A DNA stretch of 64,000 bases from Fodinicola acaciae (GTDB taxonomy: Bacteria; Actinomycetota; Actinomycetes; Mycobacteriales; HKI-0501): NCBI RefSeq assembly GCF_010993745.1, contig NZ_WOTN01000003.1:496001-560000 (forward strand). Reading direction: 5' to 3'. Positions 1 through 64,000 of this stretch are shown here, in pieces; within the stretch, counting starts at the first letter, position 1, and every line of letters begins with the position of its first letter. Below the pieces are notes generated by a model. That model did no database searches and was not told the DNA's origin. It worked only from the letters and a program-made list of their open reading frames with translations. The translations under genes and the position numbers were made by a program.

Positions 1-549
1 TGTCGCGCCGCAGATGATCAGCTTCGGCTGGTGTTCGTGCGCCAGCTCGCGTACCTCGTCGTAGTCAATCAGCTCGGTGTCCTCGCGTACCGAGTAGCCG
101 ACGGTGTCGAACCACTTGCCGGAGAAGTTGACCTTGCTGCCGTGGGTGAGGTGGCCGCCATGTGGCAACGCCATCGCCAACAGCGTGTCGCCGGGCTTGA
201 GCAGCGCCGCGTACGCCGCCAGGTTGGCCGAGGCGCCGGAGTGCGGCTGCAGGTTGGCGTGCTCGGCGTCGAACAACGCCTTGGCGCGCGCGATGCCGAT
301 CCGCTCGGCCTTGTCGACCTCGGCGCAGCCGCCGTAATAGCGCCGGCCCGGATAGCCTTCCGCGTACTTGTTGGACAACGTCGACCCGAGCGCCGCGAGC
401 ACCGCCGGCGAGGTGAGGTTTTCGCTCGCGATCAGCTGGAGGCCGCCGCGCAGCCGGTCGAGCTCGCCGAGGACGACGGCGGCGATCTCCGGGTCGGTGG
501 CGCGCAGCTGGTCGAAGTCCGGACCCCAGAAAGGTGTGTCGTCGGCCAT
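1..549 (-). CDS. glyA: Serine hydroxymethyltransferase, 3' part beyond window
   Basis: PLP enzyme that interconverts serine and glycine with tetrahydrofolate. The 183 visible codons run from the ATG at 549 and leave the window at base 1, so this is the N-terminal half. The product begins [15 protein letters not shown] and carries the family stretch [18 protein letters not shown], then [15 protein letters not shown] and [14 protein letters not shown], all highly conserved in GlyA. The PLP lysine lies outside the window. It follows ywlC and the phosphatase on the same strand, as in many actinobacteria; the 87-base gap to the phosphatase shows no clear terminator. Confidence 0.97.
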
Positions 550-636
550 GGTGACGGCTCCGGCTCGGTGCGGCTCGGGACGGTTCAGTGTCTGGTGAGT
601 CTAAGCCGCGTCGCGCGAGTCGGCCCGCCGTGATTT

Positions 637-1209
637 TCAGTGCGACGTGAGAGCGCGTACGAGGGCTCGGATGGGGTCCTCGATGGAGTCGGCCACGGTG
701 CTGAAGAAGGACTGCGGTCGCGCGTACGGGTCGGCGATCTCGTCCTCGAACCGCGGCTCTGCGCCGGCGCGCGCGGCGTCGACGGCGGCGACGAGCGCGA
801 CGCCGCGCTTCTCGAGGACCGCCGGATCGTCCTGGTAAGGAGGCAGAGCCGCGAGGTCGACGCGCGGCAGCAGCCGGCCGAACTCCCCCAGCACGAACGT
901 GCGCGCGGCGGCTCCGGCGACCAGGTGGCCGACGTACTGCGACTGCTCCACGGTCGCGGTCAGCACGAGGTCGCTGGACTCGACGTGCTCGGTGCGCAGG
1001 TGGCGAGCGCGAAAGCCGCTCGGGTCGGCGTCGCGGTGGCGCAGCTCGCGAGCGGCGTTGCGCTCCATCGGCTCACCGGCGTGCCACGGACCGACGCCGG
1101 CGCTGTGTGAATAGACGGCGTCGCCCATCCGCGCGGCGAGCAGCCGCTCGGCCATCGGTGAGCGGCAGATGTTTCCCATGCAGACGTGCAGGACGGTGAA
1201 CGGCGGCAT
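637..1209 (-). CDS. Low-molecular-weight protein-tyrosine phosphatase
   Basis: Cytoplasmic phosphatase of 190 residues. The P-loop CMGNICRS begins at Cys10, with Arg16 and Ser17 in the CX5R(S/T) pattern, and the general-acid Asp-Pro is at residues 160-161 (DPYARP). The length is slightly above the usual ~150-160, with the extra part at the C-terminus. The ATG at 1209 follows directly on the TAG of the threonylcarbamoyl-AMP synthase gene with no spacer, so the two are co-transcribed and probably translationally coupled. Substrate unknown; possible targets are tyrosine-phosphorylated proteins or arginine phosphate, and the sequence does not decide. Confidence 0.93.
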   Translation of the reverse strand: MPPFTVLHVCMGNICRSPMAERLLAARMGDAVYSHSAGVGPWHAGEPMERNAARELRHRDADPSGFRARHLRTEHVESSDLVLTATVEQSQYVGHLVAGAAARTFVLGEFGRLLPRVDLAALPPYQDDPAVLEKRGVALVAAVDAARAGAEPRFEDEIADPYARPQSFFSTVADSIEDPIRALVRALTSH

Positions 1210-1881
1210 CTATGCCTTCGCCTGTTCCTCGGCGACCAGGTCAGGGGCCACCTCGCGGAGCTGCTCCAGACTGACCGCGCCAGGCCGGCGCAACAGCGGC
1301 GGACCGCCGCTGGAGCAGGCGGTGACGTCCACGATCGTCGACGCGACCGCCAGCTCGGACCGGCCGGCCTCCAGATAGACGTCGACGGAGTCGCCGAGCA
1401 TCGCCTCGGCGTCGGCGGCGGTCAGCGCGGCCGGCGAACCGCTGGTGTTGGCGCTGGACACCGCCATCGGTCCGACCTTCTGCAGCAGCTCCAGCGCCAC
1501 CGGATGCAACGGCATGCGTACGGCCACCGTGCCGTAGGTGTCGCCGAGGTCCCAGTCCAGCGTGGAGATGTGCTCGACGATGATGGTCAGCCCGCCCGGC
1601 CAGAATGCCTCGACCAGGTCGCGCGCCACCGCCGGCATGGTCAGCACCAGGCCGTCGAGCGTGCGCCACGACGGCACCAGCACCGGCGGCGGCATCACCC
1701 GGCCACGGCCTTTCGCGGACAGCAGCCGGGACACCGCGTCGCGGTTGAAGGCGTCCGCGCCGATGCCGTAGACGGTGTCGGTCGGCAAAACCACCAGGTC
1801 ACCGCGGCCGGCCGCGTCGGCGGCCGCCTCGATCCCCAGCTGGCGGGTGGCTTCCTCGTTGGTGTCGTACGTGACGCTCAC
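1210..1881 (-). CDS. ywlC: L-threonylcarbamoyladenylate synthase (Sua5/YrdC/YwlC)
   Basis: Makes threonylcarbamoyl-AMP from threonine, bicarbonate and ATP, the first step of tRNA t6A37 formation. The 223-residue product has the YrdC core: GDLVVLPTDTVYGIGADAF near the N-terminus, the basic nucleotide-binding stretch AKGRGRVMPPPVLV and the SSANTSG motif. I chose the GTG at 1881 because the family motif starts about 30 residues after it; upstream in-frame codons give unrelated sequence. The stop abuts the phosphatase start. No Sua5 C-terminal extension is present, as usual in bacteria. Confidence 0.92.
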   Translation of the reverse strand: MSVTYDTNEEATRQLGIEAAADAAGRGDLVVLPTDTVYGIGADAFNRDAVSRLLSAKGRGRVMPPPVLVPSWRTLDGLVLTMPAVARDLVEAFWPGGLTIIVEHISTLDWDLGDTYGTVAVRMPLHPVALELLQKVGPMAVSSANTSGSPAALTAADAEAMLGDSVDVYLEAGRSELAVASTIVDVTACSSGGPPLLRRPGAVSLEQLREVAPDLVAEEQAKA

Positions 1882-2001
1882 GCCGCCATTTTCGCATCCG
1901 GCCAGGCGGGTCCGGTCGCCGGTTTCCTGGCTAGATGGTCTCTTCCAAGGGCTGGAGTAGGACGCGCGTCGCGGTCGGGGAAACGAGCAAGCAACCCACA
2001 T

Positions 2002-2114
2002 GAGTCACACCAGCATTGACGGCCTCAACAGTCACAGTGAATGGCGGTCGAGTGGGAGCGAAAGCCATTTTTCTTGCATCTAACGCTAGTAAATCGGCCT
2101 TCATGCCTATTTAG
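2002..2114. repeat. Dispersed hairpin repeat, copy 1 (decayed)
   Basis: Intergenic sequence between prmC and ywlC related to three other places (14760-15010, 24066-24310, 32326-32519). Shared landmarks in order are GTCACACCAGCATT, CCTCAACAGTCACA, GCGAAAGCC, TTGCATC and CATGCCTATTTAG. The central stem is largely lost here. The right end runs into the prmC stop codon. Confidence 0.7.
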
Positions 2115-2956
2115 ACACGTCGAGCGGTAGTGAAGCGCGGCCGGCCGGTCAGGTCGGGGTTGTCGGCGATCGCCGACCAGCCGCCGGCCGCGGCGAGCAC
2201 GGCAGGCACGGATTTTCCCTGAACGTCGGCGTGTTCGATGCCGACCCAGCCGCCCGGCCGGAGCAGCGCGCGCATCCTCGGCACGAGTTTGCGTACGGTG
2301 TCGAGGCCGTCGGCGCCGCCTCCCCACAGCGCCATCGCCGGGTCGTGGTCGGCGACCTCCGGCGGCGGCGCGAAGTCGTCCGGCACGTACGGCGGATTGC
2401 ACACCACCACGTCGACCTGACCGTCCACATTGGACAACATGGCCGGGTCCGTGGCGTCGCCGACGGTCAGCGTGACGCGGCCGTACGCGTCGATGTTGCG
2501 CCGAGCCCAGGCCGCGGCCATCTCCGACCGCTCCACCGCCAGCACGGTCGCGGCCGGACACTCGCCGGCGATGGCCAACCCGATCGCGCCAGAGCCGGCG
2601 CACAGGTCCACCACCAGCGGACTGTCCATTGTGGACACCAGATCGATGGCCCACTGCGCGAGCATCTCGGTTTCCGGTCGTGGCACGAAAACTCCGGGGC
2701 CGACCGCGAGATCCAGATGCCGGAAGGCCGCGACGCCGGTGAGGTGTTGCAGCGGAATGCGGGCCGACCGGTCCGCGACCAGGTCCTGGAACCGCTTCAG
2801 CTGCTCATCGTCGAAATCGCCGGCGAGCAACAGCCCGCTCCGGGTCGTGCGCAGCACGTGCGCGGCAAGCAGCTCGGCGTCGACGCGCGGCGAATCCACG
2901 CCGGCTTGGGCCAGCTGCCGCGTCGCCGCGGCGATCTCGGCACGTACGCCGGTCAC
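2111..2956 (-). CDS. prmC: Peptide chain release factor N5-glutamine methyltransferase
   Basis: Methylates the glutamine of the GGQ motif in release factors RF1/RF2 using SAM. The 281-residue product has an N-terminal helical recognition domain, the SAM-binding motif VVDLCAGSGAIGLAIA near residues 115-130 and the catalytic NPPY at 187-190. The GTG at 2956 is chosen because it overlaps the stop of the upstream CGNR gene (GTGA) and gives a normal-length protein; longer forms have an unrelated low-complexity start. Its substrate gene prfA lies 1.5 kb upstream but is separated by an inserted regulator/exporter pair, so prmC now appears coupled to the CGNR gene. Confidence 0.94.
   Translation of the reverse strand: MTGVRAEIAAATRQLAQAGVDSPRVDAELLAAHVLRTTRSGLLLAGDFDDEQLKRFQDLVADRSARIPLQHLTGVAAFRHLDLAVGPGVFVPRPETEMLAQWAIDLVSTMDSPLVVDLCAGSGAIGLAIAGECPAATVLAVERSEMAAAWARRNIDAYGRVTLTVGDATDPAMLSNVDGQVDVVVCNPPYVPDDFAPPPEVADHDPAMALWGGGADGLDTVRKLVPRMRALLRPGGWVGIEHADVQGKSVPAVLAAAGGWSAIADNPDLTGRPRFTTARRV
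2424..2436. repeat. First of 14 exact GTCCACANTGGAC palindromes
   Basis: A 13-bp interrupted palindrome that recurs through the window. Exact copies start at 2424, 2624, 7402, 16446, 26684, 27374, 27548, 28448, 28798, 33439, 38758, 48808, 50542 and 58998. Read on whichever strand gives CAN at the centre, every copy is GTCCACANTGGAC with N = A, T or G. Seven lie on each strand and all lie in coding sequence. The first two are both in prmC, exactly 200 bp apart. Confidence 0.85.
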
Positions 2957-3555
2957 TTCGACGCCGCTCGCCGCGCACGCAGCGCTCGTACGCGTGCGCG
3001 GCTGCCGCAGACGGCGTCGGCGCACCAGCGGCGCTTGCCGGTCGGGTCGTGAAAGTACATGCGGCAATCTTCCCCGGCGCACTGCCGCAGCGCCGCACTG
3101 GCCGGTCCGGTCAGATCGTCGACGGCCTGCGCCGCCAGGATCGCCAGCACGACGGACGTGTCGGCCGGTCGCACGCGGCGCACTCCCCCACCTGGTGCGG
3201 GCTCGAGTCCGATTGTCACCTCGCGGAATGTTTCCCCAGGTGAAGCGCCGTCGGACGACGCAATCGGAAACCGATTGCGTCGTCCGTCAAGGGTGGCGTT
3301 GACGGTGGCGATGGCGGCCGGCGGCGGCTTCCTGGTGGTGAGGATGGAGCGCAGGGCCTCACGGAGCGTACGGAAGGCGGCGAGGTCGTCGGCCGTCGGC
3401 GCGGCGACCGGGATCAGGTTTTCGACGCACAGCCATTCGACGAGGTCGTCGAGGTCGCCGACGCGCTCGACCGGCGCCGGACCGTACGCCCGCGACACGC
3501 TCGCCAACAGGTCGAGCCACTGGCGGCCGGTGTCAAACCATGGCTGCTTGCTCAC
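2953..3555 (-). CDS. CGNR zinc-finger domain protein, likely regulator
   Basis: A 200-residue protein with an N-terminal ABATE-type region and a C-terminal CGNR zinc finger. The finger contains CAGEDC, then YFHDPTGKRRWC, then the pair CADAVCGSRARV, giving the usual four Cys ligands. CGNR proteins are taken to be DNA-binding stress or ligand regulators in actinobacteria. The start is a GTG at 3555. It is divergent from an EamA exporter, and the space between them holds two near-identical 20-bp palindromes, so autoregulation and control of the exporter are likely (inference). Its stop overlaps the prmC start. Confidence 0.85.
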   Translation of the reverse strand: MSKQPWFDTGRQWLDLLASVSRAYGPAPVERVGDLDDLVEWLCVENLIPVAAPTADDLAAFRTLREALRSILTTRKPPPAAIATVNATLDGRRNRFPIASSDGASPGETFREVTIGLEPAPGGGVRRVRPADTSVVLAILAAQAVDDLTGPASAALRQCAGEDCRMYFHDPTGKRRWCADAVCGSRARVRALRARRAASK

Positions 3556-3562
3556 ACCTCAA

Positions 3563-3586
3563 CCGTAACGGCTTGACTCGTTACGG
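3563..3586. promoter_or_regulatory. Palindromic operator 1 (CGNR/EamA)
   Basis: CCGTAACG (3563-3570) and CGTTACGG (3579-3586) are perfect 8-bp inverted arms with an 8-base spacer. The core GTAACG-N8-CGTTAC matches the second palindrome 35 bp away. It lies just upstream of the CGNR start. Confidence 0.75.
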
Positions 3587-3598
3587 GCTATCCGGCAG

Positions 3599-3619
3599 CG
3601 TAACGACCTGAGTCGTTAC
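3599..3619. promoter_or_regulatory. Palindromic operator 2 (CGNR/EamA)
   Basis: GTAACGAC-CTGA-GTCGTTAC at 3600-3619 is a perfect palindrome with 8-bp arms and the same GTAACG-N8-CGTTAC layout as site 1. It ends only 12 bases before the EamA start and borders its AAGGAG ribosome site, so occupancy would block the exporter. Confidence 0.75.
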
Positions 3620-3631
3620 AAAGGAGATGGG

Positions 3632-4576
3632 ATGCGTCTGCTGTTTCTGCTGCTGTGGTCGAGCGCCTTTCTGGTGGGCTCCGCCGGCGTGCGCGCGGCG
3701 CCGCCGCTGACGCTGACCAGCTATCGTTTCGCGCTCGCCGCCGCCGTCCTCGTCGTGCTTGCGTTGGCCGCGCGAGCCAGGTGGCCGCGAAACGCGAAGG
3801 TCTGGGGACATCTGATCGTCGGCGGCTTGCTGCTGCAGGCGGTGCAGTTCAGCGGCACGTACGTCGGCCTGTCGCTCGGCGTGCCGGCCGGACTTTCGGC
3901 TCTGTTGCTGGGATGTGCGCCACTGCTGGTCGCCGCGGCGGCCGGTCCGGTGCTCGGTGAGTGGATGCGGCCGGTGCAGTGGATCGGCTCGGCGCTCGGC
4001 ATCGCCGGTGTCGTGCTGGCCTGCCTCGACCGGCTGCACGGCGGCCTGAACCTCGCCGGTGTCGCGTTCACGTTGCTCGGCGCGGCCGGATTCGCCGCAG
4101 GCACGGTCTATCAACGAAAGTTCACGCCGGACACCGACCTTCGCGTCACCGGCGCGGTCCAGCTCGGCGTCTCAGCCATCGCCATGACGGCGGTCACCGC
4201 CATTTTCGGCGAACCACTTCTCCTGCCGGTCAATCCGACGAGCATTGGCGCGGTTTTGTGGCTGGCGCTGGTGAATTCGATCGGCGCGATCACGCTGCTG
4301 TTCGTACTCATGCGGCGCCGCGGTGGCGCGAAGGCGACCGGCGTGATCTACCTCGCGCCGCCGCTGACGGCCGTCGCCGCCGTGCCGCTGCTCGGCCAGC
4401 CGCTGTCGATCGGCGCGATCGCGGGACTGGCGGTCGCGGCGATCGGCGTACTCCTGGTGAACAGAGCTCAGCCGGCCGAGCCGGCGGCCGCGGCCAGCCG
4501 GTCCTGGCCGTCGCGGGTCACCAGGGCGTCGATGACCCCGTCGAGCTCACCGTCCAGGACCGCGTCGAGGTTGTAG
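3632..4576 (+). CDS. EamA-family (DMT) exporter
   Basis: Integral membrane protein of 314 residues with two EamA repeats and about ten hydrophobic helices (first helix [18 protein letters not shown]; late helix [17 protein letters not shown]). This superfamily exports amino acids, metabolites or drugs; the substrate is not evident. A good ribosome site (AAGGAGATGGG) precedes the ATG. The last ~35 residues are Ser/Arg-rich, lie beyond the last helix and are encoded over the 3' end of prfA on the other strand (109-bp convergent overlap), so they are probably a run-on tail. Expression is likely set by the twin palindromes just upstream. Confidence 0.88.
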
Positions 4577-5559
4577 GCCTTGTAGCCGACGCGGTGGTCG
4601 GAGATGCGGTTTTCCGGGAAGTTGTAGGTGCGTACGCGCTCCGAGCGGTCGACCGTACGCACCTGCGAACGGCGTTCCGCGCTGGCCGCCGCGTCGGCCT
4701 CCTCCTGCGCCGCCGCGAGCATCCGCGACCGGAGGATGCGCAGAGCCTGTTCCTTGTTCTGCAGCTGCGACTTCTCGTTCTGGCAGGAGACCACGATGCC
4801 GGTCGGCAGGTGGGTGATCCGTACGGCCGAGTCGGTGGTGTTGACGCTCTGGCCACCCGGACCCGACGAGCGGAATACGTCGATGCGCAGGTCGTTGGGG
4901 TCGATCTGCACGTCGATCTCCTCGGCCTCGGGCAGCACCAGCACCCCGGCGGCGGACGTGTGTACGCGGCCCTGCGACTCGGTGACGGGTACGCGCTGGA
5001 CGCGGTGCACGCCGCCCTCGTACTTGAGCCGAGCCCACACGCCGTCGCCAGGCGCCGGCACCCCGCGTGCCTTGACCGCGAGCGCCACGTCCTTGTAACC
5101 ACCGAGCGCCGACTCGGTGGCGTCCATGACCTCGGTCTTCCAGCCGCGGCGCTCGGCATAACGCAGATACATCCGCAGCAGGTCGCCGGCGAACAACGCC
5201 GACTCCTCGCCGCCTTCGCCGGCCTTGATCTCCAGGATCACGTCCTTGGCGTCGTCCGGGTCGCGCGGCATCAGCAGCTCGGTGAGCCTGGCGTTGAGCT
5301 CGGGAAGGCGAGCCGCGAGCTGGTCGGCCTCGGCGGCGAACGACGCGTCCTCGGCGGCCAGCTCCTTCGCGGTGGCCAGGTCGTCGCGTGCCGACTCCAG
5401 CTCGGTGGCGGCGGCCACGATCGGACCCAGCTCGGCATAGCGCCGGCCGACCTGGCGCGCCCTGGCCGCGTCGGTGTGCAGCGCCGGGTCGGACATCTGG
5501 CGCTCCAGCTCGGCGTACTCAGCGCGGATCGCCGGCAGCGACTCGAGTGGATCGGACAT
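4468..5559 (-). CDS. prfA: Peptide chain release factor 1
   Basis: Recognises UAA and UAG and triggers peptidyl-tRNA hydrolysis. The 363-residue product shows the PxT anticodon-like tripeptide (PVT, 191-193) and the catalytic GGQ at 235-237 within [11 protein letters not shown], whose Gln is the PrmC target. The ATG at 5559 is used because [19 protein letters not shown] matches the family N-terminus; an upstream ATG would add 11 unlikely residues. It lies downstream of rpmE behind a terminator-like hairpin and converges with the EamA gene. Confidence 0.97.
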
Positions 5560-5584
5560 GGTTTCCGCCTTATGCGAAGGAAAA

Positions 5585-5634
5585 GTTGGCAAGAAAGAAG
5601 GCGCGCCCGGAGGCGGGCAGCCTCCGGACGCGCC
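5585..5634 (-). terminator. Hairpin terminator after rpmE
   Basis: Stem 5600-5614 / 5620-5634 (15 bp with one wobble pair, loop of 5), followed on the minus strand by TTCTTTCTTGCC. It lies between rpmE and prfA, so it either ends the rho-rpmE transcript or attenuates read-through into prfA. Confidence 0.75.
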
Positions 5635-5643
5635 TGGACGTAG

Positions 5644-5856
5644 CTAGCGAGCGCGCTTGCCGAACCGACGCTCGAACCTCGCGACCCGGCCACCGGAGTC
5701 CAGGATCTTCTGCTTGCCGGTGTAGAACGGGTGGCACTGGGAGCACACCTCGGCGTGGATCTCGCCGTTACGAGCGGTGCTGCGGGTGGTGAACGTGGCA
5801 CCACAGGAGCAGGTCACCGTCGTCTCGACGTACTTCGGGTGGATGTCGGCCTTCAT
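5644..5856 (-). CDS. rpmE: 50S ribosomal protein L31, zinc-binding form
   Basis: A 70-residue large-subunit protein starting [19 protein letters not shown]. The four zinc ligands are present as CxC (16, 18) and CxxC (38, 41), so this is the C+ type normally made under zinc sufficiency; the C- paralogue is not in this window. It follows rho and one membrane-protein gene, and precedes prfA, the standard actinobacterial order. The hairpin immediately downstream probably terminates it. Confidence 0.97.
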
Positions 5857-5989
5857 GATCTCCTCATTCTCGACTGGGTCGCCGGGTCAGCCGTGGCTGT
5901 GAACCGGAACCCTGAACCGCCCATCATTATGACAGGCGACCTCACGTACGCCGTAACCGCAGGCCCCCGCCGGCTATTCCGCCGGCGGA

Positions 5990-6784
5990 TCAGTCGATGC
6001 CGGCCGGCAGGCGCGCGCCAATCACCGAGAAGACGGCGGTGCCGGCACCGAACAGGAGCAGGCCGGCCAGCACGATGAAGGCGGCCGCCGTCCAGGTCCA
6101 GTCGGAGCCGGCGGTGGCATGGATGGCCAACGCGACGACGGCGATCACCGCGGCGACCGTGGCCGGCACGCCGAGCCGCCAGCTGCGCGACAGGTCGAAC
6201 GGGTTGGCCGAGGTCAGGACGAGCACCGGCAGGGCCCACCACGGCAGCGGCGGATCACCGGCCGCCGAGGCCGTCACGCTGGCCAGCGCCAGCACGGCAC
6301 CGAGGCCGCCGCCGGCGGCCATCAGCGCGAACGCGCGTACGACGCTCATCGGCCCGATCTCGGCCTGCCGGCGCTGGACGGTGAGCACGCCGAGGCAGAT
6401 CGCCAGCGCGGCCAGCACCAACAGCAGCTGGTCCTCGGCCCGCGCCGGCGCGCCGTCCATCCCCGGCACCGGCATGCCGCGCGCGGCGGCCGGCTGCAGA
6501 TTGGCGGCCGGCACGGCCAAAGCGAGCGCGCCGAGAGCGACGAGCGTGGCGAAGGCCGTACGGCGGAGGGTCGCGACGAGCGCCGGACCGGCGGCCAGCA
6601 GCGCGACGAAGACACCGGACAACACACCGGTCATCAGCAGCGTGACCAACGCGACGGCGAAGGTCGTCCAGCGGAGCACCTTCTCCGTACGCGCCGACAG
6701 CGGGTCGAAAACGGCCAACGAACGGATCCTGGCGTTGCGCGCGCGTCTGATCTCCTCGGCCGCCGCTGACCCGTACGCCGTCAC
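5990..6784 (-). CDS. Uncharacterised multi-pass membrane protein
   Basis: I do not recognise the family. The 264-residue product has a short basic cytoplasmic N-terminus (EEIRRARNARIRSL) and about eight hydrophobic helices, with an extracytoplasmic-looking loop PAAARGMPVPGMDGAPARAED in the middle. The GTG at 6784 is chosen because GGGGAGGG lies at good distance upstream; an ATG at 6847 would add 21 residues but has no ribosome site and sits almost on the rho terminator. It lies between rho and rpmE, an uncommon place for an extra gene, and codon use is like its neighbours. Confidence 0.7.
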   Translation of the reverse strand: MTAYGSAAAEEIRRARNARIRSLAVFDPLSARTEKVLRWTTFAVALVTLLMTGVLSGVFVALLAAGPALVATLRRTAFATLVALGALALAVPAANLQPAAARGMPVPGMDGAPARAEDQLLLVLAALAICLGVLTVQRRQAEIGPMSVVRAFALMAAGGGLGAVLALASVTASAAGDPPLPWWALPVLVLTSANPFDLSRSWRLGVPATVAAVIAVVALAIHATAGSDWTWTAAAFIVLAGLLLFGAGTAVFSVIGARLPAGID

Positions 6785-6866
6785 CCATGCCCTCCCCACG
6801 CCGTCGACTGACAGCCTATGGAGGGGCACCGACAACGCTCGAGGCATTTATGAGCCCGGTCACGCG

Positions 6867-6893
6867 AAAAGCCCGGCCGAGATCCGGCCGGGC
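6867..6893 (-). terminator. Terminator downstream of rho
   Basis: GCCCGGCC (6871-6878) pairs with GGCCGGGC (6886-6893) across a 7-base loop, followed on the minus strand by TTTTCGCG. It ends the rho transcript about 210 bases after the stop codon. Confidence 0.75.
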
Positions 6894-6913
6894 CTTGCGC
6901 TATCAGGACATTG

Positions 6914-6937
6914 AGAGGTCGCACAGATAGGGGAGCG
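6914..6937. repeat. 24-nt motif shared with 60524-60547
   Basis: The 24 bases starting AGAGGTCGC and ending GATAGGGGAGCG match the motif after the LysR gene at 22 of 24 positions. Here it lies in the rho 3' region, between the terminator and the rho stop, and its right half no longer forms the hairpin seen in the other copy. Confidence 0.6.
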
Positions 6938-7101
6938 GATGAGAGAGTCGAGATCCAGGCGCCGTCTGCCGGTGCCGCGGGGCCGGCCGTCGTAGCAGCG
7001 CTACTTGGTGGTCCCGTTGGTGCCAGCAGGCGGCGCCTGGGCTCGGCTATCGCCCGCTCCCTATTTGCGCGGCCTCTCAGAGAGTGTTGGGGAACTGTGT
7101 C

Positions 7102-9093
7102 TTAGTCGGAGCCGAACGAGCCCGGCGTCGTCTTCTGGATCTGCATCAGGAACTCGACGTTTGTCTGCGTCTTCTTCAGTTGCGCGAGCAACAGCTCCAA
7201 CGCCTGCTGCGAGTCGAGCGCGGACAGCACGCGGCGCAGTTTGATGACGATCCCCAGCTCCTCGGGGCCGAGCAGAATTTCTTCCTTACGCGTGCTGGAC
7301 GCGTCGACGTCGACCGCCGGGAAGATCCGCTTGTCCGAGAGTTTCCGGTCGAGCTTGAGCTCGGCGTTGCCAGTGCCCTTGAACTCCTCGAAAATCACCG
7401 TGTCCATTGTGGACCCGGTCTCCACCAGCGCGGTCGCCAGAATGGTCAGCGACCCACCGTTTTCGATGTTGCGCGCGGCGCCGAGGAAACGCTTCGGCGG
7501 ATAGAGGGCGGTCGAGTCGACACCACCGGACAGGATCCGGCCGGAGGCCGGCGCGGCCAGGTTGTACGCACGGCCGAGCCGGGTGATCGAGTCGAGGAGC
7601 ACGACCACGTCGTGCCCCAGCTCGACCAGCCGCTTCGCGCGCTCGATGGACAGCTCGGCGACCGTGGTGTGGTCGGACGGCGGCCGGTCGAAGGTGGAGG
7701 CGATGACCTCACCCTTCACCGAGCGCTGCATGTCGGTGACCTCTTCCGGACGCTCGTCGACCAGGACGACCATCAGGTGGCACTCGGGGTTGTTGGTGGT
7801 GATCGCGTTGGCGATCGCCTGCAGCACCATCGTCTTGCCGGCCTTGGGCGGCGACACGATCAGCGCGCGCTGGCCCTTGCCGATCGGCATCACCAGGTCG
7901 ATGACCCTGGTGGTGAGCAGGTTGGGCTCGGTCTCCAGCCGCAGCCGCTGCTGCGGATAGAGCGGCGTGAGCTTGGTGAACTCCGGCCGGTTGCGGGCCT
8001 CCTCCGGCGGCACACCGTTGATGGTGTCCAGCCGTACGAGCGCGTTGTACTTGTCGCGGCGCTCGCCTTCGCGCGGCTGGCGGACCGCACCGGTGACGTG
8101 GTCGCCGCGGCGCAGGCCGTTGCGGCGGACCTGCGACATCGACACGTACACGTCGGTGGGGCCGGTCAGATAGCCGGAGGTGCGTACGAACGCGTAGTTG
8201 TCCAGCACGTCCACGATGCCGGCGACCGGGATCAGGACGTCGTCCTCGCGGATCTCCGGCTCGTTGGTCTCGAACCGCTCGCCGCGGTCGCGGCCACGGC
8301 GGTTGCGGTCGCGGAACCGGCGCGGCCGCCGCCGGCCGTCGCCGTCCTCGTCGTCGTCGGAGGAGTTGTTCTGGCCCTGCGGACCGCGGCCCTGGTTCTG
8401 CTGGTTGCGGTTGCGGTCACCACGGTTGTCACGGTCGCCGCGGTTGTTGTCGCCGCGGTTGTCACCACGGTTGTCGTTGCGGTCGCGGTTGTCGTTGCGC
8501 TCGCGGTTACGGCCGCCACCTTCCTGGCGCTGCTGCGGCTCGGTGGCCGCCGGCGCGGCGGCGCGCGGCTGCTCCTCGGCCGGCGTCTCGACGGCCGGCT
8601 CGGTGGCGGCTGCGGCGGCCTGCTCGTCGCGGCGCGGACGGCCACGGCGGCGGGTCGGAGCCGGGGTCTCCCCCGACTGCGCGGCCGGCTGCGCTGCTGG
8701 CAGCTCGGCGCTCTCGGCGGCCGAGGACCGCGGTGCCGGGGCCGACCGCGGCGCCGGCGTACGGCTGGCGGCCGGCTCCTCCGCGCTGGTCGCGGCCTCG
8801 GCGGCCGAACCGGCGGCGCGGGTCGCGACCCGGCGGCCGCGCCGGCGTGGCGCCTCCGCGGCCGGTGTGTCGTCGACCGGCAGCAGCGTGTCCTGGGACG
8901 CCGCCGCGCCCTGCTTGGCCTTGATCGCGGTGATCAGGTCGCTCTTGCGCATCCGCGCGGTGCCGGTGATGCCGAGCTCGCTCGCGAGGGTCTGCAATTC
9001 CGGCAGCTTCATGCCGGTCATCCCCCCGGCCGTACGGCGCCGCGGCTTTGCCGCCGTGCCCGACTCGTCCAGGAGGTCAGTGGTGTCGCTCAA
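7102..9093 (-). CDS. rho: Transcription termination factor Rho
   Basis: Hexameric RNA helicase that ends transcripts. The 663-residue product is long, as is typical for actinobacteria. It has a Rho-N domain (about 28-62, [20 protein letters not shown]), an insert of ~250 residues rich first in Ala/Pro/Glu and then in Arg/Asn/Asp (RDNRGD-type repeats), a cold-shock-like RNA-binding domain ([20 protein letters not shown]), Walker A SPPKAGKT ending near 421 and Walker B VVVLLD near 496-501. I chose the TTG at 9093: the ribosome site GGAAGGA lies just upstream and [10 protein letters not shown] fits. Upstream in-frame codons give unrelated sequence. Confidence 0.96.
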
Positions 9094-9546
9094 TGGGGAT
9101 TCCTTCCCTACGACGGCGACGAGAAATGGCCTCGACGCCGGTGTACCGCGACCGGCTCCGGGACCAGATCGTCCCGACACCGGAGACCCGCGTGCTCACG
9201 GAAAACAGACAGCCGCGGAACGCATCGAGATGCGACCGGATGGCGCGCCTGCGGTCAACCCGACCAAGGATGCAGTCACCACCACCGATGAACCAACGCC
9301 GCGTGCGGACGTCTGGTGCGGTGAGAGGAACCCCCGGAACGAGAAATCGGCCCAAAGACACTGGCCCGGTGGCGCTCACGCGCCAAAAGGGCGGCTGTAC
9401 TGCTGCAAAGCGTAGACTGCCCGGTCAACGACGGCAACAACACCCCTCCGGCGTGTCCTGAATCACCGGTCGGAGATCCACCGTTGGGATGATGTCGCGG
9501 CCAGCCGGGAACGGTTCGCACCAGTGGCTCGTTGACAGCGCCGTCA
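9094..9546. other. 453-bp gap between rho and thrB
   Basis: No convincing gene on either strand; the open frames are short with no family features. It must hold the rho promoter and leader. A TTGACC hexamer on the minus strand (9422-9427) could be a -35 element, but I see no convincing -10 at 17 bases. A TTGACA on the plus strand at 9532-9537 lies at the thrB end and has no obvious target. Confidence 0.5.
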
Positions 9547-10467
9547 TCAGACCGGCTGTGCCACGGATCCACTCAGGTCAACGGGAAGTGGTACGACGGA
9601 TATTCCTTTCGGTGCGTAACTTTCCAGCACCTCGACGGCCGGGCCGTTTCCGCTGGTCAGCGCCAGTACGGTGGCGCCGGCGCCGCTGATGACCGCAGGC
9701 ACGCCGGCCGCGCGCAGCCGGTCGACCAACGCCATCGACTCCGGCATCGCCACCGCGCGATAGGACTGGTGCAGACGGTCCTCGGTCGCCGCGTACAACA
9801 CCGACAGGTCGGCGGTCAGCGCGTACGCGAGCAACGCCGCGCGACCCGCGTTCGCCGCCGCGTCGGCGTGTGGCACCTCGGCCGGCAGCAGTCCGCGGGC
9901 CGTCTCGGTGGCGAACTGCCCGGTCGGGATGAACGCGACCGGCGCGAGGTCCGCATGCGGCTCAAGGCGTACGGCCCGGGCCTGGTCACCGTCCATCCAG
10001 GCGATGGTGGCCGCGCCGAGCAGGCAGGCCGCCACGTTGTCCGGATGGCCTTCCAGCTCGTTGGCCAGGCACAACAGCTCGTCGTCGGGCAGCTCGCCGC
10101 GCGCGTGACCGGTGCCGGCGAGCGCGCTGGCGCCGACCAGGCCGGCGACGATCGCGGCGGCGGACGAGCCGAGGCCGCGGCCGTGCGGGATCCGGTTGTG
10201 GCAGCGCAGCCGCAACCCGGACGGCTGCCCGCCGAGCCGGTCGAAGGCATGCCGGGCCGCGCGTACGAGCAGATGTTTTTCGTCGTTGGGCAGCTCGCCG
10301 GCGCCTTCGCCGGTCACCTCGATGTCCAGCCCGGACGGCACGATCGCCACGTCGACCTCGTCGTGCAGGCCGAGCGCGAGGCCGACGGCGTCGAAACCCG
10401 GCCCCAGATTCGCGCTGCTGGCCGGCACGCGCACCCGTACGCGGGCCGGTTCGTATGCACGAGCCAC
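9547..10467 (-). CDS. thrB: Homoserine kinase
   Basis: GHMP-family kinase that phosphorylates homoserine with ATP for threonine synthesis. The 306-residue product shows VRVPASSANLGPGFDAVGLAL near the N-terminus, the ATP loop PHGRGLGSSAAA at 94-104 and the C-terminal PAVISGAGATVLAL. The GTG at 10467 fits the family start. It normally follows thrC directly; here about 4.8 kb of unrelated genes and repeats separate the two, so thrB must have its own promoter in the 208-bp space shared with the divergent protease gene. Confidence 0.96.
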   Translation of the reverse strand: MARAYEPARVRVRVPASSANLGPGFDAVGLALGLHDEVDVAIVPSGLDIEVTGEGAGELPNDEKHLLVRAARHAFDRLGGQPSGLRLRCHNRIPHGRGLGSSAAAIVAGLVGASALAGTGHARGELPDDELLCLANELEGHPDNVAACLLGAATIAWMDGDQARAVRLEPHADLAPVAFIPTGQFATETARGLLPAEVPHADAAANAGRAALLAYALTADLSVLYAATEDRLHQSYRAVAMPESMALVDRLRAAGVPAVISGAGATVLALTSGNGPAVEVLESYAPKGISVVPLPVDLSGSVAQPV

Positions 10468-10675
10468 CTGATCCCCCCAACAAATTTTCCGGTCGATGCG
10501 GTTTGTCACCTCGTCGCCAAAGCGGCTCTTTGCCGACCGCGAACACTTCTTTGGCCAATGCCGCCAAACCGCCACTGAGCAGGCTACCTATCGACCATGA
10601 TGTCCCTGCTGCGGCGGGGTCTCACACCCGTCGACACCGGTGCACTAACACCATTCGCTCTCAGAAAGGGTCACA

Positions 10676-13621
10676 ATGGCAGAAGCACCGTCTCGGGGCT
10701 TACCCCACAAGCCTCGCAACGGACTCAAACGCGGCCTGGTGGCGTCGATCTCGGTCGCCGCACTGGTCACGGCCACCGCTCCGGCGGCGGTCGACGCGGC
10801 GCCGGCCAAAGGTGCCGGCGAGTCGTCGGCGGCCAGCAGCCAGGCCAACACCGGCCGGGAGAAATACGACTTCTACGACTCGCGGCAGGTCGCCGCGGCC
10901 GCGCCGGCCGCGCAGAAGCGTGCCGCCGCCAAGTCCGCCGCGCCGTCGGCCGGGATCAAGTCGCTGCGCTCGCAGCTCGGGCCGCAGGGCGTCATCGACC
11001 TCGACCCGCTGACCAGCACGCCGCGTACGCTCGCCAAGCTGGACGGATTTCTCACCGCGCCGAGCCGCAAGCCGGCCAAGGACGTGGCGCTCGGCTATGT
11101 GTCCGCGCATCCGGACGTGTTCGGGATGTCCGCCGCCGACCTGTCCGCGCTGACGCTGCGCCGCGACTACGTCGACATCGCCGGCACGCACCACCTCAGC
11201 TTCATCCAGACCGTCGACGGCGTACCGGTCTTCGGCAACGGGCTGCAGGCCAACGTGACGAAGAACGGCCAGATCGTCAACTTCAACGGCGCACCGGTCG
11301 CCGGCATCCACAACGCGTCGCTGCCGGCCGCGGCGGTCAGCGCCGACAAGGCGCGCTCGCTGTCCGCGTCGAGCGTACGGTCGGCGCCGATGAAGGCCAG
11401 CGCGGCCGCCCCGCAGGGTGCCGCGAAGGTCACCTCGTACAGCAACGGCGACAAGGTCAGCCAGGTCGTCTTCCACACCGCCAACGGCCCGCGCCGCGCC
11501 TGGCAGACCGTCGTGACGACCACCGGCGGCACCATGTACGTGCACGTCGTCGACGCGCAGACCGGCGCGGTGCTCTATCGGCAGAGCCTGACCGACAACG
11601 ACAGCGCCGACGTCTACGACAACTACCCCGGCGCGCCGGTCGGAGGCACGCCGCGGCACGTGAACCTCAAGCCGGGCTGGCTGCCGAAGAACTCGCCGAA
11701 GCTCGCCGGCAACGTCGGCCACGTCTACGCCGACATCAACGACGACAACGTCGCCAACCCCAACGAGGAGATCCCGCCGAGCTCTCCCGGCAAGTTCGAG
11801 TATCCGCTGAAGACGTTCAACGTCCCCGGCTCGGCCTGCTCCGCGTCCTACCCGTGCACCTGGGACCCGAACGTGCCGAACTCGTGGCGCACCAACGTCA
11901 ACCAGGGCGCCACGCAGGTCATGTACTACCTCGGCAAATACCACGACCACCTGGAGGCGGCGCCGATCGGCTTCACCCGCGCGGCCGGCAACTTCGAGGC
12001 CGTGGACGACGACGCCGTACAGGCGCAGGTCTTCGACGGCGCCGCCACCGCCGGTGGCTCGATGCCGGACGCGGCGCACATCAACAACGCCAACTTCGGC
12101 ACGCCGCCGGACGGCCAGAAGCCGACCATGCAGATGTACCTGTTCCGGCTGCCCGGCAACCCGGCCGACCCGTTCATCCCGTCCTTCGGCGGCGACGAGT
12201 CGGACGTCGTCTACCACGAATACACGCACGGTCTGTCGCACCGGCTGGTCGTCGACGCCAACGGCCTGTCGCACATCGGCAGCCAGCAGTCCGGCTCGAT
12301 GGGTGAGGCGTGGAGCGACTGGTACGCGATGGACTTCCTGGTCGACGACAAGTTCATCAAGGACACCGCCGCTCCGGGCGAGGTGCGGGTCGGCAACTAC
12401 GTCGGCGCCGGCAAGGACCGGATCCGTACGCAGCCGCTGGACTGCCCGGTCGGCAGCACGTCGCCGCTGTGCCCCGGCAGCCCGCGCGGCGCCGGCCCCG
12501 GTGGCTACACCTTCGGCGACTTCGGCCTGATCTCCAGCCGCGGCGCCGAGGTGCACGCGGACGGCGAGATCTGGGGCGAGACGCTGTGGGACCTGCGTAC
12601 GGCCATCGGCTCCCGGATGGCGGAGTCGCTGATCACGCGCGCCATGGAGCTGTCCCCGATGGAGCCGTCGTACCTGGACATGCGCAACTCGATCCTGCAG
12701 GCCGACACCGTGCTCAACGGCGGCAAGCTCAACCAGAAGATCTGGCAGGTCTTCGCGCACCGCGGCATGGGCTGGTTCGCCAGCGTCGTGGACGCCGGTG
12801 ACGTCCAGACCGTCGAGGACTTCTCGATGCCGCCGGCGGCTGGCACGCCGACCGGCACGGTCACCGGCACCGCGACCGACGTCGACACCGGCAAGCCGGC
12901 GGCCGGCGTACAGGTCGGCTTCGGTGGCCACAACTCCGGTTTCCCCGGCGACTACCAGGCCGTCACCGACGCCAATGGCAAATACACGATCAGCGGTGTC
13001 TACGCCGGCACGTACCCGGCGCTGATCGCCGGTCGCGGCGGCTGGGACCTGCAGGTCAAGCGGGGTGTGTCGGTGCCGTCTCGTACGCTCACGGTCAACT
13101 GGCAGATGCGGCGCGACTGGGCCGCGCAGGCCGGCGGCGCGCAGATCACCAGCTACAACGGGCCCGACTACAGCAGCTTCGGCTGCGGGCCGACCGGTGA
13201 CATCGACCAGTCGTTGAGCACCGGCTGGGGCAGCGAGACGAACGCGGCCAACGGTGTGCCGTCGCCGAAGAACATCGTCATCAAACTGCCCAAACCGGTG
13301 ACCATCAGCGAGCTGTCGATCGACCCGAGCAACACCTGCGGCGACGACCCGACGGCGGCCACCAAGGACTACAAGGTGGAGACCTCCGCCGACGGCCAGA
13401 CCTGGACCGCGGCGGCCTCCGGCGCGTTCACCTCGGCCGACCGCGGCCGGCTCAACAAGGTGACGCTGGCCGACGGCAGCTCGCAGAACGTGTCCTACGT
13501 CCGGTTCACCATGGTCAGCCCGCAGGTGCCCGGCGTGTTCGGCACCAGCTGCGCGGCCAACCCGGCGCAGAGCGGCTGCCAGTTCCTCGACTCGTCCGAG
13601 GTCGCGATCTACGGCGGCTGA
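10676..13621 (+). CDS. Secreted M36 (fungalysin) metalloprotease, multidomain
   Basis: Zinc endopeptidase exported by an N-terminal signal (basic KPRNGLKRG, hydrophobic core, cleavage near residue 41). An FTP-like propeptide covers about 100-310. The catalytic domain has HEYTH at 514-518 and the third ligand in GEAWSDWYAMDF near 544. A carboxypeptidase-regulatory-like beta domain follows near 720-800 (TGKPAAGVQVGF ... DANGKYTISGVYAGTY) and an F5/8-type discoidin-like domain ends the protein at 981. The C-terminal additions suggest binding to a surface or polysaccharide (inference). The ribosome site AAAGGG precedes the ATG, and a strong terminator follows. It interrupts the thrC-thrB pair. 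Confidence 0.92.
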   Translation: MAEAPSRGLPHKPRNGLKRGLVASISVAALVTATAPAAVDAAPAKGAGESSAASSQANTGREKYDFYDSRQVAAAAPAAQKRAAAKSAAPSAGIKSLRSQLGPQGVIDLDPLTSTPRTLAKLDGFLTAPSRKPAKDVALGYVSAHPDVFGMSAADLSALTLRRDYVDIAGTHHLSFIQTVDGVPVFGNGLQANVTKNGQIVNFNGAPVAGIHNASLPAAAVSADKARSLSASSVRSAPMKASAAAPQGAAKVTSYSNGDKVSQVVFHTANGPRRAWQTVVTTTGGTMYVHVVDAQTGAVLYRQSLTDNDSADVYDNYPGAPVGGTPRHVNLKPGWLPKNSPKLAGNVGHVYADINDDNVANPNEEIPPSSPGKFEYPLKTFNVPGSACSASYPCTWDPNVPNSWRTNVNQGATQVMYYLGKYHDHLEAAPIGFTRAAGNFEAVDDDAVQAQVFDGAATAGGSMPDAAHINNANFGTPPDGQKPTMQMYLFRLPGNPADPFIPSFGGDESDVVYHEYTHGLSHRLVVDANGLSHIGSQQSGSMGEAWSDWYAMDFLVDDKFIKDTAAPGEVRVGNYVGAGKDRIRTQPLDCPVGSTSPLCPGSPRGAGPGGYTFGDFGLISSRGAEVHADGEIWGETLWDLRTAIGSRMAESLITRAMELSPMEPSYLDMRNSILQADTVLNGGKLNQKIWQVFAHRGMGWFASVVDAGDVQTVEDFSMPPAAGTPTGTVTGTATDVDTGKPAAGVQVGFGGHNSGFPGDYQAVTDANGKYTISGVYAGTYPALIAGRGGWDLQVKRGVSVPSRTLTVNWQMRRDWAAQAGGAQITSYNGPDYSSFGCGPTGDIDQSLSTGWGSETNAANGVPSPKNIVIKLPKPVTISELSIDPSNTCGDDPTAATKDYKVETSADGQTWTAAASGAFTSADRGRLNKVTLADGSSQNVSYVRFTMVSPQVPGVFGTSCAANPAQSGCQFLDSSEVAIYGG

Positions 13622-13635
13622 TGTCCCGTACCACC

Positions 13636-13673
13636 GAGCGGTGCCTCCAGCAGGAGGCACCGCTCTCTTATTG
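13636..13673 (+). terminator. Strong terminator after the M36 gene
   Basis: A perfect 13-bp stem, GAGCGGTGCCTCC at 13636-13648 with its complement at 13653-13665 and loop AGCA, is followed by TCTTATTG. It overlaps the start region of the next gene. Confidence 0.9.
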
Positions 13674-13681
13674 TGGTGCGA

Positions 13682-14179
13682 ATGGACGTCCGAGTCGTTT
13701 ACACCAAATTCGACGGCAGCCGACACTGGCACGAGACCATGCGGATGCTCGGCACCGACCACCACGGCACCTGGCTCGGCGCCGGCCCCGGCACCATCCT
13801 GCAACGCGGCGACGAACCGCCGATCGTGTTGCCGCAGGCACATCTGTGCCTGATCACCGCCGAACCGCATTGGTGGACAGTCGTTTTCAACGCCCCGCCC
13901 GAACCACACGTCGAGGTCTACTGCGACATTTGCACCGTACCGTCGCCGACGACCGAAGGATTCACCATGATCGACCTCGACCTGGACGTCATCCGCCGCT
14001 GGGACGGCACGGTCGAGATCGTCGACGAGGACGAGTTCGAGGAACACTCCGCCAAATACGGCTATCCGCCCGACGTCATCTCCTCGGCTCGCACCTCCGC
14101 CGACGAACTCGCCGCACTCATTCGCTCCGGCGCCGAGCCTTTCGCCTCCGACTACCGGAAATGGCTTTCCCTGGTCTAA
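13682..14179 (+). CDS. DUF402 domain protein
   Basis: A 165-residue cytoplasmic protein of the DUF402 family, which includes nucleoside-diphosphate phosphatases such as FomD. The segment FTMIDLDLDVIRRWDGTVEIVDEDEFEEH followed by YGYPPDVI is the family signature; its acidic residues bind metal in characterised members. The start is uncertain: ATG 13682 has no ribosome site, and GTG 13673 lies inside the terminator tail. Because the preceding terminator is so close, a leaderless transcript is possible. The stop overlaps the stop of the convergent Tyr/Asp-rich mini-gene by three bases. Confidence 0.8.
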   Translation: MDVRVVYTKFDGSRHWHETMRMLGTDHHGTWLGAGPGTILQRGDEPPIVLPQAHLCLITAEPHWWTVVFNAPPEPHVEVYCDICTVPSPTTEGFTMIDLDLDVIRRWDGTVEIVDEDEFEEHSAKYGYPPDVISSARTSADELAALIRSGAEPFASDYRKWLSLV

Positions 14180-14361
14180 TACGTCGTGCTGTCGTTCGGC
14201 TCCGGCTCGGTGTAACCGCCACCATCGTCGTAACTCGGCCCGCCGTCGTACGTGGTGGTGTCGTTCGGCTCGTCGTAGGAGTAGTCAGAGCCCGAGTCGT
14301 AGGTCTCGCCACCGTCGTAAGTGGTGGTGTCGTCGTACGACTCGTCGTAGCTTCCCGCCAT
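14176..14361 (-). CDS. Tyr/Asp/Gly-rich 61-residue protein
   Basis: No family recognised. The product is built almost only from Tyr, Asp, Gly, Ser, Thr, Glu and Pro, with no Lys, Arg, Cys or Trp. TTTYDGG occurs twice and SYDE twice, and the chain ends NDSTTY. It is very acidic and probably disordered. A ribosome site (AGAAAGGAAAA) lies upstream of the ATG and the region upstream is AT-rich, which supports expression. No modification enzyme lies beside it, so a peptide natural product is not indicated. The repeats could also make this a chance low-complexity frame; the start signal argues against that. Confidence 0.55.
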   Translation of the reverse strand: MAGSYDESYDDTTTYDGGETYDSGSDYSYDEPNDTTTYDGGPSYDDGGGYTEPEPNDSTTY

Positions 14362-14461
14362 TGGGTAAATTTTCCTTTCTGGTTTTAGCGCTCTTATGCG
14401 GTTTCTACGGTAAAGGGGGTGTCGGCGGGGCGCATCTCGGTGTGGGTGGGGTGGCCGTTTG

Positions 14462-15180
14462 GGGCTTGTTGCGGCGTGGTCTGGGAGTAATGGGGTTCCT
14501 TTGTTGGAGCTGGGTGGTTGGGTCTTTATGTTTGTTGCGTGGGGAAAGTGGGCGGGTGTTCATGTTTGTTGCGTTGGGGAGGGTGGTGGGTTCGCCCGTT
14601 TGTTGCGTGTGTGCGTGGTTGGTTTTCGCCTGCGCGGCGGGCGCTCCCGCGCGGAGGGCGACCTCAAGGGAGGGGGCGCGTGGCTGGGTCTCCTGGTCAC
14701 GTATGGGAAGCAACCCGTCGGGATGGACGCCAGACGATCGTGCTGTGGCGGCTGGCTGCGTAATACTTGTTTAACAAGACATCAAAACGGACATTTTTTG
14801 CCGACCGGCAGTCACAACAGCATTATCAGCCTCAATAGTCACACCCGTCACAACATCCGGAGATCACGGCGGCGTGAAAGCCGAGTTACTTGCGTCCAAC
14901 GCAAGTAACTCGACATTCATGCCATCCGCGACCCTCGCAAGCCGGACATTTAGCGCTCCACACGCCGTCGCGTCCCGCATACTGGACCTTCACGCCACCC
15001 ACCGAGACGCCACCACAGCTCCGGCGCCCCAGCCACACTCCTGGTCCACACCACAACACAACCGCACCCGCGGCACTCAAACCCAACCAACAGCGAAACC
15101 CCGCGCACCCCTCCCCTTGAAGTCGCCCTCCGCGCAGGAGCGCCCGCCGCGAAGGCGAAAACCCCCAAAACGCAACAAAA
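14462..15180. repeat. Composite inverted repeat cassette A
   Basis: No credible gene. In order: a G/T-rich left arm with TTGTTGCG at 14466, 14532, 14566 and 14600 (variant at 14501, spacing 31-35 bp); a conserved block 14628-14685 (TTTTCGCCTGCGCGGCGGGC ...); a core 14760-15010 with a long hairpin; the same block inverted at 15103-15162; and a right arm with CGCAAC at 15172. Cassette B at 23755-24493 has the same plan. Several open frames cross it, but they only read the repeat. Confidence 0.8.
14872..14922. repeat. Core hairpin of cassette A (copy 2)
   Basis: Arms 14872-14895 and 14899-14922 with loop CCA; 21 of 24 positions are Watson-Crick pairs and one more is a wobble. The inner stem CGAGTTACTTGCGT differs from cassette B, yet both sides have changed together, so pairing is kept. 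Confidence 0.85.
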
Positions 15181-15227
15181 ATGAAAACCCAACCAGCTCC
15201 AACTCAGCCACCTGAATCGGCCGCCCT

Positions 15228-15318
15228 AAATCAGCCGCACTAATCAGCTGCCTCAGCCAGCCAATTTCAGCCAGCTAATTCAGCCAGCCCAATTCAGTCA
15301 GCCAGTTCAATCGGCCAA
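15228..15318. repeat. Short tandem array at the thrC 3' end
   Basis: About six degenerate units of 13-17 bp built on AATTCAGCCAGCC run from the end of cassette A into the thrC stop codon at 15307-15309, so the last thrC codons are made of repeat sequence. Confidence 0.7.
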
Positions 15319-16383
15319 TTGCAGAGCTTTGGCCGCCGCGTGTGGATCCGTGGGGATGGTGATTGGTTTCGGGGCGCCGTCGATGGCCCAGTCTGGGTCC
15401 TTCAGGCCGTTGCCGGTGACCGTACAAACGACCCGCAGTCCGGCGTCGAGGGTGCCCGCTTCGCGGGCGGCGAGGAGGCCGGCGACGCTTGAGGCGCTGG
15501 CTGGTTCGACGAAAACGGCTTCGCGGCGGGCCAAAAGGCGGTATGCCGCCAAGATTTGGCGGTCGGTGACGGATTCTATGGCGCCGCCGGACTCGTCGCG
15601 GGCGGCGAGGGCTTTGGTCCAGGAGGCGGGGTTTCCGATCCGGATGGCGGTGGCGATGGTGGTCGGATGTTCGACTACGTGGCCGAGGACGATCGGGGCG
15701 GCCCCGGCGGCCTGGAAGCCGCGCATGACGGGCCGGCGCGTTGACACCTTGTCGTCAGCGTATTCCACGTAACCACGCCAATAAGCGGTGATGTTGCCGG
15801 CGTTGCCGACCGGCAGGCAGTGTACGTCGGGCGCGTCGCCGAGCACGTCGATGATCTCGAAGGACGCGGTTTTCTGGCCTTCGATACGAAACTCGTTGAC
15901 CGAGTTGACCAGGCTGACCGGATATTCGATGGCCAGCTTGGAGGCCAGCGCCAGGCAGTCGTCGAAGTTGCCGTCGACCTGGAGCAGCCGCGCGCCGTGT
16001 ACGAGTGCCTGCGCGAGCTTGCCGAGCGCGATTTTTCCGCGCGGCACAAGGACAGCGCAGACGATGCCGGCGCGGGCCGCATATGCGGCGGCGGATGCGG
16101 ACGTGTTGCCGGTCGACGCGCAGATGACCGCTTTCGCACCTTGCTCGACAGCCTTGGAAATGGCGACCGTCATGCCCCGGTCTTTGAAGGAACCGGTCGG
16201 ATTCGCGCCTTCTACCTTGAGAAAAACCTCGCAGCCGGTCATTTCCGAGATGACCGGCGCGGGCAGCAGCGGCGTGCCGCCTTCCAGCAGCGTGATGCGT
16301 GGGGTGGCGTCGGTGACCGGCAGCCGGTCGGCGTATTCGTCGATGAGCCCGCGCCAGCGTACGCGGGACAGCTCCTCGGTCAT
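15307..16383 (-). CDS. thrC: Threonine synthase
   Basis: PLP enzyme converting O-phosphohomoserine to threonine. The 358-residue product has the PLP lysine in [15 protein letters not shown], the phosphate-binding [18 protein letters not shown] and the late GNGLKDP motif. Its ATG overlaps the hom stop (ATGA, 16380-16383), so argS-lysA-hom-thrC is read as one translationally coupled operon. thrB, normally next, lies 4.8 kb further on. A tandem repeat touches the 3' end. Confidence 0.97.
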
Positions 16384-17681
16384 GTCTCCCCCTCGACTCT
16401 CATCACGGAGAGTACGTTGCGCACGGCGTCGAGCCGGCGCAGTCTGTCCACTGTGGACGATAGTGCCGCGTCGGTCGCGACGTGCGTGACGACGACCAAG
16501 GTCGCGTCGGCGCCGCGGCCCTCCTGTTTGACCGTACGGATGGACACGCCGGTCGCGGCGAACTCCGAGGCGACAGCGGCCAGAACGCCGGCACGGTCGG
16601 CGACCTCCAGCGACAGGTGATAGCGGGTGATCGCCTCACCGATCGGCCGCACCGGCAGCCGCGCGTAGGAGGTGTCCCCCGCCGCGCGTACGCCGGTCAG
16701 CTTGTGCCGCGCCACCGCGACGACATCGCCAAGCACCGCGCTCGCGGTCGGCGCACCACCGGCGCCACGACCGTAGAACATCAGTTCCCCGGCCGCGTCC
16801 GCCTCGATGAAGACGGCATTGAAGGCACCGGTGACTCCGGCGAGTGGATGGCTGCGCGGGATCATCGCCGGATGCACGCGTACGGCCACACTTTCCGCGC
16901 CGTCCGCGCCGACTTGCCTTTCCGCGATGCACAAAAGCTTCACCGTGCAGCCGATCGTCTGCGCACTGGCGACATCCGCGGCGGTGACTTCCGTTATTCC
17001 TTCGCGATAAACGTCCGCCGCCGACACCGGCGTGTGGAAGGCCAGCGAGGCCAGGATCGCCGCTTTCGCGGCCGCGTCATAGCCTTCCACGTCGGCGGTC
17101 GGGTCGGCTTCGGCATATCCGAGAGCGGTGGCTTCCTCCAACGCCTCGGCGAAACCGGTGCCGTTGGAATCCATCGCCGAAAGGATGAAGTTGGTCGTGC
17201 CGTTGACGATCCCCATCACACGAGTGATGCGGTCGCCGTGCAGCGACTCGCGCAGCGGGCCGAGCAGCGGAATGCCTCCGGCGACGCTTGCCTCGTAATA
17301 AAGATCGGCGCCTCCCTCGGCCGCCGCGGCCTGCAGGGAAGCGCCGTCCTCGGCCAGCAGGGCCTTGTTGGCGGTCACCACGCTCTTGCCGGACTTCAGC
17401 GCCGCGACCAGCCATTCGCGCGCCGGCTCGATGCCGCCGACCACCTCGATCACCACGTCGACGTCGTCACGTTCGATCAGCGACATCGCGTCATCGGTGA
17501 AAATCTCACCCGGCACTGGCAAATCCGAGCGATCGACGCCGAGCCTGCGTACGGCGATCCCGGCAAACTCCAGCCGCGCGCCGACGCGCGCGGCAAGCTC
17601 GTCACCGTGCTGGTGCAGCAGCCGGACGACCTCGGCGCCGACGGTGCCGCAGCCGAGCATCGCGAGCTTGAGTGTCCTCAT
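16380..17681 (-). CDS. hom: Homoserine dehydrogenase
   Basis: Reduces aspartate semialdehyde to homoserine. The 433-residue product has the NAD(P)-binding start [17 protein letters not shown], the segment [13 protein letters not shown], the catalytic stretch [13 protein letters not shown] and a C-terminal ACT domain ([21 protein letters not shown]), the usual site of threonine feedback. It overlaps lysA and thrC by four bases at either end. One GTCCACANTGGAC palindrome (16446) lies in the ACT region. Confidence 0.97.
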
Positions 17682-19069
17682 CCGGCGTCCAACCGCAGCA
17701 GGTCGTCCTCGGTTTCCCTGCGCAGCAACACTTTCGCCTGCCCACTGCCGACCGACACGACCGGCGGACGGGGCACCTGGTTGTAGTTGCTGGCCATGCT
17801 GCGGCAGTATGCGCCCGTGCCGGCGATCGCCAACAGGTCGCCGGGCTGCACGTCGGCCGGCAACCAGGCGTCTTTCACCACGATGTCACCGGATTCGCAG
17901 TGTTTGCCGACCACGCGCGCCAGCATCGGCTCGGCGTCGGAACCGCGCGAGGCGAGCGCGCAGGTGTAGGCGGCGTCGTACAAGGCCGTGCGGATGTTGT
18001 CGCTCATGCCGCCGTCGACCGACACGAAATGCCGGACCGCGCCGGCGTCGAGCTGCACGGGTTTGACCGTGCCGACCTCATAAAGGGTGATCCCGGCCGG
18101 ACCGACCAGCGCACGCCCCGGCTCCACCACGATTTTCGGCATTTTCAACCCATGCCGGCCACATTCGTACGCGACGATCGTGCGCAGATCGGCGGCGAAT
18201 CGGTGCAGCTGCGCCGGATCGTCCTCCGCCGTGTACGCGACACCAAGGCCACCACCGAGATCCAGCTCGGCCAGCTCGACATCGTGTTCCTCGCGAATGT
18301 CGGCCAGCAGCTGGACGACGCGCTTGGCGGCCACCTCGAAACCGGCCGTGTCGAAGATCTGCGAGCCGATGTGGCTGTGCAGGCCGACCAGCTCCAGCGA
18401 CGGCAGCTTGAGCACCCGGCGTACGGCTTCTGCGGCCGCTCCCGAGGAAAACGAGAACCCGAATTTCTGGTCCTCGTGCGCGGTCGCGATGAACTCGTGC
18501 GTGTGCGCCTCGACGCCGACGGTCGTACGCACCATCACGCGCTGCCGGATGTCCGCTTTGGCAGCGATATCGGCGAGCCGGACGATCTCGGCGTACGAGT
18601 CGAGCACGATCGTGCCGACACCGGCCTCGACCGCTCGTGTCAGCTCGCGCTCGCTCTTGTTGTTGCCGTGCATGGCAATTCTGTCGACCGGAAAGCCGGC
18701 GCGCAACGCGATCGCCAGCTCACCGCCACTGCACACGTCCAAGCCGAATCCCTCGGACGCGACCCAACGCGCGAATCCGACGGACAGAAAAGCCTTGCCG
18801 GCGTAATAGACCTCGGCGCCGGCGAACGCCTCTCGCAACGCCCGAGCGCGTGCCCGCAGATCGGCCTCGTCCAACAGATAGAGCGGACTGCCGAAGTCAC
18901 GCACCAGGTCGCGTACGTCCAGACCACCGATCGACAGCACACCGTCGGAACGCTCGGCGGTGGCCGGCCACACCGATGGATGCAGGCCGTTGAGGTCCTC
19001 CGGCGGCAGGTTGGGCGCCGCCGGGTTGATCAGGTCGCCGTGGGCCGGCCCGGCCGGATGCGCCCTCAC
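17678..19069 (-). CDS. lysA: Diaminopimelate decarboxylase
   Basis: PLP enzyme making lysine from meso-diaminopimelate. The 463-residue product has the PLP lysine in VYYAGKAFLSVGFARWV, the motif GLDVCSGGELAIAL, SHIGSQIFD and the C-terminal substrate motif HCESGDIV. The GTG at 19069 overlaps the argS stop (GTGA). The first ~45 residues are more variable, so the true start could be somewhat later. Confidence 0.96.
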   Translation of the reverse strand: MRAHPAGPAHGDLINPAAPNLPPEDLNGLHPSVWPATAERSDGVLSIGGLDVRDLVRDFGSPLYLLDEADLRARARALREAFAGAEVYYAGKAFLSVGFARWVASEGFGLDVCSGGELAIALRAGFPVDRIAMHGNNKSERELTRAVEAGVGTIVLDSYAEIVRLADIAAKADIRQRVMVRTTVGVEAHTHEFIATAHEDQKFGFSFSSGAAAEAVRRVLKLPSLELVGLHSHIGSQIFDTAGFEVAAKRVVQLLADIREEHDVELAELDLGGGLGVAYTAEDDPAQLHRFAADLRTIVAYECGRHGLKMPKIVVEPGRALVGPAGITLYEVGTVKPVQLDAGAVRHFVSVDGGMSDNIRTALYDAAYTCALASRGSDAEPMLARVVGKHCESGDIVVKDAWLPADVQPGDLLAIAGTGAYCRSMASNYNQVPRPPVVSVGSGQAKVLLRRETEDDLLRLDAG

Positions 19070-20721
19070 ATCCGCTCCGGAGCGGTCACGCCGAGCAGCC
19101 CGAGCCCGTTGGCCAGCACCGTACGCGTCGCCTCCAGCAACCAGAGCCGCGCGCGGTTGGTCGCGGTGACCTCCTCGTCGCCTTGCGGCAGAACCCGGTG
19201 CACGTCATAGAAACGATGGAAAACGCCGGCCAGGCTTTCCAGATAGCGCGCTATCCGGTGCACCTCGCGCAGCTCGGCCGCGGTCGCGACGACGCCGGGA
19301 AACTCCGCGAGCGCACCGAGCAGCGTGTTCGTCTTTTCCTCCGAAAGCAACGAAGGGTCGAGCTCGCCGCGGTCGATGCCCAGGTCGGCGGCGTTACGCA
19401 GCACCGAGGAAATCCGCGCGTGCGCGTACTGGACGTAATAGACCGGATTGTCGTTGGTGCGCTTGGTCAACAGATCGACGTCGAGCACCATCTCCGAGTC
19501 GGTGGAGAACCGGCTCAGCTGATAGCGCGCCGCGTCCACACCGACCAGGTCGACGACCTCCTGCAGCGTGATGATCGTGCCGGCGCGCTTGGACAGCTTC
19601 ATCTCGGCGCCGTTCTGCATGACCTTGACCAGCTGGCCGATGAGGACGTCGACCGAGTCGTCCGGATTGTCGCCGGCACACGCGGCGATCGCGCGCAGCC
19701 GGTTGACGTAACCGTGGTGGTCGGCGCCGAGCAGGTAGAGACACCGGGTGAAGCCACGGCCGCGTTTGTTGACGTAGTAGGCCGCGTCGGAACCGAAGTA
19801 GGTGTATTCGCCGTCGGACTTGACCAGCGGCCGGTCCTTGTCGTCGCCGAACTCGGACGTACGCATCCACACCGCGCCGTCCTGTTCGTAGACGTGGCCG
19901 GCCTTGCGCAGCGCGGCCATCGCCTCGTCGATCGCACCGGAGGAATGCAGCGACCGCTCGGAAAACCACACGTCGAAGTGCGTGCGGAACTTCGCCAACA
20001 CGGCCTCCTGCTCCTCGAGCTGCCGCCGGTAGCCCTCCTCGCGGAAGGCCACCAGCCGCTCGTCCTCAGGCAGGTCGACGATCTCCGGCCGGTCGGCGAC
20101 GATCGCGCGCGCGATGTCGGCGACGTACTCGCCGTGATATCCGTTCTCCGGCGTCGGCTCGCCGAGCGCGGCGGCCACCAGCGACCTGCCGAAGTTGTTG
20201 AGCTGCGCACCGCGGTCGTTGATGTAGAACTCGCGAGCGACCTCGGCGCCGGCCGCGGCGAAGACGCGCGCGAGCACGTCACCGACCGCGGCCCACCGCG
20301 TATGGCCGAGATGGACCGGCCCGGTCGGGTTGGCCGACACGAACTCGACGTTGACGCGCTGGCCCTTGAGCAGGTCGACCCGGCCGTACGCGGCGCCGGC
20401 CTCGACGATGGTCCGGGCCAGCTGTCCGGCCGCGGCGGCCTCCAGCCGAATGTTCAGGAACCCGGGGCCGGCGACCTCGGCACTGGCGATGCCGGGCTGC
20501 TGCGCCAGCCGCTCCCCGATCCAGCCGGCCAGCTCGCGCGGCGGCACGCCGACCTTCTTGGCCAGCTGCAGCGCGATCGTGGTGGCGTAGTCGCCGTGGT
20601 CCCGGTTGCGAGGTCGCTCCACCGTCGTCGTCTCCGGCAGCGCGGAGGTGTCCAGGTCGTGGGCGACGAACGTTGCCCGTACGACGTCGAGTACGGCGGC
20701 GGATACAGCATCGGGAGTCAC
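19066..20721 (-). CDS. argS: Arginyl-tRNA synthetase
   Basis: Class I synthetase charging tRNA-Arg. The 551-residue product has the HIGH-like signature PTGPVHLGHTRWAAVGD, the KMSK-like MKLSKRAGTII and a C-terminal DALR anticodon domain beginning around VQYAHARISSVLRNA. The start is the GTG at 20721. It opens the argS-lysA-hom-thrC operon. No tRNA gene is visible beside it. Confidence 0.97.
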   Translation of the reverse strand: MTPDAVSAAVLDVVRATFVAHDLDTSALPETTTVERPRNRDHGDYATTIALQLAKKVGVPPRELAGWIGERLAQQPGIASAEVAGPGFLNIRLEAAAAGQLARTIVEAGAAYGRVDLLKGQRVNVEFVSANPTGPVHLGHTRWAAVGDVLARVFAAAGAEVAREFYINDRGAQLNNFGRSLVAAALGEPTPENGYHGEYVADIARAIVADRPEIVDLPEDERLVAFREEGYRRQLEEQEAVLAKFRTHFDVWFSERSLHSSGAIDEAMAALRKAGHVYEQDGAVWMRTSEFGDDKDRPLVKSDGEYTYFGSDAAYYVNKRGRGFTRCLYLLGADHHGYVNRLRAIAACAGDNPDDSVDVLIGQLVKVMQNGAEMKLSKRAGTIITLQEVVDLVGVDAARYQLSRFSTDSEMVLDVDLLTKRTNDNPVYYVQYAHARISSVLRNAADLGIDRGELDPSLLSEEKTNTLLGALAEFPGVVATAAELREVHRIARYLESLAGVFHRFYDVHRVLPQGDEEVTATNRARLWLLEATRTVLANGLGLLGVTAPERM

Positions 20722-20796
20722 GGTGACGATGCTACCGACGTGGTGTTGAGCACCTGAAACGCATTAGGGACGCACCACTGTCTGGGATCTGACATT

Positions 20797-22185
20797 GTGA
20801 TCCGCATGACCATGGACGAGTTGGCCGCGATCGTCGGCGAGGCTCATGTGCTGGCCGGCGAGGCGATTCCCGAGGACTACGGCCACGACGAGTCGCTGGA
20901 CCTCGCGCCGGTGCGTCCCGCGTACGTCGTCAAGCCGTCCTCCGCCGCGGAGGTCGCCGACGTGCTCAAGCTGGCGACCGCGACGCGTACGCCCGTGACC
21001 GCGCGCGGCTCCGGCAGCGGCCTGTCCGGCGCGGCGATCCCCCGCGCCGAAGGCATCGTGGTGTCCTTCGAGCGGATGGACGCGATCGTCGAGATCGACA
21101 CCGCCAACCACGTCGCGGTGGTGCAGCCCGGCGTGACGCTGGCGGCGCTGGACGAGGCGACCGCGGCCGTCGGTCTGGCCTATCAGGTGCATCCTGGCGA
21201 GTTGTCCGGCAGCCTCGGTGGCAACGTCAACACCAACGCCGGCGGGATGAGCGCCGTACGGTATGGCGTCACCCGCCACCACGTGCTCGGCGTCGAGGCC
21301 GTGCTGCCGACCGGCGAGATCGTCCGCAGCGGCGGCAAGGTGGTCAAGGTCAGCACCGGTTACGACCTGACGCAGCTGATCACCGGCTCGGAAGGCACCT
21401 TGGCGCTGGTCACCGAGGCGACGCTGAAGTTGTCGCCGCGGCTGACCCAGGCCACCACCGTCCTCGCGCCTTTCGCGACCCTTGACGAGGTGACGCGTGC
21501 CGTGCCGCAGGTGGTCGCCTCCGGCATCGGCCCGTCGATCCTGGAATACATCGACATGCTGACCATGGCGGCGATCACGTACAACGCCGACCTCTCGCTC
21601 GGCATCCCCGACTCGGTACGCGACTCGTCGCAGGCTTATTTGGTCGTGTCGCTGGAAAACCGGTCCTCCGAGCGGTTGGAGGAGGACGTCGAGGCGCTTG
21701 GCTCGCATCTGCTGGAGTTGGGCGCCGTCGACATTTACGTGCTGCCGGGACCGGCCGCGCGCAAGCTCATCGAAGCGCGCGAAAAGGCTTTCTGGACGGC
21801 AAAAGCGGCCAACGCGCACTGCATCATCGACACCGTCGTGCCGCGCGCGTCGATCGCCGAGTTTCTGGCCAGGGCCCGGTCGGTGGCCGAGGAACACGGG
21901 TCGTACGTCCTCGGCTGCGGTCACGCCGGCGACGGCAACGTGCACCTGGCGCTCTTCCAGCCGGACGCGGAGGCACGATATCGTACGCTGAAGGCGCTGT
22001 TCTCGGCCGGAATGGCCGTCGGCGGCTCGATCTCCGGTGAGCACGGGATCGGTCAGGAGAAGAAGAAGTATTTCCTGGAGCTGGAGGATCCGGCCAAAAT
22101 CGCGTTGATGCGGCGGATCAAGGCCGCTTTCGACCCCAACGGCATCCTGAACCCCGACGTACTCTTCGCGGAAGGCGACGCATGA
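20797..22185 (+). CDS. FAD-linked 2-hydroxyacid oxidase (GlcD/D-LDH type)
   Basis: Flavoprotein of about 460 residues. The FAD-binding PCMH domain shows TARGSGSGLSGAAIP, HPGELSGSLGGNVNTNAGG and LITGSEGTLALVTEATL; the C-terminal cap has GHAGDGNVHLALF and SGEHGIGQEKKKY. These fit D-lactate dehydrogenase/glycolate oxidase subunit GlcD. No Fe-S partner is beside it, so the electron acceptor is unknown. It overlaps the next ThDP gene (ATGA), suggesting the oxoacid product is passed on. The start is uncertain: GTG 20797, ATG 20806 or ATG 20812, none with a strong ribosome site. Confidence 0.88.
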   Translation: MIRMTMDELAAIVGEAHVLAGEAIPEDYGHDESLDLAPVRPAYVVKPSSAAEVADVLKLATATRTPVTARGSGSGLSGAAIPRAEGIVVSFERMDAIVEIDTANHVAVVQPGVTLAALDEATAAVGLAYQVHPGELSGSLGGNVNTNAGGMSAVRYGVTRHHVLGVEAVLPTGEIVRSGGKVVKVSTGYDLTQLITGSEGTLALVTEATLKLSPRLTQATTVLAPFATLDEVTRAVPQVVASGIGPSILEYIDMLTMAAITYNADLSLGIPDSVRDSSQAYLVVSLENRSSERLEEDVEALGSHLLELGAVDIYVLPGPAARKLIEAREKAFWTAKAANAHCIIDTVVPRASIAEFLARARSVAEEHGSYVLGCGHAGDGNVHLALFQPDAEARYRTLKALFSAGMAVGGSISGEHGIGQEKKKYFLELEDPAKIALMRRIKAAFDPNGILNPDVLFAEGDA

Positions 22186-23738
22186 ACGGCGCACAGGCAC
22201 TGATCCGTACGCTCGTCGACTCCGGAGTCGACGTCTGCTTCTCCAACCCCGGCACGTCCGAGATGCATTTCGTGGCCGCGCTGGACTCGGTGCCGGACAT
22301 GCGCGGCGTACTGGCGCTTTTCGAAGGTGTGGCGACCGGCGCCGCCGACGGCTACGCGCGGATGGCGGACCGGCCGGCCGGCGTGCTGCTGCACCTGGGA
22401 CCCGGTCTCGGCAACGGTTTCGCCAACCTGCACAACGCACGCCGCGCCTCGACGCCGATCGTCAACATCGTCGGCGACCACGCTCTGACGCACAAACGCT
22501 ATGACGCGCCGCTCGAATCCGACATCGACGCGGTCGCCTCGGCGGTTTCGGCGTGGCAGCGGCGAAGCGAGAAGACCGCGGATGTCGGCCGCGACGCCGC
22601 CGACGCGGTCTCGGCCGCCTGCTCGCCACCAGGTGGCGTCGCGACGCTGATCCTGCCTGCCGACGTTTCCTGGTCTGACGGTGGAAAACCGGCGACACCG
22701 GTGCCGGCCGCGGAGCGTACGCCGGTGGCCGAGGAAGCCATCCTCGATGCCGTCAACGCCCTGACGTCCGGCGAAAAGACCGTGCTGTTGCTCGGCGGTG
22801 TCGGCACCCGCGAGGAGTCTTTGCTCGCCGCCAGCCGCATTTCGGCCGCCACCGGCGCGACCGTCTTCGTCGAGACCTTCCCGGCTCGGCTCACCCGCGG
22901 CGCCGGCCTGCCGACCATCGAGCGGCTCGGTTACCTGGCCGAGCAGGTCGCGTACCAGTTGCAGGACACCGAAAACCTCATCCTGGCCGGTGCGCGGTCA
23001 CCGGTGTCTTTCTTTGCGTATCCCGGCAAACCCAGTGATCTGGTGCCGGACGGCTGTGCCGTACACACGCTGGCCGGTTCCAGTGAGGACGTGGCCGGCG
23101 CGTTGAGCCGCCTCGCCGACGCGGTCGCCAAGGACACCGAGCCCGTACGCGCATCGCCGTCGCGACCCGCTTTGCCCAGTGGCGACTTGACGCCGCAAAA
23201 CTGGCCGGACGTGATCGGCGCGCTGCTGCCGGAAAACGCGATCATCGTTGACGAAGCCAACACTTCCGGCGTACTGCTGCCGGCCGCGACCGCCGGCGCT
23301 CCGCGGCACGACATCTTGACGTTGACCGGTGGCGCGATCGGCTATGGCCTGCCGGTCGCCACCGGCGCCGCCGTCGCCTGCCCTTCTCGGCCGGTGCTGT
23401 GCTTGGAAGCCGACGGCAGCGCGATGTACACGATCTCCGCACTTTGGTCGCATGCACGGGAAAACCTGGACGTCACGACGATCATCCTGAACAACTCGGC
23501 GTACGCGATCCTGCGGATGGAGCTGCAACGAGTCGGCGCCGAGGCCGGCGGGCCGCGAGCCAAGGAGCTGCTGGACCTGTCCCGGCCGGATCTGGATTTT
23601 GTGTCTATTTCCGAGGGAATGGGGGTGCCGGCCGTACGCGCTGCGACGGCTGAGGAGCTGGCGGAGGGGTTGCGTCGGGCCTTTTTGGAGCCGGGGCCGC
23701 ATTTGATCGAGGCGATTGTGCCGGCGCTGATTCCGTGA
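22182..23738 (+). CDS. ThDP-dependent decarboxylase/carboligase
   Basis: A 518-residue enzyme of the acetolactate synthase/benzoylformate decarboxylase superfamily. The N-terminal Pyr domain reads SNPGTSEMHFVAAL with the catalytic Glu in FEGVATGAADGYARM. The C-terminal PP domain has the cofactor motif EADGSAMYTISALW ending at NN, with Ala in place of the first Gly of GDGS. The partner oxidase and four-base overlap suggest two-step use of a 2-hydroxyacid: oxidation, then decarboxylation or ligation. Substrate unknown. The gene ends 17 bases before the first iteron of cassette B. Confidence 0.85.
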   Translation: MNGAQALIRTLVDSGVDVCFSNPGTSEMHFVAALDSVPDMRGVLALFEGVATGAADGYARMADRPAGVLLHLGPGLGNGFANLHNARRASTPIVNIVGDHALTHKRYDAPLESDIDAVASAVSAWQRRSEKTADVGRDAADAVSAACSPPGGVATLILPADVSWSDGGKPATPVPAAERTPVAEEAILDAVNALTSGEKTVLLLGGVGTREESLLAASRISAATGATVFVETFPARLTRGAGLPTIERLGYLAEQVAYQLQDTENLILAGARSPVSFFAYPGKPSDLVPDGCAVHTLAGSSEDVAGALSRLADAVAKDTEPVRASPSRPALPSGDLTPQNWPDVIGALLPENAIIVDEANTSGVLLPAATAGAPRHDILTLTGGAIGYGLPVATGAAVACPSRPVLCLEADGSAMYTISALWSHARENLDVTTIILNNSAYAILRMELQRVGAEAGGPRAKELLDLSRPDLDFVSISEGMGVPAVRAATAEELAEGLRRAFLEPGPHLIEAIVPALIP

Positions 23739-23754
23739 GTTGGAGGGGTACGGG

Positions 23755-24493
23755 TTGTTGCGGTGGGTGAGTGGTTGCGGCGCCGATTGTTGCGGCGGGG
23801 AGGTGGTTGCGTTTTCTGTCTGTTGCGTGGGTGGGTGGTTGGTGGGTTTTCGCCTGCGCGGCGGGCGCTCCTGCGCGGAGGGCGACCTCAAGGGAGGGGG
23901 CGCGGGAACGCCAATCGGTGTGCATGGGGGTGCGGGCGGTGGTTTGCGGGCGGGGCTGGGTTTTCCGGGCTTGCTCGTTCTCCCCGTCGGCATGGACGCC
24001 ATCACAGCGTCCAGGGTGGTGCTGGTGTGACTGCTGTGGCTGATAATGCAGGTGGGGCGACCTGGCTGCGTAATACTTTGTTTAACAAGACATCAAAACG
24101 GACGTTTTGCCGACCGGCAGTCACAACAGCATTATCAGCCTCAGTAGTCACACCCGTCACAGCCTCCGGTGATCGCGGCGGCGTGAAAGCCTTGTTTCTT
24201 GCGTCCAACGCAAGAAACAAGGCTTTCACGCCATCCACGACCCTCACGAGCCGGACATTTAGCGCTCCACACGCCTCCGCATCCCACATATTGGACCTTC
24301 ACGCCACCCACCCAACCGCACACGCGGCACCCAACCGGGCCAACAACGAAACCCCGCGCCCCTCCCCTTGAGGTCGCCCTCCGCGCAGGAGCTCCCGCCG
24401 CGAAGGCGCACAACCCGCAAACGCAACAAAAATGAAGAGCCCGCCCCCTCTCAACGCAACAATCAGAAACCGCAACCACTTTCGCAACGCAAT
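23755..24493. repeat. Composite inverted repeat cassette B
   Basis: Same plan as cassette A. The left arm has GTTGCG at 23757, 23774, 23789, 23806 and 23822 (spacing 15-17 bp). The conserved block is 23845-23903. The core 24066-24310 starts TAATACTTTGTTTAACAAG. The inverted block is 24352-24412, and the right arm has CGCAAC at 24422, 24455, 24471 and 24483. No credible gene; the open frames that cross it are repeat translations. Confidence 0.85.
24181..24231. repeat. Perfect 24-bp hairpin, core of cassette B (copy 3)
   Basis: Arm 24181-24204 (GCGTGAAAGCCTTGTTTC...) is exactly complementary to 24208-24231, with the three-base loop CCA. It is the best-preserved member of the dispersed family. 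Confidence 0.92.
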
Positions 24494-24525
24494 AGCCAGA
24501 AACCCCAACCGCACAACCAAAACCG

Positions 24526-25356
24526 CTACTCGATCGGCCCACCGCGACGCCAGTACCCCAGAAATGTGACCTGCTGCTTGTCCAGCTTCCGCTCCCGTAC
24601 GAGATGCCGCCGCAGCGCTGTCACGGTGCTCGACTCGCCGGCGAGCCACGCGTATGGCCGGCCGTTTGGGAACGAGGCCTCGGTGACGGCTCGGCGCAGG
24701 GACAGGCCGACGCCGTCGCCGGCGCCGTGGCGGGGCAGCCAGGTGACGGACACGTCGCCGCGGGTGGCCAGGGGTTGCACGTCGGCCTCCTCCGGCACCT
24801 CGACGAAGACCATCGCCTTCTCGTCGGGGCCGAAGGACTCAAGGATGCCGGAGATGGCCGGCAGCGCGGTCTCGTCGCCGACGATCAGCCGCCAGTCGGA
24901 GTCGGCGACCGGACGGTATTCGTAGCCGACGGTCGGCGGTACGGCGGCGTTGGGGCCGCAGATGACCACGCGGTCGCCGGCACGCGCCCGGCCGGCCCAG
25001 CTCGATGCGGGGCCGGTGTCGCCGTGCAGCACGAAGTCCACGTCGACCTCGCCGGCCTCCGGACGGTGGTTGCGGATCGTGTACGTGCGCATCGGCGGAC
25101 GTACGGCCGCCGGCATGGCCCGATAACGCTGATACCAGTCGCTGCCGGTCGGCACTTCCGGAGCATCCTGGCCAGGCAACGGAAAGAACAGCTTGATGCG
25201 GTGGTCGATGCCGACCGTCGTGAAACCGTCGAGGTCGCCGCCGAAGGTGATCCGCGCCATGTGCGGCGTGACGACCTGGCGGTCGACGACGTGCGCCGAG
25301 AACATCCGGTACGCGTCGGCGGTCGGGCTCGGCGCAGCGACGCCGCTGTCGGCCAT
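24526..25356 (-). CDS. Siderophore-interacting protein (ferric-siderophore reductase)
   Basis: Flavin-dependent reductase of the ViuB/SIP family that releases iron from imported siderophores in the cytoplasm. The 276-residue product has the FAD motif RTYTIRNHRPEAGEVDVDFVLHGDTGPASSW, then GDRVVICGP, and a C-terminal NAD(P)H domain (LIVGDETALPAISGIL ... YAWLAGESS). The ATG at 25356 follows a G-rich ribosome site. A near-ideal iron box lies 41-59 bases upstream, so expression should rise when iron is low. Confidence 0.92.
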   Translation of the reverse strand: MADSGVAAPSPTADAYRMFSAHVVDRQVVTPHMARITFGGDLDGFTTVGIDHRIKLFFPLPGQDAPEVPTGSDWYQRYRAMPAAVRPPMRTYTIRNHRPEAGEVDVDFVLHGDTGPASSWAGRARAGDRVVICGPNAAVPPTVGYEYRPVADSDWRLIVGDETALPAISGILESFGPDEKAMVFVEVPEEADVQPLATRGDVSVTWLPRHGAGDGVGLSLRRAVTEASFPNGRPYAWLAGESSTVTALRRHLVRERKLDKQQVTFLGYWRRGGPIE

Positions 25357-25396
25357 GGTCCCCCCACATCTGTCTGGTGCTGCTCACACCATACAG

Positions 25397-25415
25397 GAAG
25401 GTAAGCCTTACCTTC
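25397..25415. promoter_or_regulatory. Iron box (IdeR/DmdR type)
   Basis: GAAGGTAAG-C-CTTACCTTC is a perfect 9-1-9 palindrome with the same layout as the known actinobacterial iron box TTAGGTTAGGCTAACCTAA. It lies upstream of the siderophore reductase. Confidence 0.88.
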
Positions 25416-25441
25416 ACCCGGACAAGCATCACAACCTCATT

Positions 25442-25528
25442 TAGACCAGTGGCCTCCCAAGCCGTACGGTTGATCCAGCACGTACGGCCGTCCGTCGATG
25501 GCCGGCTGGACAACTGGTCTATCCATAA
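25442..25528. promoter_or_regulatory. DasR-like half-sites before the GntR gene
   Basis: TAGACCAGT (25442-25450) and ACTGGTCTA (25513-25521, extended by TCCAT) are inverted half-sites of the DasR dre element ACTGGTCTAGACCACT. The second is followed by a partial second half. They lie upstream of a GntR/UTRA regulator and its amino-sugar genes. Confidence 0.6.
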
Positions 25529-25604
25529 TTGCCAAACCTCTGGTGTGTGGGATGACCGGTCACGGATGGTGTGTGCACGTCCGGCGGGAAAGAGAGGGTC
25601 ACCG

Positions 25605-26345
25605 ATGGCCACTGCGGCACCCGGCAAGATCGCCGAGATCCGGGCCCGGCTGCTGGACCTGATCGACCAGCAGCCCGAAGGCACCATCCTGCCGTCCGAG
25701 CGCGAGCTCGCGGCGCGCTGGCAGGTCGCCAGGATGACGCTGCGCCGCGCGATGGACGAGCTTGTGTTGCAGGACCTGTTGGTACGCCGGCAGGGCAGCG
25801 GCACCTTCACCTCGCGGCCGAAGATCAGCCGCCGGCTGGCGATGACCTCGTTCACCGAGGAAATGCTGCGACGCGGGATGAAACCGGCCAGCCGTACGCT
25901 CGAGCTGCGGCGCCACCGCGCCGACCGCGCGCGCAGCCGGCAGCTGCGCATCCCGCTCGGCGATCCGGTGGTCGAGTTCGTCCGGCTGCGGCTGGCCGAC
26001 GACGCGCCGATGGCAGTGGAGCGTACGACCGTGCCGGAGCGCTATGTGCCCGGGCTGACCGCCGACGATCTCAACGGATCGTGGTATGAGCTGTTGGCCA
26101 ACCGCTACGGCGTCGAGATCGCCAGCGGCACCTGTCACCTGGAGCCGGCGATGCCGGACCAGAAGACCGCCGAGCGGCTGCAGATCCCGGTGACCCAGCC
26201 GTGCCTGGCGATCCGCGGCATGAGCCTGGACGTACGCGGCCGGGTGATGGAGAGCTGCATCGCCATGTATCGCGGCGACCGCTATTCCATCACCGCCGAG
26301 CTGCGGCCGCCGCGGCCGTCCACCGTACGCGGCGCCATCGGCTAG
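25605..26345 (+). CDS. GntR/HutC-type regulator (UTRA domain)
   Basis: A 246-residue repressor-type protein: winged helix in the first 70 residues (LPSERELAARWQVARMTLRRAMDEL ... RRQGSGTF) and a UTRA ligand domain (PVVEFVRLRLADDAPMAVERTTVPERYVPGL). UTRA regulators often sense phosphorylated sugars; DasR and NagR are relatives. It heads a run of amino-sugar genes, so GlcNAc-6-P or a related compound is a reasonable effector (inference). The ATG at 25605 follows AGAGAGGG. Confidence 0.88.
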   Translation: MATAAPGKIAEIRARLLDLIDQQPEGTILPSERELAARWQVARMTLRRAMDELVLQDLLVRRQGSGTFTSRPKISRRLAMTSFTEEMLRRGMKPASRTLELRRHRADRARSRQLRIPLGDPVVEFVRLRLADDAPMAVERTTVPERYVPGLTADDLNGSWYELLANRYGVEIASGTCHLEPAMPDQKTAERLQIPVTQPCLAIRGMSLDVRGRVMESCIAMYRGDRYSITAELRPPRPSTVRGAIG

Positions 26346-26429
26346 TTTTTCGCACCACCACAGGCATTGTGACGTCCACTTCGTGCTGCGCGGCAACGCG
26401 GCAAAAGAACTGAAGGGCTAAAGGATTCG

Positions 26430-28049
26430 ATGAGCGATCCGAGCTGGGTGGCCGTCGACGGGGGCCAGTCCGGGCTCCGGCTGGCGGCCGGTCCCGAACC
26501 GCACAGCGGCACCGGGCCGGGTTTCAGCTACCACAGCGGAGATCCCGTCGCAGCCATCGCCTCCGCCGTACGCACCGCCGCCACGCACGCCGGCCTGACC
26601 GGACCGGTCGAGGTGGCCTGCCTCGGCCTGACCGGATATCCGGCCAAGGCCGAGGACCGCAGGCGGCTGGCCGCGGTCGTCGCGTCCACATTGGACGCGA
26701 CCGAGGTGCGGCTGTGCGAGGACATGGTCACCGCGCACGCCGGCGCGCTGCCCAACGGCACCGGCCTGGTGGTGGCGGCCGGCAGCGGAGTCGTCTGCCT
26801 CGGCATGGATTCGGCCGGCGAAACCTACAAAATCGACGGCTCCGGCTATCTGCTCGGCGACGTCGGCAGCGGCTTTGCCATCGGTCGCGGCGGACTGCGC
26901 GCCGTGCTCGCCGCGATGGACGGCCGCGGCCGCGCCACGAAGTTGACCGGTGTCGCCGAACAGATCTATGGCGATGTCCGTACGCTCGCGCAGCGACTTT
27001 ATGTTTCGCCGTCACTGGTTTCCGACGTCGGCCGGTTCGCCACCGAGGTGTTCGCCGCGGCGGCCGACGGCGACCGGGTCGCGGCGGCCATCGTCGCCGA
27101 CGCGGCCGCCGGCCTCGCGCACACGATCGCGACCGGCGTACGCCGCGTGTCCGGCGACGATCCGATCACGGTGGCCTACACCGGCGGCCTTTTCTCCGCC
27201 GGTCCGGCCTTGCTCGACCCGATCCGGCGCCGGCTCGCCGAGACCGTGCCACAGGCCGATTTCGTACCGGCCGCCGGCACTCCGTTGGATGGCGCCAAAA
27301 AACTGGCGCGAGGACCACTGGGGACGTACGAGAAGGTCGTCAGCGTCTATCGGCCGGACCGCTCCGTACCGGTGTCCACAGTGGACAGCCTTCCGTTTCC
27401 GGCCGGTTCCCTGCTGGTCTCCTGCCAGGCACGGCCGGACAATCCGTTGCACGGCCCCACCCCGATGTCGCTGATGGCCGCGGCCGCCGCGGCCGGTGGA
27501 GCACTCGGCATCCGCGCCGACGGACCGGCCGACATCGCCGCGATCCGGTCCACTGTGGACCTGCCGATCATCGGCATCAACAAGGTCGGCGATCCCGGCG
27601 GCGTCTACATCACGCCGACGATCGAAGCCGCCACGGCGGTCGTGGAAGCCGGCGCCACCATGGTGGCCATCGACGGCACGATGCGGCCACGTCCGGACGG
27701 CGGCACGCTGGCCGAACTTATCGCGCGGATCAAGAGCGATCTCGGTGTGCCGGTGATGGCCGACGTGGACGATGTCGAGGCCGGTCTGGCGGCCCGCGCC
27801 GCCGGTGCCGACATCGTCGCGACGACTTTGTCCGGCTACACCGGCGGTCCGGTGCCGGACGGACCGGATGTCGACCTGGTCGGCGCGCTGGTCGACCGGC
27901 TCGACTGCCCGGTGCTGGCCGAAGGCCGCTATCGCACTCCTGAGCACGTACGCGCGGCGATCTCGGCCGGAGCGTACGCGGTCATCGTGGGGACGGCGGT
28001 CACCAATCCGATGGCGATTACCAGCCTACTTCTGAAGGCGACACGATGA
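26430..28049 (+). CDS. Fused amino-sugar kinase (BadF type) and NanE epimerase
   Basis: A 539-residue two-domain enzyme. Residues 1 to ~310 are a BadF/BadG-type kinase (phosphate-binding VAVDGGQSGLRLAA; ATPase motifs ... GSGVVCLGM ... GDVGSGFAIGRGGL), the family of GlcNAc kinase. Residues ~320-539 are an N-acylglucosamine-6-phosphate 2-epimerase (GINKVGDPGGVYITPT ... MVAIDGTMRPRP ... VMADVDDVEAGLAA ... LAEGRYRTPEHV), with the family Lys and Glu present. The fusion would phosphorylate ManNAc or GlcNAc and interconvert the 6-phosphates. Three GTCCACANTGGAC palindromes lie inside. The ribosome site AAAGGA precedes the ATG. Confidence 0.87.
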   Translation: MSDPSWVAVDGGQSGLRLAAGPEPHSGTGPGFSYHSGDPVAAIASAVRTAATHAGLTGPVEVACLGLTGYPAKAEDRRRLAAVVASTLDATEVRLCEDMVTAHAGALPNGTGLVVAAGSGVVCLGMDSAGETYKIDGSGYLLGDVGSGFAIGRGGLRAVLAAMDGRGRATKLTGVAEQIYGDVRTLAQRLYVSPSLVSDVGRFATEVFAAAADGDRVAAAIVADAAAGLAHTIATGVRRVSGDDPITVAYTGGLFSAGPALLDPIRRRLAETVPQADFVPAAGTPLDGAKKLARGPLGTYEKVVSVYRPDRSVPVSTVDSLPFPAGSLLVSCQARPDNPLHGPTPMSLMAAAAAAGGALGIRADGPADIAAIRSTVDLPIIGINKVGDPGGVYITPTIEAATAVVEAGATMVAIDGTMRPRPDGGTLAELIARIKSDLGVPVMADVDDVEAGLAARAAGADIVATTLSGYTGGPVPDGPDVDLVGALVDRLDCPVLAEGRYRTPEHVRAAISAGAYAVIVGTAVTNPMAITSLLLKATR

Positions 28050-28810
28050 TTTCCGTTGGACACGGTGCGGTTTCTCTGGACGTCCCGCTTGGAACGCCAA
28101 TGGGAGGCTACGCGGCGCGGACCGGTCCGAGCACCGGCACGATGGACGGCCTCGAGCTGCACGCGGTCAGTTTTTCGGTGGCAGAGCGGCGATTTCTCTG
28201 GCTGGTTGGCGACCTTCCGGCCGTCAACACCGATCTCGCCGATGCCGTCGCGGCCCGGTTGTCCACTTTGCCGGGCGTCGCACCGGAACTCGTGTGGCTC
28301 GGCGCCACGCACACGCACTCCGGTCCGGAGACCGGTTGCCAGCCCGGCGGTGGCGCGACTCCGTCACCGCTGCTGTCTTCCTTGGTGGAAGCCGCGTTCG
28401 ACGCTGCGGCGGCCGCCATCGAGGCCGAAGAGGATGGTTCGCTGACCGTCCACAGTGGACAGCTGGACGGTGTGGCCGGACAACGCAGTGGTGTCTCGCC
28501 CCGGCAGTCCGTGCCAGTTACGGCACTGGCTTTCCGGCTTCCCGACGGACATTTACGCGGCCTGCTGGCGATCCTGCCGGTGCATCCGACGGTTCTCGGC
28601 GCCGACAACCGACTGCTGAGCGCCGATCTGGCCGGCTCGGTGCGTCGCGCGCTGACCACTGACTGGGCCATGGTCGCCACCGGTGCCGCCGGCGACGTCA
28701 GCACCCGTCCACATCGCCACGAGCAGACGCAGGCCGAGTTGGCGCGCCTCGGTTCGGTGGCCGCGGCACAGATCCTGGACCTCGTCGACACTCCGTCGTC
28801 CACATTGGAC
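26684..28810. repeat. Cluster of five GTCCACANTGGAC palindromes
   Basis: Exact copies start at 26684, 27374, 27548, 28448 and 28798, that is five of the fourteen within 2.1 kb. They cover the kinase-epimerase and ceramidase-like genes and use both orientations. Confidence 0.85.
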
Positions 28811-29272
28811 ATCGGTGACGCGCGCGGTTCGCGTACGCCCGACTTCGCCCTGCCGTCCCGGGTCGCCGAGGACGGTCCCGATCTCGCGGCAATCCGGTCG
28901 CGCTTCGACGCCGTACGCTCCTCCGGTGACGCGGTCGCCATCCGGGAGGCGGAAACCGCCGTACAGGGTGCCGAGCTGTCCGCGAAAGCGCGGACCGCCG
29001 ACCCGCGGCTGGCGATCAGCGCCGTACGCCTCGGACCGCTGCGGCTGGTCGGCTTCGGCGGCGAACCGTATCTGGCGCTGGAAAAACAGCTCGCCGACGC
29101 GTTGAGCGGACCGGTGGCGCTGGTCGGCTACACGCAGGGATATCTGGGCTATCTGCCGACCCGCGACGCGTACGACACCGATGTCTACGAGGTCAACATC
29201 TCACCGGTCGCGGCCGGCGCGGCCGAGCTCGCGGTCGCCGAGGCCGTACGCCTGGCTCGACAACTGGATTAG
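28046..29272 (+). CDS. Neutral/alkaline ceramidase-like protein
   Basis: A 408-residue protein resembling the N-terminal domain of neutral ceramidase: a near-start GxxxDVPLGTPMGGYAAR, the metal-binding ATHTHSGPE, and LAILPVHPTVLGADNRLLSADLAGSVRRAL. There is no signal peptide, so it is cytoplasmic and unlikely to act on membrane ceramide. Relatives occur in sialic-acid/GlcNAc gene sets, and a role as amidase on an acylated amino sugar is plausible but unproven. The start overlaps the upstream stop (ATGA). The reading frame ends four bases before a 10-bp repeat that marks an insertion. Confidence 0.78.
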   Translation: MISVGHGAVSLDVPLGTPMGGYAARTGPSTGTMDGLELHAVSFSVAERRFLWLVGDLPAVNTDLADAVAARLSTLPGVAPELVWLGATHTHSGPETGCQPGGGATPSPLLSSLVEAAFDAAAAAIEAEEDGSLTVHSGQLDGVAGQRSGVSPRQSVPVTALAFRLPDGHLRGLLAILPVHPTVLGADNRLLSADLAGSVRRALTTDWAMVATGAAGDVSTRPHRHEQTQAELARLGSVAAAQILDLVDTPSSTLDIGDARGSRTPDFALPSRVAEDGPDLAAIRSRFDAVRSSGDAVAIREAETAVQGAELSAKARTADPRLAISAVRLGPLRLVGFGGEPYLALEKQLADALSGPVALVGYTQGYLGYLPTRDAYDTDVYEVNISPVAAGAAELAVAEAVRLARQLD

Positions 29273-29275
29273 GGT

Positions 29276-29285
29276 CTGTTTCGAA
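29276..29285. repeat. 10-bp direct repeat, left copy
   Basis: CTGTTTCGAA, identical to 30022-30031. The two copies bound a 736-bp stretch holding two incomplete genes. Joining left and right flanks across a single copy restores GGTCTGTTTCGAAACC, a small palindrome between convergent genes. Confidence 0.7.
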
Positions 29286-29805
29286 GTCCCGCGCGCGTTT
29301 CGGTCAGCTGTGCGAGATCTCGGTGGATGCCTATCCGGCCGGCCTGCCGGGACTGAACGCCATCGTGGCCGCGCTCGGCAACTCCTGCGATGCCGAGCAG
29401 GCCGCGATCGACACGCTCGGAGCCGGACGATCCGCAACCTACCGGCGATTCCTGGCCGAGCGAGTCACCGCGGTCGGCCGCTGGCTGCGGACGGCCGGAC
29501 GCAGGACCAGGTGGATCGAACCGGCCGTACGCGGCACTTTCCGCGATCCGGAACCACATCGACTGGCCGCGGTCGTGGACAGCGGGCTGGCCGAGGCAGG
29601 ACGGCGAGACTATCCGGTGCTGATGCGCGCTCTGTTCGGCACCGACCGCGGACCGGCTTTTGCCAGCCTCCGCGCGGTTTTCTCGGACACTCAACTGCTG
29701 GAAGCGGTGAAAACGTTCCGCGACACCGGTGAACGACCGTTGCTCTCATGGGCTGTGCGTCAGGCCGGAGAGGTGCCGGCGCGGCTCGAGGAAGCGATGC
29801 GATGA
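29286..29805 (+). pseudogene. 5'-truncated gene of unknown family
   Basis: An open frame continues from the repeat to the stop at 29805 without a plausible start near its left end; the first candidate is GTG 29323. The readable product (VSKSRARFGQLCEISVDAY ... LLSWAVRQAGEVPARLEEAMR) is about 170 residues, helical, rich in Arg and Ala, and not recognised. The TGA overlaps the ATG of the next fragment (ATGA), so the two were an operon elsewhere. The left end is cut at the direct repeat. Confidence 0.55.
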
Positions 29806-30031
29806 CCAGGAGATGGGACTGTGGATATCGGCACCGGCTGCGCCAGGCCGTACGCACCGTGCCGTTCTATCGCGAGCTGTGGCAGCCTGGCGGCGGTGAC
29901 GACCACACCGTACCGGTGGCCACATTGGACGGTGAGGAGTTTCGGCTCTGTCCGTTCGTACGTCCGTGGCGCGCGAGCCGCGAACCGTCGCTGTGGTCCG
30001 GCGATCCGATCGTGCTGCGTGCTGTTTCGAA
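29802..30031 (+). pseudogene. N-terminal fragment of an adenylate-forming enzyme
   Basis: The fragment starts MTRRWDCGYRHRLRQAVRTVPFYRELW, which resembles the start of phenylacetate-CoA ligase/F390-synthetase-like AMP-forming enzymes (RLR..V.H.PFYRE). After about 75 residues it reaches the right 10-bp repeat and the neighbouring SIS gene in opposite orientation, so the whole catalytic part is missing. Family assignment rests on a short stretch. Confidence 0.5.
30022..30031. repeat. 10-bp direct repeat, right copy
   Basis: CTGTTTCGAA, matching 29276-29285. It overlaps the perfect palindrome GTTTCGAAAC (30024-30033), which touches the SIS gene stop codon. Confidence 0.7.
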
Positions 30032-30033
30032 AC

Positions 30034-30798
30034 CTAGGGCTCGACCGGGCGTACGCGGTCACCGAACTGCTGCCACAGCTGCGCGTTGTGCGCGTCGCCT
30101 TCTGGCACGTTGTTGGACACCATGACCGGTGGGCGTACGCCTTTTTCCAGCAACCGTCCGCAAACCTCGGTGACGATCATCTGCACGATCACCGCTCCTG
30201 CGATGGTCGACATCGGAGCCGTCGCCGCGCCATCCGGCAGCGCGACAGAAGCGTCGCCGTAGAAACCGCAGTTGTCGATCACCACGTCGGCCAGCTCGAA
30301 GAGCCGTTTGCCACTGGGGTGGCGCGAGGTTATCCGCCGGCTGTGCTCCAGCGAGGTGATCGCGACGACCTTGTGGCCGCGAGCTCGGGCCAACGCGGCC
30401 ATCTCGACGATGACGCCGTTTCCGCCGGACTGCGAGGCGATCACGAAGATGTCCCGCGGATCCACTTCGGCCAAGCCGAGAATCCGCTCGGCGAGCGAGG
30501 GATCGCGCTCGCACAACGGATCCAGGATCTCCTTCGGGTTGGTGTCCCCGAACATCACCAGGTCCTTGACCGCGAGCATGTTGACCGGCAACAGGCCACC
30601 GGCCCGGCCGGTGAACTCCTGCGCGAGTGACCTGGAGTGGCCAGTGCCAAATGCCTGGACGATCGCGCCGCCGGCGATCGCCGTGGCGATCAGCTCGGCG
30701 GCTTGCTCGACGGCCGGCCCCTGGGTCGAGGTGACCCGGTCGACCACAGAGACAGCCTGCTCGGCACAGGTCTTCCAGCTCGCCGTGGGGTGGGTCAC
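30034..30798 (-). CDS. SIS-domain sugar-phosphate protein
   Basis: A 254-residue single-SIS protein like the UPF0309/YckP-type group. It has AFGTGHSRSLAQEF (phosphosugar loop), FVIASQSGGNGVIVEMA and SLEHSRRITSRHPSGKRLFELADVVIDN. It is likely an isomerase or sensor for an amino-sugar phosphate; no deaminase partner is visible. The GTG at 30798 has a clear GGAGG site. It converges on the amino-sugar operon and probably belongs functionally with it. Confidence 0.85.
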   Translation of the reverse strand: MTHPTASWKTCAEQAVSVVDRVTSTQGPAVEQAAELIATAIAGGAIVQAFGTGHSRSLAQEFTGRAGGLLPVNMLAVKDLVMFGDTNPKEILDPLCERDPSLAERILGLAEVDPRDIFVIASQSGGNGVIVEMAALARARGHKVVAITSLEHSRRITSRHPSGKRLFELADVVIDNCGFYGDASVALPDGAATAPMSTIAGAVIVQMIVTEVCGRLLEKGVRPPVMVSNNVPEGDAHNAQLWQQFGDRVRPVEP

Positions 30799-31016
30799 AT
30801 CGCCTCCGTGCCGTCGGATTCCTCGACCCTGACCGTATGCGCGCAGGCGTCGCTTGAGAAGCGATTGCGCGGTTTCGACCAGACCACTGTGGACAGTGGA
30901 ACCGTTCTCAGCAGCAACAACATGAACCTGTCTGCCGACAATGGTCTAAGAAATCAAATAACTTCGCATAACCACAGAAAGGTGATGAATAGCGAATAAC
31001 GATTGACCGTACCGCT

Positions 31017-31035
31017 GATGCAACTTCCTTGCATC
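31017..31035. promoter_or_regulatory. Nur-type nickel box
   Basis: GATGCAA-CTTCC-TTGCATC is a perfect 7-bp inverted repeat with a 5-base spacer. It fits the Streptomyces Nur box tTGCaa-N5-ttGCAA and lies 47 bases upstream of a nickel/cobalt permease. A GATAAT hexamer (31041-31046) next to it could be the -10. Confidence 0.75.
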
Positions 31036-31081
31036 TACCAGATAATGGAGAGGCGTACCGACCGACCAAGAGAGGGTGGCG

Positions 31082-32161
31082 ATGGCTGCCATTTCCAGCC
31101 GCTTCCGGCTGACCCCCGGCGAGTGGCGCAGTGCCGCCGGCATGCTGACCACCATCGCGATCCTGCACATCGCCGGTTGGGGGACGCTGCTGCTGCTCGT
31201 CGTGCCAGGCGGTTATCACGTCGGCAGCGGGATTTTCGGCGTCGCGCTCGGTGTCACCGCGTACACGCTCGGCATGCGGCACGCCTTCGACGCCGACCAC
31301 ATCGCGGCGATCGACAACACCACGCGAAAGCTGATGGCGGACGGGAAACGGCCGATGTCGGTCGGTTTCTGGTTTTCGCTCGGCCATTCCAGCATCGTCT
31401 TCATCCTGTGCGTGCTGCTCGCCTTCGGCATCCAGGTCGCCGGCCAGCTCAGCAACGACAGCTCGGCACTGCACCAGGTCACCGGCCTCATCGGCACGTT
31501 GGTCTCCGGTGTTTTCCTGATGGTGCTGGGAATTATCAACCTGGTCGTGCTGATCGGCATCGTCCAGGTCTTCCGCCGGATGCGGACCGGCTCCTACTCC
31601 GAGGCAGAGCTCGAAGACCACCTGAACAACCGCGGCTTCATGAACCGGATCCTGCGCGGTGCCACCAAAGCGGTGACCAAGCCGTGGCAGATGTATCCGG
31701 TCGGGCTGTTGTTCGGCCTCGGCTTCGACACCGCGACCGAGATCGGCCTGCTGGTGCTGGCCGGTGGCGCTGCAGCTTCTTCGCTGCCGTGGTACGCGAT
31801 TCTGACGCTGCCGGTGCTGTTCGCGGCTGGCATGTCGTTGCTGGACAGCATCGACGGCTCGTTCATGAACTTCGCGTACGGCTGGGCCTTCGCCAAGCCG
31901 GTGCGCAAGGTCTACTACAACATCACCGTCACCGGCCTGTCCGTCGTGGTCGCGGTGGTGATCGGTGGCATCGAGCTTATCGGCCTGCTGGCGGACAAAC
32001 TCGGCATCACCACCGGTCCGCTGGCGTGGATCGGCGGTCTGGACCTGAATTACGTCGGATTCATCGTCGTCGGCATTTTCGTCCTGACCTGGATCGTCGC
32101 GCTCGCGGTGTGGCGATTCGGCCGTATCGAGGACCGCTGGAGCCTCAACGTCGACGACTAG
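31082..32161 (+). CDS. Nickel/cobalt permease (NiCoT)
   Basis: Secondary metal importer of 359 residues with about eight helices. The NiCoT signature RHAFDADHIAAIDNTTRK is at 66-83 (His67, Asp72, His73 bind metal), and the second signature LLFGLGFDTATEIGLL follows mid-protein. AGAGAGGGTGG precedes the ATG. The upstream Nur-type box points to nickel repression, so nickel is the more likely substrate. A 90-bp inverted-repeat element starts two bases after the stop codon. Confidence 0.93.
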   Translation: MAAISSRFRLTPGEWRSAAGMLTTIAILHIAGWGTLLLLVVPGGYHVGSGIFGVALGVTAYTLGMRHAFDADHIAAIDNTTRKLMADGKRPMSVGFWFSLGHSSIVFILCVLLAFGIQVAGQLSNDSSALHQVTGLIGTLVSGVFLMVLGIINLVVLIGIVQVFRRMRTGSYSEAELEDHLNNRGFMNRILRGATKAVTKPWQMYPVGLLFGLGFDTATEIGLLVLAGGAAASSLPWYAILTLPVLFAAGMSLLDSIDGSFMNFAYGWAFAKPVRKVYYNITVTGLSVVVAVVIGGIELIGLLADKLGITTGPLAWIGGLDLNYVGFIVVGIFVLTWIVALAVWRFGRIEDRWSLNVDD

Positions 32162-32162
32162 G

Positions 32163-32252
32163 GTGTCCCGAGTCCGAAATTCGTTGCTTAGCTCGGGGAT
32201 CCAGACGCCGTCTGGGCGCCGAGATAAGTGACGAATTTCTGACTCGGGACAC
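32163..32252. mobile_element. 90-bp MITE-like palindromic element
   Basis: Ends GTGTCCCGAGTC and GACTCGGGACAC are exact inverses, extended by GAAATTCGT / ACGAATTTC, so 21 of 22 terminal positions pair. An inner stem (CTTAGCTCGG / CCGAGATAAG) makes the whole element a nested hairpin. There is no coding capacity. It directly follows the permease stop codon and may also act as its terminator. Confidence 0.65.
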
Positions 32253-32325
32253 TAGCGTTAAACGTGAGTTCAACCTGTGGTCGGGGTTGGGTGGCGCGCC
32301 CCGACATTGAGCCTGGCCTGGCGAG

Positions 32326-32519
32326 CAGTCACAACAGCATTACTGGCCTCAGCAGTCACACCCACCACAAAGGGCTGACGATCACGCAGGCGTGAAAGCC
32401 TTGCTTCACGCATCTGGCGCCAGTAACTCGACATTCACGCCTCCGATAAATCACACAAGACAGACGTTTAGCGTTACCCGCGCCATGTAGTGGACCTTTT
32501 CGCCACCTACCGGGACGCC
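32326..32519. repeat. Dispersed hairpin repeat, copy 4
   Basis: It has the core features of cassettes A and B (CAGTCACAACAGCATTACTG, GCAGTCACACCC, AGGCGTGAAAGCC, ACTCGACATTCACGCC, GTTTAGCG, TGGACCTTTTCGCCACC) but lacks the GTTGCG arms and conserved side blocks. The outer stem GGCGTGAA/TTCACGCC is kept; the inner stem has decayed. The next 200 bases (32520-32734) hold nothing I can name. Confidence 0.75.
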
Positions 32520-32734
32520 ATGACACCTTCCGAGCCGGTCCGCGCAGCCGATGGCCACGTACATCACCCGGTCGCGGCGCTGCCGGACGATGACCGGATG
32601 GGCAGCTCTGGGAGCAGGGTAGGCCAGCCGAGGATCCTCACGTTGCCAGCCGTCGGGCGTCCAGCGGCGTGGAACCAGCCACCAACCAGAGGGTAAAACT
32701 CAAGTTAAATGCCCGGTTTCTTGGTTCGCGCGGA

Positions 32735-32796
32735 ATCGAATGTGCAAGTGTGGGCCACTTTCAGCGCCAAAAGTAGCCCACACTTGCACATTCGAT
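32735..32796. repeat. 62-bp hairpin, 27-bp arms
   Basis: Arms 32735-32761 and 32770-32796 (ATCGAATGTGCAAGTGTGGG... and its complement) have one mismatch; the loop is CAGCGCCA. It lies just after the end of the short-chain dehydrogenase gene. It lacks a U-tract, so it is more like a repeat element than a terminator. Confidence 0.75.
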
Positions 32797-32820
32797 CCGC
32801 CGCACAGGCGCGCCCAGCCT

Positions 32821-33576
32821 CTAACGTGCCATCCAGCCGCCGTCGACCACCAGCACGTGGCCATTGACGTAGTCGGAGGCGCGGCTGGCAAGGAAAATCG
32901 CCGCGCCGACCATGTCGCGTGGCGAGGCCCAGCGGCCGGCGGGAATACGGTCGCGGATGGACGCATAGCGCTGCTCGTCCTCGATCAGCGGCCGCGTGTT
33001 GTTGGTTTCCACATATCCGGGCGCCAACGCGTTGACCTGCACGCCGCGCGAGGCCCACTCGTTGGCCAACGACTTCGTCAGTCCGGTGACGGCGTGTTTG
33101 GTCGCGGCGTACGCGGAAACGTTCAGTCCGCCTTGGAAGGACAGCACCGACGCCACGGTGATGACCTTGCCGGCGCCGCGTTGCAGCATCTCGGCACCGC
33201 ACGCCTGTGACAGCAGGAAAACCGCGTCGAGGTTGACCGACGACACGGTGCGCCACTCGGCGAACGCGAAGCGCTCGGCCCGGCCGCGGAGGATGACGCC
33301 GGCATTGTTGACCAGAATGTCGATTTGGTGGCGGTCCAGGATCCGACGTGCCACATCGGCGACCGCGGCCGGATCGCCAAGATCAGCGCCAAAAGTGTCG
33401 GCGTCGCGGCCGACCGCGCGTACCGCGGCCACCGTTTCGTCCATTGTGGACTCGCGACCGAGCAGCACCAGATCCGCGCCGGCCTCGGCCAGTCCGACGG
33501 CGATGGCCTGGCCGATGCCACTGCGCGCTCCGGTGACCAGCGCGCGTTGTCCCGTCAGGGAAAACATGTCCAGCAT
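32821..33576 (-). CDS. Short-chain dehydrogenase (KduD-like)
   Basis: NAD(P)-dependent oxidoreductase of 251 residues: cofactor loop TGARSGIG at 15-22, NNAG motif (VNNAGVILRG), active-site YAATK (SAYAATKHAV) and the typical C-terminal NGHVLVVDGGWMAR. It is closest in feel to 2-deoxy-D-gluconate 3-dehydrogenases, but substrate is not certain. I chose the ATG at 33576 with GGAAGGG upstream; longer starts add unrelated residues. It is divergent from the lactate permease with a shared palindrome between them. Confidence 0.88.
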   Translation of the reverse strand: MLDMFSLTGQRALVTGARSGIGQAIAVGLAEAGADLVLLGRESTMDETVAAVRAVGRDADTFGADLGDPAAVADVARRILDRHQIDILVNNAGVILRGRAERFAFAEWRTVSSVNLDAVFLLSQACGAEMLQRGAGKVITVASVLSFQGGLNVSAYAATKHAVTGLTKSLANEWASRGVQVNALAPGYVETNNTRPLIEDEQRYASIRDRIPAGRWASPRDMVGAAIFLASRASDYVNGHVLVVDGGWMAR

Positions 33577-33626
33577 CGGCCGTCCCTTCCACCCGTCGCA
33601 CGAAGATGCCATCATAGGTCTTTCAG

Positions 33627-33651
33627 ATATGTGTTCCATGTCACATATGTG
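33627..33651. promoter_or_regulatory. Palindrome between SDR and lactate permease
   Basis: ATATGTG (33627-33633) and CACATAT (33642-33648) are inverted arms around TTCCATGT. CACATATGTG at 33642-33651 is itself a perfect palindrome. It is a candidate operator for both divergent genes; no regulator is adjacent. Confidence 0.55.
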
Positions 33652-33667
33652 AACGTGGAGGTGGCCG

Positions 33668-35308
33668 GTGTACCAGCAGGACTTCAATCCGACCGGATCG
33701 CTCGCGCTGTCGGCGTTGCTCGCTTCGTTGCCGTTGCTCGCACTCCTGGTCACCCTCGGCGTGTTCAAGTGGCGCGCGCACTGGGCCGGCGCCCTGTCAC
33801 TGGGGATTTCGGTGGTGATCGCGATCGCCGCGTATCACATGCCGATCGGCCAAACCCTGGACGCCGGCGTGTTCGGCGCGGCGCTCAGCGTGCTCGCGAT
33901 CCTGTGGATCACCTTCAACGCGATCTGGATTTACAACCTCACCGTGAAAACCGGCCACTTCGCGGTGCTGCGCCGGGCTTTCGCGGCGATCAGCGACGAC
34001 CGGCGGATCCAGTCGATCGTCATCGCGTTTTCCTTTGGTGCGCTCATCGAGTCTCTCGCCGGCGGCGGTTCCCCCATCGCCATCTGCGCGGTCATGCTGA
34101 TCGCGATTGGCTTCAGTCCGTTGAAAGCGGCCGCCGTCGCACTCGTCGCGAACACCGCTCCGGTCGCGTTCGGCGGACTCGGCAACCCGATCACCATCAT
34201 GGGTCAGGTCACCGAGCTGCCGGCCGAGCAGTTCGGCGCCATGGCCGGCCGCCAGGTCGCCGTACTCGCTGTCCTTGTGCCGTTTGTGCTGGTCGGCATC
34301 GTCGACGGCTGGAAGGGCGTACGCGAGGTCTGGCCGGCCGCGTTGACCGCCGGCCTGTCCTTTGGCGTCGCGCAGTTCGCGTTCGCCAACTTCGTCAACT
34401 ACAAGCTGTGCGACATCTTCGCCTCGCTGGTCTCGGCCGGCGCGGTGATTTTGCTGAACCGGCTGTGGAAACCGAAGGCCGGCTCGGTCGCCGCGCGGCC
34501 GGTCGTGGCCGGCGGTGCCACCGACGACCCGGCTTTCACGCGCCGGGTCGGCAGTCCGGACGGTGACTCGTGTGCCGACGTTTTCCTTGCGTTCGCACCG
34601 TACGCGGTCGTGGTCGTGCTGTTCTCGCTCGCGCAGATCCCGGTGATCGCGGGTGTGCTCAACGCGCCGACGATCACCTTCGACTGGCCGGGTCTGGACA
34701 TCACCGGGCCGACCGGAAAGGCCGTTTCGGTGGCGTACAAGCTCAACTGGCTGTCCGCGACCGGCACGCTGCTCTTCCTGTCCGGTGTGGTGACCGCGCT
34801 GATCCTGCGGATCACACCGCTGACCGCCCTCAGGACGTACTGGGAGACCCTGCGCCAGTTTGGCTGGGCCATCGTCACGATCCTGCTGGTTTTCGCGCTG
34901 TCGTACGTGATGAACCTGTCCGGCCAGATCTCCACCCTCGGCCTGTGGCTGGCCGGCACCGGCGCGTTCTTCGCCTTCATCTCCCCGGTGGTGGGCTGGT
35001 TCGGCGTGGCGGTCACCGGCACCGACGCCGGATCCAACGCACTGTTCGGAAAACTGCAGATCACCGCGGCACAGCAGCTGCACGCCAGTCCGATCCTGTT
35101 CGGCGCGGCCAACACCTCCGGCGGGGTGATGGCGAAGATGATCTCGCCGCAGAACCTCGCCATCGGCACCGCCGCGGTCGGCGAGGTCGGTGCCGAAGGC
35201 GTGCTGTTCCGCCGGGTTTTCGGCTGGAGCCTGCTGTTCCTGCTGGCGATGTGCCTGCTGGTCTTCCTGCAGTCCACGCCGGTGCTCGGCTGGATGCGGG
35301 TCGGCTAA
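33668..35308 (+). CDS. lctP: L-lactate permease family transporter
   Basis: Membrane protein of 546 residues and about 12-14 helices, matching LctP/GlcA lactate-glycolate permeases: LSVLAILWITFNAIWIYNLT, SFGALIESLAGGGSPIAICA, GGLGNPITIMGQVTELP and late GTDAGSNALFGKLQ ... GAANTSGGVMAKMISPQN. It imports lactate or glycolate with protons. The GTG at 33668 has GGAGG upstream. A palindrome in the promoter region is shared with the divergent dehydrogenase. Confidence 0.92.
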   Translation: MYQQDFNPTGSLALSALLASLPLLALLVTLGVFKWRAHWAGALSLGISVVIAIAAYHMPIGQTLDAGVFGAALSVLAILWITFNAIWIYNLTVKTGHFAVLRRAFAAISDDRRIQSIVIAFSFGALIESLAGGGSPIAICAVMLIAIGFSPLKAAAVALVANTAPVAFGGLGNPITIMGQVTELPAEQFGAMAGRQVAVLAVLVPFVLVGIVDGWKGVREVWPAALTAGLSFGVAQFAFANFVNYKLCDIFASLVSAGAVILLNRLWKPKAGSVAARPVVAGGATDDPAFTRRVGSPDGDSCADVFLAFAPYAVVVVLFSLAQIPVIAGVLNAPTITFDWPGLDITGPTGKAVSVAYKLNWLSATGTLLFLSGVVTALILRITPLTALRTYWETLRQFGWAIVTILLVFALSYVMNLSGQISTLGLWLAGTGAFFAFISPVVGWFGVAVTGTDAGSNALFGKLQITAAQQLHASPILFGAANTSGGVMAKMISPQNLAIGTAAVGEVGAEGVLFRRVFGWSLLFLLAMCLLVFLQSTPVLGWMRVG

Positions 35309-36189
35309 CGCAGCTCCTCTATCACGGCGGCGAAGTCGGTCAGGTTTTCCTCCAGTACGGTGAAATGCGTGACGCCGGCCTCGTCGGCGATGCGACGCAG
35401 CCGCTCGGCGATCTCCTTGGCCGTGCCGACCTGCACGATCGGCGCGTCGTCGATCAGCTTCTCGTCGGTGAAGTCCGGCGCGTACGGCTTGAACGCCTGC
35501 ACGGCCGACCGCGCGTCATCGGTGATTTTCACCTGCTGCAACAACAAGTTGTGCTCGACGTCGCGACCGCCCGCGGCGTTTTGCGCGTATGCCACGCGTT
35601 CGGCCAGCTTGGCCGTGTCGCCGGCGGCGAGCACGCCGGTGCCGCTCATGCCGGGGTGACCGACGATCGCCGCGTTTTCCGCCGCCAACCGCAGGATCCG
35701 GTTGCCGACTCCGGCGATCAGCAGCGGTGGCCGCGGTGTCTGGAGCGGTTGTGGCTGGTGCTCAGGATCGGCGAGCAGCCGGTCGAGCTCGCGGATGGTG
35801 TGCTCCAGCCGGTCGACGCGTTCTTTCGGCGTCCCGAACGCGATCCCGGCCGCCTCGAACTCGGCTTGCACGTATCCGGTGCCCAGCCCCAGATCCAGCC
35901 GGCCGCCGGTGTACTGGTCGAGCCCGGCGACCTCGCGCGCCAGCAGCGTCGGGTTGTAGAACCCCACATTCAGCACGAAAGGCGCGATCCTCGGTCGCTC
36001 GGTCACCTCGGCGGCCAGCAGCAGGCTGGTGAACGGCGCCGGCATGCCGAGGTGGTCGGGCACCATGATCAGGTCGTATCCAGCGGATTCGGCCGTACGC
36101 GCCTTGCGCACCCACTCCTGCCGGCCGCAGGCCGCCAACAGGTTGACCGAAAAGCGAAGGCTCCGGGTCACGCCACTTCCTTCCGTCAT
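35305..36189 (-). CDS. LLM-class (F420-type) oxidoreductase
   Basis: Luciferase-like TIM-barrel flavoprotein of 294 residues with RFSVNLLAA start, AGYDLIMVPDHLGMPAPFTSLLLAAEVTERPRIAPFVLNVGF and GGRLDLGLGTGYVQAEFEAAGI. Actinobacterial members mostly use F420; FMN use cannot be excluded. The ATG at 36189 overlaps the PucR stop (ATGA), so the PucR regulator is its upstream operon partner. The 3' end overlaps the lctP stop by four bases on the opposite strand. Confidence 0.88.
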   Translation of the reverse strand: MTEGSGVTRSLRFSVNLLAACGRQEWVRKARTAESAGYDLIMVPDHLGMPAPFTSLLLAAEVTERPRIAPFVLNVGFYNPTLLAREVAGLDQYTGGRLDLGLGTGYVQAEFEAAGIAFGTPKERVDRLEHTIRELDRLLADPEHQPQPLQTPRPPLLIAGVGNRILRLAAENAAIVGHPGMSGTGVLAAGDTAKLAERVAYAQNAAGGRDVEHNLLLQQVKITDDARSAVQAFKPYAPDFTDEKLIDDAPIVQVGTAKEIAERLRRIADEAGVTHFTVLEENLTDFAAVIEELR

Positions 36190-37229
36190 GCGTCTCGTAA
36201 TCTCCTCAACAGCAACGCCAGATGCAGCCGCGATCTTCCGGCCGGCGTGTCGACGGCGAAGCCGAGCACCGACTCGGCGTGCGCCAGTCGGGCGGCAACC
36301 GTGCTGTGGTGCCGAAACACCGCTGCGGCGGCCTTCCGTACGGACTCGGTCGTCGCCACCGCGAGCAGGATCTCCAGCAGGTCGGTCTCGCCGGCGAGCC
36401 TGTCCAGCAACTGCACGTCGCGTACGCCGGCGATCTCCGCCGGCGTCAGTTTCTCCGCGAGCAAGCCGAACCCGCCGAGATCTGCGGCGCGTACGACCGG
36501 ATCTCCCGGATATGCGAACCGCAGTGCGCACAATGCGGCACGCCACGACTGCGGCGCGTCCATCGCCGGCACATTGTCGCCGACTCCGACGAGCGCCTTT
36601 CCGTGCGGCGGCAACTGCTCTGGCACCGCCGCGACGAGCAGGACCGCATGCCTGGCACCGAAATCCGCCGTCCGCACGCCAGCCGGACGGCCACCGAGCT
36701 CCTCGACCAGCCGGTCCAGCTCCGCCAGCTCGGCCCGCACCGCCAACACCACAACCTGGGCGGTCGGCCGGATTCCGAGCAGTTGCAGGGCACGGGAGCG
36801 GTCCGCGCTGCCGGCCGTCTCGGACAGCACCAGCTCCACCAGCGCCGGATCTCCGAGCTCCGGCTTGGGTGGCCGCGAATGGTCGAGCGCGGCGGCCGCG
36901 GCGATGCCGAACCGCTCAAGCACCATCGCGTCCAGCGGCAGCGGATTTCCGCCTCGCTCCAACCACACCAGCGCACCGTCGGCGAGCTCCATCCTGGCGG
37001 CCGCGTCCGGCACGCGACCGGTGTTGGCGATTTTTCCGGCCGCATCGGCGCGTACGAACAGACCCTTGCCGGTGACGCCGGCCGGACACTCGGCCAGTTG
37101 CGCGGCGTGGCGTACCAGCGAGTCCAGATCCGCCTGACCGGTGATCAGCCGGTCGAAGAATCCGATCACCCGCAACGCGTTCTCCGCGTCCGCGTCCAGC
37201 GCGGACAACCGCAGGATCAACCCCTCCAT
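36186..37229 (-). CDS. PucR-type helix-turn-helix regulator
   Basis: A 347-residue regulator with an N-terminal sensor part and the C-terminal PucR HTH (LLEILLAVATTESVRKAAAAVFRHHSTVAARLAHAESVLGF), in which the HHST helix contacts DNA. PucR proteins activate purine or secondary-metabolite genes in other bacteria. It is translationally coupled to the LLM oxidoreductase and probably controls it (inference). Confidence 0.87.
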   Translation of the reverse strand: MEGLILRLSALDADAENALRVIGFFDRLITGQADLDSLVRHAAQLAECPAGVTGKGLFVRADAAGKIANTGRVPDAAARMELADGALVWLERGGNPLPLDAMVLERFGIAAAAALDHSRPPKPELGDPALVELVLSETAGSADRSRALQLLGIRPTAQVVVLAVRAELAELDRLVEELGGRPAGVRTADFGARHAVLLVAAVPEQLPPHGKALVGVGDNVPAMDAPQSWRAALCALRFAYPGDPVVRAADLGGFGLLAEKLTPAEIAGVRDVQLLDRLAGETDLLEILLAVATTESVRKAAAAVFRHHSTVAARLAHAESVLGFAVDTPAGRSRLHLALLLRRLRDA

Positions 37230-37322
37230 GGCCGGAGACTACCGCCAGTTGGCGAGAACGGCCGGCTCGATGTCCGCCAGTTGTCGGCTGCGACGCCGGC
37301 CGGCGTCGGCGATCCTTGGACG

Positions 37323-38279
37323 ATGACATACGCATTCGATCCGGAACTCGCGCCGTGGGTGGAGATGCTTCCGAAGATCGACCTCACCGGCGTCGACATT
37401 CCCGCCATGCGCGCCGCGCAGCCGCCGGACTTCGCCGAGCTTTTCCAGAACGGCGCGTACGAGCCGGCGAACCCGCTGGACGTGCGCGACCTGACCATCC
37501 CCGGTCCGGCGGACAACCCCGACCTGCGTGTGCGGATTTACTCGCCGGCGAACGAGGAAACCGCGCGGCCCGGCCTGGTTTACATCCACGGTGGGGGTTT
37601 CGTCTTCGGCAGCATCGAGCAGATGGACCCGGCGACAACACAGATCGCTGACCAGCTGGGTATCGTCGTGGTGTCGGTCGAATATCGGCTCGCGCCGGAA
37701 AACCGGTTTCCGGCCGGTGTCGAGGATTGCTATGCCGCACTGCAGTGGACGGCGGCGAAAGCCAGCGAGCTTCGCATCGATCCGGACCGGATCGGCGTCG
37801 CCGGTTCGAGCGCCGGCGGCGGCCTCGCGGCCGCGGTCGCGTTGCTCGCAAGGGATCGCGGTGGTCCCCCGCTGAAAATTCAGGTGCTGGACGTGCCGGA
37901 GCTCGACGACCGGTTGGAAACCCCGTCGATGCACGCCTATCACGACACTCCATTGTGGAACCGGCCGAACGCCATCGTCAGCTGGCGCAGTTATCTGCCG
38001 GAGGGCGTGACACCTGGCAGCGACGGAGTTTCACCGTACGCGGCGCCATCTCGCGCCACCGATCTGTCCGGCCTGCCACGCGCGTATGTCAGCGTCTGCG
38101 AGTTCGACCCGCTCCGCGACGAGGGCATCGACTATGCTCAGCGGCTCGTCCAGGCTGGCGTGGCCACCGAGCTCCACCTCTATCCCGGCACTTTCCACGG
38201 GTCCGCGCTGATCGCGGCGGCCGCGGTGACCAAGCGGATGAACGCCGACAACCTGGCCTTTATCCAGCGTCATCTCTGA
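37323..38279 (+). CDS. HSL-family alpha/beta-hydrolase (esterase)
   Basis: Cytoplasmic esterase of 318 residues. The oxyanion motif HGGG is at 89-92, the nucleophile elbow GSSAG has Ser163, and Asp262 (CEFDPLRDEG) and His292 (GTFHGSA) complete the triad. It shows no signal peptide. The substrate is likely a short acyl ester. The last 20 bases overlap the end of the convergent ThDP decarboxylase gene. Confidence 0.93.
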   Translation: MTYAFDPELAPWVEMLPKIDLTGVDIPAMRAAQPPDFAELFQNGAYEPANPLDVRDLTIPGPADNPDLRVRIYSPANEETARPGLVYIHGGGFVFGSIEQMDPATTQIADQLGIVVVSVEYRLAPENRFPAGVEDCYAALQWTAAKASELRIDPDRIGVAGSSAGGGLAAAVALLARDRGGPPLKIQVLDVPELDDRLETPSMHAYHDTPLWNRPNAIVSWRSYLPEGVTPGSDGVSPYAAPSRATDLSGLPRAYVSVCEFDPLRDEGIDYAQRLVQAGVATELHLYPGTFHGSALIAAAAVTKRMNADNLAFIQRHL

Positions 38280-39834
38280 CGTGGATGAGCGTCGGGCGGT
38301 CAGCGGCCAAGGCGGTGGCGACAAGCGGCCCGATGTCGCCGCCGGCTGACACGCCATGGCAGCCGAGTGCCGTTGCCAGCGCCGGAAAATCCGGCCGGTC
38401 GAGATCGACGGCGTGGACCGGGTCGCCACGTTCGGCCATTTCGCGGCGAATTTCGCCGTAGCCACCGTTGTCCACCACCACGACCGGCAGCGGAAGCCGC
38501 AACTGCGCGGCCGTGGCCAGCTCCGCGACACTGAACATCAGGCCGCCATCTCCCTCGATCGCGACCACCGGAGTGTCCGGCTCGGCGAGTTTCGCGCCGA
38601 TCGCGGCCGGCAGCCCATAGCCGAGAGTCCCCAGTCCGGTCGGAAATAGGAAACACCCCGGCCGATAGCCCGGCAGATTGGACAACGCGCCGTAATAGCA
38701 GACCATCGCGTTGTCCGCCGCGACCACACCGCTGCGGCCGATGGCACTTGCGATGCCGTCCACAATGGACAACCAGCGCGAGCCCTCCGTACGCGCCTGG
38801 TCGCCGACGCGCCGTCGCCAACTGTCGGCGCGCTCGCGTTGACTTCCCTTTGGCTGGAGTGTCGCGGACAATGCGTCCAATGCGATCGACGCGTCCGCCA
38901 CGATCGACAGGTCCGGTGACGCGTTTGTCAGCAGCTGCGCCGGATCGACGTCGACCCGGATCAGCTTTCCGGAGAACGTCAGGCCGCCGTAGAAGAGATC
39001 GGCAGGTGCGAGCTCGGTACCAATCGCCAACACCACATCGCAGTCCTCGACGAAATCGCGCACGGCCGCACGGTGCAGGCCGGCGCCGAGAGACAGCGGA
39101 TGATCGTACGGCAGGATTCCTTTGCCGTTGGTGCTGGAAATCACCGGTGCCTGCAGCAGCTCGACCAACCGCCGCAACTCGTCCGCGGCATGTCGTACGC
39201 CGCCGCCGACAATGACGCCGGGTCGCCGCGCCGCGGCGAGAATGCCAGCCGCGGCACCGATAGATTTCCCGTCGGGCGGTGTCACGGCCACGTGGATCGG
39301 CCGCACCGCCCGGACGTCTTCGCTGCGGTCCAACAGATCCAGTGGCAGGTCCAGATGCCGTGGCCGTGGCCGGCCGGTGCGCAGGTCGGCGAACGCCTGA
39401 GCCACCGCGACCGGAATCTCACCTACACTGCGCACACGATGGCTGCCGGCGGTGACGGCAGCCATCGCCGCGCGTTGGTCCTTGACCTCGTGCAGCAGAC
39501 CGTTGCCGCGTCCGGGATGGTCGACCGGCATCGCCGGTGAAACGAACAACACCGGCACCGAGTCCGAATAAGCCTGTGCCGCGGCGGCGACCGCGTTCAG
39601 GATCGCCGGACCGGTGGTGGTCAGCACGACACCTGGCCGGCCGCTGACTCGTGCGTATCCATCGGCCGCGTATCCGGCACCTTGTTCGTGGCGCGTCAGC
39701 ACGTGGCGGATGCGGTATTTGCGCAGGTACGGATAGATCGGCAGGCTGTGCGTGCCGGGGATGCCGAAGACGGTGTCGACACCGTGTGCGGCCAGGCCGG
39801 CGACCAGCGCCTCGCCACCGGTCATGGTTGCCAT
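38260..39834 (-). CDS. ThDP-dependent 2-oxoacid decarboxylase (AruI-like)
   Basis: A 524-residue enzyme of the acetolactate synthase-like group often labelled 5-guanidino-2-oxopentanoate decarboxylase. It starts MATMTGGEALVAGLAAHGVDTVFGIPGTHSLPIYPYL and has the catalytic Glu in RHEQGAGYAADGYARV, GNGLLHEVKDQRAAMAAVTA and the cofactor motif EGDGGLMFSVAELATA ending in DNGGYGEI. Its ATG directly follows the stop of the amino-acid dehydrogenase, so the oxoacid made there is the likely substrate. 2-Ketoarginine or another amino-acid-derived oxoacid fits. Confidence 0.87.
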   Translation of the reverse strand: MATMTGGEALVAGLAAHGVDTVFGIPGTHSLPIYPYLRKYRIRHVLTRHEQGAGYAADGYARVSGRPGVVLTTTGPAILNAVAAAAQAYSDSVPVLFVSPAMPVDHPGRGNGLLHEVKDQRAAMAAVTAGSHRVRSVGEIPVAVAQAFADLRTGRPRPRHLDLPLDLLDRSEDVRAVRPIHVAVTPPDGKSIGAAAGILAAARRPGVIVGGGVRHAADELRRLVELLQAPVISSTNGKGILPYDHPLSLGAGLHRAAVRDFVEDCDVVLAIGTELAPADLFYGGLTFSGKLIRVDVDPAQLLTNASPDLSIVADASIALDALSATLQPKGSQRERADSWRRRVGDQARTEGSRWLSIVDGIASAIGRSGVVAADNAMVCYYGALSNLPGYRPGCFLFPTGLGTLGYGLPAAIGAKLAEPDTPVVAIEGDGGLMFSVAELATAAQLRLPLPVVVVDNGGYGEIRREMAERGDPVHAVDLDRPDFPALATALGCHGVSAGGDIGPLVATALAADRPTLIHVRDDAG

Positions 39835-40986
39835 TCAGGTCCCCAAATTTTGGTTTATCCGGTCCAGGTTGTCCTGCGCCAGAGCCAAAGCCGCCTCGCG
39901 TGGCGTGCCACCGCGCGCCAGCGTCGCCTCGACCAACGCGTGCATCTGCTTGTGAATCTTGCCAAACGCCGACTCCGCGGTCGGCTCGATGTCGCCGAAC
40001 AACGTCCACCACCACCAGGCGTTGGTCGCCGAGTTCGCGAGGAAATCGGGGATGACAATGACGCCTCGCTCGGCCAGCCGGCGCTCCGCCGCGATCGTCA
40101 CGGGCAGATTCGCCGCCTCGACAATGAGCTTCGCGGCGACTCGGTCGCAGTTGTGCTCGTCGATGCAGTAAGAAACGGCCGCGGGCACCAAAATGTCCGC
40201 CGGAATCGACAACCAGTCCTCGGCCGGCCGCGTACGGTCACCGGAGCACAACGCGGAGCGGTCGACGTCGCCGAGCGGATCCCGGTGCCGGAGCAGGTTT
40301 TCCACATCCAGGCCGGCTGGATTCGCGACGACGCCGTGACGATCGGCGACGGCCACCACGGAAACGCCGGAAGCGGCCAGATAGCGCGCGGTGGCACCAC
40401 CCATCGAGCCGAAACCCTGCACGACGGCGCGCACTGGTTTCGTGCTTTCGACAAGTGAAATCGCCGCCAGCGTCGCCTCGGCGACGCCGTAGCCGCCGAC
40501 CAGCTCGTCCAGTGGCACGCCGTCGACGCGTACGCAGAAGGCCGTCGCCAGCCTGGCACGTGCTTCGGATTCGTTGTCGAGCAACGGATAGACCGCCTGC
40601 ACCGAGCTTCCGATGCCGAGCTCGGCCAGCACCTCGTCGATGGTGTCCTGCCGCAGACCGAAATCCTCACCCATCGTCCACTGCCGCTCGATCAGCGGCC
40701 GCATCGCGGTGAGATAGCGCGCCAGGATCTCGCGCGCACGCGGATCGTACGGGTCGAAGTCGATGCCACCTTTCGCGCCGCCGAGCGGCACATAGCGACC
40801 GGCCGGATCGTAATGCAACGCCTCCTTCAGCGTCATGCCTTCGGCCAGGCCGCGCACTTCTTCGAGCGTGCAACCGGCCCGCATCCGCAGGCCACCACTG
40901 GCCACGCCGCGCACCAGCCGGTCGATCACCAGGAAACCGGTCGTGCCGGTGGCCGCGTCGGACCAGCGGAGCTCCAGGTAGGCCAT
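39835..40986 (-). CDS. Glu/Leu/Phe/Val-type amino-acid dehydrogenase
   Basis: NAD(P)-dependent oxidative deaminase of 383 residues. The N-terminal domain shows SGGLRMRAGCTLEEVRGLAEGMTLKEAL and the catalytic lysines in VPLGGAKGGIDFDP; the Rossmann domain has VQGFGSMGGATARYLAASG and VIPDFLANSATNAW. The amino acid is not certain. It opens an operon with the ThDP decarboxylase. The 20-bp palindrome just upstream is repeated before the divergent permease, tying all three to the TetR regulator. Confidence 0.9.
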   Translation of the reverse strand: MAYLELRWSDAATGTTGFLVIDRLVRGVASGGLRMRAGCTLEEVRGLAEGMTLKEALHYDPAGRYVPLGGAKGGIDFDPYDPRAREILARYLTAMRPLIERQWTMGEDFGLRQDTIDEVLAELGIGSSVQAVYPLLDNESEARARLATAFCVRVDGVPLDELVGGYGVAEATLAAISLVESTKPVRAVVQGFGSMGGATARYLAASGVSVVAVADRHGVVANPAGLDVENLLRHRDPLGDVDRSALCSGDRTRPAEDWLSIPADILVPAAVSYCIDEHNCDRVAAKLIVEAANLPVTIAAERRLAERGVIVIPDFLANSATNAWWWWTLFGDIEPTAESAFGKIHKQMHALVEATLARGGTPREAALALAQDNLDRINQNLGT

Positions 40987-41003
40987 CCGTTCCCCTCATC
41001 TGC

Positions 41004-41023
41004 TACTGACTCGCCAATCAGTA
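41004..41023. promoter_or_regulatory. TetR operator A (dehydrogenase operon)
   Basis: TACTGACT-CGCC-AATCAGTA, an 8-4-8 palindrome with one mismatch. It lies 18 bases upstream of the dehydrogenase start and matches operator B at 41695-41714. Confidence 0.85.
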
Positions 41024-41037
41024 TGCGCCGAGACGAC

Positions 41038-41631
41038 TCAGATGCCCAACTCGGCTTTCAGCGCGGTCTCCAGCCAGGCGGCGACCTCACGTTTGGTGAC
41101 GGCGCCGCGACGTACGACCAGCTGCACGGCGAATCCGTCCAGCAGCGAGGTGAGCCGCCAGGCCGCACCTCGCGGGTCGTCGCAACGAAACTCGCGCGTC
41201 GCAACGCCCTCGACGATGAGCGCGGCGACCGTCTCGCGCCAGCGCATGTCCAGTCGTTGCGCCACCCCGCCGAGCTCCGGGTCGCGCAGGCCGGCGGCCC
41301 ACGCCTCGATCCACAGCGTCCAGCCGGCCGCGTCGCCGGTCGGACCGTATTGCCGGAGCACCGCGCGCAGCCGTTTTTCCGCGCTGCCACCGGTCCTTTT
41401 GAGCGTACGTTCCAGCGCGGCAAGATCGGCCTCGGCCGCGGCCGCGAACGCCTCGGTGACCAGGTTTTCGATGGTGCCGAAGTGATAGAAGATCAGCGCC
41501 GTACTGATGCCGAGCGACTTGGCGATCTCCGCCGCGCGCGTGCCGGCGATGCCGCGCTCGCGCACCTGGTCGAGCGTCGCCGCGAGGATCTCGTCGCGCC
41601 GCACCGACACGGCCTTGCGTTCCCGTTCCAC
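41038..41631 (-). CDS. TetR-family regulator
   Basis: A 197-residue repressor with the HTH near residues 25-55 (GIAGTRAAEIAKSLGISTALIFYHFGTIENLV) and a variable ligand domain. The start is a GTG at 41631. It sits between the dehydrogenase operon and the permease, and the same 20-bp palindrome lies before both, so it very likely represses both. The ligand is probably the transported amino acid or its oxoacid (inference). Confidence 0.9.
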   Translation of the reverse strand: MERERKAVSVRRDEILAATLDQVRERGIAGTRAAEIAKSLGISTALIFYHFGTIENLVTEAFAAAAEADLAALERTLKRTGGSAEKRLRAVLRQYGPTGDAAGWTLWIEAWAAGLRDPELGGVAQRLDMRWRETVAALIVEGVATREFRCDDPRGAAWRLTSLLDGFAVQLVVRRGAVTKREVAAWLETALKAELGI

Positions 41632-41694
41632 GCCATGACGATACGTGCAGACCTTGACAACGGCAGGTCCGACCCGCAGAGTGGGCCTCCAAGT

Positions 41695-41714
41695 TACTGA
41701 TTACGCAATCAGTA
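41695..41714. promoter_or_regulatory. TetR operator B (permease)
   Basis: TACTGATT-ACGC-AATCAGTA is a perfect 8-4-8 palindrome ending 14 bases before the permease ATG. It shares 17 of 20 bases with operator A. Confidence 0.88.
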
Positions 41715-41728
41715 GTGAGAGGTGTCAG

Positions 41729-43288
41729 ATGGCCACCAGCCAGATGGACGAGACCACCACCAGCACCGGGCTCAGCCGGCGGTGGAACGCGCAACGAGCC
41801 AATCTCCGCAAGACGTTTCGCCGCTTCGACATCCTGTTTTTCCTGGTGTGCACGTTGGTCGGCCTGGACACCATCGGCTCGGTGGCGGCGCACGGTCCGC
41901 AGGGACTGACCTGGATGCTCGTGCTGGCGGTGGTGTTTTTCCTGCCGTACGGCCTGTTGGTGACCGAGCTGAGCACCGCGATCCCGGTCGAAGGCGGGCC
42001 GTACGTCTGGTCCAAGCTCGCCTTCGGCAAGCTGGTCGCCGCGGTCAACCAGGTGCTTTTCTGGCTGTCCAACCCGATCTGGGTCGGCGGCTCGCTGACC
42101 ATCCTCGCGGTGACCACGTTCCAGACGTTCTTCTTTCCACTGGAAGGGCCATGGAAATACGTCGGCGGCCTGGTCTTCATCTGGTCGACGGTGCTCGGCG
42201 TCCTCGCCGTCCTGCGGATCGGCAAATGGATTCCGACCGTCGGCGGCTTCGCTCGGATCATCATGCTCGCGTTTTTCGCCGTCACCACGGTCATCTACGG
42301 CATCCAGCACGGCTTCCAGCCGCTGACGGCCGGCGGCTTCGCACCGACGTACGTCGGATTCATCGCACTCGTGCCGGTGCTCATCTTCAACTACGTCGGT
42401 TTCGAACTGCCGAGCAACGCCGCCGAGGAGATGACCAATCCCCGGCGCGACATTCCGTTCGCCGTCCTGCGTTCGGGCATCGGCGCCGTTCTGCTTTACG
42501 GCGCACCCATTCTCGGCATCCTGCTGGTGCTGCCAGCGAAACAGATCAGCGGACTCGGCGGCTTTCTCGACGCGGTGAAGGCGGTTTTCACCGTGTACGG
42601 TGGAAACGTACACACCGACGGCACGGTGACCCTGTCCGGAGCCGGCCAGCTGCTCGCCGGCATCTGCGCGGCCGGCTTCATCATCGGCCTGATCACCAGC
42701 GGCGTCACCTGGTCGATGGGTGGCGACCGCGCCCAGGCCGTCGCCTGCACCGACGGCGCCGGCCCGGCCTGGCTCGGCGCGATCTCGCCGCGTTTCGGCA
42801 CACCGGTGCGGATCAACATCGTCTCCGGCATCGGATCGACCGTCGTGATGGTGCTGGCCTTCCTGCTCACCTCCGGCGACGGCCAGAAATACTTCGCGGC
42901 GGTGCTGGGGCTGGCGATCTCGACGACTTTCTTCACGTATCTGGCGATGTTTCCTGCTCTGGTGGTGCTGCGCCGGAAAATGCCTGACCTGCCGCGACCG
43001 TATCGCGTGCCCGGCGGCATGGTCGGCGCGTGGATCACCTCGACCATCACCACGGTCATGGTCGTCATCACCGTGCTCGTCCTGCTGTGGCCGGGTCTCG
43101 GGGTCGGTTGGTTCGGCAGCGGTGGAAACGCCGACGACTCACTCCCGACATCCTTTGCCGGACAACGGGTACCGTACACGCTGAGTCAGGTCGTACCGCT
43201 GCTGGTCATTGTCCTGATCGGTGTGGCATTCTATTTCGTCGGTCGCTACCAGACGCAGAAAGCGGACCGCGACCTCCTTCCCGACTAG
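41729..43288 (+). CDS. APC-superfamily amino-acid permease
   Basis: Membrane importer of 519 residues and 12 helices. It has the APC start RRFDILFFLVCTLVGLDTIGSVAAHGPQGLTW, the conserved ELSTAIPVEGGPYVWSKLAFG and VPVLIFNYVGFELPSNAAEEMTNPRRDIPFAVLRSG. The substrate is probably the amino acid processed by the dehydrogenase and decarboxylase, since all share the TetR operator. A decayed copy of its C-terminal coding region follows at 43325-43438. Confidence 0.9.
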   Translation: MATSQMDETTTSTGLSRRWNAQRANLRKTFRRFDILFFLVCTLVGLDTIGSVAAHGPQGLTWMLVLAVVFFLPYGLLVTELSTAIPVEGGPYVWSKLAFGKLVAAVNQVLFWLSNPIWVGGSLTILAVTTFQTFFFPLEGPWKYVGGLVFIWSTVLGVLAVLRIGKWIPTVGGFARIIMLAFFAVTTVIYGIQHGFQPLTAGGFAPTYVGFIALVPVLIFNYVGFELPSNAAEEMTNPRRDIPFAVLRSGIGAVLLYGAPILGILLVLPAKQISGLGGFLDAVKAVFTVYGGNVHTDGTVTLSGAGQLLAGICAAGFIIGLITSGVTWSMGGDRAQAVACTDGAGPAWLGAISPRFGTPVRINIVSGIGSTVVMVLAFLLTSGDGQKYFAAVLGLAISTTFFTYLAMFPALVVLRRKMPDLPRPYRVPGGMVGAWITSTITTVMVVITVLVLLWPGLGVGWFGSGGNADDSLPTSFAGQRVPYTLSQVVPLLVIVLIGVAFYFVGRYQTQKADRDLLPD

Positions 43289-43324
43289 ACCCTCCGTCTA
43301 TAGACGGCTGCGCTGGAAATTGTG

Positions 43325-43438
43325 TGACTTGTCGCGGCCGTATCGTGTGTCCAGCGCGGTGGTCGGTGCGTCGATCACCACTGTCATGGCCGTCATCACC
43401 ACGTTCACCAGAAACCGGACCGCGACCTCCTTCTGGCC
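43325..43438 (+). pseudogene. Duplicated remnant of the permease 3' end
   Basis: The readable product (CDLSRPYRVSSAVVGASITTVMAVITTF, then RNRTATSF) mirrors PDLPRPYRVPGGMVGAWITSTITTVMVVIT and the RDLLPD end region of the intact permease. Bases such as CGGACCGCGACCTCCTTC are identical. It is a tandem partial duplication with an internal deletion. The rest of the gap to 43585 shows nothing else. Confidence 0.75.
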
Positions 43439-43585
43439 AAGCCATGCCGACAACCGACGATCCTGTCTTTGATGCGTAGTGGTCGTACGCGCGCGTTGGA
43501 GATTTCACTTGCAGCGACGGAAATGGTTATCCACAGATGTGTTTGGTGGCGTCGTTTTGTCGGTGTGGCCGGTATTATTGGAGCC

Positions 43586-45085
43586 ATGACCACTCCTTCC
43601 GCCACCACCGCACCAGTCGGTGACCCATGGCCGGAAGAAGACGCGAATGTGCTGGCCGCGATGCTGCGTGACGCCGAGCGGGAGTATCGCAAGTCCGCGG
43701 CGCGGGTGTTGAATATCGTGAAGGCGATTGAGCACAGAGGCGTACGAGAAGCTGCAGGCCACAAACATCCAGCAGCTGTTGGAAGACCAGTTGTTGCTCT
43801 TCCCGACCGAGGCCAGTCGCCGGGTGCAGCGCGCTCGCGCGTTTTGTCCGGGCATGGCGTTGACCGGTGAGATGTTGGCGCCGAAGCTGGACCTCGCCGC
43901 CCAAGCCATGCGCCGCGGCGACCTCGCCGACTCGCAGTTGGACGCGATCCGTACGGTGATCACGAGATTTCCGGCGCACGTCGATTCCAGCAGCGCCGCG
44001 AAGCCGAAGCGGCCATGGTGGAAGGCGCCAAACACATGGACGCCGGCCGGCTCTACCGGCTCGGCACCCGGCTGCACGCCTACCTGGACCCCGACGGCGC
44101 AGCACCATCAGACAAAGAAGACGCCAAGCCGCGCCGGGAGCTGCATCTGCACACCGGCCGCGACGGAAGGCTCGCGTTGCGCGGCATCCTGGACGCCGAG
44201 ACCGGCAGTCTGTTGCAGGAAGTGCTCTCGCCACTGGCCAAACCAGAGGGTGAGGCCGGTAAGCCCGATCCTCGGTCAGCGGCCGAGCGCAATGGCGACG
44301 CGCTGGCCGACATTCTCAATCTGGTGGCTGATGCCGGGAAGTTGCCGATCCAGGGCGCCGAGCGGCCGCACCTGACCGTGACGATCTCCTGGGAGATGCT
44401 CCGCGACTGCCTGGGTGTGGCGCGCGCCTACGAAGGCCTGACCATCAACCCCCAAACCGCCCGCCGCCTCGCCTGCGACGCCGACATCATCCCAGTCATC
44501 CTCAACTCCGAAGGCGTACCACTGGACGTCGGCCGCAAGGAACGCCTGGCCGGACCAGAGCTGCGGAAAGCGTTGATCGCACGAGACAAAGGTTGTACGC
44601 GGCCGGTCCGGCACACGAGAGCGCATCACATTGTGTCGTGGGTCGATGGTGGCACCACCTGCCTGGAAAATTGCGTGCTGCTCTGCGACCGCCACCACCG
44701 CGAAATTCACCACACCAACTGGACCATACGGATGAACAACGGCCACCCCGAATTCACCCCCACCAATCGACGTGGACTACGAGCAAAAGCCGCTCCGAAA
44801 TGCCTACCACCTGTACGGCTGAACCGAACAGGTGGACCACCAACCAACAACACAAACGCTCGCTCCTCGCCTCAGCAAACCAGAAAGCCCAGACGAGGAA
44901 CAAGCACGGGTCCTGCGGCTCTTCCGGCTGCCACAGCCCACCAACCCGCCGCACCCTCGCCAACTTCCCCCGTTACCTTCTTCGTAGTTCCTGATGAAGG
45001 TGCTGTGGTCGCCGGGTCCGGCTTGGCTTGCGCCTCCAGTCGCACGCATGATCTGGGCGGTGGTGTCACCGAGGTCTCGTCGTAA
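43586..45085 (+). pseudogene. DUF222/HNH endonuclease, frameshifted
   Basis: The family is recognisable by DUF222 text (LRLSP-like GILDAETGSLLQEVLSPLAKP, RNGDALADILNLVADAG) and a C-terminal HNH (RAHHIVSWVDGGTTCLENCVLLCDRHHREIH). The frame breaks near 43738 and again near 43990, so three segments are needed. The HNH also lacks the usual Cys-containing stretch between GCT and AHHI (about six residues missing). DUF222/HNH genes are numerous in actinobacteria and often linked to mobile introns. Two sequencing errors could explain the frameshifts, but not the internal deletion. Confidence 0.78.
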
Positions 45086-45155
45086 CGTGGGTGCCGGCGC
45101 TCGATGCCTGGTGAACACCACGCCATTGGCCTGAGCCTCGACGGGCAGCGATTGC

Positions 45156-45353
45156 ATGACCGGCCACGATCGGGCGTTGCCGGTCGCGTTCATCATCGCC
45201 GACGCCGCGCGCTCGCTGCCGCACACACTGCGCCCGATCGACGACGGCGACGACGCCCTTGCCGAGCTGGACGTACTGCTCGGGTTCGACGACGACCTGG
45301 CCGGCGAAGCGACCCGCATCGCCAACCGGATCCGGGGCCTACTCACCGCTTGA
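45156..45353 (+). mobile_element. IS110-family transposase fragment
   Basis: The 65 readable residues (VAFIIADAARSLPHTLRPID ... DVLLGFDDDLAGEATRIANRIRGLLT) match the N-terminal DEDD-domain region of IS110-type transposases. Both the start and the rest of the enzyme are missing. No insertion-sequence ends are visible in 45086-45381, and nothing else is recognisable there. Confidence 0.7.
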
Positions 45354-45381
45354 CAACCGCATAGGGACACCCCGCAACGAG

Positions 45382-46836
45382 CTAGCTCACCTTCACCTCG
45401 CGGAATTCCAGGCCGACCAGGTCGGCGACCGCGCGCAGGTCGGCGCTTCGGTGGCCGGTCCCCAAAGACCAGTGGTGATCGACGCCGGAAGCGCTCCACG
45501 CATCGGTCCATTCTCCTGGATCACAGCCAAAATCGACGCGTGAGGTCGTGTTTCCGATACGCAGCAACGGACCCGGCACGACATTGCCTTCCGAGGCGAC
45601 CATCACATAACGTCCGTCGCGCTCCTGACCGAGGCCGAAAACCGTGACCGGTCCAGGTTGTACGTCGAACTCGACCGACACACCCCAGCCGCGCTTGCCA
45701 TGGTAGACACCGAGACCGCGCAACAACGGCCGGCGAGCGCTGATGGCGAGGTGCGCCGGACCGTCGTGACCCATTTCCACGACGTTGTCGAGGAAGTTCA
45801 AGGCCTGCAGCTCGGTGAAGGAACCACCGGCGCCGAGCCGGTCCATGATGAGCATGGCGAGCGAGTTCCGCAGCTCGTACTCACCGGCGGCGGGAATGCC
45901 GCGCGCGGTCAGCAGGGATGCGCCGAGAATCAGGCCGGCACCGAGCCGTTCGTGTTGTTCGCCGTCCAGGCCGCGGTGATAGTACGCGAGCGAGTCGATG
46001 GCGAAATCCTCAACGAGCCGGTCCAGACCGACCGAAACCCGCGCGCCCCAGGCGAAATCCACGTCGTCGACCGAGTCGTCCAGCTCGAAGATCGACCGCG
46101 CGTGCTCCATTCGTGCGGTGGTCTCGGCGTCGGTGACCTTTTCCACGCGTACGCGCAGATCGTCCAGCTCCAACACCTCGACGTGGCCGCCGAGCTGAGT
46201 GGACACCGAGGTCAGGTCGGTCGACACGTCCAGCATTCCCGGATAAAGATGACCCATCAGGCCGTGCCTGGCATGCCGCAGCGCACCGCGTACGGCGGCG
46301 GCACGGACCCAGCGGGTGATCCGCGTCCAGGCTCGCTCGTCCTCCAGATAGCCGGAGACACTGCGAAAATCGATGCCGGCGCGGCGGAAGGTGTTGGCCA
46401 TCTCCGGCAGCGGACAGGAGCCGCAGTAGGCCAGCCAGGCGCCGGTGTCGAAGGTCTCGTGGTCCATTTTTTCGGTCGGCTGCAGGTTGATCAGCAACAC
46501 CGGCGCGCCACTTCGTCGCGCGACCGGGATCAACATCGACGCGGTCATATAAGTCGTGAGAAAACCGACGATGAGATCGCAGCCGGCCGCGCGCAAAGTT
46601 TCGGCCGCGGCAGCGCCTTCGTACGGATCGGAGATGAATCCGGCGTCGACGACCTCGATGTCGCCGACCACACGCAGCCGCTCGGCGACCCGCGCGGCCG
46701 AGCGCCGCAGCTGCGGCAGAAGATCCGGAAACTGCGGCCAGTACGCGCCGAGACCGCCGGCCACCAGTCCGATTTTGGCCTGCCGCGGCGTGACCCGCCG
46801 CAGGATGTCTGGCCGCTGTTCCGAAACCGTGGTCAT
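45382..46836 (-). CDS. L-fucose/L-arabinose isomerase-like protein
   Basis: A 484-residue sugar isomerase of the AraA/FucI superfamily: KIGLVAGGLGAYWPQFPDLLPQL at the start, DLIVGFLTTYMTASMLIPVARRSGAPVLLINLQP, and a C-terminal domain with SEGNVVPGPLLRIGNTTSRVDF and GVDHHWSLGTGH. Metal-binding Glu/His residues are likely in the middle part, but I cannot assign them surely. The ATG at 46836 has GGAGGG upstream. It is divergent from the MFS gene with LacI-type operators between. The substrate is probably a deoxy- or pentose sugar released by the GH106-like enzyme. Confidence 0.8.
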   Translation of the reverse strand: MTTVSEQRPDILRRVTPRQAKIGLVAGGLGAYWPQFPDLLPQLRRSAARVAERLRVVGDIEVVDAGFISDPYEGAAAAETLRAAGCDLIVGFLTTYMTASMLIPVARRSGAPVLLINLQPTEKMDHETFDTGAWLAYCGSCPLPEMANTFRRAGIDFRSVSGYLEDERAWTRITRWVRAAAVRGALRHARHGLMGHLYPGMLDVSTDLTSVSTQLGGHVEVLELDDLRVRVEKVTDAETTARMEHARSIFELDDSVDDVDFAWGARVSVGLDRLVEDFAIDSLAYYHRGLDGEQHERLGAGLILGASLLTARGIPAAGEYELRNSLAMLIMDRLGAGGSFTELQALNFLDNVVEMGHDGPAHLAISARRPLLRGLGVYHGKRGWGVSVEFDVQPGPVTVFGLGQERDGRYVMVASEGNVVPGPLLRIGNTTSRVDFGCDPGEWTDAWSASGVDHHWSLGTGHRSADLRAVADLVGLEFREVKVS

Positions 46837-46858
46837 GGGACCCTCCACGCGCACGCCA

Positions 46859-47008
46859 TGAAACCTTTCACTGCAAGGTAGGGTCCACCCGATTCCGCGT
46901 CAACCCAGGCCAGCGCCGCTGAAAAGATTCAGACGTGTCCGTCATCGGTCACCGACTGCCTTGTGATTGCGCAGGTCAGTAACTAGCATCGCCGCTTAAT
47001 ACGTTTCA
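46859..47008. promoter_or_regulatory. Two LacI-type operators in the divergent promoter
   Basis: TGAAACCTTTCA (46859-46870) differs by one base from the common LacI/GalR site TGAAACGTTTCA. TAATACGTTTCA (46997-47008) keeps its right half and centre. One lies by each divergent gene start, and the cluster's LacI regulator (52205-53212) is the likely binder. Confidence 0.65.
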
Positions 47009-47048
47009 ACGCACGGGGTCGTCATCGCCTCCCTCCAGGAGATTCCCG

Positions 47049-48329
47049 ATGTCCACACAAGAAACCGTCAGCGGAACAGCGAACAACGACGACACCACCA
47101 TCACCAGGCAACAGTGGAAGTGGTCGGTCCTCGCGGCGATGGCGTCCTATCTGGACGCCGGATCGATCGTCGCGCTCGGCACCGGCCTGGCGCTTTTCAA
47201 GAGCCAGATGGGGCTGACCGAGTTCGGCGTCGGCGCGCTGGCCGCGCTGGGGCCGAACGCCATCGGTTGCGCCGTCGGCTCGTTCGTCGGCGGCCGGCTC
47301 GGAGACCGGCTCGGTCGTAAGCGGATCTACAAATGGGATCTCATCGTCTACGCCTTCGGCATCCTGCTGATCGCTTCGGCGGTCAACCCGGTCATGCTTT
47401 TCGCCGGCACGTTCATCGTCGGCGTCGCCGTCGGCGCGGACGTGCCGACCTCACTCGCACTCGTCGGTGAGCTCGCTCCGGCACGCGGCCGCGGCCGGCT
47501 GATCGGACTGACACAGGTCGCCTGGGGCCTCGGCCCGGTCGTCGTGCTGGTGATGGCGTTGGTGCTCACGCCGCTCGGTCTGCTCGGCACGCGCATCGTC
47601 TTCCTGCAACTTTTCGTGGCAGCACTGGTCACCTGGGCCCTGCGGCGTGGCATAGCCGAGTCGGCGAGATGGCAGGCCGCCAAGGCACAGGCCGGCCGGT
47701 TCCTGGAGATCTTCCGCGGCGCCAATCTGCGCGCGCTCGTGTGGACCGCGACCATCTATACGTTCTGGGGCCTGGCCGCCGGCACCGCCGGCATTTTCAC
47801 GCCGTATGTCATCGAAACGTTGCACGCCGGATCGCAGGCGGCTGGTGTGGCGTTGTCCTGTGCGGGATTCGTCACCGGCATTCTCGCGACCGTCTTCATC
47901 TTCATGCGTGTCAACGACATCAGCTTCCAGGCACGCCGGTGGATGTGGGGAATCGGTGCGCTGCTGCAGGTGCTCGCGTACGGCCTCTACCTTGTCCTGC
48001 CATTCACCATTCCGACCGTTATCGCCAACATCGTGCTCTTCGGCATTGGTGCGTCGCTGGCCGGCGAGCCGACCTACAAGGTGTTCAGCCAGGAACTGTT
48101 CCCCACCAGGGTCCGGACCACCGCGCAGGGGTTCACTTTTGGCCTGGCGCGTACGTTGTTGGGGATCTGGAGCTTCTTCGTGCCGGCTCTGGCGGCAGTC
48201 AAGATCGGTCCGGTCGCCGCGCTGCTCACCGCCTTCCTCGCGGTCAGCGGTCTGGTCGGATTTTTCTTCATGCCGAAGACGGCCGGTAAGACGCTGGAGG
48301 ACATCGAACGCGAGCGGGCCGTGGTCTGA
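47049..48329 (+). CDS. MFS sugar transporter
   Basis: A 426-residue 12-helix permease of the sugar-porter type: GGRLGDRLGRKRIYKWDLI (loop 2-3 motif), GVAVGADVPTSLALVGELAPARGRGRLIG and a second-half QELFPTRVRTTAQGF. AGGAG lies seven bases before the ATG. Its stop overlaps the GH106 start (TGATG). It probably imports an oligosaccharide or glycoside that the cytoplasmic glycosidase then cleaves. Confidence 0.9.
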   Translation: MSTQETVSGTANNDDTTITRQQWKWSVLAAMASYLDAGSIVALGTGLALFKSQMGLTEFGVGALAALGPNAIGCAVGSFVGGRLGDRLGRKRIYKWDLIVYAFGILLIASAVNPVMLFAGTFIVGVAVGADVPTSLALVGELAPARGRGRLIGLTQVAWGLGPVVVLVMALVLTPLGLLGTRIVFLQLFVAALVTWALRRGIAESARWQAAKAQAGRFLEIFRGANLRALVWTATIYTFWGLAAGTAGIFTPYVIETLHAGSQAAGVALSCAGFVTGILATVFIFMRVNDISFQARRWMWGIGALLQVLAYGLYLVLPFTIPTVIANIVLFGIGASLAGEPTYKVFSQELFPTRVRTTAQGFTFGLARTLLGIWSFFVPALAAVKIGPVAALLTAFLAVSGLVGFFFMPKTAGKTLEDIERERAVV

Positions 48330-51300
48330 TGCGGCCGGAGACCGCCGAGCTACTCGACCGTTTCGTCCAGCCAGCGCCAAAGTACGGCCCGCTGCCGATC
48401 TGGTGGTGGAGCGGTGCCCCGGTCACCAGGGACCGGCTGCGCTGGCAGATGGAACAGTTGGTGGCCGGCGGTGTCCGGCAGGCGGTGGTGCTCTGCCTGG
48501 CGCCGACCGGTCCGATGTTCGGTTCGGTCGCCGACGATCCGGCCTTTCTCAGCGACGAATGGCTGCGGCTGTTCGACAACGCGTGCGCGGACGCCAAGGA
48601 ACTCGGTTTCACGCTGTGGCTCTATGACCAGATCGGCTTTTCCGGTGCCAACTTCCAGGGCCGGCTGATCGCCGGCAACCCGGATTTCGCCGGGCAGGCC
48701 TTGGCTCGGCTGGAAACCGACGGACCTGACGCGCGGCTGGCGGTGGCGCCGGGACAGCGGGCACTCAGCGCGTACGCCGTGCTGGCTAACGGAGAACGCG
48801 TCGACGTGTCCATTGTGGACGGCGCGGCGCACTGGCCAGGTGCCGGTCGGCTGGTCCTGACATACGCGCACACCAGCGGTTTCGACTATTTCAACGAGCA
48901 GGCTTGCGCAAGCCTGTTGGACCAGGTGCATGGCACGCTCGAACGCGCGGTCGGTCACTGGTTCGGCAGCAGCATCGGGGGCTTCTTCCAGGACGAGCTG
49001 CCGCCGATGCCGACCTGGAGTGCCGACTTCGCCGCGACATTCCAGGAATCGTACGGATATGACCTCGTGCCGCGGCTGTGGGCGCTGTGGGAGGCGGATT
49101 TCTCGGCTGAAGCAGCCGGCATCAGACGCGACTACCAGGAACACCGCGCACGTCTGGCGCGCCGCGGGTTCTTCGACCAGCATGACTCCTGGTTCGCCGA
49201 GCGCGACCTGGTCTGTGGCTTTGACCAGGCATCGCCGGCACGCGAAGGCGATCCCCTCGGCGGCGTGCAGATCTACGGCGACTACCTCGGCCTGCACCGC
49301 GGCTATCGCGCACCGGGCAGCGATCACTGGGGTGATGCCAAAGTTCACAGCTCACTGGCACACGCCAATGGTCACGAGCGGGTCTGGATCGAGGCGTTCC
49401 ACTCCTCCGGCTGGGGCGGCACGCTCGAGGAGACGTACGACTGGCTGTCACCGTTTCTGCGCCGTGGCGCCAATCTTTACGACCCGCATGCGGTCTATTA
49501 CGCGACCGTCGGCGGCTGGTGGGAATGGGCTCCGCCGTCGACCTGCTGGCGCCAGCCATACTGGCCGTCCTACCACGTCTTCGCCGGCGCGGTCGCACGG
49601 CTCTGCTCGGTGCTCACCGCCGGCGCGCACGTCTGCGATGTCGCCCTGCTCTCCCCCACCGCCAACGCGCAGGCCTTCCTCACGCTCGCCGGACCACTGC
49701 CGCAGGTCGACCGCTCGGCGCGTGCTTTCCGTGCACTCAATGGGATAAACAGCTGGTTCAACCAGCATCGCGGTGTGTTGGAACAGGCCGGCATCGACCA
49801 TGACGTGCTCGACGAGGCGACCGTCGCGGCGGCCGAGGTCACCGCTGACGGCCTCAAGATTGCCGCGGAGACATACAAAACCGTCGTCGTCCCGGCGGCC
49901 ACGGCCGTTCACGCCGACGCCGCCCGGCGCCTCGTCGACCTGGTACGCGCCGGCGGTCGCGTCATCTGTGTCGGCGGTGCGCCTGAGCTTTTCCTCGGCG
50001 GCAACGACATCGCGGAAGACTTCGCCGGCAGGGTCGAAGTTGTCGATGCGGTCGACGATGTGCCCGACGCCATCCTGACTGAGCCGGTGCGCGTACGTGC
50101 GGACGCGCCGTTTCTCCATCGCCGCCACGGCGACACTCATGTCCTGACCCTGACCGCGCACGACGAGCGCAGCGGTACGGCGAATCCGATCCTGAAGCTG
50201 GCCGGCGACTCCTGGATGGAGAGCGGCTTCAGCTGGCAGGACTACAACCGGCAACTGCGCGAATCCGGCTATCGGTTCGTCGGTCTGCGCGACCGGGTCG
50301 CGCAGGTCTCGGTGCGTGGACTGGGTCGGCTGCGCGCGCAAAGCTGGTCGCCAGGCACCGGAGAGCGTGTCGAGTTGGCGGTGACCGAGGCCGGCGGCGA
50401 ACTGTCGTTCGAGGTGCCGTTCGACGACGGTGCGGTCGCACTCGTCGTGCTGGCCACTGACCTGCCAGAGCCGACCACGGCGGCTTTGACACCAGTGAAA
50501 GAAACCATCGCGGTCCCAGGGCCGTGGACCGCTACGGTGGCGTCCACATTGGACAACCGGTGGGGTGACCTCGCCAATGCCGACCGCACCGGTGTCCTGC
50601 CGATCGAGGTGTGGCGCTTCGATCACACCGTCTCGCCTGACGATGACACGACCTGGACGCCGGTCGTCGCGAGTTTCGGCCCATACGCGGACGTACGCGA
50701 CGACCCGGACGGCGACTGGCGTCCCGCGCGGTGGTCGCTGGCGCGGGGATTACCGAAGGATCCGGCACATTCGGAGACGCTTGGTCCGAAAGGCTATGTG
50801 CCGGAGCACTTCCTCGACTGGCGTCACACACGCGCGGGCCAACGCGTCGCCGTGCGTACGCACCTACCGTTGCCGGACAACGAAAACCTCCACCTGGCCA
50901 TTGGCGCGACAGCGACTCGGCGAGTCTGGGTCGACGGCGTCGAGCGGTCCGTCGACGGCGACGGCCACCAATCCTTCAGCGCACTGCCATCCGGTCGTAC
51001 GGTCGAGGTGCTGCTGGAATTCACCGCGGACCACGACGGACCGTTGCGCGCATATTTCGCGGTCGTCACGGACATCGCCGGATTTCGCCGTCCGGAGTGG
51101 ATAAAACCGGACCGCCAGCTGGCGCGTGGCGTGACCGCCGACCTGCTCCTGCCGTTGCGGCTGGAAAACCTGCCCGCGGACACCACGGTGCACGTGTCGT
51201 CCGCCGGAGTCTGCCACCTGATCGTGAACGGCGTCGAGGCCGGCCGGCAAGGCGATTTCGAGCCATATCCGGAACATCCGGAGATCCGGGTGCACACCTA

Positions 51301-52153
51301 CGACATCGGTCGCTTCCTTCGCAGTGGCGACAACGAGATCGTCCTGCGAGTCGGCGGCTCGGCCGCCCTCGACTCGCCGCCGCACGGACTGGCCATTCGC
51401 AGTGGCGCGCACTGGACCGGCGCGGTCGAGCAGCGCGCGATCCAACGCGATCCGCACGTCATCTGTCAGTGGATACGGCCACATCCGCTCACCGGCGCGC
51501 ATTGGCTCGAACCGGCGGCGGCACCTGGTGAGGTCGTCGTGCCGCTGGTTCCAGACCGCGAACCAGGCGGCGAGCACGTCGAGTGGCTGCGGCTGAATGT
51601 CCCTCCTGGCACCAAAGCTCTGCGCGTGCCGACCGATCTGCCGGTCGTCGCGGTGATCGACGGCCAGGAGGTCAAAGCCGACGCCGGCGTGATCACCGTC
51701 TCCGGCGGGGCTCGTACGGTTTTGCTGCGAATAACGGCGATCGACGGCCGGCGCGGCGGCGCCCTGCTGTCCGGCCCGGTCGAGCTGACCGTCGGCGAGG
51801 CCGAGTTTCCATTGGTCAGCTGGGAAGAGCTCGGACTGCGGGCGCTCGGCGGCGAGGTGACCTATCGCACCACCGTGGACCTTCCGGGCTGGTCCGGCCG
51901 GACCAGCATCGACCTCGGAGAGGTGCGGGGCACGGCGGACGTACGGGTGAACGGCCGGCTGGCCGGACAGCTCGTGTGGGGTCCGTGGCGGACCGAGGTC
52001 ACCGATCTGCTGCGAAGCGGCGAAAACCGGATAGAAGTCGTCGTACGTGGCACGCTTGCCGGCTATCTGGACGACGCGTCGCCGACTTCCGGGGTCTACG
52101 CCGGACAGGTGCGTACGGGGTTGTTCGGTCCGGTCACACTGCGCCGGCACTGA
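48329..52153 (+). CDS. GH106-like glycoside hydrolase, 1274 residues
   Basis: Large glycosidase resembling GH106 alpha-L-rhamnosidases. The N-terminal barrel has PLPIWWWSGAPVTRDRLRWQMEQLVAGGVRQAVVL, LWLYDQIGFSGANFQG, FFQDELPPMPTWSADFAATFQESYGYD and HERVWIEAFHSSGWGGTLEE. Several beta-sandwich domains follow; the last (VTYRTTVDLPGWSGRTSIDLGEVRGTADVRVNGRLAG) is a galactose-binding-like fold. There is no signal peptide, so it acts inside the cell on imported glycosides, unlike many GH106 enzymes. It is coupled to the MFS gene. Two GTCCACANTGGAC sites lie inside. Confidence 0.83.
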   Translation: MRPETAELLDRFVQPAPKYGPLPIWWWSGAPVTRDRLRWQMEQLVAGGVRQAVVLCLAPTGPMFGSVADDPAFLSDEWLRLFDNACADAKELGFTLWLYDQIGFSGANFQGRLIAGNPDFAGQALARLETDGPDARLAVAPGQRALSAYAVLANGERVDVSIVDGAAHWPGAGRLVLTYAHTSGFDYFNEQACASLLDQVHGTLERAVGHWFGSSIGGFFQDELPPMPTWSADFAATFQESYGYDLVPRLWALWEADFSAEAAGIRRDYQEHRARLARRGFFDQHDSWFAERDLVCGFDQASPAREGDPLGGVQIYGDYLGLHRGYRAPGSDHWGDAKVHSSLAHANGHERVWIEAFHSSGWGGTLEETYDWLSPFLRRGANLYDPHAVYYATVGGWWEWAPPSTCWRQPYWPSYHVFAGAVARLCSVLTAGAHVCDVALLSPTANAQAFLTLAGPLPQVDRSARAFRALNGINSWFNQHRGVLEQAGIDHDVLDEATVAAAEVTADGLKIAAETYKTVVVPAATAVHADAARRLVDLVRAGGRVICVGGAPELFLGGNDIAEDFAGRVEVVDAVDDVPDAILTEPVRVRADAPFLHRRHGDTHVLTLTAHDERSGTANPILKLAGDSWMESGFSWQDYNRQLRESGYRFVGLRDRVAQVSVRGLGRLRAQSWSPGTGERVELAVTEAGGELSFEVPFDDGAVALVVLATDLPEPTTAALTPVKETIAVPGPWTATVASTLDNRWGDLANADRTGVLPIEVWRFDHTVSPDDDTTWTPVVASFGPYADVRDDPDGDWRPARWSLARGLPKDPAHSETLGPKGYVPEHFLDWRHTRAGQRVAVRTHLPLPDNENLHLAIGATATRRVWVDGVERSVDGDGHQSFSALPSGRTVEVLLEFTADHDGPLRAYFAVVTDIAGFRRPEWIKPDRQLARGVTADLLLPLRLENLPADTTVHVSSAGVCHLIVNGVEAGRQGDFEPYPEHPEIRVHTYDIGRFLRSGDNEIVLRVGGSAALDSPPHGLAIRSGAHWTGAVEQRAIQRDPHVICQWIRPHPLTGAHWLEPAAAPGEVVVPLVPDREPGGEHVEWLRLNVPPGTKALRVPTDLPVVAVIDGQEVKADAGVITVSGGARTVLLRITAIDGRRGGALLSGPVELTVGEAEFPLVSWEELGLRALGGEVTYRTTVDLPGWSGRTSIDLGEVRGTADVRVNGRLAGQLVWGPWRTEVTDLLRSGENRIEVVVRGTLAGYLDDASPTSGVYAGQVRTGLFGPVTLRRH

Positions 52154-52204
52154 GCCCAGCAAACAGCCGTGGAACACTGTGAACATGGGGGAACGGAGAC
52201 ACAC

Positions 52205-53212
52205 ATGACCGGTGCCGGGTCGCCAAGCATCAAGGATGTGGCCGCCGAGGCCGGCGTCTCGCTCGGCACCGTCTCCAACGTCCTCAACCGTCCACACCAG
52301 GTCAGCGCGCAGACGCGCGCGAAGGTCGAGGCGGCCATCGCCGCGCTTGGCTTCGTACGCAACGAATCGGCTCGCCAGCTGCGCTCCGGCCGCAGCCGGA
52401 CCATCGCCTTCGTGGTGCTGGACGGCGGAAATCCGTTCTTCACCGATGTGGCGCGCGGCGTGCAACAGATCGCCGACACCGCCGGGATGGCGGTTTTTCT
52501 CTGTAACAGCGGCGATGACCAACAGCGACAGGCGGCCTACGTCGACCTGCTGGAGGAGCAACGGGTCGGCGGCATGCTGATCACGCCGCTGGACGGCGAC
52601 GGCGAGCGCATCGACCAGCTGCGGCAGCGTGGCATGCCGGTCGTCTACGTGGATCGTGCCGCCGGGCCGGCGAACTGCTCGGTCACCGTCGACGACGTGC
52701 AAGGCGGCGAGCTGGCGGCCGCGCACCTGCTCGACACCGGCCACCGCCGGATTGCCTTTGTCGGCGGGCCAATCGGCATCGGCCAGGTCGCCGATCGACT
52801 GGCCGGCGCGCGTACGACGCTCACCGGAAACGCCGAGCTCGTCGTGCTGGAAACCGGGGCGCTCAATGTCGCCGAAGGTCGCCGCGCCGGCGAGCGGCTG
52901 GCCGGCCTGCCGGCTTCGCGCCGCCCGACGGCCGCCTTCTGCGCCAACGATCTGCTCGCTCTTGGCCTGCTCCAGCAGATGGTACGGCTCGGCCGCCGCG
53001 TGCCGGACGACCTGGCGATCGTCGGCTACGACGACATCGAGTTCGCCGGCGCGGCCGCCGTGCCACTCACCTCGGTGAGCCAGCCGCGCGAGCTTTTGGG
53101 CCGTACGGCGGCAGAACTGCTGCTCGCCGAGGTGCGCGGCGACCCGGAACACCAGCACCGGCAGGTGGTTTTCGCGCCAGAGCTGGTCGTACGCGCCTCG
53201 ACGACCCGCTGA
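52205..53212 (+). CDS. LacI-family regulator
   Basis: A 335-residue repressor with an N-terminal HTH (SIKDVAAEAGVSLGTVSNVLNRPHQVS), hinge, and a periplasmic-binding-like sensor domain. The ATG at 52205 has GGAG eight bases upstream. It ends the sugar cluster; the two TGAAAC-type sites upstream of the isomerase and MFS genes are its likely targets. The inducer is probably the imported sugar. Confidence 0.92.
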   Translation: MTGAGSPSIKDVAAEAGVSLGTVSNVLNRPHQVSAQTRAKVEAAIAALGFVRNESARQLRSGRSRTIAFVVLDGGNPFFTDVARGVQQIADTAGMAVFLCNSGDDQQRQAAYVDLLEEQRVGGMLITPLDGDGERIDQLRQRGMPVVYVDRAAGPANCSVTVDDVQGGELAAAHLLDTGHRRIAFVGGPIGIGQVADRLAGARTTLTGNAELVVLETGALNVAEGRRAGERLAGLPASRRPTAAFCANDLLALGLLQQMVRLGRRVPDDLAIVGYDDIEFAGAAAVPLTSVSQPRELLGRTAAELLLAEVRGDPEHQHRQVVFAPELVVRASTTR

Positions 53213-53219
53213 AAGCGGT

Positions 53220-55109
53220 CTATTCCAGCTGGTACGCAGAAGCCTGCAGCTTGAACAGCGTCGCGTAGGTGCCGCCTTCGATGGCGATCAGCTCGTCGTG
53301 GGTGCCCTGTTCGACGATCTTTCCGTGGTCCAGCACCACGATCTGGTCCGCGTGCCGCACGTTCGCCAGCCGGTGCGTGATCAGGATGGTCATCGTGGTG
53401 CCGTCGCTCAGTCGGCGCAATGCCTGGAAAACCGCGTGTTCGGCGCGCGCGTCCATGGCGGCGGTCGGCTCGTCCACGACCAGGACGGGCGCGTCACGAT
53501 AAAGGCCACGTGCGACACTGATGCGCTGCCACTGCCCACCGGACAGGTCACGGCCGTTGCGGAATTCCCGCGACAGCACGGTTTCGCCGGCGGACGGCAG
53601 GTCGGCGATCACCGCGTCCGCACCGGATTCGCGTGCCGCGGCGGCAAACGCGGCTCCGCCGAGGTCGACCCGTTCCAGCCGGCCGATCCGGATGTTGTTG
53701 TCGGCGGTCATCGGCCAGCGCGCCGGATCCTGCAGCACCATCGCGATGTGCTGATAGATCGAGTCCTCGTCGGCGGTGGTCAGGTCCAGGTCGTCCCAAC
53801 GTACGGCACCGGCGGTCGGCTGGTAGAGGCCGGTGAGCAGCCTGGCCAGCGTGCTCTTGCCCGACCCGTTCTCACCGACCAGCGCGATCGTCTGTCCTCT
53901 GTGGACGGTCAGGTCGATGCCGCTGAGCGCCGGCTCCGGCTGACCGGGATAGCGAAACGACACGCCGCTCGCGGTGATCTGGCGCGGCTGCGACGGAGCG
54001 CTGACGCCGGTCCGCGGGCGCGTACGTTTCCGTGACTCTTCCAGCAGGTTTGTGTATAGGTCGAGATAGAGCGTGTTCTCGTAAAGGCGGTTGACGCCGA
54101 ACATCGTATTGGTCAGCGCGGAGGCGGCCATCCGCATCGCCACGACGGCGGCGCCGGCCAGCGCCAGCGGCAGCGTGCCGACATAGAGCAGCAGGCCAAG
54201 CACGGCGAACGCGACACCGGCGCCGATGCCGGCGATCGCCCGGCCGATCAGCTGGACGCGCGTACGCGCGACCCCGACCCGCTTCGACTCGTTGGTGATG
54301 TCGGTGCTGATCCTGGAAAACTCGGTGCGCAGCGCCGGCCCGGCCGTGCAGGCACGCATCTCCGCCGCGTTCTCCCGGTCGGTCAGCAGCTCGCTGGCCA
54401 CCGCGTGCTGCCGGCTCCGCGAGACCATCCGCAGAAAGGAGCGATACGACAGTTTCGCGGCGCGCGCCGAGGCCCAGACGTCCGGCACCACCGAAAGCAA
54501 AACCAACGGCGCCAGCACCGGATGCAGCAGCCCGGCCGTCACGACCGCGGACACCAGATAGATGACCGAGCCGGAGATGTCGGCGATCGCCTTGATGCTG
54601 GTCTCGATGCTCCGGATGCCGTGCGACAGCGCCTGGCGGAGCAGGTCGGAATAGTCGGCGTCCTCAAAGGCGATCAGCGCCACCCTGGACACCGCGGAGT
54701 GCACTTCTTCCTGCGCGGCCTGCTCAACCTGCGGGGTGAGCGCCGCCTGCGCCGCGCCGTTCAGTGCCTCCAGCAGAGCACGCGCGGAAAACGCCGCCAC
54801 CACCTGCAAAACGGCCGGCAACGAGGCGAGCACGCGCGCCGGTGTCGGTCCGTTTGCCAGCAGTACGGTCAAAACGTCGGCGGTCGCCAGCAGTCCGAAA
54901 GCGGTCACGCAGCCACTGACGACGGCCAGCACACCGGCCGCCGCGGTCAGCCAGCGCGACGACCGCCACGCCAGGCCGATCACCAGCCGGATGCCGGCCG
55001 GCAGCGCGCGTAAGGTGCGCCAGATGCCGGTGGTGGCCACCTGCTGCTCGACGACGGTCCAGGTCGGCAGGGACAGGTCCTCCATCCCCACCAGCGCTCG
55101 GCCGGCCAT
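53220..55109 (-). CDS. lanT: ABC exporter of the lanthipeptide locus
   Basis: A 629-residue half-transporter: about six helices, then an ATPase domain with Walker A GENGSGKST, signature LSGGQWQR, Walker B VLVVDEPTAA and H-loop ITHR. There is no C39 peptidase domain, so it exports but does not cut the leader. The ATG at 55109 shares its A with the lanB stop (TGATG); a start at MEDLSLP is also possible. It is the last gene of the lanA-lanC-lanB-lanT operon. It may carry the peptide or give self-protection. Confidence 0.87.
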   Translation of the reverse strand: MAGRALVGMEDLSLPTWTVVEQQVATTGIWRTLRALPAGIRLVIGLAWRSSRWLTAAAGVLAVVSGCVTAFGLLATADVLTVLLANGPTPARVLASLPAVLQVVAAFSARALLEALNGAAQAALTPQVEQAAQEEVHSAVSRVALIAFEDADYSDLLRQALSHGIRSIETSIKAIADISGSVIYLVSAVVTAGLLHPVLAPLVLLSVVPDVWASARAAKLSYRSFLRMVSRSRQHAVASELLTDRENAAEMRACTAGPALRTEFSRISTDITNESKRVGVARTRVQLIGRAIAGIGAGVAFAVLGLLLYVGTLPLALAGAAVVAMRMAASALTNTMFGVNRLYENTLYLDLYTNLLEESRKRTRPRTGVSAPSQPRQITASGVSFRYPGQPEPALSGIDLTVHRGQTIALVGENGSGKSTLARLLTGLYQPTAGAVRWDDLDLTTADEDSIYQHIAMVLQDPARWPMTADNNIRIGRLERVDLGGAAFAAAARESGADAVIADLPSAGETVLSREFRNGRDLSGGQWQRISVARGLYRDAPVLVVDEPTAAMDARAEHAVFQALRRLSDGTTMTILITHRLANVRHADQIVVLDHGKIVEQGTHDELIAIEGGTYATLFKLQASAYQLE

Positions 55110-58087
55110 CAGCTGGCTCGCGGTCGCCAGCCGGCGCGTGCCAGGCTTTCCCTGGTCCGCAGCGCGAGTCCGAGCACGCGCTGCTCCGGTGGATGGCCGC
55201 AGCCGAGCAGCCGGTTGTTGTGCAGATGCAGGAAGCTGCGGGCCAGCTGGAAAACGGTACGGTTCACCGCGCCATTGTCGGCCATCTCGCGCAGTTTCGT
55301 GGCGATCGGTGCGAGTTTTCCGCGGCGCGCCGCCAGGATCCCGGCGACCGCGGCGCCGCCGTCCTGACCGGTCAGCCAGTCGGGATCGCCGAGCACCGCG
55401 CGCAAAGTCGACTGCTCTTTGCGGAATTCCTCCGAGGTGTCCTTACGGTCCAGCAGTCCGGCGGCATAGAGTCGCGCGCGTTCGGCCGGGTCGAGGCCGA
55501 GAGCGGCCAGCAGGTCGTCCCCGGAAAGGACGCCGAGCAGCGGCCGGTCGATGCCCATTTCCCGTTTCCGGCAAAGGTCCAGGATGTCGGCGACCGCCGC
55601 GCTGTCCACCGCGAACAGCTGTTCGGCCAGCGCCATGCCCGCCGGTCCGCCATAGCGCTCGACCTCCTGGTCGTAGGTGTCGAGGCAAAACCGCTCGCAG
55701 AATCCGTCCGCGACCAGTTTCGCCGCCCACTCAAGCAGACCCGGCGCGAGCTCCCGGCGCAGCACCCCGGGATCACCGTGCCAGCGCACGCGTACGTGCG
55801 GCTCGGGGTCCTGGTATCGCATGAAAAACCACGAGTCCGCCAGGCCGTTGGCGGTCGTCTCGGCGGCGAGCGTACGCAACGGACCGCCGATCAGGTCTTC
55901 CTCGTACGGGTCGAGGAAATACAGCTTGGCGAACAGCCAGTCGCTGCCGGGCGGCCGCAGCCGCGACCGTGCGATGGAGCCGGTCGCCGGCGACCGTCGC
56001 GGCGCCGGCTTTTCCTCGTGGTCCAGGATCAACGGCACCACGAGCTCGCTCAGATGGCCGCTGACCCACGCGTGCTCCGGTCCGGGCAACGCCTCCTGCA
56101 ACACGACCTCGGTCTTCTGCAGCCGGAGCTGTTCCACGTGGTCCGGCTCGTCCAGGTCGAGCAGCAGCCGGTTGTCCGCGTACGTCAGGTAAACGTGCCG
56201 CGGCACGTGCCACCTTTCCCGCCACCGCGCGACATCGCTGGCGTCCTCCAGCCGCCAGCTGGCCGGTGCCAGCACGGTGCGACCCACCTGGACGCGTGGC
56301 AGGAACGGAAACCCGCTGGCCGGTCCCCAGTCGAAACCGCCGAAAACGGCGCGCCGGTCGGCCTTGATCTCGTCCAGAAACCGGACGATAGCCGGCGCTC
56401 CGGCCGAGTTGAGCATGTGGCCGGCGCACGGCACGACCTCGTGTTCGCGCCACCGCAGGACAAACCGGCCGTCCTGCAGTCCGACCATCAGCTCGTCCAA
56501 TGGCAGCACACGATCGCAGCCCGCGGTCGTCCCGAGCGGCAGCTCCAGATCGCGCACCATCGGCCGGACCGCGACGTTCGCCGACCTGGTGGAGCGCGGC
56601 AGATACGACACCTCGACGCGAAGTTTTCCTTTGCTCCTGGCGGCTTCCGCGTCCGCCGCCGCCCGCAGCGCGGCCGTCGCGTCCGGACCGAGCAGGTCGG
56701 CGAACCGGCCGAGCACCCGTCCGGCGACACTGGCGCCGAGGTTTGGCCCAAGTACGACCAAATAGTCGCCGGCATCCACCGCGGCCGGCGAACTCGCGAC
56801 GACAAACGCCGACACATCCAGCGAAGGCGGCGCGTTTTCGGCCGACAACGGCTCGATCTGGAGCTTGTCGATCATCGCTGGAGACAGCTCGACGACCTGC
56901 TGGCCGTCCTTGATCGCGTTCAACGCGAGATTGGTGAGCGTACGCTCGCGCTCGGAGTGCCCGGCGTCGCTGTGGCCGTGTTCTGGCGGTCCGAGGCCGA
57001 TCTTCGGATCCAGCAGCTCGACCAGCGGCACCTCCCGGTCGTGGCCGTAGTGCTGCTCGAAACGCTGCCGATATCCGTCCAGGTGCGCCATTCCGCGTGG
57101 CCAGACCGAAAGCCGCAGCACCGTCTCGGCTAGCCCGGCGACTTCCGCAGCGACCCCGGCGCTGACGTGACGGCCGGAAAGCGGCATCGCCATGTCCGTC
57201 TGCAGTGTTGTCTTCGCCGGCTCGTGAATCGCGTGCGCGCGAGCCGCCAGCCCCGCGTAGTCCGATCCGTCCCAACGCGCGATTTCGGCAAGAAAATCGG
57301 AAAGTGCGGTCGCCTCAGCGCGTGCCGCCGGCACGGTCGCGAGCCGGTCGGCGACATACCGCGCCGGCTCGGCGACGGTCAGCGGCGGCCGCAGGTCGGT
57401 CAGCAGGACGGTCTGTTCCCACAGTTGCTGGAGAAACGACTCCACCTTCTCCGCCGGCGCACCGCCGGCGGTCAGCTTCTCCACGATCTCCTCGTACGGC
57501 ACCGGCCGCCGCGCGAGTTGCAGGACGGTCCGTACGGCATTGGTCGCACGCAACGAAACCGCGCGCGGGCCCTCGTCCAGGTCGCCGATCGTGCCGCGCT
57601 CGCTGAGAAAGATCCGGTCGGCGCGGACGAACGCGGCCGGGTTGGCAAACCACCGCAGGCCGGCTCGCACCTCCGGCCGCTTTTCCAGCACCGCCACGAA
57701 ATCCAGCAGCCACCCCATGTCCGGTCGGGTCCGCGTGTGCGGCGGCTCACCGGACAGCGACAGGTCCGTACGCTCACCCCAGCCGGCCAGCGCGACGCCG
57801 GCGAACATGCCATATGGCGTCGGCCGGGTCGACATCCGAATGAGATAGCGCAACAGCTTGCCGGCGATCCTGCCTCGCGCGGCCGCACCCTCAGGTGGCT
57901 TTTCCAACGCGCGTACGAGATCGCCGGCACCGACCGCCAGCGCACGCTGGATCCGCTGATCCGCCGGCAAAGCCGTGCCGGCGACGGTCGGGACCGACCA
58001 GTCGCCGCGCAGCGCGAGGTAGTCCTCGACCGGCAGCAGCGGCGTACGCACCATCAGCCAGTCCAGCGGCCGGTAGAGTCGCTTCAC
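55109..58087 (-). CDS. lanB: Class I lanthipeptide dehydratase
   Basis: Dehydrates Ser/Thr of the precursor using glutamyl-tRNA (family knowledge). The 992-residue product is full length. The N-terminal glutamylation domain starts DWLMVRTPLLPVEDYLALRGDW, with MSTRPTPYGMFAGVALAGWG, GRHVSAGVAAEVAGLAETVL and DLRPPLTVAEPARYV. The C-terminal elimination domain starts near 714 (WLFAKLYFLDPYEEDLIGGPL ... RYQDPEPHVRVRWHGDP). The GTG at 58087 has GAAGGAG upstream; that site overlaps the lanC stop. Confidence 0.93.
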   Translation of the reverse strand: MKRLYRPLDWLMVRTPLLPVEDYLALRGDWSVPTVAGTALPADQRIQRALAVGAGDLVRALEKPPEGAAARGRIAGKLLRYLIRMSTRPTPYGMFAGVALAGWGERTDLSLSGEPPHTRTRPDMGWLLDFVAVLEKRPEVRAGLRWFANPAAFVRADRIFLSERGTIGDLDEGPRAVSLRATNAVRTVLQLARRPVPYEEIVEKLTAGGAPAEKVESFLQQLWEQTVLLTDLRPPLTVAEPARYVADRLATVPAARAEATALSDFLAEIARWDGSDYAGLAARAHAIHEPAKTTLQTDMAMPLSGRHVSAGVAAEVAGLAETVLRLSVWPRGMAHLDGYRQRFEQHYGHDREVPLVELLDPKIGLGPPEHGHSDAGHSERERTLTNLALNAIKDGQQVVELSPAMIDKLQIEPLSAENAPPSLDVSAFVVASSPAAVDAGDYLVVLGPNLGASVAGRVLGRFADLLGPDATAALRAAADAEAARSKGKLRVEVSYLPRSTRSANVAVRPMVRDLELPLGTTAGCDRVLPLDELMVGLQDGRFVLRWREHEVVPCAGHMLNSAGAPAIVRFLDEIKADRRAVFGGFDWGPASGFPFLPRVQVGRTVLAPASWRLEDASDVARWRERWHVPRHVYLTYADNRLLLDLDEPDHVEQLRLQKTEVVLQEALPGPEHAWVSGHLSELVVPLILDHEEKPAPRRSPATGSIARSRLRPPGSDWLFAKLYFLDPYEEDLIGGPLRTLAAETTANGLADSWFFMRYQDPEPHVRVRWHGDPGVLRRELAPGLLEWAAKLVADGFCERFCLDTYDQEVERYGGPAGMALAEQLFAVDSAAVADILDLCRKREMGIDRPLLGVLSGDDLLAALGLDPAERARLYAAGLLDRKDTSEEFRKEQSTLRAVLGDPDWLTGQDGGAAVAGILAARRGKLAPIATKLREMADNGAVNRTVFQLARSFLHLHNNRLLGCGHPPEQRVLGLALRTRESLARAGWRPRAS

Positions 58088-58100
58088 CCCGTTTTCTCCT

Positions 58101-59351
58101 TCACGCCAGCAACAACAGCCGGTCCCAGCCTGGCTCGACCGCGGCGCCGGCGGCGAGAAGCGCGAGTGCGGTCCCGGCCGCACCATCGAGCAGACCGGGC
58201 CGGTCGACCCGGGCACCGTCGTCTTCGATCGTGGCGAAGCCGATCGTGCGTTGCGGCTCGTACATCTCCAAAAGCCGCTCGGTCAGGTCGATCGCGGCCT
58301 CGGTGAACACCGGATTGCCGGTGTCGTTGGCAAATCGGAGCGTGATCTGCAACAGGCCACCGACTCCGTGACAGAGTCCGGGCGAGGCGCCGATCGCGCG
58401 CTCGCGCCATGGCCGCCGATAGACCGCGGTCATCGTCTCGACCGCAAACGTGCGGATTTTGGCGTCGTCCAAGGCAACACCGGCCAGCCACAGCGCGCGT
58501 GCGATGCCAGGGCTGCCGTAACACCAGCCGCTCTGCGCCAGCGGTCCCTGGCGACCGGTCGGCGAGACACCGAACGGCCAGTTCGGTCCCCATTCGTCGT
58601 CGGCGCGATTGTCCAGCAACCACGAAGCGCCAGCCAGGATCGCTTCCTCCTGGCCGGCAACGGAAACTCCGGCCCGCGACGCAAGAGCCAGCGCCGCGAG
58701 CGGACCCGGCAGGCCGTGCGCCAGGCCGCAGTTCAGTACGCCGTCCGGAAACTGCCTGGCGATCGGGCTGTCCGGAAAGATCACGTCGGCCGGGGTGAAC
58801 CAGTTGGGTCCACCCGGTCCGTGCTGGCACAGCCGCACCAGGCCGGTCAGTACGCCGAGCGGTTCCTCGGCCCTGGACAACAGATATCCAGCCGTGCCGG
58901 CCAGTCCGACGATCGTGTCCCAGGCACGGGCCGGCAGGCCGTACGGTCGCGCCGCCAACGCTTCGCCACGGTCTCCAGCCGCCGCGACGATCCGAGTGTC
59001 CAATGTGGACATCAGTCGGCGGTATCGCGTGCCGTCGCGGGAAAGCCACGAGGCCGCGAAAGCCGCCCCACCGAGGCCGCCGAACATGCCGGGATGCGCG
59101 CTCCACGCACCGTTAAGGTCGTCCGTGGCGTCCGCGAGCGCCGCGTGTGCCGTACGGTCCCAACCGTCGTCCGGCCGCAGCCGGTCAAGCTGTCCGTAGA
59201 GCACCGCGACGCCGGCGGACGCCTCAAGGCCGGCCTGCGTGCCGGTCACCGTACGGTCGCGCAGCCGCTCGGCCACCTCGACCGCGGTGGCCACCGCCGA
59301 CTCCGCGAGCGGCGCCGGCAGCCGGATTTTCCACGCAGGCCGGCCATCCAC
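58101..59351 (-). CDS. lanC: Lanthionine cyclase
   Basis: Zinc enzyme that adds Cys thiols to dehydro-residues to form lanthionine rings. The 416-residue product has the LanC landmarks: LNCGLAHGLPGPLAAL near 205, the zinc ligand in SGWCYGSPGIARAL near 272 and the Cys-His pair in GLCHGVGGLLQI near 324. The GTG at 59351 shares its G with the precursor stop codon (TAGTG), so precursor and cyclase are tightly coupled. One GTCCACANTGGAC palindrome lies inside (58998). Confidence 0.93.
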   Translation of the reverse strand: MDGRPAWKIRLPAPLAESAVATAVEVAERLRDRTVTGTQAGLEASAGVAVLYGQLDRLRPDDGWDRTAHAALADATDDLNGAWSAHPGMFGGLGGAAFAASWLSRDGTRYRRLMSTLDTRIVAAAGDRGEALAARPYGLPARAWDTIVGLAGTAGYLLSRAEEPLGVLTGLVRLCQHGPGGPNWFTPADVIFPDSPIARQFPDGVLNCGLAHGLPGPLAALALASRAGVSVAGQEEAILAGASWLLDNRADDEWGPNWPFGVSPTGRQGPLAQSGWCYGSPGIARALWLAGVALDDAKIRTFAVETMTAVYRRPWRERAIGASPGLCHGVGGLLQITLRFANDTGNPVFTEAAIDLTERLLEMYEPQRTIGFATIEDDGARVDRPGLLDGAAGTALALLAAGAAVEPGWDRLLLLA

Positions 59352-59512
59352 TAGTTGCAGGTCCAGCCGTGCGTGTTGCACACGCCGCAGGTCGCGTCGT
59401 GCGAGTCCTCGCAGCCGATCGGGCCGGAGGTGTGCTGCGGGCCGCTCCACGGACGCAGCGTCGGCGGCTCGTCGAGCCGGATGTCCAGGTCGAACTCATC
59501 GGTGCTGTGCAT
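59351..59512 (-). CDS. lanA: Lanthipeptide precursor, 53 residues
   Basis: Small gene with a very strong ribosome site (AAAGGAGAGG) before ATG 59512. The leader has EFDLDIRLDEPP at 6-17, the FxLD-type motif bound by class I dehydratases. The C-terminal part holds Cys34, Cys42, Cys45 and Cys52 with Thr28, Ser29, Ser37, Thr41, Thr47 and Thr51, and ends THGWTCN. Four thiols and six possible dehydration sites allow up to four rings. The leader/core border is not evident; somewhere around 20-30 is likely. No leader protease is encoded nearby. Confidence 0.88.
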   Translation of the reverse strand: MHSTDEFDLDIRLDEPPTLRPWSGPQHTSGPIGCEDSHDATCGVCNTHGWTCN

Positions 59513-59618
59513 GAAACCTCTCCTTTCGTCGTCTCCAGCGTCGGCGGCTGGCCGGCGGGTGGGCAGAGCCAGCGGCCGGGAACATCGGGGAAAGATTCCT
59601 GGGACATAGACTGTGGTT

Positions 59619-60524
59619 ATGGCTCTCCCGCCGCGGGTCAGCGACCTGACCAGCTTTGACCTGCTGCTCAGCGTCGCCAGGCTCGGCAGCATCGGCCGCG
59701 CGGCGGCGGCGCACCAGATGTCGCAGCCGGCCGCCAGCGCGCGGCTGCGGCAGCTCGAACGCCAGCTCGGCGCGCGGCTGTTGGAGCGTCAGGCGCGTGG
59801 CACGCAGCTGACGACGGTCGGCGAAGTCGTGGCCGGTTGGGCTCAGCCGGTGGTGGACCGGGCGGCCGACCTGGAGGCCGGCATCGCGGCGCTGCGGCGC
59901 GATCGCGCCACCCAGTTGCGGATCGCGGCCAGCCTCACCGTTGCCGAATATCTGTTGCCGGGCTGGCTGATCGCGCTGCGTACGGCCGATCCGGAGACGG
60001 TGACCACGCTCAGCTGCGGCAACTCCGCCGAGGTCGCCGTGCAGGTGCTCGGCGGCCAGGCCGACATCGGCTTCGTCGAGGGTCCGGCGGTGCCGGCCGG
60101 CGTCGAGGCGCGGGAGGTCGCGCGCGACGAGTTGGCGGTGGTGGTCGCGCCATCGCATCCCTGGGCTCGGCGGCGGCGCGTACGCCCGGCGGAGCTCGCG
60201 GCCACACCGCTGCTGAGCCGCGAGGCCGGCTCTGGCACGCGGGAGGCGTGGGAACGGGCCGTACGCGCGCAGGTCGACATCGAGCTGGCGGCCCCGATGC
60301 TGGAGATGTCGTCGACGACCGCGATCAAGGCGGCGGCCATCGGCGGGATCGGTCCAGCGGTGCTCAGCGTGCGCGCGGTCGCGGCGGAGCTGGCCGCCGG
60401 CACGCTCGTACGCCTGAGCGCACCCGGTCTCGACCTCACCCGCCGCCTGCGGGCGATCTGGCCGGCCGGCCAGCCGGTCCGCGGCGCGGCCGGCGACCTG
60501 CTGGCCATCGCGCTGCGCACATAA
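59619..60524 (+). CDS. LysR-family regulator
   Basis: A 301-residue regulator with an N-terminal winged helix (LTSFDLLLSVARLGSIGRAAAAHQMSQPAASARLRQLERQLG) and a substrate-binding-like domain. It is divergent from the lanthipeptide operon and precedes a TDT exporter on its own strand; the LysR-TDT pair is common and resembles YeiE-type sulfite-responsive regulators, so control of the exporter is more likely than of the lanthipeptide. ATG 59619 is preferred over GTG 59613. Confidence 0.87.
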   Translation: MALPPRVSDLTSFDLLLSVARLGSIGRAAAAHQMSQPAASARLRQLERQLGARLLERQARGTQLTTVGEVVAGWAQPVVDRAADLEAGIAALRRDRATQLRIAASLTVAEYLLPGWLIALRTADPETVTTLSCGNSAEVAVQVLGGQADIGFVEGPAVPAGVEAREVARDELAVVVAPSHPWARRRRVRPAELAATPLLSREAGSGTREAWERAVRAQVDIELAAPMLEMSSTTAIKAAAIGGIGPAVLSVRAVAAELAAGTLVRLSAPGLDLTRRLRAIWPAGQPVRGAAGDLLAIALRT

Positions 60525-60553
60525 GAGGTCGCGCGGATAGGGGAGCGACCTCT
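60524..60553 (+). terminator. Hairpin after the LysR gene, repeat motif
   Basis: AGAGGTCGC (60524-60532) and GCGACCTCT (60545-60553) form a perfect 9-bp stem starting on the last base of the stop codon. There is no U-tract. Its first 24 bases recur at 6914-6937. Confidence 0.65.
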
Positions 60554-60623
60554 AAGCCCCGGTTATGCATCCATCGGAGACTGGTGTCTGGTGCGACTCG
60601 CCGACCAGGCTCAAAGTGGCCTT

Positions 60624-61772
60624 ATGGCCTCACACCGGATGCTGCGCGACCTCGACGACCCGGCGCAGCTGTTCGCCAACCTCGGTCCCAACTGGTACGC
60701 GTCGATCATGGGGACCGGCATCGTCGCGGTGGCCGCCACGACGCTGCCGGTGCGGTTCGCCGGCCTGCGTACGGCCGCCACCGTGGTCTGGGCCTTCGCC
60801 GCGGTCATGCTGGTGGCGCTGACCTGTGCGTGGGTCGTGCACTGGATCCGCCATCCGGCCACCGCGCGCGGCCACGCGCACGATCCGGTGATGGCGCAGT
60901 TCTGGGGTGCGCCGCCGATGGCACTGATGACGGTCGGCGCCGGTGCGCTCGTGCTCGGCCGGGACTGGATCGGCCTGGACGCGGCACTCGCCGTCGACTG
61001 GACGCTGTGGACCACCGGCACCGCCCTCGGCCTGGTCACCACCGCGTGGATCCCCTACCGCATGATGACCAGCCACGACATCGCGCCGGACAGCGCTTTC
61101 GGCGGCTGGCTGATGCCGGTGGTGCCGCCCATGGTGTCGGCCGCCAACGGCGCGCTGCTCATCCCGCACCTGCCGGCGGGGCAGGCTCGGCTGGACATGC
61201 TGATGGCCTGCTATGCGATGTTCGGCGTCAGCCTGTTCGCCACGCTGTTCATCGTGCCGCAGGTCTGGCAGCGGCTGGTGCGGCACAAGACCGGCCCGGC
61301 GGCGACCGTGCCGACGGTGTGGATCGTGCTCGGGCCGCTCGGCCAGTCGATCACCGCCGCCAACCTGCTGGGCGGTGACGCCGCGGCTGCCGCGCTGCCT
61401 CGGCCGTATCACCAGGCCGCCGCCGCTTTCGGCTTCGTCTACGGCGTGCCGACCTGGGGTTTCGCCGTCGTCTGGCTGGTGCTCGCGGCAGCGCTGACGG
61501 CACGTACGGCCCGGCGGCGGTTGCCGTTCACCCTCGCCTGGTGGAGCTTCACCTTTCCGGTCGGTACGGTCGTCACCGGCACCAGCGCGCTCGCCGGACG
61601 GCTGCATTCCGACCTGTTCACGGTCGGCGCGGTCGCGCTCTATGTGCTGCTTCTGGTCGCGTGGAGCACGGTCGCCGCCCGCACCGCCTACGGCAGCTAT
61701 CGCGGCCGGCTTTTCCAGGCCAGGCCGCAAGGGCCTGTTTCGGAACAGACCTTAGCCGGCGCGCCGTCGTGA
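60624..61772 (+). CDS. TDT-family (TehA/SLAC1) transporter
   Basis: A ten-helix channel-like exporter of 382 residues: NLGPNWYASIMGTGIVAVAA, FGGWLMPVVPPMVSAANGALL, VWIVLGPLGQSITAANLLGGD and a late WWSFTFPVGTVVTGTSALAG. The family covers tellurite/dicarboxylate/sulfite exporters; pairing with a YeiE-like LysR favours sulfite (inference). The ATG at 60624 fits homologue starts (MLRDLDDPAQLFANLGPNW); a GTG at 60591 is an alternative with GGAG 11 bases upstream. The 3' end overlaps the convergent potC by 21 bases. Confidence 0.83.
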   Translation: MASHRMLRDLDDPAQLFANLGPNWYASIMGTGIVAVAATTLPVRFAGLRTAATVVWAFAAVMLVALTCAWVVHWIRHPATARGHAHDPVMAQFWGAPPMALMTVGAGALVLGRDWIGLDAALAVDWTLWTTGTALGLVTTAWIPYRMMTSHDIAPDSAFGGWLMPVVPPMVSAANGALLIPHLPAGQARLDMLMACYAMFGVSLFATLFIVPQVWQRLVRHKTGPAATVPTVWIVLGPLGQSITAANLLGGDAAAAALPRPYHQAAAAFGFVYGVPTWGFAVVWLVLAAALTARTARRRLPFTLAWWSFTFPVGTVVTGTSALAGRLHSDLFTVGAVALYVLLLVAWSTVAARTAYGSYRGRLFQARPQGPVSEQTLAGAPS

Positions 61773-62579
61773 GAACAACGCGCCGCCGATGGCAAGCACC
61801 ACACCGAAAACGAAGATCAGCGTCCCCATCACGTTGACCTGTGGCGGCAGGCCGACGCGCGTCGCACCCCAGATCCACAGCGGAAAGGTCTCGGTGGAGC
61901 CGGCGTTGAAGCTGGTGATGATGAAATCGTCAATGGACAGCGCGAAAGCCAGCAACGCGCCGGACATGATGCCCGGCAGGATCATCGGCAACGTGACCAG
62001 CCGGAAGGTCTCCCACGGCCCGGCGCCGAGATCTCGAGCCGCTTCCTCCAGCGACGGATCCAGCGTCGCCGCGCGCGCTCGTACGGTGATCGCCACGAAG
62101 GACAACGAAAACATGATGTGCGAGATCAGGATCGTGAGATAGCCGCGCGGAATGTCGAGGTTGAGGAACATCGACAGCAGCGAGGCGCCCATCACCACCT
62201 CGGGAGCGGCGATCGCGGCGAACATGACCGTGTCGAGGATGCCGGCGCCGCGGAAGCGATAACGCGCGAGCGCGAGACCGATCAGAGTCCCCAGCGCACC
62301 AGCGAAAATCGCGGTCAACAACGCGATCGTCAGCGAGTTGAGCAACGAGATCGTCAGGTCCGGGATCGCGAACACGTCCCGATACCAGTGCAGTGTGAAA
62401 CCCTGCCAGGTGTTGTTGAACTTTCCCCTGGTGTCGTTGAAACCAAAGACGATCATGCCGGCAACGGGTACGAACAGCCAGGCCAGCACGACCCAGGTCC
62501 AGACCCGCAGATAGCGGCCGGAGCGCTGCACGCGTGCGGCCGGCGGAGCGACGGCGGTTTTCTCGGCTGTTGCGGTCAT
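61752..62579 (-). CDS. potC: Polyamine-type ABC transporter permease
   Basis: Inner-membrane subunit of 275 residues with six helices and the EAA loop EEAARDLGAGPWETFRLVTLPMILPGIMSG. The PotC-like features VPVAGMIVFGFND and SIDDFIITSFNAGSTETFPLWIWG indicate the spermidine/putrescine family. The ATG overlaps the potB stop (ATGA). Confidence 0.9.
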   Translation of the reverse strand: MTATAEKTAVAPPAARVQRSGRYLRVWTWVVLAWLFVPVAGMIVFGFNDTRGKFNNTWQGFTLHWYRDVFAIPDLTISLLNSLTIALLTAIFAGALGTLIGLALARYRFRGAGILDTVMFAAIAAPEVVMGASLLSMFLNLDIPRGYLTILISHIMFSLSFVAITVRARAATLDPSLEEAARDLGAGPWETFRLVTLPMILPGIMSGALLAFALSIDDFIITSFNAGSTETFPLWIWGATRVGLPPQVNVMGTLIFVFGVVLAIGGALFSRRRAG

Positions 62580-63439
62580 CGCGCGGCCGCCTCCATGATC
62601 TCCTTGGTGCCGAGCGCTCGCGCGTACGCGAAAATGCCGATCAGCAGCAACGCCATCAGGGTGAACGAGAGCACGGACGCGATCGGATAGTTGCTGGCGA
62701 CGAAATACTGCGACTGGATGACGTTGCCGATCATCGTGTTGGCGGTGCCGCCGAGCACCTGCGCGTTGACGAAGTCCGAGCTGGCCGGCACGAACGTCAT
62801 GATGACGCCGGCGAAAACGCCCGGCAGCGACAGCGGCAGGATGATCTTTCCGAAGATCGCGGCCTTTCCGGCGTAGAGGTCGCGGCCGGCCTCGACGACG
62901 CGGTGGTCGACGCGGTCCAGCGCGAGGTAGATCGGCAGCACCATGAACGGCAGCCAGTTGTACGTCAGCCCCAGGATCACCGCTGGAGCCGTCGCCAGGA
63001 TGTGGAAGTCCTCGGGCAACAGGCCGATCGCCTTGAGTGGCCCGAGGAGGACGCCGTTGTCGGAAAGCAGAAAGCTCCACGCGGTCGTACGCAGGACGAA
63101 GGACACGAAGAACGGCAGCAACATCAGCAGCAGATACGTCGATTTGCGCGCGCCGCCGTGGAAAGCGATCCAGTATGCCATCGGATAGGCCAGCACGATC
63201 GCGATGACCGTCGCGGCCAGACCGTACAACAGGGATCGGATCAGCTGGGTGTGATAGAGCGAGATCGCGTGGGTGTAGTTGGAAAAGCTCCACGTCGGCG
63301 TGAAGCCGGTGACCACGTCGCCGGTCTGCAGCGACAGCGAGAGCATGAAGACCGCGGGGATCACGAAGAAGATCGCCAGCCACAGACCACCTGGCAGGAT
63401 CAGAAAGTACGGCGCGAGCGCCGCGCGCAGCCTGTGCAT
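62576..63439 (-). CDS. potB: Polyamine-type ABC transporter permease
   Basis: A 287-residue permease with six helices and the EAA-like loop VEAGRDLYAGKAAIFGKIILPLSLPGVFAG; FVLRTTAWSFLLSDNGVLLGPL is typical of PotB. It begins four bases after the binding-protein gene stop and overlaps potC. The ATPase gene is not in the window and probably lies beyond base 64000. Confidence 0.9.
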   Translation of the reverse strand: MHRLRAALAPYFLILPGGLWLAIFFVIPAVFMLSLSLQTGDVVTGFTPTWSFSNYTHAISLYHTQLIRSLLYGLAATVIAIVLAYPMAYWIAFHGGARKSTYLLLMLLPFFVSFVLRTTAWSFLLSDNGVLLGPLKAIGLLPEDFHILATAPAVILGLTYNWLPFMVLPIYLALDRVDHRVVEAGRDLYAGKAAIFGKIILPLSLPGVFAGVIMTFVPASSDFVNAQVLGGTANTMIGNVIQSQYFVASNYPIASVLSFTLMALLLIGIFAYARALGTKEIMEAAAR

Positions 63440-63443
63440 CGGC

Positions 63444-64000
63444 TCACCCCTGCGTGATCGGCTGGAAGATGTCCTGGAACGTACGGTCCTCTGTCGGTGT
63501 CAACGGCCGGAAACTGTGCAGCCGCGCGTAATCCGAGGCGGACGGATAGACCAGCGGGCTGCTGGCGACCGCCTCCAGCGACTCCTTGTCGTCGCCGGTC
63601 GCGGCGGCCGCGTCCGCGCGGATGACCTGCTGTGTGCTCGGCACCGGCGTCACGTAGTTGATGTATTCGGTGAGCCCGGCGGCGATTTTGGGGTCGTAGA
63701 AGAAGTCCATCAGCTCAAGCGCGTCCAGCGGGTTCTCCGCCGAGATCGGGATGCACATGTTGTCGGTCCACAGCGAGCCGCCTTCCTTCGGGATGACGAA
63801 CTTCAGGCCGGTGCCCTCCGACACGTTCTGCTGGAAGATGTCGCCGGACCAGGCCATGGTGATCCACAGGTCGCCGTTGGCAAGTGACTTGATGTAGGTC
63901 TGGTCGTAATAGGCGCGGACGATTCCCTTGTCGCGCTGCTCTTTCAGCGTCGCCGCGGCCTTCTTCCACTCGGCCGGTCCGGCCGTCGCCGGGTCGATGC
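63444..64000 (-). CDS. potD: Polyamine-type substrate-binding protein, 5' part beyond window
   Basis: The C-terminal ~185 residues of a PotD-like extracytoplasmic binding protein. The visible text includes LANGDLWITMAWSGDIFQQN, KFVIPKEGGSLWTDNMCIPISAENPLDALELMDFFYDP and EYINYVTPVPSTQQVI, the usual closing half of PotD/PotF proteins. Signal peptide and N-terminal lobe are outside the window. The frame is open to base 64000, so the internal ATG at 63857 is not a real start. Confidence 0.9.
   Translation of the reverse strand, partial: IDPATAGPAEWKKAAATLKEQRDKGIVRAYYDQTYIKSLANGDLWITMAWSGDIFQQNVSEGTGLKFVIPKEGGSLWTDNMCIPISAENPLDALELMDFFYDPKIAAGLTEYINYVTPVPSTQQVIRADAAAATGDDKESLEAVASSPLVYPSASDYARLHSFRPLTPTEDRTFQDIFQPITQG

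Follow-up and report, generated by a model that had tools for sequence, protein, structure and literature searches.

Gene content and operator-like palindromes of the locus

The window, i.e. the whole stretch of 64,000 nucleotides of DNA from the soil actinobacterium Fodinicola acaciae that was analysed, contains a gene for a TetR-family regulator with a BetI-type C-terminal domain (41038-41631, minus strand, 197 aa). This presumed repressor scores 40.2 bits against Pfam TetR_N (PF00440, cut-off 24) and 73.8 bits against TetR_C_6, and stays below the cut-off of the curated model for the choline repressor BetI (53.4 versus 201.3 bits). Divergently from tetR lies the gene for an APC-superfamily amino-acid permease (41729-43288, plus strand), which is 519 aa long from the probable ATG at 41729, matches AA_permease_2 with 146.3 bits and has GadC (4dji, E 4.7e-15) as its best relative in the PDB. 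On the other side of tetR are the genes for an ELFV-superfamily amino-acid dehydrogenase with glutamate-dehydrogenase fold (39835-40986, minus strand, 383 aa; ELFV_dehydrog_N and ELFV_dehydrog) and for a ThDP-dependent enzyme, a putative AruI/PRK07524-like 2-oxo-acid decarboxylase (38260-39834, minus strand, 524 aa; TPP_enzyme_N/M/C). The reading frames of these two abut and thus appear to form one operon, which carries neither an aldehyde dehydrogenase nor an aminotransferase of the AruH type, the dehydrogenase being found in place of the latter.

An earlier note on this DNA had described two palindromes at 41004 and 41695, flanking the TetR gene upstream of the dehydrogenase-ThDP pair and of the permease. 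Both are present at these positions and in this arrangement. Site 1, TACTGACTCGCCAATCAGTA (41004-41023; TACTGACT-CGCC-AATCAGTA), is located between tetR and the dehydrogenase-ThDP operon, 17 bases from the dehydrogenase ATG. Site 2, TACTGATTACGCAATCAGTA (41695-41714; TACTGATT-ACGC-AATCAGTA), lies in the divergent promoter region of tetR and the permease, 14 bases from the permease ATG and 63 from the tetR start. In the 8.86 Mb genome, the exact pattern TACTGA-N8-TCAGTA occurs only at sites 1 and 2 and is nowhere found with one mismatch, so that at this tolerance the genome contains no regulon site beyond the locus. Another 39 places with two mismatches look like background, as the letter-reversed control pattern, searched with equal tolerance, gave 71 per strand. 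Allowing up to three mismatches in the window returned sites 1 and 2 alone (4 strand-matches), compared to a mean of 0.17 (sd 0.47, largest 2) in shuffled sequence. A promoter scan returned no sigma-70-like site above threshold.

Conservation of the palindrome among relatives

A search of a genome collection with the dehydrogenase as query yielded 252 encoding stretches, the best 80 of which were kept as comparison loci. In 41 of these 80 loci, the 400 bp preceding the dehydrogenase gene contain a half-site pair; in the other 39 they do not. This corresponds to 42 sites in 32,000 bases, while the remaining 982,902 bases hold 13, a 99-fold lower density; since the loci include kin that are not independent (31 titled Streptomyces, many Lentzea), the enrichment and p-values are overstated. 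The reversed-letter control found no site in the same loci, compared to 55 for the pattern itself. With gene starts extrapolated, 54 of the 55 sites lie at most 250 bp upstream of a dehydrogenase, permease, tetR, ThDP, ACAD (short-chain acyl-CoA dehydrogenase) or MBL-hydrolase start. The arrangement of site 2, between tetR and a divergently transcribed permease gene, recurs in L031, L087, L093, L095, L097, L104 and L106, and in L081 a site 124 bp upstream of the ACAD gene is followed by ThDP and dehydrogenase genes on the same strand. L073 also has a site near ACAD; the ACAD frame is shortened there, which makes its placement relative to the ACAD start ambiguous.

Among the same best 80 loci, a TetR homologue of at least 130 bits is found in 50, and 9 of the 30 loci without a clear one still carry an operator-like site. 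A permease homologue of at least 300 bits is the opposite-strand neighbour in 22. When ten relatives' genomes were scanned, five had exact sites, four of them at the dehydrogenase and one (G066:C2:623351) away from it by coordinates; the control pattern occurred once, in one genome. The conservation of the palindromes suggests that the local TetR protein binds both of them, and it lends support to the earlier proposal of one local TetR regulon comprising the permease, tetR and the dehydrogenase-ThDP operon.

A dehydrogenase probably not specific for glutamate

The AlphaFold2 model of the dehydrogenase (pLDDT 92.3) superimposes on 4xgi with a VIA-align Z of 41.3 (rmsd 3.0, 348 aligned), and each of the 50 listed fold matches is a glutamate dehydrogenase (GDH) or phosphinothricin dehydrogenase, with room for other families beyond that list. 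The catalytic Lys and Asp positions of GDH are, on our assignment, retained. At the position of the GDH lysine (K89 in the numbering of C. symbiosum) that we take to bind the gamma-carboxylate of glutamate, the enzyme has Ser30, which is invariant in 24 aligned members. It also carries the motif NS.TN.WWWW, presumably the pocket helix, with Trp where GDH has Ser. Given this serine and this motif, the dehydrogenase is probably not a glutamate dehydrogenase in specificity. Curated GDH models are far from being reached (best 131.3 versus 620 bits), as is the model for the tryptophan dehydrogenase ScyB (28.1 versus 600 bits); tryptophan dehydrogenase (E 6.4e-8) and leucine dehydrogenase (E 1.7e-4) are weak matches in the PDB. 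In 26 of the best 80 loci, all titled Streptomyces, the dehydrogenase gene is near one for a NAPE-PLD-like hydrolase, which our scheme leaves unexplained.

The ThDP enzyme and its likeness to AruI

The note had also called the ThDP enzyme AruI-like. This holds as far as the enzyme passes the cut-off of NCBIfam NF005712 (PRK07524 family), but it does so narrowly, with 503.6 versus 500 bits, at about 41% identity to the Shinella/Sinorhizobium members, of which the one scanned scores 655 bits. Because of this borderline score and identity, arginine is only one candidate substrate. The use of a dehydrogenase before such a decarboxylase had been considered an uncommon route, which is true in a relative sense. 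Within its own order the dehydrogenase is rare, with a match of at least 80% in 2 of 61 genomes and the next at 46% or less. Across the collection, on the other hand, there are the 252 dehydrogenase stretches, and a ThDP match is found near the dehydrogenase in 22 of the best 80; the other 58 show none in the stretch examined.

Linked acyl-CoA enzymes

Genes for an ADP-forming acyl-CoA synthetase (ACS) and for ACAD, both outside the window, accompany the dehydrogenase in some relatives. Two annotated Streptomyces plasmids have ACS-SDR-ThDP-ACAD rows. Among 150 genomes of one family, the dehydrogenase is found in 22, ACS in 21 (16 in common with the dehydrogenase, 3.1 expected), ACAD in 19 (15 in common, 2.8 expected) and ThDP in 11 (10 in common, 1.6 expected). 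Of the 16 family genomes that contain the dehydrogenase together with ACS, 8 lack a ThDP match (E<=1e-110); ACS, ACAD and ThDP are all missing from 4 of the 22 dehydrogenase-positive ones. In Fodinicola acaciae itself, ACS (54%) and ACAD (79%) homologues are adjacent, together with a second TetR, about 123 kb from the locus. Six loci have a homologue of this second TetR (53-60%) close to the dehydrogenase: L047, L065 and L090 (Kibdelosporangium), L060 (titled Rhodococcus), L050 (Lentzea) and L076 (Amycolatopsis). With ACS and ACAD linked to the dehydrogenase in relatives and paired in the same genome, a route ending at the aldehyde, as originally proposed, is unlikely.

Aldehyde dehydrogenases were considered as a clue to a cationic aldehyde, a line of evidence that was weakened on inspection. 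The enzyme of L043 exceeds the cut-off of the aminobutyraldehyde model (697.5 versus 615) and lies outside any evident operon. In L076, a permease-ALDH-ACS run has an ALDH nearest the succinate-semialdehyde dehydrogenase model and below its cut-off (431 versus 730), and the L106 enzyme, cut by the locus end, is also below cut-off. The L126 enzyme reaches 700 bits versus 615 for aminobutyraldehyde dehydrogenase. Two close ALDH homologues (69-70%) in Fodinicola acaciae are, by eye, beside Pot-type polyamine transporter genes. Transporters near the L101 dehydrogenase are mixed (polar-amino-acid and polyamine ABC permeases, dicarboxylate/glutamate symporter type), all below cut-offs.

Proposed scheme

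We consider it fairly likely that the locus is a self-contained catabolic regulon, a conserved module leading from an amino acid via its oxo acid, an aldehyde and an acid to an acyl-CoA. TetR bound to the two palindromes would repress the permease gene, its own gene and the dehydrogenase-ThDP operon, and would probably be released by the amino acid taken up or by the corresponding oxo acid. After import by the permease, the amino acid would be oxidatively deaminated by the dehydrogenase with NAD(P)+, and the ThDP enzyme would remove CO2 from the 2-oxo acid, leaving an aldehyde with one carbon less. This would be oxidised to the acid by an aldehyde dehydrogenase whose gene lies elsewhere; ACS would activate the acid and ACAD oxidise it, here from the separate ACS-ACAD-TetR run. 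Import, deamination and decarboxylation in the order suggested by the note are thus compatible with the data. What we observed are gene content, protein families, the conserved operator-like site, linkage and co-occurrence, whereas every reaction, the TetR binding and the inducer are inferred.

Candidate substrates and alternative roles

The substrate is probably not glutamate. Our leading guess, a tentative one, is a polar amino acid, perhaps one that is basic or bears an onium group, arginine included. Most of the rival readings are alternative substrates within the same scheme. A neutral amino acid (such as methionine, homoserine or a branched-chain one) that would yield a short acyl-CoA by way of methional, 3-hydroxypropanal or a branched aldehyde is an unlikely substrate, yet it agrees with the ACS relatives, which include 3-hydroxypropionate- and 4-hydroxybutyrate-CoA ligases, and with ACAD, whose closest relatives are acryloyl-CoA reductase and short-chain acyl-CoA dehydrogenases. 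By score, however, the dehydrogenase is much nearer the glutamate dehydrogenases than the leucine/tryptophan dehydrogenase branch; this branch is also absent from the 50 listed fold matches, which excludes nothing, and the Trp replacing the GDH Ser may narrow the pocket.

Arginine in particular appears improbable. The dehydrogenase would replace AruH in forming 2-ketoarginine, and a true AruI would give 4-guanidinobutyraldehyde and then 4-guanidinobutyrate. The best family of the ThDP enzyme is indeed 5-guanidino-2-oxopentanoate decarboxylase, as its homologues on the two Streptomyces plasmids are annotated, but it is just over the cut-off at the low identity given above. Moreover, it is not obvious what the linked ACS and ACAD would do after 4-guanidinobutyrate, and at the putative pocket positions that could be mapped (S30, N322 and W325) no acidic residue replaces the glutamate-binding Lys.

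Still less probable is an onium route, by which S-methylmethionine would give DMSP-aldehyde and DMSP, or trimethyllysine would give 5-trimethylaminovalerate, after which the product would be activated with CoA and lose DMS or trimethylamine, with the Trp motif cradling the onium group. For the divergently encoded permease of L093, which has homologues in L097 and L106, the highest-scoring model is that of the S-methylmethionine permease, but this similarity is generic (491.7 bits, below the cut-off of 716). ACS matches the DMSP lyase DddX (7cm9) among others, yet in an alignment with positions counted by hand the L097 ACS lacks Trp391, Glu432 and Phe435, the DddX residues taken for comparison from PMC8163506; DMSP/S-methylmethionine was therefore dropped as a firm answer. 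An SDR beside ACS (L121, L097) most closely matches 2,4-dienoyl-CoA reductase without reaching its cut-off (298.1 versus 318 bits), with S-A-A-A-K in L121 where aligned DECR1 has S-A-S-A-K, and SolA-like oxidases adjoin the dehydrogenase in a few loci. This SDR is rare, however, being found in 6 of the best 80 loci and in none of the 22 dehydrogenase-positive family genomes, while 2 of the 150 family genomes have it beside ACS and ACAD without the dehydrogenase. For this reason, trimethyllysine degradation via a dienoyl-CoA was demoted to a part of the onium reading; the bacterial trimethyllysine conversion reported in PMC11773067 uses DavB/DavA. Least probable is a biosynthetic or detoxifying role, with acetolactate-synthase-like ligation or glutamate dehydrogenase for ammonium and an incidental permease: acetolactate synthases are also among the matches of the ThDP enzyme (E 1e-88), but in the list of 25 families the models for acetolactate synthases stay far under their cut-offs, and the permease and the ACS/ACAD linkage point to catabolism.

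Returning to the catabolic regulon, it is possible, if rather doubtful, that the GDH-fold enzyme, lacking the glutamate lysine and having acquired its Trp-rich motif, takes a basic or onium amino acid as substrate in an undescribed actinobacterial route from deamination to acyl-CoA dehydrogenation under one TetR operator. Among the papers listed in searches of the open-access PMC literature, we found no description of this gene set. The locus would represent a defined module for amino-acid catabolism, found across actinobacteria and marked by a recognisable operator, and possibly a new specificity class in a well-studied dehydrogenase superfamily, of use in biocatalysis or biosensing. Automatic names such as glutamate dehydrogenase-like or 5-guanidino-2-oxopentanoate decarboxylase may mislead here.

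Comparison with known systems

The dehydrogenase shares its fold and, on our assignment, its catalytic Lys and Asp with the hexameric glutamate dehydrogenases of the ELFV superfamily, but is shorter at 383 aa and differs in the Ser at the gamma-carboxylate Lys and in NS.TN.WWWW at the pocket helix. Like BetI and other local TetR repressors, the regulator combines TetR_N with a BetI-type C-terminal domain and is associated with palindromes in a divergent promoter; the genes presumably controlled are different, and the BetI cut-off is far above its score. With DddX and other ADP-forming acyl-CoA synthetases, the linked ACS has the superfamily and the phosphohistidine segment in common (the His of L097 is aligned), whereas the three DddX residues are not conserved in L097. 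As in the proposed scheme, the arginine transaminase (AruH/AruI) pathway converts an amino acid to its 2-oxo acid, which is then decarboxylated by a ThDP enzyme assigned to the same NCBIfam subfamily; the present system differs from it by a dehydrogenase instead of the transaminase, a putative TetR regulon with an APC permease, the linked ACS and ACAD, and a borderline AruI score.

Operator-like sites and gene layout

Re-examination of the window sequence bore out the palindromes, gene order and coordinates that the earlier note had put forward for a TetR regulon. The genes of the ThDP enzyme (38260-39834), the dehydrogenase (39835-40986) and the TetR regulator (41038-41631) lie on the minus strand, and that of an APC permease (41729-43288) on the plus strand. 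Site 1 (41004-41023) is placed between tetR and the dehydrogenase gene, 17 bases from the dehydrogenase ATG, and site 2 (41695-41714) in the gap between tetR and the divergently oriented permease gene, whose ATG is 14 bases away. Within the window, these are the sole matches to the palindrome with up to three mismatches. In the 8.86 Mb genome, exact TACTGA-N8-TCAGTA was found only at these two sites, and one-mismatch copies were not found. As their reading frames abut, the dehydrogenase and ThDP genes are probably transcribed together. The 3′ end of the ThDP gene convergently overlaps that of an alpha/beta-hydrolase gene of the hormone-sensitive-lipase type (37245-38279), which is probably unrelated to the regulon. 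On contig C4 of the same genome, two near-identical palindromes with a common CTTATCGATCGAT core (1092522-1092541 and 1092559-1092578) are separated by 17 bp and are probably operators of a different regulator.

Conservation of the proposed regulon

Relatives' loci were collected by searching a one-genome-per-species collection with the dehydrogenase; the best 80 of 252 encoding stretches (L031-L110) were used. The organisms in their titles are actinobacteria, among them Fodinicola feengrottensis (80% identity). Because 31 are titled Streptomyces and many Lentzea, the 80 loci are not independent events. Upstream of the dehydrogenase gene, 32,000 bases contain 42 copies of the half-site pair ACTGA-N8-TCAGT, spread over 41 loci; the remaining 982,902 bases of the 80 loci contain 13, so that the density is 99-fold higher upstream of this gene. 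A control with the letters reversed gave 0 occurrences compared to 55 for the true pair. For 54 of the 55 pairs, the start of a linked gene, as extrapolated from tblastn, follows at a distance of 250 bp or less. No site was found within 400 bp of the dehydrogenase gene in 39 of the 80 loci. Of the 50 loci in which a TetR homologue is clear, 32 have a site, as do 9 of the other 30. Exact sites occur in half of the relatives' genomes searched (5 of 10), in 4 of these 5 at the dehydrogenase gene by coordinates. The gene set has solid standing as a conserved, predicted TetR regulon. The TetR protein itself has a BetI-type C-terminal domain and scores far below the BetI model.

Properties of the enzymes

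The dehydrogenase matches both ELFV domains. Its AlphaFold2 model (pLDDT 92.3, pTM 0.91) aligns best with glutamate dehydrogenases (4xgi: Z 41.3, rmsd 3.0, 348 residues), and against curated glutamate dehydrogenase models it remains far under the cut-off (131 versus 620 bits). Ser30 aligns to the lysine of the PAKGG segment in the Thermotoga enzyme. In 24 aligned family members, S30, K54, K72, D108, N318, S319, T321, N322 and W324-W327 are invariant. K89 of Clostridium symbiosum glutamate dehydrogenase binds the gamma-carboxylate; we take S30 to stand in place of K89 and W325 in place of S380, while K54, K72 and D108 presumably correspond to K113, K125 and D165. From these replacements and correspondences we infer an active amino-acid dehydrogenase that would not be specific for glutamate.

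The ThDP enzyme contains all three domains of its class. It scores best with the 5-guanidino-2-oxopentanoate decarboxylase subfamily, where its 503.6 bits barely exceed the cut-off of 500; a Shinella member of this subfamily reaches 655 bits and is 41.6% identical to the enzyme. Among the 25 models listed, acetolactate-synthase models score far under their own cut-offs. In Lentzea atacamensis (L040:419-1989), the ThDP gene match consists of two overlapping pieces in different frames, and in the stretches of the other Lentzea-titled loci among the 80 no ThDP match was found; the step may have been lost, or the assembly may contain an error. The permease belongs to the APC superfamily, and its relatives of solved structure are all distant.

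Linkage to a probable acyl-CoA branch

At author-chosen bit-score thresholds, the dehydrogenase gene has nearby a TetR gene in 50 of the 80 loci, an MBL-fold hydrolase (metallo-hydrolase) in 26, the ThDP enzyme and an APC permease in 22 each, an ADP-forming acyl-CoA synthetase (ACS) in 21, an acyl-CoA dehydrogenase (ACAD) in 16, an SDR in 6, a SolA-like oxidase in 4, an amine oxidase and an S-methylmethionine-permease-like protein in 3 each, and an aldehyde dehydrogenase in 2. By annotation, two Streptomyces plasmids carry ACS, SDR, ThDP enzyme and ACAD genes in a row, with SolA-like oxidase and dehydrogenase genes divergent from it. In locus L081, an operator-like site lies 124 bp upstream of the ACAD gene, which is followed by the ThDP and dehydrogenase genes on the same strand.

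Co-occurrence was assessed, with author-chosen E-value limits, in 150 genomes from the family to which one Kibdelosporangium genome belongs. The dehydrogenase was found in 22, together with ACS in 16 (of 21 with ACS; 3.1 expected; Fisher p 9e-13), with ACAD in 15 (of 19; 2.8 expected; p 3e-12) and with the ThDP enzyme in 10 (of 11; 1.6 expected; p 6e-9); these p-values take no account of kinship. A ThDP match at E<=1e-110 is missing from half of the genomes having dehydrogenase and ACS (8 of 16), and in 4 of the 22 dehydrogenase-positive genomes none of the three was found; steps of the proposed route can therefore be absent or replaced.

F. acaciae carries adjacent ACS and ACAD homologues (54% and 79%) and a second TetR gene as one minus-strand run on contig C3 (407095-410878; L132:8096-11879), about 123 kb from the regulon; relatives have homologues of its genes close to the dehydrogenase gene. 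This TetR is 53-60% identical to those near the dehydrogenase in L047, L050, L060, L065, L076 and L090. The run is likely the downstream half of the pathway. Given the linkage, the co-occurrence and these homologues, a longer route is most likely, with the window regulon as its first half. Two family genomes (G162, G200) that lack the dehydrogenase have adjacent ACAD, ACS and dienoyl-CoA-reductase-type SDR genes, so these three can also take part in a different route.

Of the 31 loci titled Streptomyces, 26 have a NAPE-PLD-like MBL hydrolase near the dehydrogenase, a weak point of the proposed route, which does not account for it. The hydrolase gene is divergent from that of the dehydrogenase (upstream of it in L074 and L109, for example), and in 22 of these 26 loci the two genes enclose an operator-like site. 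On a Streptomyces plasmid (L121:22629-27000), a cluster for a 3-keto-5-aminohexanoate cleavage protein, thioesterase, SDR, TetR and sodium:solute symporter is separated from the ThDP operon by about 6 kb; we take the cluster to be reminiscent of carnitine breakdown.

Candidate substrate and proposed route

A basic or onium amino acid, arginine included, is a tentative candidate for the substrate, to which we give rather less than even weight. Membership of the ThDP enzyme in the AruI family points this way, as do SolA-like oxidases in a few loci and the L093 permease, for which the S-methylmethionine permease model scores highest, though under its cut-off. Near the L101 dehydrogenase, polyamine- and polar-amino-acid-type ABC genes (under cut-offs) also fit, mixed with a dicarboxylate/glutamate-symporter-like gene. 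On the other hand, many short acids would suit ACS and ACAD, the ACS of L097 lacks three residues of the DMSP lyase DddX (Trp391, Glu432 and Phe435), aldehyde dehydrogenases vary from locus to locus, and the dienoyl-CoA-reductase-type SDR is rare and was not found in the 22 dehydrogenase-positive family genomes. Just beyond the window end, an aminobutyraldehyde-dehydrogenase-type gene (C3:561828-563231, in L126 and L133; 700 bits versus a cut-off of 615) adjoins apparent polyamine ABC-transporter genes, and a second homologue at C1:2692123 has a similar setting.

In the longer route that we favour, TetR would repress two promoters, permease/tetR and dehydrogenase-ThDP, until released by ligand binding. 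Judging by enzyme families, the imported amino acid would be deaminated to the 2-oxo acid and decarboxylated to the aldehyde, which an enzyme encoded elsewhere may oxidise to the acid; conversion to the CoA ester and dehydrogenation would follow.

Comparison with known systems

A description of this gene set was not found in searches of the open-access literature. Engineered pathways of like logic are known, for example one that combines a lysine oxidase with an alpha-ketoacid decarboxylase for 5-aminovalerate (PMC7900509). Of the known systems, the AruH/AruI arginine route comes closest. AruH/AruI uses a transaminase, whereas in the window a dehydrogenase takes that place, and unlike AruH/AruI, the proposed route appears to continue with CoA activation.
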